Shown here: one piece after another, positions 1-37,374 of the stretch
Layout: every line of letters begins with the position of its first letter
How positions within the stretch are numbered: the stretch's first letter is position 1
Source: Wenzhouxiangella sp.
GTDB taxonomy: Bacteria; Pseudomonadota; Gammaproteobacteria; Xanthomonadales; Wenzhouxiangellaceae
Reading direction: 5' to 3'
Assembly: GCA_007123055.1 (NCBI GenBank)
Contig: SKSJ01000200.1
Location: 1 to 37,374 of the forward strand
Length of the DNA stretch: 37,374 nucleotides
Notes under the pieces: generated by a model
The model's input: the letters and a program-made list of their open reading frames with translations, nothing else
Told to the model about the DNA's origin: nothing
Database searches by the model: none
Program-made: the position numbers and the translations under genes

Positions 1-90
1 GCCAGCACCACCCTCGAAGACCTGCCGGGGAGCTTCGACAGGCTGCTGGCCGGCGGCGGTCACGGTCGCACCGTCGTGCACATCGGCTGA
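1..90 (+). CDS. C-terminal fragment of an upstream CDS (possibly a zinc-type/NADP-dependent oxidoreductase), truncated by the window start
   Basis: Frame 1 reads ASTTLEDLPGSFDRLLAGGGHGRTVVHIG followed by TGA at 88-90; the 'GRTVVxI' ending resembles quinone oxidoreductase C-termini. Confidence 0.45.
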   Translation, partial: ASTTLEDLPGSFDRLLAGGGHGRTVVHIG

Positions 91-161
91 CGCCCCCGTA
101 ACCGGCGGCATTTCGGGTATGATTGGCGCAATCGCACCGAACCAGACAACAAGGGAGCAAC

Positions 162-527
162 ATGGCCAAGATTCTGATCGTTGATGATTCCGAGACCCAC
201 CTTTACTCACTGCAAAAGATCGTCGAAGGCGCCGGTCACGAGGTTGTGACCGCGTCGAGCGGTGAGGAAGGCGTGGAAAAGTCCAAGTCGCACATGCCCG
301 ACCTGATCCTGATGGATATCGTCATGCCCGGCCTCAACGGTCTTCAGGCTACACGCAAGATTTCCAAGGACAAGGAAACGGCGCATATCCCCATCATTTT
401 CGTGACCACCAAGGACCAGGAAACCGACCGTGTGTGGGGCATGCGTCAGGGTGCCGCCGCCTACATCACCAAGCCGGTGGACAAGAAGGAACTGCTCAAG
501 GCGGTCAAACAGGCACTGGGCGACTGA
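162..527 (+). CDS. pilH: Response regulator receiver protein, PilH-like (twitching motility)
   Basis: MAKILIVDDSETHLYSLQKIVEGAGHEV...DLILMDIVMPGLNG...TKPVDKKELL: stand-alone receiver domain; ATG at 162 preceded by AAGGGAG. Confidence 0.8.
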   Translation: MAKILIVDDSETHLYSLQKIVEGAGHEVVTASSGEEGVEKSKSHMPDLILMDIVMPGLNGLQATRKISKDKETAHIPIIFVTTKDQETDRVWGMRQGAAAYITKPVDKKELLKAVKQALGD

Positions 528-529
528 AC

Positions 530-1012
530 ATGACCATCGCTGTCGGCGAACGTGTCCCGGAGGTCGAACTGACCGTCATGACCGCCGACGGACCAGCGAC
601 CCGCACAGCGACCGAGTTGCTCGGGGTCGGCAAGGTAGTACTGTTCGCCGTCCCCGGGCCGTTCACGCCCACCTGCTCTGCCCGGCACCTGCCCGGCTTC
701 ATCGAACTGGCTGAAGACATCATGGCCGCCGGCGTCAACCGTATCGTCTGCATGGCGGTACAGGATATTTTCGTAATGGAGGCCTGGGGCAAAGCATCGG
801 GAACCAGCGACGCAATCGTCATGGCGGCCGATGGCAACGGCGACTTCACGCGAGCCCTGGGGCTGGAGCTCGATGCTACCGCGTTCGGGCTTGGACACCG
901 CTCCCAGCGCTTCGCAATGGTGATCGAGGACGGGGTCGTACGCCACCTTCTGGTCGACGCACCGGGTGAATTCCGCGTCTCGAGCGCCGAGCACCTGCTC
1001 GGCAAACTCTGA
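530..1012 (+). CDS. Peroxiredoxin (Prx5/redoxin family)
   Basis: PGPFTPTCSARHLPGF peroxidatic Cys motif; ATG at 530 just after the upstream stop. Confidence 0.85.
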   Translation: MTIAVGERVPEVELTVMTADGPATRTATELLGVGKVVLFAVPGPFTPTCSARHLPGFIELAEDIMAAGVNRIVCMAVQDIFVMEAWGKASGTSDAIVMAADGNGDFTRALGLELDATAFGLGHRSQRFAMVIEDGVVRHLLVDAPGEFRVSSAEHLLGKL

Positions 1013-1024
1013 TAGCGTCTCCTG

Positions 1025-1261
1025 TCAGCTGCCGGGGGCTGCGGGGTATCGCACGGGATTGACGCCTTGCGGCTCGATCCAGCCGAGATGAAAGCCGATC
1101 CACAACATGACGACCAGGCCCAGCGACAGGCCTACGCGCCAGCTCAACCGCTTGACCGTGCGTTCACCATCACCTGAGTCACTTACGAGAAAATAAAAGC
1201 TCGATGCCAGAGTATAGAGAATGACGCCGAACGCTCCGAAAATCAGTACCTTGCTCAACAA
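1025..1261 (-). CDS. Small twin-transmembrane protein, DUF2909-like
   Basis: 78 aa with two hydrophobic helices (VLIFGAFGVILYTLASSFYFLV; VGLSLGLVVMLWIGFHLGW), next to SURF1. Confidence 0.65.
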   Translation of the reverse strand: MLSKVLIFGAFGVILYTLASSFYFLVSDSGDGERTVKRLSWRVGLSLGLVVMLWIGFHLGWIEPQGVNPVRYPAAPGS

Positions 1262-1300
1262 TGCCGCTATCCGCTCTGAATGTGGCGGATATTATAGGCG

Positions 1301-2029
1301 GTGTCTGTGGTGAGCAGGACAAGCCCTTCCATCTGGCGGCGTGTACTGCCTCACCTGGCGGCACTTCTGGTTCTGGCGCTGTGCTTCAAGCTGGCGTTCT
1401 GGCAGCTGGAACGCGCCACCTACAAGGATGGCCTGATGCATGACTGGCAGGATGCCCCGGCCGTCATGCTGGATCGTGACGATTCGATCCAGCCCGAACG
1501 CTATGCCCGGATATCGGCCAGCGGCTACTTCGACACCGAACACCACGTGCTGCTCGACAACCAAGTGCGCAACATGCATGCCGGCGTGCACGTCTTCACG
1601 CCCTTCCAGCCGAGCGGCTCGAATCGAATATGGATGGTCAATCGGGGCTGGCAACCGATGCCGCAAAGATCGAACCTGCCCGAGTTCGACACCGCGTCGG
1701 GCGAAGTCACGATCCACGGTCGACTGGCCGAACCACCACGGGTCGGCCTGCAGATCGGTACCGCGGCGGCCCTGGATGCCGAAAACTGGCCCAACCTGAT
1801 GACCTATTTCGATCTCGACAATATCCGCCAGGTGCTCGGCGACCACGTGCAGGACCGTGTCATCCTCCTCGATCCGGATCACCCGGCGCACTTGAGCGGC
1901 GATGAATGGCAGCCGGTCACCTTCGGCCCGGAGCGCCATCGCGCCTATGCATTCCAGTGGATGACCATCGCTGCCGTCGTTTTCATCATCTGGCTTGTAT
2001 TGACCGTCAGGAGCTTTCGCCAATCATGA
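1301..2029 (+). CDS. SURF1 family protein (cytochrome c oxidase assembly)
   Basis: LALCFKLAFWQLERATYK ... VNRGWQPM ... FQWMTIAAVVFIIWLVLTVRS; GTG start. Confidence 0.85.
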   Translation: MSVVSRTSPSIWRRVLPHLAALLVLALCFKLAFWQLERATYKDGLMHDWQDAPAVMLDRDDSIQPERYARISASGYFDTEHHVLLDNQVRNMHAGVHVFTPFQPSGSNRIWMVNRGWQPMPQRSNLPEFDTASGEVTIHGRLAEPPRVGLQIGTAAALDAENWPNLMTYFDLDNIRQVLGDHVQDRVILLDPDHPAHLSGDEWQPVTFGPERHRAYAFQWMTIAAVVFIIWLVLTVRSFRQS

Positions 2030-2631
2030 ATCGCACCACCATTATCGCCGTGTTCGCGGTGTTCTTCCTGCCTGTAGTCATCGCCGTGCTGATGCACAGC
2101 GATTGGTTCCAGTGGCGCCCGGCCGAAACGCGCAACCACGGCGAGCTCATCCAGCCGCCGCACGCCTTGCCTGATTTCAGGCTGCATGGCACCGATGGTC
2201 GAGTGTCAGAACGCGCCGATTTGCTTGATCACTGGCAACTGTTGCATGTCAGCGCTGGTGCATGCGGCGAGGATTGCGTGGAAACACTGTACTGGATGCG
2301 CCAGGTGCGCCGCGCCCAGGACCGGCACCAGCCCGAGGTCGAGATCACGCTGGTCACCAATCAGCCGGTAGCGACGGAAGTGCTTTCCGAAATCGAAGCC
2401 CTGGAAGCGAATATCCGCATCATTGCCGCTCAGGCCGGACGCGAGCTCATCGACATGCTGCCGGAGAGCGAATCCGGCCCGGTCAGCTACATTCTCGACC
2501 CTCAGGCCAATATAATATTGCGTTACCCCGACGGCTCGGACTTTAACGGCATGCGACGTGATCTCAGGCGCTTGCTGACCTGGACCCGGACCGACTCGCC
2601 ATCGCCAACTCTTCAGCAACCGGACTCATGA
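2026..2631 (+). CDS. Membrane-anchored thioredoxin/SCO-like protein, cytochrome oxidase assembly context
   Basis: N-terminal [50 protein letters not shown]...; ATGA overlap with SURF1. Confidence 0.6.
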
Positions 2632-3524
2632 CCGCCACGGCACTACAGCAAACCCGGCAGTTTCTCGCGCTGTGCAAGATGCGGATCGTCGCGCTGATCG
2701 TGTTTACCGCCGTGGTCGGCATGGCGCTGGCCACGCCGGGCATGATTCCACTCCATGCGCTCCTGGCCGGCTCGCTGGGTATCGGCCTGGCCGCGGCCAG
2801 TGCCGCCGCCATCAACCACCTGCTCGACGAACGTGCCGACCGTGTCATGACCAGGACACGCCACCGGCCGCTGCCAAGCAACCAGCTCGGCAAGGCCCAG
2901 GTCATCGGCTTCGCCTCGACCCTGGCCGTGGTCTCGATGGCCCTGCTGTTTACCTTCGTCAATGTGCTCACGGCCGTTCTGACTTTCGCCGGCCTGATCG
3001 GCTACGCCATCGTCTACACCGCCTGGCTCAAGCGCGCCACGCCACAGAACATCGTCATCGGCGGGGCAGCCGGGGCCATACCGCCGGTGCTGGGCTGGAC
3101 CGCCGTAACAGGCGAGATTCACGGCCACGCTCTGATCCTGTTCCTGATCGTGTTCGTGTGGACGCCACCCCACTTCTGGGCACTGGCGATCCACCGGCGT
3201 GAGGATTACGCCGCGGCCAACGTGCCGATGCTCCCGGTCACCCATGGTGTGAAGTTCACGCGTTGGCAGATCCTGTTCTATACCATCATTCTTGTGCTGG
3301 TCACCCTTCTCCCCTGGCTGACCGGCATGAGCGGCCTGGCCTACCTGGCCGGCGCAACCGTACTCAACATCGGCTTCCTCGGCTATGCCATTGCGCTGAT
3401 GAGAAGCGATGACGAGCAGTTGTCCATGCAGATGTTTCACTATTCCGTCGTCTACCTGATGGCACTGTTTGCCTTCCTGCTCGTCGACCATTACCTGTTC
3501 GATACCCCGAGAGTGATCACATGA
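2628..3524 (+). CDS. cyoE: Protoheme IX farnesyltransferase (heme O synthase)
   Basis: [25 protein letters not shown] UbiA-type motif; [27 protein letters not shown]. Confidence 0.93.
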
Positions 3525-6430
3525 CCGATACCCACAAGGCATCGACCCCCTTACACCGCCTCGAGTCGCATGATGACTTCATCGACCGTCATATCGGCCC
3601 GCGCGATGCCGAGATCGCCGCTATGCTCGACACCATCGGTGCCGAATCCACCGAGGCGCTGATGCTCGAGACCATGCCCGGCAGCATCCGCCAGGAACGC
3701 CCCCTGGAGTTACCCCGAAGCGACAACGAGGAGCGCGTGCTCGAACAGATTCGCGGCATGGCCGAGCACAACACGCTCAGCCACAGCATGATCGGACTGG
3801 GGTATCACCCGACCATCACACCGCCGGTGATTCTCAGAAACGTGCTGGAGAATCCCGGCTGGTACACCGCCTATACCCCCTACCAGGCCGAGATCTCGCA
3901 GGGTCGCCTCGAAGGCCTGCTCAACTTCCAGCAGATGGTCATGGATCTGACCGGAATGGAACTGGCCAATGCCTCACTACTCGACGAGGCCACCGCCGCG
4001 GCCGAGGCGATGGCCATGCTCAAGCGGGTCAACCGCAAGAACAAGAGCAATATCTTTCTCATCGATGGCAACTGCCTGCCACAGACCATCGATGTGGTCG
4101 CCAACCGCGCCCGTCACCTGGATCTCGAAGTACGCGTCTGCGACGATCTGGAACAGGCGCTGGCCGAAACCGACTGCTTCGGCATCCTTCTCCAGTACCC
4201 CGGCAGCGACGGCCGGGCCGCCGAACTTGACGACCTGATCGCAAAGGCTCACGACAAGGGTGCACTGGCTGCCGTGGCCGCCGACCTGATGGCGCTGGTC
4301 TTGCTCAAGAGTCCCGGCGAGTCCGGCGCCGACTGCGTGGTCGGTTCGGCCCAGCGTTTCGGTGTACCCATGGCCTACGGCGGCCCGCATGCAGCTTTCT
4401 TCGCCACCCGCGAAGATTACCGGCGCAGCGTCCCCGGCCGCATCATCGGTGTGTCGAAGGACCGCCACGACAACCCGGCGCTGCGCATGGCCCTGCAGAC
4501 TCGCGAGCAGCACATCCGCCGCGAGAAGGCCATGAGCAATATCTGCACCGCCCAGGCGCTGCTGGCAGTCATGGCCGGTTTCTACGCCGTCTGGCACGGC
4601 CCCGAGGGGCTGAAGAAAATCGCCGGGCGCATCCATCGCCATGCCTGCATCCTGGCCCACGGCATCCGCCGGACCGGCTTCGAGCTCGAGCACGAGCATT
4701 TCTTCGACACCCTGTCGGTGCGCGTCGATGAGCCGCAGCGCCAGAAGATCCTGCACCGCGCCCACGAGGCCGGCATCAACCTGCGCGCCGATCGCGAGGG
4801 ATACATCGGCCTGACCGTCAATGAACAGACCCGAAAGCATCATGTCACCGCTCTGCTCGCACTGTTCGGTGACGAGGCGACCGACGTCCTCGCCATCGAT
4901 GCCGAACTGGGCGATGACGGCAGCGCCATTTCCGAATCGCTGGCGCGGTGCAGCGACATCCTGACCCATGAGGTCTTCGGCCTGTACCACTCCGAAACCG
5001 AGATGCTGCGCTACCTCAAGCGCCTGGAAAACAAGGACCTCAGCCTGGCTCACGCCATGATCCCGCTGGGCTCGTGCACCATGAAGCTCAACGCCACCGC
5101 CGAAATGATCCCGGTAACCTGGCCGGAGTTCGCCGAGCTGCACCCATTCTGTCCCTGGGACCAGGCACGCGGCTACCACCAGCTCATCGACGAGCTGTCA
5201 GGCTGGCTGGCCGAAATCACCGGTTTCGCCGAGGTCTCGCTGCAGCCCAACGCCGGCTCGCAGGGCGAGTACGCCGGCCTGCTGGCCATCAAGGGGTGGC
5301 ACGAATCGCGCGGTGAAGAACATCGCACGGTCTGCCTGATTCCCTCCTCGGCGCATGGCACCAACCCGGCCAGCGCCCAGATGACCGGCATGGACATCGT
5401 CGTGGTCAAGTGCGACAAGCAGGGCAACATCGACCTCGAAGACCTGGAAGGCAAGATCGAGAAACATCGCGAAAAACTCGCCGCGCTGATGATCACCTAC
5501 CCATCCACGCATGGCGTGTTCGAGGAAGACGTGGTCACCATCTGCAACAAGGTGCGTGCCGCCGGCGGCCAGGTCTATCTCGACGGGGCCAACCTCAACG
5601 CACTGGTCGGCTGGTCGCGCATCGCCGACTACGCCGACGTATGTCACCTGAATCTGCACAAAACCTTCTGCATTCCGCACGGCGGCGGCGGCCCGGGCAT
5701 CGGCCCGGTCGGCGTGCGCAAGCACCTGGTGCCTTTCCTGCCCGGCCATCCCAGCGGCCTGCTGGGACCCGATCATGGCGCCAACCCCGCCGTGGCCGCC
5801 GCACCCTGGGGCAGCGCCGGCATCCTGCCGATTTCCTGGGTGTACATCCGCCTGATGGGTGCCGACGGCCTCAAGCGTGCCACGGAAGCGGCCATCCTCA
5901 ACGCCAACTACATTGCCAAGCGCCTGGAAGGCCACTTCGACATCCTCTACACTGGCCGCAACGGCCGCATCGCCCACGAGTGCATCGTTGACTTGAGACC
6001 GTTCAAGGAATCGGCCGGCATCACCGAGGAAGACGTGGCCAAGCGCCTGATCGACTACGGCTTCCACGCCCCGACCATGTCCTGGCCGGTGCCGGGCACG
6101 CTGATGATCGAACCGACCGAAAGCGAGTCGAAGGTCGAGCTGGATCGCTTTATCCAGGCCATGATCGCCATCCGTCGCGAGATCGAGCGGGTCGCCACGG
6201 GCGAATGGGATGCCGAAGACAACCCATTGAGGAACGCACCGCACACTGCATTGGAACTGGCCGCCGACGATTGGCCGCATGCCTACACGCGCACAGAAGC
6301 CGGCTGGCCGGTGAAGGAGCTGAAACTGCACAAGTTCTTTGCCCCCGTCGCGCGCGTCGACAACGTTTACGGCGACCGCAACCTGGTCTGCTCATGTCCG
6401 CCGCTCGAAGACTGGCTGGAGGCCGGCTGA
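3521..6430 (+). CDS. gcvP: Glycine dehydrogenase (decarboxylating), P protein
   Basis: 969 aa single-chain P protein; [35 protein letters not shown]-Lys region [18 protein letters not shown]. Confidence 0.96.
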
Positions 6431-6452
6431 GCCTGCGGGCTCCGGCTCATAC

Positions 6453-9400
6453 ATGCGGCAGAAACCGGAACATCGGATCGTGCCCTCGCCGGTCGCTCCA
6501 CTGGCGGGCCTCGCTCTGATCGTTCTGGGCTGGCTGTCACCGGCCGCCGTGGTTGGCGAAGACGCAGTCTGGGTGCGGGTGCACCACGCATTCGACCATC
6601 CGGCCATTCAGCAAAGTGGCGCGGATCAGACACTGGCTGACTATGGTGCCTTCCAATGGGGACGGCTCCCTGCAGATCAGGCCGCCTTGCTGGAGCGGTC
6701 CGGGGGACGACTCACCCGATTGGAGAATCCCTTCGAGCTGCGACTGGGGGACAAACGCATCGACTTGCTCGACATGACAGCCAACGGCCGCTCGTTCGAG
6801 CCCTACCGCGGAGCTCCGGAAGGCGACCTTCACCTTGTCCAGTTCCGCGGCCCGGTGCGCAGCGAATGGTTGCGACGCCTGAGGGCTACCGGGGTGCAGA
6901 TCATCCAGCCGGCCCACCCGTTCAGCTATTACGTGTGGGCGGACGCCAACCAGATCAGTGCCGCTGCCGCGCAGTCCGCGGTACGTGCATCGGCCACGGT
7001 CCGACCGGACTGGCGAATGCAACCCTCCCTGAGGTCGCTCGACGCTCGTCCGAGACCTTCCATGGCGCTGATCACTCGCCATGCCCGTCGCGCCACCCTT
7101 GAAAGAATGCAGGAGAAAGGCGCAAGCATTCATTCGATCACCCGCGAATCAGCCCATTTCGATGTAGTCCACTTTGACCTGCCCGGTCACCGCTACGAAG
7201 CCCTGGGCCGTATTCCCGGTATTTTTACCGTGCAGAGAATTCCCCCGGATGCCGGCCCTCGCGGCGAGATGAGCAACCAGTCTGTTGTCGGTGGCTTCGA
7301 TTCAGACAACATGGTTCCCGGTTATGCCGACTGGCTGACTGCCACCGGCTACGACGGATACGGAATCACTGTCGGCGTGGTGGACAGTGGCGTGGCCGAA
7401 AGCCACCCGGACCTGATCGACAACATCGAGCCTTGCCTCGGCTCGGGAGGCAGCTGCACGGGCACCGCCAGCAACCATGGCACCCATGTTGCCGGCGCCA
7501 TTGCCGGCAGCGGCGCCTCCGGCGTGACCGATGCCCAGGGTTTTCGGCGCGGTCAAGGCTCGGCTCCGGCCGCCGGCATCATCAACCAGGACTACCAACC
7601 CTTTCTCGACAGCAGCGGTGATGGCGGCATGGTGGCCGACGGCATGCTGCACATCATGGCCGATGCAGCCGTCAGCGGCGCCCTTCTGACCAACAATTCC
7701 TGGGGACCCAGCGGCACCCCGCAGGGCTATGACATTCCCACCCGACACATCGACCTGATCACCCGCGATGCCCTGCCCGACCAGCCAGGCCACAGCCCGA
7801 TGCTGGCGGTTTGGTCGATCATGAATGGTTACGGTGACAGTGCCGGGGAATGCAGTCCCAGCTCGCTGGGCACACCCGACGAGGCGAAGAATCTGCTGGC
7901 CGTCGGCTCCACGGGCTTGCAGTCCCCGTCCGGGCACCAGTTGCCAATCGATCAGGTCTACAGCCTGTCCAGCAACTCCGCGCACGGCCCCGCCTGCGAT
8001 GGTCGCCGCGTCCCGGACCTGGTCGCACCGGGGTGTCATACCGACAGCACACATACCGGCAACAGCCACGGCCTCGCCTGCGGCACGTCCATGGCCTCAC
8101 CCGTGGTTTCCGGCGCGATTGCGGTTTGGACCGAACGCCACATCGATCAAACGGGCAGCCCGCCATCCCCGGCCCTGGTCAAGGCGGTATTCATCGCCGC
8201 CGCCAGGAACCTGGCTGGCGGGACCAATGCCGACGGCCATCCGCTGGGCCACCGTCCGGATCGTTTCCAGGGCTTCGGCCGCCTCGACCTGGACGCCGTC
8301 ATGAATCCAGACGGAGGGCACGTCTACCTGATGGACCAGGAGGTCGTGTTCGACGATACCGGTCAGGACTGGTCGGCGACCGTTCAGGCCGCCAACCCCG
8401 ACATGCCCATGAAGATCGTGCTGACCTGGACCGATGCACCGGGACCGCCCAACGGGGGCACCACGCAAGCCTGGGTCAACATCCTCGACCTGGAAGTCGA
8501 CGCCGCCGACGGCAACACCTACCTGGGTAACGTGACCGGTCCCGAAGGGTGGTCCGAGCCCGGCGGCAGTCCGGACGACCGCAACAATACCGAAGGGATA
8601 TGGCTTCGGCCCGACCAGCACCAGGGCACGATCCACCTGAATGTCCTGGCCGCCACATTGGCGGGCGACGCTCTGAATCCCTACGATCCCGGGCATCCCA
8701 GCCAGGATTTCGCCATCGCCTGCTACAACTGCATCGAGGGGGATCCCGTTTTCAACCTGGTCCTGGAGCCCGATTCGGTCCAGGCCTGCCTGGCGGATAT
8801 GAACGAGCCGCTCTCAATCGAAGTACAGGCCGGGACCGTCGGTCCCTACACCGGCACGATCGATCTGGTAGCAGACGGTGTGCCCGCCGACATTGTCAGC
8901 ACGCTAGACCCCGCCAGCATCTCGGTTCCCGGCGGTGCCACCTGGACCCTGGCAGCTGACGAGCACACCGCCCCGACCACCACCCTGGTGACACTCGATG
9001 CCACTGACGCAGACGGCCTGTCCCGAACCCGTGCACTGAGCCTGCGCCTTGACGACACCCTGACGGAAACACCCGGTCAGCAAACCCCGGCGAACAACAG
9101 CAGTGAGCAGCCACTGGCTCCCGAGTTCACATGGTCGCCTGCCGGTGGCGCCGAGACCTACCGGCTGCAGGTTGCCCGCGATCCGGACTTCAGCGAAGTG
9201 ATCATCGATGAACAAGTCCGCAGTAACAGTTTCGTGCCGGAGCAACGGCTCGACAGCCTGACCGAGCATCACTGGCGGGTACGGGCAAGCAATCTCTGCG
9301 GTGCCGGCGACTGGTCACCGACCTGGCGTTTCATTACGCGCCCGCTGCCGAAAATCACCCTGTCGACCAGCGCCCTGAAATTCGTCATGCGGCCCACCAG

Positions 9401-10157
9401 AGAGACCAGGCAAGTGCTGGAGATCGGCAACACCGGCACCGGAGACCTCGGCTTCGACATCGCGACCAAGCGTCCGGAGCAGGCCGTGACCAACGCGCGG
9501 GCACTGCACGGGCTCAACGATCCGCAATCCTGGCAGCTGGTCAATGATCCGAACACGGTGAACGGATCGGTAGAGTTCAACGAAAACGAGGCACTGGAAA
9601 TCCTGCTGATCGGCGGCGATGACGACATTGGGGGAAACACCGACCTGCAAACCAACATCCCGATGAGTGGCACCCTGCGCTTTGAATGGGGCTACCAGTC
9701 TGAAGATACCGGCCATTTCGATTCTGCCGGCTACCTGGTCAATCAGACCGTGACCCCGCTGGCCGACAACGACAGCCAGGTGCCGTATTTCGAGGGCCAG
9801 GCCTCGGTCATGCTGAGTAGTGACGACGTGTTCGCACTGCGTGTCAATACACACGACGGCCGGTTTGGTGCCGGCAAGCTGGGAGTGACTCGTCTGCGTT
9901 TCGAACCCGAAGCCTGCAACAGTTCGGCTTCCGCGCCGGACTGGCTGAGTGTGGCGCCTGCCAGCGGGCTGATTGCGGGCGGGGAGAGCATGTCGATCGA
10001 GGTCACAGTGAACAGTGACGGGCTGGCCGAGGGGATTTACCACGGCGCCCTGTGCGTTCAGAGCAATGCCGAGAACGCCGAACTACTCGCCGTTCATGTG
10101 GAACTGGAAGTCGCAATTCCACCCATCTTCCAGGATCGCTTCGAAGCCGGCGACTGA
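6453..10157 (+). CDS. Secreted S8 (subtilisin-like) peptidase with C-terminal Fn3/BACON-like regions
   Basis: Signal peptide; GVVDSGVAESHPDL (Asp), NHGTHVAGAIAGSG (His), GTSMASPVVSGAIA (Ser); C-terminal beta-domain repeats; ends IPPIFQDRFEAGD. Confidence 0.88.
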   Translation: MRQKPEHRIVPSPVAPLAGLALIVLGWLSPAAVVGEDAVWVRVHHAFDHPAIQQSGADQTLADYGAFQWGRLPADQAALLERSGGRLTRLENPFELRLGDKRIDLLDMTANGRSFEPYRGAPEGDLHLVQFRGPVRSEWLRRLRATGVQIIQPAHPFSYYVWADANQISAAAAQSAVRASATVRPDWRMQPSLRSLDARPRPSMALITRHARRATLERMQEKGASIHSITRESAHFDVVHFDLPGHRYEALGRIPGIFTVQRIPPDAGPRGEMSNQSVVGGFDSDNMVPGYADWLTATGYDGYGITVGVVDSGVAESHPDLIDNIEPCLGSGGSCTGTASNHGTHVAGAIAGSGASGVTDAQGFRRGQGSAPAAGIINQDYQPFLDSSGDGGMVADGMLHIMADAAVSGALLTNNSWGPSGTPQGYDIPTRHIDLITRDALPDQPGHSPMLAVWSIMNGYGDSAGECSPSSLGTPDEAKNLLAVGSTGLQSPSGHQLPIDQVYSLSSNSAHGPACDGRRVPDLVAPGCHTDSTHTGNSHGLACGTSMASPVVSGAIAVWTERHIDQTGSPPSPALVKAVFIAAARNLAGGTNADGHPLGHRPDRFQGFGRLDLDAVMNPDGGHVYLMDQEVVFDDTGQDWSATVQAANPDMPMKIVLTWTDAPGPPNGGTTQAWVNILDLEVDAADGNTYLGNVTGPEGWSEPGGSPDDRNNTEGIWLRPDQHQGTIHLNVLAATLAGDALNPYDPGHPSQDFAIACYNCIEGDPVFNLVLEPDSVQACLADMNEPLSIEVQAGTVGPYTGTIDLVADGVPADIVSTLDPASISVPGGATWTLAADEHTAPTTTLVTLDATDADGLSRTRALSLRLDDTLTETPGQQTPANNSSEQPLAPEFTWSPAGGAETYRLQVARDPDFSEVIIDEQVRSNSFVPEQRLDSLTEHHWRVRASNLCGAGDWSPTWRFITRPLPKITLSTSALKFVMRPTRETRQVLEIGNTGTGDLGFDIATKRPEQAVTNARALHGLNDPQSWQLVNDPNTVNGSVEFNENEALEILLIGGDDDIGGNTDLQTNIPMSGTLRFEWGYQSEDTGHFDSAGYLVNQTVTPLADNDSQVPYFEGQASVMLSSDDVFALRVNTHDGRFGAGKLGVTRLRFEPEACNSSASAPDWLSVAPASGLIAGGESMSIEVTVNSDGLAEGIYHGALCVQSNAENAELLAVHVELEVAIPPIFQDRFEAGD

Positions 10158-10170
10158 GGCCGGCGACGAG

Positions 10171-12729
10171 TTACTCGCCGCTATCGTCGTCGTCTTCTTC
10201 CTCTTCGGCGGCAGCAACACGCGCCAGGCCGATCAACTCCTCCTCGTCGGCCAGTCGTATCAGTGTCACGCCCTGGGTATTGCGCCCCAGCTTCGAGATC
10301 TCGCTGACCGAGGTGCGCACCAATGTGCCGGCATTGGAGGTCAGCATGACATCATCCTCCTCGCTCACGCCCAGTGCAGCCACCAGCGGACCGTTGCGCC
10401 CGCTGGTCTGGATACCGATCACGCCCTGACCACCGCGGCGGTAGACCGGGAATTCGTCCAGCGCGGTGCGCTTCCCGTAGCCGTTGGCCGTGGCCAGCAG
10501 CACATCGCCGTCATCGGCGACCAGCATGGAAACCACTTCCTGGTCGTCCTTCAGGCGGATACCGAGAACGCCGCGTGTCTGGCGGCCCATCGGGCGAACG
10601 TCTTCCTCGTTGAAACGAATCGCCTTGCCGGCAGAAGAAAACAGAAGAATGTCTCGGGTGCCTTCGGTAAAGGCGACATCAACCAGTTCGTCACCTTCCT
10701 CGAGCAGGACGGCCCAGATGCCATTCGTGCGAATATTGGCAAAATCCGACAATGGGGTTTTCTTGACCCGACCGGCGCGGGTGGCGAAGAACACGAACCA
10801 GTCGTCGGGAAACTCGCGTGTGGGCAACACGGCATTGATGCGCTCGCCTTCGTCCAGCGGCAGCAGGTTGACCATCGGCCGGCCACGGCTGTTGTGACCG
10901 GCCTGCGGCAACTGGTAGACCTTGGTCTTGTAGACCTTGCCGGCGCTGGTGAACACCAGCAGGGTGTCGTGGGTATTGGTCACCCAGAAGCGCTCGACGA
11001 AATCCTCGTCCTTGGTGCGCGCTGCCGAGCGACCGCGACCACCACGCTTCTGCGAGCGGTAACGATCCAGCGGCTGGTACTTCGCGTAGCCGGCGTGAGA
11101 GAGCGTGACCACCACGTCTTCGGGGGTAATCAAATCTTCCATGGTCAGGTCGAGGTGATCGTGCACGATCTCGGTGCGGCGATCATCAACGTACTGATCG
11201 CGCAGTGCCTCGAGCTCTTCGCGGATGACCTGCATCAGGGCGTCCGGCTCCGACAGGATGCGCATCAGTTCGCGGATCGTGCCGAGAATTTCCTCATACT
11301 CGTCGGACAACTTGTCCTGTTCCAGGCCGGTGAGTTTCTGCAAGCGCAAGTCGAGAATCGCCTGGGCCTGTTGCGGCGAGAGTTGGTAGCCGCCCTCGCC
11401 CAGTCCATACTCCGGAAGCAGATCTTCCGGACGAGACAGTTCGGCACCGGCACGACCCAGCAGGGCCTCGACCAGGCCGGCATCCCAGCGCTTCGACTGC
11501 AAGGCCTCACGCGCGTCAGCCGGGGTCTTCGATGCCTTGATCAGCGCGATGACCTCGTCGAGGTTGGCCAGGGCCACGGTCAGGCCTTCGAGAATATGAG
11601 CGCGTTCGCGCGACTTGCGCAACTCGTAGAGACTGCGACGGGTCACCACTTCGCGTCGGTGCGCCAGGAAGGCCGACAAGGCCTGGCGAATCGTCAATAG
11701 CTTCGGCTGGCCGTCAACCAGCGCCACCATGTTGATGCCGAAGACGGTCTGCAGCTGGGTGAGCTGGAACAGGTTATTGAGTACCACCTCGGCGACTTCA
11801 CCGCGCTTGAGCTCGATAACCATGCGCATGCCGTCCTTGTCGGACTCGTCGCGAAGTTCACTGATTCCCTCCAGCCGCTTTTCCTTGACCAGGTCGGCGA
11901 TCTTTTCCAGCAGCCGGGCCTTGTTGACCATGTAGGGCAGTTCGTTGACCACGATGCGGGTTCGGCCGGAATCCTCGTCGGTCTCGATCTCGGTGCGGGC
12001 TCTCAGGTAGATGCGACCACGTCCGGTCTCGTACGCCTGGCGGATACCTGCCGCACCGTTGATGATGGCCGCGGTCGGGAAGTCGGGCCCCGGCAGGTAC
12101 TCCATGATCCCGTCGATATCGATCTCGGGATCCTCGATCATCGCCAGCAACGCCCGAATCACCTCGCCGAGGTTATGCGGCGGAATGTTGGTGGCCATGC
12201 CAACGGCAATACCCGAAGCGCCGTTGACCAGCAGGTTGGGAACGCGGGTCGGCAGGACGGTCGGTTCGGATTCCGACTCGTCGTAGTTCGGGATGAAGTT
12301 GACCGTTTCCTTGTCGATGTCGGCCAGCAACTGGTGCGACAACCGGGCCATTCGCACCTCGGTGTATCGCATCGCGGCGGCGGAGTCGCCGTCGATCGAA
12401 CCGAAGTTGCCCTGCCCGTCAACCAGCATGTAGCGCATGGAGAACGGCTGCGCCATACGCACGATGGTGTCGTAGACCGCGCTGTCGCCGTGGGGATGGT
12501 ATTTACCGATGACATCACCGACCACGCGGGCAGATTTCTTGTAGGGCTTGTTGTAGTCGTTGCCCAGCACATGCATCGCGAAAAGCACGCGCCGGTGCAC
12601 CGGCTTGAGGCCGTCGCGAACATCAGGAAGCGCCCGTCCCACGATCACGCTCATGGCGTAATCGAGGTAGGACTGACGCATCTCGTCTTCCAGGTTCACC
12701 TGGAGCACTTCACGTGCCATTTCCGCCAT
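10171..12729 (-). CDS. gyrA: DNA gyrase subunit A
   Basis: [67 protein letters not shown]; GyrA-box QKRGGRGR; acidic tail [11 protein letters not shown]. Confidence 0.97.
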
Positions 12730-12949
12730 CGGGGAAATCCTGTCTGTGACTGATCCGGCGCCGCGCAAGCGCCTGATTCAAAGTGATTTTTATACTTCTT
12801 CCCGGAAACGCGACTAATCCTGCCAATCCGGGCGCAACAAGCGTGAAATTTTACCACAGCGAGGCCTTTCGAGGCAGTCTCGGCTCTGCCCAGAAATGGC
12901 CGGCGTTTACTGGTTTCGCTGGCGTCAGCGAAGCCCTGGTGGGGTTAGA

Positions 12950-13981
<1,032 letters not shown>

Positions 13982-14039
13982 CATTCCATCGTTCAACCCA
14001 GTATCATTGGCCTCCCCAAACCCGCACAACACGAGGAGC

Positions 14040-14624
14040 ATGCGAAAGACCATGCGTATCCTGACCACACTACTGCTGGCCCTGCCCATGCTGGTCGCGG
14101 CCGACGACCCTGCACAATCGGAGAATCCCAACGTGATCCTGCATACCAACCACGGCACCATCACCGTTGAACTGTTCGAGAACGAAGCACCCAAGAGTGT
14201 CGAGAATTTCCTTCAGTATGCTCGTGACGGGCACTACGACGACACCCTGTTCCACCGCGTGATTGACAATTTCATGATCCAGGGCGGCGGGTTCGATACT
14301 GAATTCAACCAGAAGGAAACCCGCGAACCGATCGAGAACGAAGCCGACAACGGCCTGAAGAACGAACGCGGCACCCTGGCCATGGCTCGGACCAATGATC
14401 CGCACTCGGCCACCTCGCAGTTCTTCATCAACGTGGCCGACAACGACTTCCTCAACCACCGGGGCAAGCAGTCCGGCCAGGCCTGGGGCTATGCAGTGTT
14501 CGGCCGCGTCACCGATGGCATGGACGTGCTTGACAGCATTCGCGCGGTCTCGACCGGCGTTCAGGGCTTCCACCGCGACGTGCCCGAAGAACCGGTCATC
14601 CTGGAACGGGTCGAACTGCCCTGA
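14040..14624 (+). CDS. Periplasmic/exported peptidyl-prolyl cis-trans isomerase (cyclophilin type)
   Basis: Signal peptide [58 protein letters not shown]. Confidence 0.9.
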
Positions 14625-15418
14625 GTACCGCGCTTCCCGTCTACCTGATTTCGGATCTGCATCTGGATCCGGAGCGCCCGGAAACCACGCGCCTGTTCGT
14701 CGACTTTCTCGACGGGCCGGCGCGGGCGGCCCGGGCGCTTTACATTCTCGGTGACCTGTTCGAGGCATGGATCGGCGACGACGGCATTGGCGCAATGGAG
14801 CGCGAAGTTGCCGAGGCGCTGACCAGGCTGGCCACCCACGGAGTCGATATCCGTTTCATCTGCGGCAACCGGGACTTCCTGGTCGGCGATGACTATTGCC
14901 GCCTGTCCGGGATGCAGGCACTGGAAGAGCCCTGGAGGTTCAAAGAGTACGGGATTGAAGCCGTTTTGATGCACGGCGACACGCTGTGTACCGACGACAT
15001 CTCCTACCAGCGGTTTCGCCGCAAAGCGCGCGATCCCGAGTGGCAGCGCCGCATGCTGTCGTACCCGGTCTGGATCCGCAAATCACTGGCGCGGCTCGCG
15101 CGCTGGCGCAGCAAGCTGCATACCGGACGCACCGGGCAGATGATCATGGACGTCAACGAGAAGGCGGTGGCCGATTGTTTCCGGGAACACGACATTCGTC
15201 GAATCATTCACGGCCACACCCATCGCCGCGCAATCCACGACATCGAGATCGACAACCGCCATTGCCAGCGCGTCGTTCTCGGTGACTGGCATTCCGAAGG
15301 CAGCGCCGTGCGCGTCGATGAAGCCGGCATCGCCATGATGACCATCGCCCGCGATGCCGAAGGTCGCATCGAACTCAGACTGCACGAAACCGCCGCACCG
15401 CTGGCCGGCCAGGCCTGA
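14621..15418 (+). CDS. lpxH: UDP-2,3-diacylglucosamine diphosphatase
   Basis: Reading upstream of the called 14795 ATG restores (L)[29 protein letters not shown]...[15 protein letters not shown]...CGNRDFLVG...[13 protein letters not shown]; apparent CTG start at 14621 in a CTGA overlap with the upstream stop. Confidence 0.88.
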
Positions 15419-15445
15419 TCCCCCGGCCGACCGAACCTGCCACTG

Positions 15446-16423
15446 TTACAGCAGGGCTTCGAGTCGGCGCCCCGCCGCTACGCCACTACTCCACGCACCC
15501 TCGATGCGGCTGCCGCTGCACCAGTCACCGGCCACGGCCAGGCGGGAGGCCCCGTCCAACAGGCATCCCGCACTCAACGGATGATCGGCCAGGGCATAGC
15601 GCCACCGATGCGCACGCCGCACCACCGGATCGTCGGCAAAGGCGGGTTCGATATCACGCAACTCCCCGAGCATGCAGTCGGCAATGCGTTCGGGATCTTG
15701 CTCGATCCTTGACGACGACCAGCCCGCGTTGGCATGCACCACCCAACTCTCTGCACTTCCCCGTTGTGGCTTGGTGCAGTTGCGGGCAATCCAGGCCAGT
15801 CCACCCTGGTTGACGAATGCGGCATCGAAGTCGGTGCGAACGGTATTCTCGTACCCCAGCATCAGGGCCCAGCACGGGCGCATCTCGACGCCCTCAAGTT
15901 GTGCGTGCAGCAGATGATCGGGGCCCAGCAGGGTCGCCGCCTGTCGCGGGGGCGCGGTCAACAACAACGCCTTTGACTCCAGTTTCGAATCGTCTTCGAG
16001 TTCAACCTGCCAGTGACTGTCGAATCGGACACTGACGACACGACTGGAGTAGCGGCAATCCAGTCCCTCGGCGAAGCGCCGGAGCAGACCATTCATGCCT
16101 GGTAACGCGACCAGCCGACGGTCGGGTGCACCATTGCCGCTGTCCGGACGCGGACCGAATACCCGAAGCCGGGGACGCCATTCCGCCACCAGCCCCGCTC
16201 CTTCCCAGGCCTCGATCCGGCGCCGGAAAGCTTCGCTGCGGGCAGTGAAGTACTGTGCCCCGTGGTCAAAGGCAAACACTCCCTCCCGCCGCGTGGAACT
16301 GCGCCCGCCGGGGCCGCGCGCCTTTTCCACGATCGTGACGGAGACACCACGTGCCGCTAGGTGACTGGCCGCGGTCAGACCGGCCCAGCCGGCACCCACG
16401 ACGACGACATCAGTCGCTCTCAT
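15446..16423 (-). CDS. NAD(P)/FAD-dependent oxidoreductase (amine oxidase/renalase-like)
   Basis: VVVVGAGWAGLTAASHLAARGVSVTIVEKARGPGGRSSTRR Rossmann and amine-oxidase N-terminus; LAVAGDWCSGSRIEGAWSSGVAAGR. Confidence 0.85.
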   Translation of the reverse strand: MRATDVVVVGAGWAGLTAASHLAARGVSVTIVEKARGPGGRSSTRREGVFAFDHGAQYFTARSEAFRRRIEAWEGAGLVAEWRPRLRVFGPRPDSGNGAPDRRLVALPGMNGLLRRFAEGLDCRYSSRVVSVRFDSHWQVELEDDSKLESKALLLTAPPRQAATLLGPDHLLHAQLEGVEMRPCWALMLGYENTVRTDFDAAFVNQGGLAWIARNCTKPQRGSAESWVVHANAGWSSSRIEQDPERIADCMLGELRDIEPAFADDPVVRRAHRWRYALADHPLSAGCLLDGASRLAVAGDWCSGSRIEGAWSSGVAAGRRLEALL

Positions 16424-16958
16424 GACGGGTCAGAATCAGGTCGTCGGTCTCGAAACCCTGCGCACGGGCCACTTCCAGCAACCCCCGCAGCCGGTCGTCG
16501 GAAAGGCCCGGTGTGCGGGCCAGCACCCACAGATAACGACGGTTTTCGCTGCCGACCATCGCATACTGGTAGTCTTCGTCCAGCGCAATGACGCGGTAAT
16601 CGCCCCACACGAAGGGCAGGAAGGACAGCCAGCGTGGCGCAAAGCGGACTTCCAGGGCTGCCTCGGATCCGTCCGGATCAGCCTGCCTGGCCACACCGTC
16701 AGCTTCGGCGTAGCTGCCGTTCTCACGGCGACAGCGGTTGGTGACATCGATGCGACCGTCCTCGCGAAGACGGTAGTCGGCAGTCACGTTCGAAGCGCAC
16801 TGGCGCTGGAACCGATTGGGCAGGCGCGCAACTTCATACCAGCGTCCCTGGTAGCGCTCCAGGTCAACGCGATCGACAAGCTCCAGGCCGGCATGTGAAG
16901 TACCCATGCCGAGCAGCATGAGCATCAGGATGGCGACAGTCAACTTGAATTGAGTCAT
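16410..16958 (-). CDS. Bacterial lipocalin family protein (Blc-like), exported
   Basis: Signal peptide; VDLERYQGRWYEVARLPNRFQRQC; DYRVIALDEDYQYAMVGSENRRYLWVLARTP. Confidence 0.87.
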   Translation of the reverse strand: MTQFKLTVAILMLMLLGMGTSHAGLELVDRVDLERYQGRWYEVARLPNRFQRQCASNVTADYRLREDGRIDVTNRCRRENGSYAEADGVARQADPDGSEAALEVRFAPRWLSFLPFVWGDYRVIALDEDYQYAMVGSENRRYLWVLARTPGLSDDRLRGLLEVARAQGFETDDLILTRHESD

Positions 16959-17016
16959 GCCTGCATTCTGCCAGAGATCGGGTGAACCAAACTTGCAGCG
17001 CTCGAACGAGTCCGGC

Positions 17017-19485
17017 TCACGGCTCTCGTTCAGGAAACAGTTCCTGAATCATCCCGTAGATCGCCCGCTTTCGTTTTCCGGCAACAATCACCACCAGGTC
17101 TCCCGGGCATGCCAGCTGGAGCGTCTGGCGCACCGACTCAAACTCTTCATTGATCGAGACGATCGACTCACTTCGCACGCCGCCTTCGAGCAGCCCTTCG
17201 CAGAGCAGGGCACAAACCTCACCTGGTTCACGTCGGTACAGATTGGCAAATTCCTTACAGACATAAAGCTCGAAGCTGCCGGCGGCGGCACGCCCGACGC
17301 GCCGGATGAAATCATTGGTATTGCCAGCCGAACAGGAAAAATTGAGAATTCGGCGCCCTTCCACCGGAGTGCGTCTGACAAACTCCACGAGATGAGCCAT
17401 GCCATCCGGGTTGTGCGCATAATCGATGATCAGTTCGAACGGCAGCCCCTCGACACGATTAAGCCGACCGAAGTGGGTCTCGAACGAGGTGTCCAGCTCG
17501 CGCAGGCCGGCCGCGATGACTTCCGACGACACTCCCATGAAATGCGCGGCGAGGACGGCATGCAGGGCATTGCTGACATTATGGACAGCACGCCCGCCAT
17601 GGCAGACCGGCACATCTTCAACCGCGATCACCGGAATGGCACGGTCGTGTTCGTACACGACCAGCCAGTCGCGGCACTCTGATGATTCGAGCAGGGCGAC
17701 AGCACCGCCCTCCCCCACGGCTCCCGTCAAATCACCTGCCGACTGCCGGCATGACACCAGTCCGATCCGGCGCCCATGCAGGGCAGGCAGCATGTCCAGG
17801 CAATGCCGGTTGTCGGCATTGAGCACCACGGCATCCTCGGAAGCTTCCAGAATACTGCGCTTGATGCGCGCCATTTCCTCGACCGAGGCGATGGCCAGCT
17901 CATCGTCGAGGTGGTCTTCGCTGACATTGAGGCAGATACCGACGCGACAACGCTCGAAGCCCAGGCCGGTGCTCCCGGCGCTGCCGCGGGTGGACTCGAG
18001 CACGGCCAGTTCGGTCTCCGGATGATCAAGGACCCTCAGGTGTCCGATCAGGTGTCCGTCCTCGGTATCCGATATTTCGTTGGCTCCGATGAAGGAGCCA
18101 TCGGAACAGGCCAGGGCCGATCGTCGATCGGTCCGCTGCATGATCCAGTGCAACATCCTCGCCGTGGTGGTCTTGCCGTTGGTGCCGGTTACCGAGATCA
18201 CCGGCACCCGAGATCGCTCCGGTTCGGGGAAAAGCCAGTCGACAAAATCCCCGGCCAGACTTCGCAGTAGTGGGTCGTCGGCTTCGAAGAAGCGATCCAG
18301 GCGAGGCGCCAGGTCGACATCGACTATCGCACCTCCCGTTTCGGCAAGTGGACGCCCGAGATCGTCTGCGGCGACCTGCACGGCCAGCATGCCGACATCG
18401 AGCCGGGCGGCAATTCGCTCGGCCTGGTCCCTGACAGACGCGTCGAGCTGCTGTGGATCGGCAACGCTGAACTCCCCGCCCACCTCACTGCATCGAGCCA
18501 GAACGGCCCGGCACTGACCGCCGGCGACCAACAACAACCATTGGCCGCCGGAAACGAAGGGCTCGACCAGCACTTGCTTCCCGTAACGCAATGCGGAACG
18601 CGCGGCGGCACGGACGGCCTCCTCGCTATCGACAGCCAGCGCGGTCACCCGGCCGGCCAGGTTGCCAACGGGCCGAACGGCTACCGGTCGGCCGATGCGC
18701 CGAAAGGCACGTGCCGCACGTGATTCGCTCAGACACCAGCCCGCATCCGGCAAGGCCGATGGGACTGGCAGATCCAGTGCTGCCAATGCCCGCAGTCGGG
18801 CCTCTCGATCCCTCACAAGACCGAACACCGGTTCGGAGCGACTGACGCAGAAGGTACCGTCGACGGTGTGCTGCTGACTGCCCTGCCCCAGGCGAAGCAG
18901 GGAGTGTGCCCGCAAGCGAAAATCACCTTGAACCGGCTCGGTGGGCGGTCGATCCATGCGCAAGCGTGGAATACCGCGATCCATGGCTGCATCGATGATG
19001 GCCCTGGTATCCGCGGGTATGGCCAGTGGCGCATGCTCTTGCACGTAGGGTGTCAGCGTATCGTTCAGCCAGTCACGCAACTCGGCGCCAGCGAGCAAGC
19101 GTCGCACGGCTTCGGCAGCCAGCTCGGCAGCAGCATGACCGCTGTCGGGGTGATCGTACTCGAACCAGGGACGTGTCTGCCGTTTCAACTCGCAGGCATC
19201 AATACCGAACCGGTCGACCCGGTGACCGGCAGCGCGCTGCAGTGCCAGCGCCAGCCTGGCAAAAGCCTCTCCGACCAGATCTTCACTGCGGGCCGGATTT
19301 CGCGCAAAAGTACCGGTCGAGGCGCCAACCAGCGCTTCCACCTGTTCCAGCCTGCGGATCAATCCCGAGTCTTTGCTCCTCAGGGCCTGCCACTCGACCT
19401 CGTCAAGGCCCAGATGGTAATGGTGCAGCGGACAAGGCCCAAGGCGGTTGTATCCGGAAAACATGAATGTGCGGAGGATGTTCAT
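17017..19485 (-). CDS. Cyanophycin synthetase-like protein (N-domain, degenerate ATP-grasp, Mur ligase domain)
   Basis: 822 aa; PVISVTGTNGKTTTARMLHWIMQRT, VLESTRGSAGSTGLGFERCRVGICLNVSEDHLDD, VVLNADN, LIIDYAHNPDGMAHLVEFVR; N-terminal half collinear with CphA but lacking several ATP-grasp residues. Confidence 0.75.
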   Translation of the reverse strand: MNILRTFMFSGYNRLGPCPLHHYHLGLDEVEWQALRSKDSGLIRRLEQVEALVGASTGTFARNPARSEDLVGEAFARLALALQRAAGHRVDRFGIDACELKRQTRPWFEYDHPDSGHAAAELAAEAVRRLLAGAELRDWLNDTLTPYVQEHAPLAIPADTRAIIDAAMDRGIPRLRMDRPPTEPVQGDFRLRAHSLLRLGQGSQQHTVDGTFCVSRSEPVFGLVRDREARLRALAALDLPVPSALPDAGWCLSESRAARAFRRIGRPVAVRPVGNLAGRVTALAVDSEEAVRAAARSALRYGKQVLVEPFVSGGQWLLLVAGGQCRAVLARCSEVGGEFSVADPQQLDASVRDQAERIAARLDVGMLAVQVAADDLGRPLAETGGAIVDVDLAPRLDRFFEADDPLLRSLAGDFVDWLFPEPERSRVPVISVTGTNGKTTTARMLHWIMQRTDRRSALACSDGSFIGANEISDTEDGHLIGHLRVLDHPETELAVLESTRGSAGSTGLGFERCRVGICLNVSEDHLDDELAIASVEEMARIKRSILEASEDAVVLNADNRHCLDMLPALHGRRIGLVSCRQSAGDLTGAVGEGGAVALLESSECRDWLVVYEHDRAIPVIAVEDVPVCHGGRAVHNVSNALHAVLAAHFMGVSSEVIAAGLRELDTSFETHFGRLNRVEGLPFELIIDYAHNPDGMAHLVEFVRRTPVEGRRILNFSCSAGNTNDFIRRVGRAAAGSFELYVCKEFANLYRREPGEVCALLCEGLLEGGVRSESIVSINEEFESVRQTLQLACPGDLVVIVAGKRKRAIYGMIQELFPEREP

Positions 19486-19501
19486 CCAGAACTTCCGATT
19501 C

Positions 19502-20260
19502 TCAGTCCGGTTTGCGGGCGATGACGATCAGCAACTCCCAGCGCATGGCGACACTGCCGTCATCAAGCAGCCTCGTGCCCAACAGGGAGTCGATACCGTG
19601 AATAATTTGCTCGTCGCCAGCCCGGTCCATGCCGAACAGGGCCTTGGTGAACTCCGCCATGGCCGCAGGATCGGGAAAGCACCACTCCAGTGGCACGATT
19701 TCCAGGGAGACATCGACCAGCCCGGCCGCTTCCAGCAAGCCGATCACACCGTCGTCGAAGAAATGCCCGTCGTGGCCGAGACTGTTGTGGGTATCGACAA
19801 ACTCGTTGAGGAACCGGGCCGGCGCGCTGCCGGCGGCGACTTCGGCGATTCCCAGCCGTCCGCCGGGCCGGAGCAAGCGGTGAAACTCGCCCAGAACGGC
19901 CGGCAATCGGGTTTCGTGATGCAGGCCGGCCAGGCTGGCAACCACATCGGCTGTTGCATCGGGTAGCGTGATCGCGTCGAGCGGACAATGAAAGCGATCG
20001 CGGCCTTGCTCTCCGGGACAACGACGGAAGAATTCACCTACCGGATCCACGGCCAGGTAGCGAATGCCCGGGGACAGGTGCCTGGCGACGTAGCCGCCAC
20101 CGGCCGGCGCATCGATCAACAATTCACCGTCGCTCACCCGCAACCGCTGCGGCAGCAACTGCAGTTCCTCACTGCGCGCTTGCGGCCATTCCAGCATGGC
20201 ACGATGGTAGCGCTCACCGCGTGCAGAGAAAATGTCGTGGTAGCTATCGACTTCGCGCAT
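19502..20260 (-). CDS. Class I SAM-dependent methyltransferase
   Basis: LLIDAPAGGGYVARHLSPGIRYLAVDPV; LPDATADVVASLAGLHHE; EFHRLLRPGGRLGIAEVAAGS. Confidence 0.85.
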   Translation of the reverse strand: MREVDSYHDIFSARGERYHRAMLEWPQARSEELQLLPQRLRVSDGELLIDAPAGGGYVARHLSPGIRYLAVDPVGEFFRRCPGEQGRDRFHCPLDAITLPDATADVVASLAGLHHETRLPAVLGEFHRLLRPGGRLGIAEVAAGSAPARFLNEFVDTHNSLGHDGHFFDDGVIGLLEAAGLVDVSLEIVPLEWCFPDPAAMAEFTKALFGMDRAGDEQIIHGIDSLLGTRLLDDGSVAMRWELLIVIARKPD

Positions 20261-20323
20261 GATGCGCCTCTGCTCCAGTCATTGCCATCGCCCCTGCGGT
20301 TACAGCCCAGCCTCAACCGGGTT

Positions 20324-21859
20324 TCAATCTTCCGGCCGCAGGTAGGGGAACAGCAGCACGTCGCGGATCGACGGCGAGTCGGTCAACAGCATCACCAGCC
20401 GATCGATGCCGATGCCCTCACCGGCCGCCGGCGGCATGCCGTATTCAAGCGCACGGATGTAGTCCCGGTCGAAGTGCATGGCTTCGGCATCGCCAGCATC
20501 ACGGGCCTCCACCTGGGCCAGGAAACGTTCGGCCTGGTCTTCGGGGTCGTTGAGTTCGGAGAAGCCGTTGGCGATTTCACGCCCGGCCACGATCAGTTCG
20601 AAGCGGTCGGCAAAGTCCGGATCCTCATCGTTGCGGCGCGACAGAGGCGAAACCTCGATTGGGTAATCGACCACAAAGGTCGGCTGGATCAGGGTGTGCT
20701 CGATACGCTCCTCGAACAATTCCATCAGCAACCGTCCCCAGCCCCAGTTGTCCTCGACGTGGATATCGTTGGCACGGCACACCGCGCGCAGTTTCCCGGC
20801 GTTCTTGATATCACCGGCATCGATGTCGTCGTAGTGTTCAACCACTGCATCGGCGACCCGCACACGGGCATACTGGCCGCTTAAATCAATCGTCTCGCCC
20901 TGGTATTTCACCTTGCCGTCGCTCATTCCCGGCAGTTCGCTGACCACCGTGTTGAGCAGGTCCTGGGTCAGAGCGATGAGGTCGTTGTAATCAGCATGCG
21001 CCCAGTAGTACTCGAGCATGGTGAACTCGGGATTGTGCCGAGTCGATACGCCCTCGTTGCGGAAATTGCGGTTGATCTCATAGACCTTCTCCAGCCCGCC
21101 GACCAGCAGGCGCTTGAGGTGAAGCTCCGGCGCCACACGCAGGTAGAGATCGAGATCGAGTGCGTTGTGGTGCGTCACGAAAGGCCTGGCGGTGGCTCCA
21201 CCAGGAATGTGATGCATCATCGGGGTTTCGACCTCGAGGAAATCGCGGCTGTCGAAGTAGCGGCGAATCGCGCGAACGATCAACGTACGTCGGACAAAGG
21301 TCTCGCGCACCTCCGGGTTGACGATCAGGTCGACGTAGCGCTGGCGATAGCGGGTTTCCTGATCGGTCAGTCCGTGCCACTTCTCCGGCAGCGGGCGCAG
21401 GGACTTGGTCAGCAGCCTGAGTTGACTGGCCTGGACGCTGAGCTCGCCGGTACGGGTCCGCATCAGGGTGCCGGTCACGCCGACGATGTCACCGATATCC
21501 CACTGCTTGAAGGCCTGGTACACACCTTCGGGCAGATCGTCGCGCCTGAGGTAGAGCTGGATGCGAGCACCCGAGCCGTCCTGGATGTGGACAAAGCTGG
21601 CCTTGCCCATGATGCGGCGACTCATGATGCGGCCGGCCAGGCTGAAGCTATCGTCCAGCGCTTCCAATGCCTCCTGGTCCCAGCGCTCGACATCCTCGAA
21701 CCGATCGAGCAGGTCGGTGGCCGTCACCGTCACCCGAAAGTCGTTGGGAAAGGCCTCGCCCTGCTCGCGCAATGCATTGAGCTTCTCACGCCGCTCGGCA
21801 ATCAGGCGGTTCTCGTCCACCTCTGGCGCCTGATCCGTTCCTTTTCTGGTCATATCCAA
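20324..21859 (-). CDS. lysS: Lysyl-tRNA synthetase, class II
   Basis: [80 protein letters not shown]; start could also be 21853. Confidence 0.96.
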
Positions 21860-21928
21860 TTCCTGCTGAGCTCAAAGTCGATTCAAGAGCATGGAGGACA
21901 CCACACACGGGTTCTGAAAAGCGGCTAA

Positions 21929-22058
21929 CACGAAGTGCACGAAGAATGGCACGAAGCACACGAAGTAAAAACTTCAGGCTTTTGTGCAATCCACTGCTCA
22001 TTGTCCATCCGACTTCCCTTTCTTCGTGTCCTTCGTGCGCTCCTTCGTGCCCTTCGTG
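21929..22058. repeat. Intergenic inverted-repeat element: four CACGAAG units facing four CTTCGTG units
   Basis: CACGAAG at 21929, 21938, 21950, 21959; CTTCGTG at 22022, 22031, 22043, 22052; both arms spaced 9-12-9. Confidence 0.92.
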
Positions 22059-22094
22059 TTCAAAGCTTTCAAGCCGAAACCTGTACCGCACGCA

Positions 22095-23193
22095 CTACTC
22101 CAGGCCGGCCTGCAGCTGGGCGGCGGCAAATTCGTCGAGGTCTCCGTCGAGCACCTTCTGGGTGTCGGAACGCTCGATACCGGTACGCAAATCCTTGATG
22201 CGCGACTGGTCGAGCACGTAATTGCGGATCTGACTGCCCCACCCGATATCGGCCTTCTCGTCCTCGGCCGCCTGCGCCTTCTCCTGCTGCTTTTGCAGCT
22301 CGAGCTCGTAGAGCTTGGCGCGCAACTGCTTCATCGCCCGATCCTTGTTCTTGTGTTGCGATCGGTCGGTCTGGCACTGCACCACGATGCCGGTCGGCTC
22401 ATGCGTGATGCGCACGGCCGACTCGGTCCGGTTGACGTGCTGGCCACCCGCACCCGAGGCGCGGTAGACATCGATGCGCAGGTCCGACGGGTCGACCTCG
22501 ATTTCGATGTTGTCGTCGATCTCCGGCGAGACGAACACGCTGGCGAACGAGGTGTGCCGGCGATTGCCCGAATCGAACGGCGACTTGCGCACCAGCCGGT
22601 GCACTCCGGTTTCGGTTCGACACCATCCAAATGCATAATCGCCTTCGACCCGAATCGTTGCACTCTTGATGCCGGCCACATCGCCTTCCGACACTTCGAT
22701 GAGTTCGGACTTCCAGCCGCGACGCTCGGCCCAGCGCAGGTACATGCGCAACAGCATCTCGGCCCAGTCCTGCGCCTCGGTGCCACCGGATCCGGCCTGG
22801 ATGTCGATGAAACAGGGACGATCGTCCATCTCGCCGGAAAACATGCGCTGGAATTCCAGGTCGGCAACCTGCTTCTCCAGGCTTTCGAGATCGGCACCGA
22901 CGCTGGCGAGCGTCTCCTCGTCCTCCTCGGCCAGGGCCAATTCCAGCAATTCGGAAGCGTCACCGACGCCTTCGATGACCGCGTTCTGGGCACTCACCGA
23001 GCGGTCGAGATCGGAGCGTTCCTTGCCCAGCGCCTGCGCGTGGTCCGGATCGTTCCAGACATTCGGATCCTCGAGTTCGCGATCGACCTCTTCGAGTCGT
23101 TCTACCTTGACATCGTAGTCAAAGATACCCCCTCAGCGCCCGCACACGGCGCTCCAGGTCGTCCAAAAGGTTCTTCAGCGAAGTCTGTTCCAT
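22095..23193 (-). CDS. prfB: Peptide chain release factor 2, with programmed +1 frameshift at the TGA at 23119-23121
   Basis: [27 protein letters not shown], then +1 frame [36 protein letters not shown]...; AGGGGGTATCTTTGAC slippery site; [19 protein letters not shown] catalytic GGQ. Confidence 0.95.
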
Positions 23194-23380
23194 TGCAATC
23201 GTTCCAGTCTTGTGACGAAAGAGCCGCATTGTACCGATTCCTGGGCGTCGACCACCACAAATTCGGGGAATGCATGGGAATGCCCGATGATTCGAATACA
23301 CCTATGCATGCCGCAACCGCCGTCACCAAAACTTGCTAGAGTGGAGATGCAATTCAACTCGATACCGGAGGTCAGTTCGC

Positions 23381-23815
23381 ATGTCCACATACTGGGTCGT
23401 GGTAGCCGATTCGGCCAAGGCACGCATTTTTTCCCGTAACAAGAAATTCAGCCCACTGGAGGAACTGGAAACCCTTGTCCATCCCGAATCCCGCCTGCAC
23501 CGCCAGGACCTCGTGAGCGATCGTCCCGGACTGGTTCACGAGTCGCGCACGCCGGGAGAGAGCGCCAATGAAGAACCCACCGACCCCAAGGTCGTCGAGT
23601 CCCAGGTCTTCGCCCGCGATATTGCCCATCGCCTGCGCGAGGGACGGCTGGCCGGCAACTACTCCTCACTCGTGCTGGTCGCCGACCCCAGGTTCCTGGG
23701 GGTTTTGCGTAAATGCATGGACGAGGATACCCGGCGTGTCATCGACCATGAGGTCGCCAAGAACGTCACGCGCGGAGACATTGATCAGATCACGCGCACA
23801 GTCGACGGCGCCTGA
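23381..23815 (+). CDS. Host attachment family protein (AtsE-like)
   Basis: MSTYWVVVADSAKARIFSRNKKFSPLEELETLVHPESRLHRQDLVSDRPG...LVLVADPRFLGVLRKCMD. Confidence 0.8.
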   Translation: MSTYWVVVADSAKARIFSRNKKFSPLEELETLVHPESRLHRQDLVSDRPGLVHESRTPGESANEEPTDPKVVESQVFARDIAHRLREGRLAGNYSSLVLVADPRFLGVLRKCMDEDTRRVIDHEVAKNVTRGDIDQITRTVDGA

Positions 23816-23838
23816 TCTCCAGGCCGGCACGGCCCCAC

Positions 23839-25566
23839 TCAATCGTTCGCCGTGCCGGTTTCGTCCACCAGGTAGCGGATATTGAGCTGTGGCATGACCC
23901 TGCCCTGCCAACGATTGACTTCCAGGCTGTAGACCACGTGCAGGGGATCGGGCAGATCCCGGTGACACAGGTGACCGGCACGAAAGGCGATGGCATCGAT
24001 GACCGGCCCCTGGCCGCCCGGTGAGAGTCTCAGCTTGAGATGCTTTTCGCCGACCACGCGACGCTCCAGCACACGGAATCTTCCGTCGAACAGCGGTTCC
24101 GGCCAACCCTGCCCCCAGGGGCCGGCATCCGCCAGGGCTTCGGCGGTTTCAAGCGACAGCTCATCACCACTCAACTCACCGTCCGTACTCACCGTTTCAC
24201 CTGGAAATTCAATATTCTGAACGTGTTCGTCGAAAGTCCTTCTGAAGTCTTCGAAACGGTTCTTCTCGATCGACAGACCGGCAGCACGCGCGTGACCACC
24301 AAAGCGCTTGATCAGCCCGGGCTGTCGGGCATCGATATCGACCAGTAGATCCCGCAGGTGCAGGCCGTCGGGCCCACGTCCGGAACCCTTCAGTTCATCG
24401 GCACCCTCTTCAGCCGGAGCAAAGGCGAACACAGGCCTTTGCAGGCGTTCCATCAGGCGTCCGGCCACCAGCCCGACCACGCCCTGGTGCCACCGCGAGT
24501 CGAATACGCACAGCCCCGGCAGTTCACCATCCAGGCCATCGGCGAGCTCCTGTGCCTGTTGTTCGGCCGTTTCCTGCATTTCCTGCTGAAGGCTCTGTCG
24601 TTCCCGGTTGAGTGCATCGAGCTCGGCGGCCAGGTCACGCGCACTGGTTTCGGTGCTCGCCAGCAGACAACGCACACCGACTCTCATGTCGTCTAGCCGC
24701 CCGGCGGCATTGAGACGCGGAGCGGCGGCGAAACCGAGATCGGCGGCCTGAACATGACGCAGGTTGCGCCCGGCCACTTCCAGCAAGGCGCGTACCCCCG
24801 GCAGACATTGCCCGGCACGAATGCGCATCAGCCCGTGGTGAACCAAACGGCGGTTGTTCTCGTCCAGCACCACCAGATCGGCCACCGTCCCCAGGGCGAC
24901 GAGGTCAAGCCACTGAACCAGCCGCGGTTCTCGCCCGCGATCAAAAAACCCCGCCTCGCGCATGCGGGTGCGCAGCCCCATGAGCAGGTAGAACATGACG
25001 CCGACCCCGGCCAGGCAGCCGGACGGAAAGTCCTCGCCGGAAAGATTGGGGTTGATGATCGCTTCTGCCGGCGGCAATGACTCACCGGGCAAGTGATGAT
25101 CGGTGACGATGACCTGAATGCCCATCTCACGGGCGCGGGCGATGCCGGCATGCGAACTGACGCCCTGGTCAACGGTGACCAGCACGTCAGGCAACGGCTG
25201 CTCCAGTTCAGCCACCAGCTCGCTACTCAGGCCATAACCGTGGCGGAAGCGATCCGGCACCAGCCAATCGACATGCCTTGCTCCCAGGGCCCGCAGTCCG
25301 TGAACCGCCAGCGCCGTGCCGGTCGCACCATCGGCATCGAAGTCTCCGACCACGCAAATGCGCGCATCGTCCGATATTGCCGCTATCAGTAACTCGCAGG
25401 CTCGTTCCATGCCGCCGAGCCGCGGGGGCAACAGTTGTCTGAGCGAATAGTCGGGCGGCGAGTCGAGGCCCCGCATCGCCAGAACCCGGGACACCACCGG
25501 ATGCAGGCTGTCCAGAACATGCGCCGGCCTCGCGCGACGCTGGATACGCACCCGGCGGATGCTCAC
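23839..25566 (-). CDS. recJ: Single-stranded-DNA-specific exonuclease RecJ
   Basis: GDFDADGATGTALAVHGLRALG; VTVDQGVSSHAGI; VTDHHLPGE; RFGGHARAAGLSI; GTG start at 25566 in a GTGA overlap with the upstream stop (the track ORF extends to 25602). Confidence 0.93.
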   Translation of the reverse strand: MSIRRVRIQRRARPAHVLDSLHPVVSRVLAMRGLDSPPDYSLRQLLPPRLGGMERACELLIAAISDDARICVVGDFDADGATGTALAVHGLRALGARHVDWLVPDRFRHGYGLSSELVAELEQPLPDVLVTVDQGVSSHAGIARAREMGIQVIVTDHHLPGESLPPAEAIINPNLSGEDFPSGCLAGVGVMFYLLMGLRTRMREAGFFDRGREPRLVQWLDLVALGTVADLVVLDENNRRLVHHGLMRIRAGQCLPGVRALLEVAGRNLRHVQAADLGFAAAPRLNAAGRLDDMRVGVRCLLASTETSARDLAAELDALNRERQSLQQEMQETAEQQAQELADGLDGELPGLCVFDSRWHQGVVGLVAGRLMERLQRPVFAFAPAEEGADELKGSGRGPDGLHLRDLLVDIDARQPGLIKRFGGHARAAGLSIEKNRFEDFRRTFDEHVQNIEFPGETVSTDGELSGDELSLETAEALADAGPWGQGWPEPLFDGRFRVLERRVVGEKHLKLRLSPGGQGPVIDAIAFRAGHLCHRDLPDPLHVVYSLEVNRWQGRVMPQLNIRYLVDETGTAND

Positions 25567-26477
25567 CAGGGCCTCCAGGCGCGCAACGTGGACAGGCGCC
25601 ATGCGCGGTGCTCGCCGGCCAGTTCCAGCTCCCGCAAAGTGCGGCTGAAACGCAACCGCCTCACGGCAGCACCGAGCAGTTCAGCCAGTCGCGCCAGGTT
25701 GTCATCGGCACTCAGTGCATGATCGGGACGCCACTCCACCAGCGCCCCCGCTGACAGGCCGGCATCCGGGCAGGACTGGACGACTTCGAGACCTGCCCAG
25801 AGCGCCGCCCCCTGTAATTCCGGACTGGTCGCATGCACGCCTCGCACACGCCCGGGCACAACGGCAGCCGGCAGGCTTCCCGCGCCCCAGAACCACAGGC
25901 TGCCGGGCAGATCTGTATTCGACTGGCGGTGCTGGTGAAGAATCATCTGGGTCTCGTTGAGCAGGTGCCGCCAGTAAAGCGCATCGGGACCTTCGGGCCA
26001 GACCCGGTCCATGCTTTCACCGGCCAGCTGCCAGGGCGGAGAGAATCGGCATTCAGGTTCGTCCTGCAAGGCCAGGTAACCACGGCCCGAGCCGCACAGA
26101 TCCAGCCTCATGCCTTCTTCGGCAAATCGCTCCACCAGCTCACGGGCAGCAGCCGAATCGGGGGGCAGTCCTGCCTGCGACTCGAGCCATACAGCGCCAA
26201 GATCCGGTGTCAAACCCACCGGGTCGGCGCGCAGCCACGTTCCGGAGGTGTCGTCGGGCCGATCGAAGCAGCGGCTCAACGCGGCCGCGGGGAGTGCCTG
26301 ACCAAACAACAACCGGGAATGGCAGGTCGCGGGGTCGAGGTCCTGCCCGTCGCCTCGCTCCAGCAACAGACGGATCGGTCGCGGCACCTGCGCGGCCTCG
26401 CGCAACAGATCGCAAAGGCCGGGCACGAACACCACATGCCGGTCATCAGGATTCGTAGCGAACCTCGACAATTTCAT
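25563..26477 (-). CDS. Phosphoglycerate mutase-like protein resembling Xanthomonas RpfE
   Basis: [56 protein letters not shown]; sits between recJ and greA; start uncertain (track ORF from 26516). Confidence 0.6.
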
Positions 26478-26931
26478 AGGTACGGCGGCCGCTGGGCGCC
26501 TGGAAGTCGACGACATCGCCCTCTTCCTTTCCGATCAGTGCCCGAGCCAGTGGCGCACTGATGGCCAGCCGGCGCTGGCCGACATCGGCCTCGAGGTCTC
26601 CAACGATCTGCCAGGTCTCCTCCTCGGCATCGTCGACCTCCTCGAGCAAGGTGACCGTCGCCCCGAACACGACCTTGCTGCCCGGATTGAGCTGGGCGAT
26701 GTCGATGACGCGGGAATTGCTCAGAGCCGCTTCCAGTTCCTGGATACGCCCTTCGATGAACCCCTGCTGTTCGCGCGCGGCATGGTACTCGGCGTTCTCC
26801 TTCAGGTCGCCATGTGCCCGCGCCTCGGCGATCGCCTCGATGACGGCCGGGCGCTCCTGCTTCTTGAGCCGATCGAGCTCCGCGCGCAGACGTTCGGCGC
26901 CCACGCGGGTCAGCGGTGTCTGGGTCGTCAT
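26446..26931 (-). CDS. greA: Transcription elongation factor GreA
   Basis: [62 protein letters not shown]. Confidence 0.97.
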
Positions 26932-29900
26932 TCCGTCTCCTTGATTCGGTGCAGTTCTTCGAGGCTGCGCACGCCCCGCTCATGCCAGTGATCCAGCGCC
27001 CTCAGCGTGGCACGGGCACCGGCAATGGTGGTCGAATAATTGACCTTGCGCTGCAGTGCCTCGCGCCGGATCGAGAATGAATCGGCAATCGCCTGGCGCC
27101 CCTCCGTGGTGTTGACAATATAGTCGATCTCGTCGTTCTTGATCATGTCAACGATATGGGGCCGGCCCTGTATCACCTTGTTGACGTAATCACACTCGAT
27201 GCCGTTTTCAACGAGGAACTTCCAAGTTCCCTGGGTGGCCACCAGCGAAAACCCTCGCTCGATGAGCTCCTTCGCCACCGGCAGCAGACGGTCCTTGTCA
27301 TTGTCGCGCACGCTCAGAAAGACACGGCCGGAGTGCTTGATGTTGATATTCACCCCCTGCTGGGCGCGGGCAACGGCCGAACCAAAGGAACGGCCCACGC
27401 CCATGGCTTCGCCGGTCGAACGCATTTCCGGACCGAGGATCGGATCGACGCCGGGGAATTTGATGAACGGGTAGACCGGCTCCTTGATGGAGTAGAAAGG
27501 AGATGAAAGGTCTTTGGTAATCCCCTGATCCTTAAGTGATCTTCCAACCATGCATCCGGCCGCGACCTGGGCCAGCGGTACGCCGGTGGCCTTGGACACG
27601 AAGGGCACGGTACGCGATGCCCGCGGGTTGACCTCGATCACGAAGATCTCGCCCTCGCGCACGGCGAACTGCACGTTCATCAGCCCGACGACGTTCAGCC
27701 CCAGCGCCATCTGCCGGGTCTGGCGCTTGATTTCCTCGATGCAGTCTTCTTCCAGGGAAAATGTCGGCAGGCTGCAGGACGAATCGCCGGAATGTACGCC
27801 GGCTTCCTCGATATGCTCCATGACGCCGCCAATGATGACGTTTTCACCGTCACAGACGGCATCGACGTCGACCTCGATGGCGTGGTCGAGGAAATGGTCG
27901 AGCAAAACCGGTGAATCGTTGGAGACCTTGACCGCCTCGCGCATGTAACGGTTGAGCTCGTCCTCGCCGTAAACGATATCCATCGCACGCCCGCCCAGCA
28001 CGTAGGAAGGACGCACCACCAGCGGATACCCGATCTCGCGTGCCAGCACCAGGGCCTCGTCGGGATCGCGCGCGGTGCGGTTGGGCGGCTGCTTCAGACC
28101 CAGTTCATTGAGCAGGCGCTGGAAGCGCTCGCGGTCTTCGGCCAGGTCGATGCAGTCCGGCGTGGTGCCGATGATCGGCGCACCGGCCGCTTCCAGATCG
28201 CGTGCCAGCTTCAGCGGCGTCTGGCCGCCGAACTGGATGATGATCCCTTCCGGCTGCTCGACCTCGACGATGGAGAGCACGTTTTCCAGCGTCAGCGGCT
28301 CGAAGTACAGACGATCGGAGGTGTCATAGTCGGTCGAAACCGTTTCCGGGTTGCAGTTGACCATGATGGTCTCGTAGCCGAGATCACGCATGGCCATGGC
28401 CGCATGCACACAGCAATAGTCGAACTCGATGCCCTGCCCGATCCGGTTCGGCCCGCCACCGAGCACCATGATCTTGCGCTTGTCGCTGGCGGCCGCTTCG
28501 CACTGCTCACCCCAGGTCGAGTACATGTAGGCGGTTGTGGTCGCGAACTCCGCGGCACAGGTATCCACGCGCCGGAAACCCGGACGGATACCGTGACTGT
28601 CGCGCAGCTTGCGAATCGACTTCTCGCTGACTCCCGCCAGTTCGGCAATGCGTGCATCGGCGAAGCCGTAACGCTTGAGCTCGAGCAGACGATCACGATC
28701 CAGCGCGGCGATACCATCGTCGTGAATGGCCTGCTCGATCTCGACCAGTTCCTGCACCTGGTCGAGGAACCACGGATCGATCTGAGACAGTCGGTGCACC
28801 TCCTCGAACTCCATGCCCCGGCGGAAAGCCTCGGCCACGTAGAGCATGCGGTCACAGCCGGCTTCTCGCAGTTCGCGCTGGATCAGGGTCGGCGCATCCT
28901 CCTCGGCCTCGAACTCGACGGGGTCGAGACCCGTCAGCCCCGTTTCCAGGCTCCTCAGGGCCTTCTGAAGGGACTCCTGGAAGGTACGACCGAAGGCCAT
29001 CGCCTCCCCGACCGACTTCATCTGCGTGGTCAGGCGATCGTTGGCCGCCGGGAATTTTTCGAAAGCGAAGCGCGGGATCTTGGTGACCACGTAGTCGATG
29101 GTCGGCTCGAAGGATGCCGGGGTCGCGCCTCCGGTGATCTCGTTGTCGAGCTCGTCGAGGGTGTATCCGACCGCCAGCTTGGCCGCGACCTTGGCGATCG
29201 GGAAACCGGTCGCCTTGGAAGCCAGTGCCGATGAGCGCGAAACCCGCGGGTTCATCTCGATCACCACCACGCGACCGTCTTCGGGATTGACGGCGAACTG
29301 GACGTTGGAGCCGCCGGTATCGACACCGATCTTGCGCAGCACGGCAATGGCGGCGTCACGCAGCACCTGGTACTCCTTGTCGGTCAGCGTCTGCGCCGGC
29401 GCGACGGTGACCGAGTCACCAGTGTGTACGCCCATGGGATCGAAATTCTCGATCGAGCAGATGATGATGCAGTTGTCGGCCTTGTCACGCACCACCTCGA
29501 GCTCGAATTCCTTCCAGCCCAGCAACGACTCGTCGAGCAGCACTTCGTTGGTCGGCGACAGGTCGAGCCCATGCTCGACGATCTCGACGAATTCCTCGCG
29601 GTTGTAGGCAATTCCGCCTCCAGACCCGCCCAGCGTGAAGGAAGGCCGGATGATAATCGGAAAGCCGATGCGCTTCTGGATCTCGATGGCTTCCTCGAGA
29701 GAGTGAGCCACCTCCGCTTCAGGCGACTCCAGGCCGATGTCACGCATCGCCTCCCGGAACTCCTCGCGGTCCTCGGCCATGTCGATGGCTTTCTTCGAGG
29801 CGCCGATCATCTCCACGCCGAATTCTGCCAGCACCCCTTCGCGGTCGAGATCCAGGGCGCAGTTCAATGCGGTCTGCCCACCCATGGTCGGCAGCAGTGC

Positions 29901-30152
29901 ATCGGGCCGCTCCTTCTCGATGATGTCGCGCACGACATCCCAGCGGATCGGCTCGATGTAAACCACATCGGCGATCTCCGGGTCGGTCATGATGGTGGCC
30001 GGGTTGGAGTTGACCAGGATGACCTTGAAGCCCTCCTCCCGGAGCGCCTTGACCGCCTGCACGCCCGAGTAGTCGAACTCGCAGGCCTGACCGATGACAA
30101 TCGGCCCGGCGCCAATGATGAGAATCGATTTGATGTCAGTGCGTTTGGGCAT
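26928..30152 (-). CDS. carB: Carbamoyl-phosphate synthase large subunit
   Basis: [32 protein letters not shown]; duplicated ATP-grasp halves; 1074 aa. Confidence 0.98.
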
Positions 30153-30177
30153 GCGAGTTGATTCCGTGGCGTTTTTT

Positions 30178-30280
30178 CACAAAGATCTCGAACACGAAGA
30201 GCATGAAGTAGGGCACGAAGATCACGGAGGTACTTTCTGATTCTCTTCTTTTTCTTCGTGCCTTCTTCGTGTGCTTCGTG
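30178..30280. repeat. Intergenic inverted-repeat element, second member of the CACGAAG/CTTCGTG family
   Basis: Left arm CACGAAG 30193, CATGAAG 30202, CACGAAG 30214, CACGGAG 30223 (9-12-9); right arm CTTCTTT 30245, CTTCGTG 30254, 30265, 30274 (9-11-9). Confidence 0.87.
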
Positions 30281-30293
30281 TTATTGACTTCTT

Positions 30294-31418
30294 TCACGAC
30301 CCGGCCGCTCCCATCATCTCGACAAAGCGTGCAAACAGCGGCCGCAAGTCGTGGGGGCCGGGGCTGGCTTCGGGGTGGCCCTGGAAGCCCATCGCCGGCT
30401 TGTCCTTGATACGGATGCCCTGAAGAGAGCCGTCGAACAGCGAGCGGTGGGTGGGAATCACGTGACCGGGCAGCGAATCCTCGTCGACGGCAAAGCCATG
30501 GTTCTGGCTGGTGATCATGACCTGGCCGGTGCCCAGATCCTTGACCGGGTGGTTTGCGCCATGGTGGCCGAACTTCATCTTCACGCTTCGCGCGCCGGCA
30601 GCCAGACCCAGCAACTGGTGTCCCAGACAGATGCCGAAAGTCGGGACCTCCTTGTCCAGGAGTCCCTGAATCGCCTTGATGGCGTAATCACAGGGCTCCG
30701 GGTCGCCGGGACCGTTGGAAAGCATCACGCCGTCGGGCCGCATGGCCAGCACATCGGCCAGCGGCGTGGTCGCCGGCACGACGGTGACACGGCACCCATT
30801 GTCGGTGAGCAGGCGCAGGATGTTCGTCTTGACGCCGAAGTCATAGCAAACGACATGATGACGCGCACTGCCGCCGCCGTACGTTCCCGACGAAAGATCG
30901 AACGTACCCTCGGTGAACTCGTGGCTGGTTTCGCAGGTGACCGTGCTGGCCAGGTCGCGTCCGCTCATTGGTTCGCACTCGCGGGCCCGGCGCACGGCTT
31001 CCTCGGGATCGACGTCGTCACCGGCCATCAGGCACCCGTTCTGGGCACCCTTTTCTCGCAGCAGGGCGGTCAGTGAGCGCGTGTCGATACCGGCGATCGC
31101 CACCCGCCCCTGCTCGGCCAGCCATTCGCCCAGCGAGCGGGTGGCACGCCAGGAGCTGTGGCGACGCGGATAGTGTCGAATGATCAGCCCGGCGGCATGC
31201 ACCTGTTTCGACTCGACGTCGACCGGATTGATGCCGGTATTACCGACGTGGGAGGCTGTCAACGTCACCAGCTGACCGGCATAGCTGGGATCGGTCAGTA
31301 TTTCCTGGTATCCGGTCATGGCCGTATTGAACACTACCTCGCCGACGCTGAAGCCGGGCGCGCCGAAGCCGTGTCCGGAAAACGTGCTGCCGTCTTCCAG
31401 CGCCAGAATCGCCTGCAT
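30294..31418 (-). CDS. carA: Carbamoyl-phosphate synthase small subunit
   Basis: [52 protein letters not shown]; an upstream in-frame TTG at 31427 has better SD spacing. Confidence 0.95.
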
Positions 31419-31446
31419 TTGGGACAAGATCACTTCCTCCGGGTAC

Positions 31447-31482
31447 AAAAAGCGGGCCCAACCGTGTAACGGCATGGCCCGC
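31447..31482 (-). terminator. Intrinsic terminator-like hairpin about 29 nt upstream of the carA ATG (possible attenuator)
   Basis: Minus strand GCGGGCC-...-GGCCCGC stem with inner CCGT/ACGG pairing, followed by TTTTT. Confidence 0.6.
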
Positions 31483-31611
31483 ATTTCTTGCCGAACCACG
31501 TCCGGCTTCCGGAATGAGATTGTAAACCAAGCCGGTCCCGCCGGCCAGTGGTCCGTGCGCCGGAGAAGGCGAATTGCCGGCCGTCAAATCAAGGACGCAC
31601 CTGCATGCCGG

Positions 31612-32103
31612 CTACGGGCGTCCGGTCAGTTCCCCGCCCTGGCCGCAAACCGGTGCCGGCACCATGGTGTCCGGTCCATGGCCCTGGGCAATCAGGTAGT
31701 CCAGCCACTTGAGCAGGGCCCGGTTGAGGCGCCAGCTCCGGACCACCAGCCCGCTGACCGAAAGATCGGGCCCGGCGAAGCGACGTATCCCCTGCTCTGG
31801 ACTGAAAGCAGTCGCTTCGGCCATGGCTGCATCGTGGTAGATACGCACGTGGGCGTTGGGGTTGTGCTGCCGATCATCACCGATGACGTGCGACAGACGC
31901 ACGAAGGTGGTGTAGGCGTGCCGCTCGATCACTTCCAGGTAGAGTTCGGGGCTGTCACCAACCCGCGAATACAGCAAATCATTCATTGCCAACCCATCGG
32001 GCAGCAAGACGTTCAGCGCCCGGTACAGGGCGCTATGAAGCTCCGGGAGCCGTCGTGCCAGAATCCGGCTGGACGGCTGCAGTTGGCGGGTCGCAGTCAG
32101 CAT
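31612..32103 (-). CDS. DUF1249 family protein (YqiB-like)
   Basis: ALNVLLPDGLAMNDLLYSRVGDSPELYLEVIERHAYTTFVRLSHV...AHVRIYHDAAMAEAT...KWLDYLIAQGH. Confidence 0.75.
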   Translation of the reverse strand: MLTATRQLQPSSRILARRLPELHSALYRALNVLLPDGLAMNDLLYSRVGDSPELYLEVIERHAYTTFVRLSHVIGDDRQHNPNAHVRIYHDAAMAEATAFSPEQGIRRFAGPDLSVSGLVVRSWRLNRALLKWLDYLIAQGHGPDTMVPAPVCGQGGELTGRP

Positions 32104-32154
32104 GGCGGCAGAGAATAGCATCCGGTTCCTGGAATCACCAGACCTCTGACCGCT

Positions 32155-32967
32155 TCAGCGGTGATCGCGTTCCAGCCCGAGATCGAGCAGGATGCGGCTG
32201 GCCAGTTCCTCGATCGAGGAATCCGTCGACGACAGCATGCGCACCCCCTCGGTGCGCAGCATGGCCTCGGCCGCCTCGACCTCGTAACGGCACTGCTTGA
32301 GCGAGGCGTAGCGCGAACCCGGCCGGCGATTCTCGCGAATCTGCGACAGGCGATCGGGATTGATGGTCAACCCGAACAACTTGTTCTTGTGCTCGCGCAG
32401 AAAACCCGGCAGGCGGTTCTGTTCCAGGTCCTCCTCGGTCAGCGGGTAGTTCGCCGCCTTCACGCCGTAGTGGAGCGCCAGGTAGAGGCAGGTGGGCGTC
32501 TTTCCCGAACGCGAGACGCCCACCAGAATGACGTCGGCACTCTCGAGACGCTTGGAAATGCCGTCATCGTGGGTGAGCGCGTAGTTGGTCGCCTCCATGC
32601 GGTCCTCGTAGGAACTGCTGTCGCCCATGCCGTGGGCCTGACCCACCTGGGCCGAACGGCTGACACCCAGGACTTCCTCCAGTGGGCCGATGAAGGTGCG
32701 AAACATATCGAAGACGTTGGCCTCGGCCTCGGCAACGATGCTGCCGACTTCGGGGTCGACGATGGTGCTGAACACAATCGGCCTGTCGCGGCTGTCGGCG
32801 GCTCGCTCGATCAGGGAAACAGCATCACGCGCCTTGCTCGGGGTGTCGACGAAGGGCAAACGCACCTGGCGAAACTCGATCCCGGAAAACTGGGTCAGCA
32901 GGCTGTGACCAAAGGTTTCGGCAGTGATCGCGGTGCCGTCGGATACGAAGAAAACTGTACGTTTCAT
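32155..32967 (-). CDS. ppsR: Phosphoenolpyruvate synthase regulatory protein (kinase/pyrophosphorylase)
   Basis: [64 protein letters not shown]; divergent from ppsA. Confidence 0.95.
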
Positions 32968-33029
32968 CAAAAGTCCGGGGGGTTACAATAAGGGTTTACG
33001 CAAATCCATCTATCGAGGAATCTTCTCAG

Positions 33030-35381
33030 GTGTCGGAGTATATCCTTTGGCTTGACGAACTTGGAATGGGGGACCTGGAAAAGGTCGGCGGCAAGAACGC
33101 TTCACTGGGGGAAATGATCTCCCACCTGAGCGAGGCCGGCGTCAACGTCCCCGGCGGTTTTGCCACCACCGCCCAGGCTTACCGCGACTTTCTCGACCAG
33201 TCCGGCCTGGCCGCCCGAATCAAGGAGCGGCTTTCCACCCTGGATCCCGAGGATACACGCGCCCTGGCCCAGACCGGCCAGGAAATCCGCCAGTGGATCA
33301 TGGACACGCCACTGCAGTCCGAGCTCGAACAGGCCGTGCGAGACGCCTACAAGAAAATGCAGGCCGAACACGGCGACGACCTGGCCGTGGCGGTGCGCTC
33401 CTCGGCCACGGCCGAGGATCTGCCGGATGCCTCGTTCGCCGGCCAGCAGGAAACCTTTCTCAATGTCTGCGGCATCGACAGCGTACTGGAAAAGATCCAC
33501 GCCGTCTTCGCCAGCCTCTACAACGACCGCGCTATCGCCTATCGCGTACACCACGGTTTCGAGCATGAACACGTGGCGCTTTCGGCCGGCATCCAGTTGA
33601 TGGTCCGTGCCGGCACCGGTGCGGCCGGCGTCATCTTCACCCTGGATACCGAGTCCGGGTACCGCGAGGTGGTGTTCATCACGTCAAGCTATGGGCTGGG
33701 CGAGTCGGTCGTTCAGGGCGCGGTCAACCCCGACGAATTCTACCTTTTCAAGGCCAACGTGCGCGCCGACCGGCCGGCAGTGCTGCGCCGCACCATAGGC
33801 AGCAAGGCCACGCGCATGATCTACGGCAGCGGCAACGGCGGCGTTCATACCGAGGACACCCCCGAAGCCGATCGCCGGCGCTTTTCCATCAGCGATGACG
33901 AGGCCACCCGCCTGGCAGGGATGGCACTGACCATCGAGGAGCACTACGGTCGTCCCATGGACATCGAGTGGGGCAAGGACGGCGAGACCGGTGAGTTGTT
34001 CATCCTCCAGGCCCGCCCGGAGACCGTCAAGAGCCGTTCCGGCCAGGCCATGGAGCGCTTCAAGCTCGAGGATTCCGGCAAGGTCGTGGTCGAAGGCCGC
34101 GCCATCGGCCAGCGCATCGGACAGGGCAAGGCGAAGGTCATCGAATCGCTTGACCAGATCCACGATGTCGTGTCCGGCGATGTACTGGTCACCGACATGA
34201 CCGATCCGGACTGGGAACCGATCATGAAGCGTGCCTCGGCCATTGTCACCAACCGGGGCGGGCGCACCTGTCATGCGGCCATCATCGCCCGCGAGCTGGG
34301 CATTCCGGCCGTTGTCGGCTGTGGTGACGCCACCGAGAGGGTGCCGCACGACACCGAGGTCACCGTGTCTTGCAGCGAGGGCGACACCGGGCGAATCTAC
34401 GAAGGCCATCTGAAGTTCAGCGTCAGCGAGGACTCGATGGACGACATGCCCGAAGCGCCACTGAAGATCATGATGAACGTCGCCAACCCCGACCGGGCCT
34501 TCGACTTCGCCATGATTCCCAACCATGGCATCGGCCTGGCGCGACTGGAATTCATCATCAACCGCATGATCGGCATCCACCCGCTGGCCCTGCTCGGCTA
34601 CGACGAGCAGCCCGAGGAACTGCGCGCGGAAATCGATCGCCGCATCGCCGGCTACGACGACCCGGTCAGCTTCTACGTCGACAAGCTCGCCGAGGGCATC
34701 GCCACGATTGCGGCTCCCTTCGGACCCAACCCGGTCATCGTGCGGCTGTCGGACTTCAAGAGCAACGAGTACGCCAACCTCATCGGCGGCGAGCACTTCG
34801 AACCCGACGAGGAGAATCCCATGATCGGCTGGCGCGGCGCCTCGCGCTACGTCGACGAGCGCTTCAAGCCCGCCTTCGAACTCGAATGTCGGGCGATGAA
34901 GAAAGTACGCGAAGACATGGGCCTCGATCACGTCTGGGCCATGGTTCCGTTCGTGCGCACCGTCGATGAAGCCAGGGACGTGGTGGCGGTCATGGAGGAA
35001 TTCGGCCTCAAGCGCGGGGAAAACGGCCTCAAGCTCATCATGATGTGCGAGCTGCCGTCCAACGCCATCAATGCCGAAGCCTTCCTCGAACACTTCGATG
35101 GTTTCTCGATCGGCTCCAACGACATGACCCAGCTCACCCTGGGCTTGGACCGCGACTCCAGCCTGGTCGCCCACCGCTTCGACGAACGCGACCCGGCCGT
35201 CAAGGCCATGCTGGCCATGGCCATCGAGGCCTGCCGCAAGCAGGGCAAGTACATCGGCATCTGCGGCCAGGGCCCGTCGGACTACCCCGACCTCGCCCAA
35301 TGGCTGCTCGACCAGGGTATCGAGAGCATGTCACTCAACCCCGACACGGTCGTCGATACCTGGCGCAAGCTGGCGAAATGA
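33030..35381 (+). CDS. ppsA: Phosphoenolpyruvate synthase
   Basis: [82 protein letters not shown] start. Confidence 0.97.
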
Positions 35382-35578
35382 AGTCTGGGAGTGTGAAGTG
35401 TTAAGTGTGAAGGGCCGGGCATGGCGGACCGTAGCGGGAGATCAGGAGCGGTGTGGCTTCGGTTGACGGGATGGTTCGAGGTTCGAGGTTCTAGGTAAAT
35501 CGAAGCCCCAACCGAGAAGTCACCCACAAAACAAGCCGCAACCCTCTGATTCTTAACACTTAACACTCCCAGGCTTCA
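35379..35578. repeat. 200-bp inverted-repeat element spanning the 3' ends of convergent ppsA and orn
   Basis: TGAAGTCTGGGAGTGTGAAGTGTTAAG (35379-35405) versus the reverse complement of 35552-35578, TGAAGCCTGGGAGTGTTAAGTGTTAAG: 25/27 identical. Confidence 0.88.
35473..35493. repeat. Tandem heptamer GGTTCGA x3 (third copy GGTTCTA) inside the ppsA/orn element
   Basis: GGTTCGAGGTTCGAGGTTCTA read directly. Confidence 0.85.
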
Positions 35579-36122
35579 CGCCCCCCAATTCGCCCATGAA
35601 ACGCCGGTAATACCGGAGCTCGTCGATGGAATCCCTGATATCCTCAAGCGCCTGATGCGAGGACTCCTTGGTAAAGCCTTCGGCAATTTCCGGCGCCCAG
35701 CGCCGGGCCAGTTCCTTGACGGTGCTGACATCGAGGTTGCGGTAGTGGAAAAACGCCTCGAGTTCGGGCATCAATCGCGCCATGAAACGTCGATCCTGGC
35801 AGATCGAATTACCGCACATCGGCGAAGCGCCGGACGGCACGTGTTCGGCCAGGAAGGTCAGCGTTCGCAGCTCCGCTTCCCGGGTGTCGATTTCGCTTTC
35901 CAGGCAACGTCGCACCAGGCCGGACTCGGTATGAGTACGGGTATTCCATTCGTCCATACCGTCGAGCACACCGGGCGGCGTGGCGATAGCGATCTCCGGG
36001 CCAGTTGCGATTTCCTCGAGCTGGGCATTGGTGACGATGGTCGCGATCTCGATAATGGCATCACTGGCCGGATCCAGGCCAGTCATTTCGAGATCGATCC
36101 AGACGAGATTGTTTTCGTGCAT
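35553..36122 (-). CDS. orn: Oligoribonuclease
   Basis: [84 protein letters not shown]. Confidence 0.96.
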
Positions 36123-36154
36123 GATGGACACCGCCAGTTCGGAAACGAAGGGTC

Positions 36155-37063
36155 GTGACTATACCAGCGTCAAGCGAGGAATCCACCCAAGAGCGACTGC
36201 TGGTCATCCAGGCCTCGTCGAACCGAGGCGTGGCCGCAAGACGCGACGGTGAGCTGGTCGGATTCCCCTTTCGTCGGCGCAGTGGCCGACCTTTGCCCGG
36301 CGATCGAATCAGCCTGGATGCGGCCGGCGCGCTCGATACCATCGCATCACGGGACAACATCTTCGGCCGCGGTGACGCCCGCGGGCGACTAAAGCCCATC
36401 GCCGCCAACCTCGACCAGGTCATCATCGTCATCGCGGCCGAACCGGCGCCCAGCCGGGATCTACTGCATCGCTATCTCGCCGCGGCCAACATTCAGGGAA
36501 TCCAGCCACTTGTCGTCGTCAACAAATGGGATCTCACACTTCCCGACAGCGCCCCTTTCAATGAACTCGAAGACCTGGGGTCACTGGGCTACGAGGTCAT
36601 ATGGACGCGCTGCACCGACGGCACTTCACTGGGTTGCCTGCCTGAACGTGTCGCCGGCAGAACAAGCCTGCTGGCCGGTCAATCCGGCGTCGGCAAGTCA
36701 TCTCTGCTCAATACCCTGATTCCCGACCTCGCCATACAGACCGGGGCCTTGTCACGAGTTACGGGCAAGGGCACGCACACCACCACATCCGCCACCCTGC
36801 ACCGCCTGGTGGAGGGTGGCTGGGTGGTCGACACCCCGGGTGTCTGGGAATATGGATTGTGGGCCATGGAGACCGCAACGTTGCAGCACGGCTTTCCCGA
36901 GTTCGCCAGGCATTCGGGAAGCTGTCGCTTCCGCAACTGTCGTCACCGCGACGAGCCCGGTTGTGCCATCCGCGCGGCCTCGGAAAACGGGACCATCCCC
37001 GCCTTTCGGCACGAAGCCTGGCTGCGACTACTGGCCGAACAGGAACGACTCAGAAGGCGCTAG
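36155..37063 (+). CDS. rsgA: Small ribosomal subunit biogenesis GTPase RsgA
   Basis: Circularly permuted GTPase: [38 protein letters not shown]; Zn motif [14 protein letters not shown]. Confidence 0.95.
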
Positions 37064-37078
37064 TGGGCCATGCGGTTA

Positions 37079-37374
37079 TTAGGTAACGCTCAGCCGTCGC
37101 ACAAGCCTCGTGGGCAAGGCGCGCGAGCGCAGGACTCGCCGTCGCCAATTCAAGCGAGCGGAACACGTGCAACGGCTTCACTCGCAAGGCTTCATTCGCT
37201 ACGTGAAAGTCGCCATGCGGTTTCGCCTGCCCTGCCCACGGCGCTTGTGCGGCGACCCTTCGGGAGCCACTGTGCTGGCGCGACTCGGCGTTGCGTTTCT
37301 TGGCAAGGACGCTGCCATTCCCTGCGAAACGCGCCTTGATTCGCGCCAGCACAGTGGCTCTGAGCGTTACCTAA
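37079..37374. mobile_element. MITE-like, non-coding palindromic element with 15-bp perfect terminal inverted repeats and two internal hairpins
   Basis: TTAGGTAACGCTCAG (37079-37093) / CTGAGCGTTACCTAA (37360-37374); AGCCACTGTGCTGGCGCGA (37265-37283) / its perfect complement at 37341-37359; imperfect stem 37096-37120 / 37229-37256. Confidence 0.75.

Follow-up and report, generated by a model that had tools for sequence, protein, structure and literature searches.

What is the palindromic sequence on which this contig breaks off, and how did it come to lie against rsgA? The window (the whole stretch of 37,374 nucleotides analysed here, one contig of a Wenzhouxiangella assembly) closes on nested inverted repeats that the initial annotation took for a MITE-like element of 296 bp. 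The ends, repeated copies, target site and shared arms can be read directly, as can the IS630-type ends of sister families, and from these sequence features the element is very probably a copy of a non-autonomous IS630/Tc1-mariner-type MITE family, mobilised in trans at the TA within CTAG.

Boundaries and architecture of the window copy

The 15-bp inverted repeats first proposed as termini are present, an exact match between 37079-37093 and 37360-37374, but copies in relatives run 19-20 bp further outward on both sides, giving a TIR of about 34 bp. Because the outer repeat of these relatives also stands in the window, as TAGTGGGCCATGCGGTTA at 37061-37078, the true left end is 37061, 18 bp beyond the earlier edge. 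On the other side the window stops about 19 bp before the true right terminus, the contig end having cut off that much of the outer TIR; the full right end is expected to read ...CCTAAT(T)AACCGCATGGCCCACTAG, followed by unique sequence. The portion present covers 314 bp (37061-37374, forward strand), as placed by alignment with 33 complete copies and with edges taken from flanked copies. A start 15 bp past the stop codon of rsgA (RsgA_GTPase, PF03193; 36155-37063, forward strand) was right for the repeat at 37079 but not for the element, whose true left end overlaps that codon: the element opens with the three bases of the rsgA TAG stop, within a left junction CTAG (37060-37063) derived from the CTAG target.

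The full form is laid out as TIR - arm A - CCCTTCGGG - arm B - TIR, and all parts of the window copy lie on the forward strand except the right TIR. The left TIR, TAGTGGGCCATGCGGTTATTAGGTAACGCTCAG (37061-37093), is followed by arm A (37095-37254), a long imperfect hairpin whose stem pairs 37095-37126 with 37223-37254 at 81%. Its tip carries an optional module of about 70 bp (37165-37233), missing in 268-bp copies and common to families 4 and 5, introduced below; the family of the window copy is family 1. The linker CCCTTCGGG (37256-37264), also present in the two-arm forms of families 4 and 5, joins arm A to arm B (37264-37360), where a stem of 19-23 bp pairs 37264-37286 with 37338-37360 at 96% and encloses a conserved apical core, TTGGCAAGGACGCTGCCATTCCCTGCG (37300-37326). 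The inner 15 bp of the right TIR, CTGAGCGTTACCTAA, occupy 37360-37374 on the reverse strand. Both annotated stems are therefore borne out, and the 296 bp fold as RNA at -169.6 kcal/mol, against -120.6 +/- 4.8 in shuffles (z = -10.1). The absence of a plausible protein also stands, the sole ORF of at least 100 aa over the element being a reverse frame of 100 aa that traverses the hairpins.

A dispersed family with sharp ends

The home assembly is a MAG of 2.47 Mb in 259 contigs, and a search of it returned about 7 separate copies, 6 of them cut at contig ends. This agrees with the earlier suggestion that the contig breaks at a multicopy repeat, and the break at just this point probably reflects small differences between copies there. 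Around the home genome, matches occur in 31 of 61 sampled genomes, 29 of these belonging to the same family, which contributes 37 genomes, so the proposal of a multicopy element with sharp, conserved ends holds at home and in relatives alike. Named contigs bearing the exact TIR come from Wenzhouxiangella limi and further Wenzhouxiangellaceae, among others. In relatives, complete copies start with TAGTGGGCCATGCGGYTAATTAGGTAACRCTCAG after an outer C and continue to its inverse, which closes in CTA before an outer G; in complete or long contigs the flanks extend symmetrically (ctagtgggccatgcggttaa-TTAGGTAACGCTCAG ... CTGAGCGTTACCTAA-ttaaccgcatggcccactag). Short, non-coding, bounded by 34-bp TIRs and dispersed in copies with sharp ends, the element shows these general features of a MITE.

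Copies range in length from 31 to 402 bp through the gain and loss of hairpin arms, with sizes of 31 (TIRs only), 38, 49, 90, 152-168, 188, 230, 245, 268, 334 and 402 bp. One-ended remnants are numerous and decayed, and several stop near the stop codon of a facing gene, where they look like deletion products. Plasmid and phage collections gave no match. An exact 15-mer scan of genome contigs returned mostly single matches outside the Wenzhouxiangellaceae, and viral contigs 13 single matches, all without a second end; both are put down to chance.

Insertion at CTAG and at stop codons

Distinct ends that start with TAGTGGGCC and sit in CTAG number more than 150. The base outside the TAG start is C at 146 of 160 scored distinct ends, and the opposite end mirrors it. 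Aligned flanks, which the initial annotation had named as the place to look for target-site duplications, gave the sharp ends but not the length of the duplication: with CTAG on both sides, duplications of TA and of CTAG give identical sequence, so that at CTAG targets, which make up nearly all of them, a duplication of 4 bp (IS5 or IS701 type) looks the same as one of TA. A few copies have an altered outer base and keep TAG...CTA (T/G at L131, G/G at L019, C/A at L159; also L295). By their sequence these exceptions favour, rather than prove, duplication of TA within CTAG, since they are few and point mutation could also explain them. A preference for the TA in CTAG has been reported for IS630 (Tenzen and Ohtsubo 1991, cited in PMC2170065).

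CTAG is a rare sequence, and the element inserts there, in this case within the rsgA stop codon. As the element itself begins with TAG, a neighbouring gene stays intact when its TAG stop receives an insertion. An open frame of 100 codons or more stops in frame at the left TAG in 60 of 160 ends, and at 28 of 143 CTAG sites taken from other parts of these loci; the element's TAG ends such a frame for at least one neighbour in 24 of 44 paired elements, and for both neighbours in 4. No relative whose rsgA 3' end was readable has an element at this site, a comparison made on the left flank alone, the contig ending inside the element. In three of them (G003, G009 and G024) rsgA ends CGC-TAG without an element, presumably the empty target. 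Insertion of this kind softens its own effect, a TAG-starting element aimed at CTAG supplying the very stop codon that it interrupts.

A transposase from an IS630-family element, supplied in trans, would recognise the 34-bp TIRs; the element would be cut out and pasted into the TA of CTAG; and TA, rather than 4 bp, would be duplicated, so that both junctions again read CTAG. With CTAG often lying at TAG stop codons in these genomes, such an insertion, as here at rsgA, would spare the neighbour. Inside the element, arms and arm tips are gained, lost and exchanged with sister families.

One copy in G018 is more complicated. At L292 1527-6149 (G018:C1:2584026-2588648) a family-1 copy lies where two convergent genes have their stop codons and carries a family-2 MITE together with an insertion of about 4 kb (IS21 istA/istB and a DDE_5 transposase, with TTAA flanks). 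The 4.6-kb span between its two ends had been considered as an autonomous element and was rejected on this composition.

Are the arms kept for a function?

Arms A and B are mutually similar. Across 34 aligned copies standard pairs make up 96.7% of paired cells, and two-sided changes affect 31 of 99 pairs, whereas shuffles give 12.9 and slid controls 10-14; in arm A (helix 2 of the pairing analysis) 96% of cells are paired and 10 of 21 pairs show two-sided changes, arm B being helix 6. Such changes keep the arms paired, and therefore the palindromes are maintained. Of 399 genomes in the order, 26 contain the apical core, two other families being represented among them, and 0 the reversed control pattern.

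Could the hairpins be host-functional elements (a bidirectional terminator, a stabiliser of mRNA 3' ends or a protein-binding site) that were spread by transposition and kept for what they do? This agrees with the preferred explanation as to origin, and the two-sided changes, the conservation of the apical core across families with differing TIRs and beyond the Wenzhouxiangellaceae within the order, and the excess of ends at stop codons over background CTAG sites all suit it. However, transposase recognition of the TIRs and arm-to-arm gene conversion also predict two-sided changes and could suffice to maintain pairing with no RNA function; related species lack an element at the rsgA site; many remnants are decayed and one-ended; and Rfam gave no match at gathering thresholds. 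Selection for a host function is on balance unlikely. (Weak Rfam miRNA matches fell far below the cut-off and are attributed to chance.) A similarly doubtful proposal is that these elements form a CTAG-targeted MITE superfamily in which the arm core is conserved while the TIRs have diversified, the arm then acting as a movable module with a function of its own, such as a transposition enhancer, a site for a host protein or a 3'-end structure for genes with occupied stop codons. The conserved core and diversified ends make the function of MITE interiors testable.

The transposase

The mobilising enzyme is most plausibly of the IS630 family. In genome G034 a 1.16-kb transposon (L260 1354-2511) encodes a 361-aa IS630-family transposase (NF033545, 278 bits; PF13358), and its ends share 25/34 and 22/34 identities with the TIRs of family 5. 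The family-1 TIR in turn shares 24/34 with family 5, while none of 73,732 background 34-mers from the rest of the window is equally similar. Compared directly, family-1 TIRs and IS630 ends are only weakly alike (18/34 and 14/34), so the link of family 1 to IS630 runs through family 5. Family 2 shares the ends of four IS630 transposons in G027. Taken together, the IS630 ends of sister families, the shared arms and the CTAG/TA target make it very probable that family 1 is an IS630-type MITE, most likely moved in trans.

A full-length relative with the same termini, which the initial annotation had suggested seeking, did not emerge: none of the IS630, DDE_5 and PF01609 elements (PF13358 and PF13546 included) in the genomes searched has a transposase gene between family-1 ends (TAGTGGGCCATGCGG). 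PF13358 is missing from most copy-rich genomes, and fragmented assemblies could conceal an autonomous copy. One IS630-like gene, partial and in AT-rich sequence with CTAGTAG ends, lies at L261 (G029:C224), a contig that may be a contaminant of that MAG.

Might a different transposase do the work, one with a CTAG or YTAR target and a 4-bp duplication, as in the IS5 group or the IS701 family? The near-constant CTAG sites would fit a 4-bp duplication equally well, and an IS21/DDE_5 stretch does lie inside one family-1 copy, at TTAA. Yet DDE_5 was found in 1 of 43 genomes only, the PF01609 elements found have other ends, and sister-family ends match IS630, which together make such an enzyme improbable. 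The one multicopy PF01609 element considered as an autonomous partner, with ends CACTAGTGTCCGG (1.3 kb, at least 8 copies in G018: L345, L348, L350, L352-L356), was set aside for its different ends and for the 9-bp duplication ACTTGACGT at the one copy read for it, L354. Movement by a RAYT (Y1 tyrosine transposase), as for a REP/REPIN-like palindrome, is very improbable: dispersed, mainly extragenic palindromes, short forms of 31-38 bp and Y1-type proteins adjoining some repeats recall it, but the perfectly symmetrical ends, each set in CTAG, the 34-bp TIRs and the two-armed forms of up to 402 bp differ from an asymmetric REP hairpin lacking TIR and target duplication, and the one Y1 gene inside a family-2 arm resembles an IS200 insertion (L294; G018:C1:1201500-1205500, where the gene is of the IS200 type).

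Relation to described elements

Bacterial MITEs with a terminal TA and stable folds are of a known kind, represented by Correia/NEMIS, ERIC and RUP (PMC2229807). RUP of Streptococcus pneumoniae, with IS630-Spn1 as its proposed mover, resembles family 1 in being small and non-coding, with TIRs, TA termini and a tie to IS630 through the ends (PMC2229807), whereas family 1 combines GC-rich sequence with a 34-bp TIR and two arms, and no partner with its exact ends was found; the likeness is one of description. Correia/NEMIS of Neisseria also ends in TA; its TIRs measure about 24 bp, and an internal block separates its two size classes (PMC2229807). Family 1, set apart from it by description rather than sequence, varies from 31 to 402 bp by hairpin arms and targets CTAG. 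ERIC/IRU of enterobacteria is likewise a dispersed palindrome with terminal TA and stable transcript folds (PMC2229807), but its TIR is 7 bp against 34 bp, and the portion of the source seen reports neither a CTAG rule nor a two-arm layout for it. The IS630 family, ISY100 among them, shares the TA target and its duplication, with a CTAG preference for IS630 (PMC2170065 and, cited there, Tenzen and Ohtsubo 1991); those elements are autonomous, with a transposase gene that family 1 does not have. Family 1 differs from known MITEs in that its arms are GC-rich, its target is strictly CTAG and its two-arm interior, common to several families, is modular. The literature searched, which covers less than all journals, held no description of these termini or of Wenzhouxiangella MITEs; the class is well known and the family itself apparently undescribed. 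With it, a bacterial family that has been little studied gains an apparently undescribed superfamily of modular MITEs, and the breaks in assemblies of its MAGs are explained.

Sister families

The same genomes carry further palindromic elements inserted in CTAG (sister families TAGTGGTCC... and TAGTGTACCCC...). Family 2 has the TIR TATTAACCCGGC and arms resembling those of family 1; family 3, TAGCCCGCATTATTCATGAA, occurs at 167 and 32 bp; family 4, TAGTGGTCCTTCAACCTGAT, measures 269 or 400 bp, and family 5, TAGTGTACCCCGCCACTCAT, 228, 269 or 403 bp. Arms are homologous among families 1, 2, 4 and 5, and the linker is common to 1, 4 and 5. As every insertion has a CTAG at each of its junctions, members of different families can stack. 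Roughly 15-25 of 208 family-1 ends adjoin the terminus of another family through a single shared CTAG; in this count the two search patterns for family 3 overlap, so that their 9 and 10 ends are not additive. In G018 family 2 is inserted inside family-1 TIRs with a TA duplication, and taking it out of the sequence together with one TA gives back the TIR consensus.

Outside the Wenzhouxiangellaceae, two loci in another family of the same order (L393 and L395, family f8) hold CTAG-bounded two-arm elements, with family-5-like and family-4-like ends. Around 149.5 kb in G027 (L192), members of families 4, 5, 1 and 3 are clustered and abut one another via shared CTAG.
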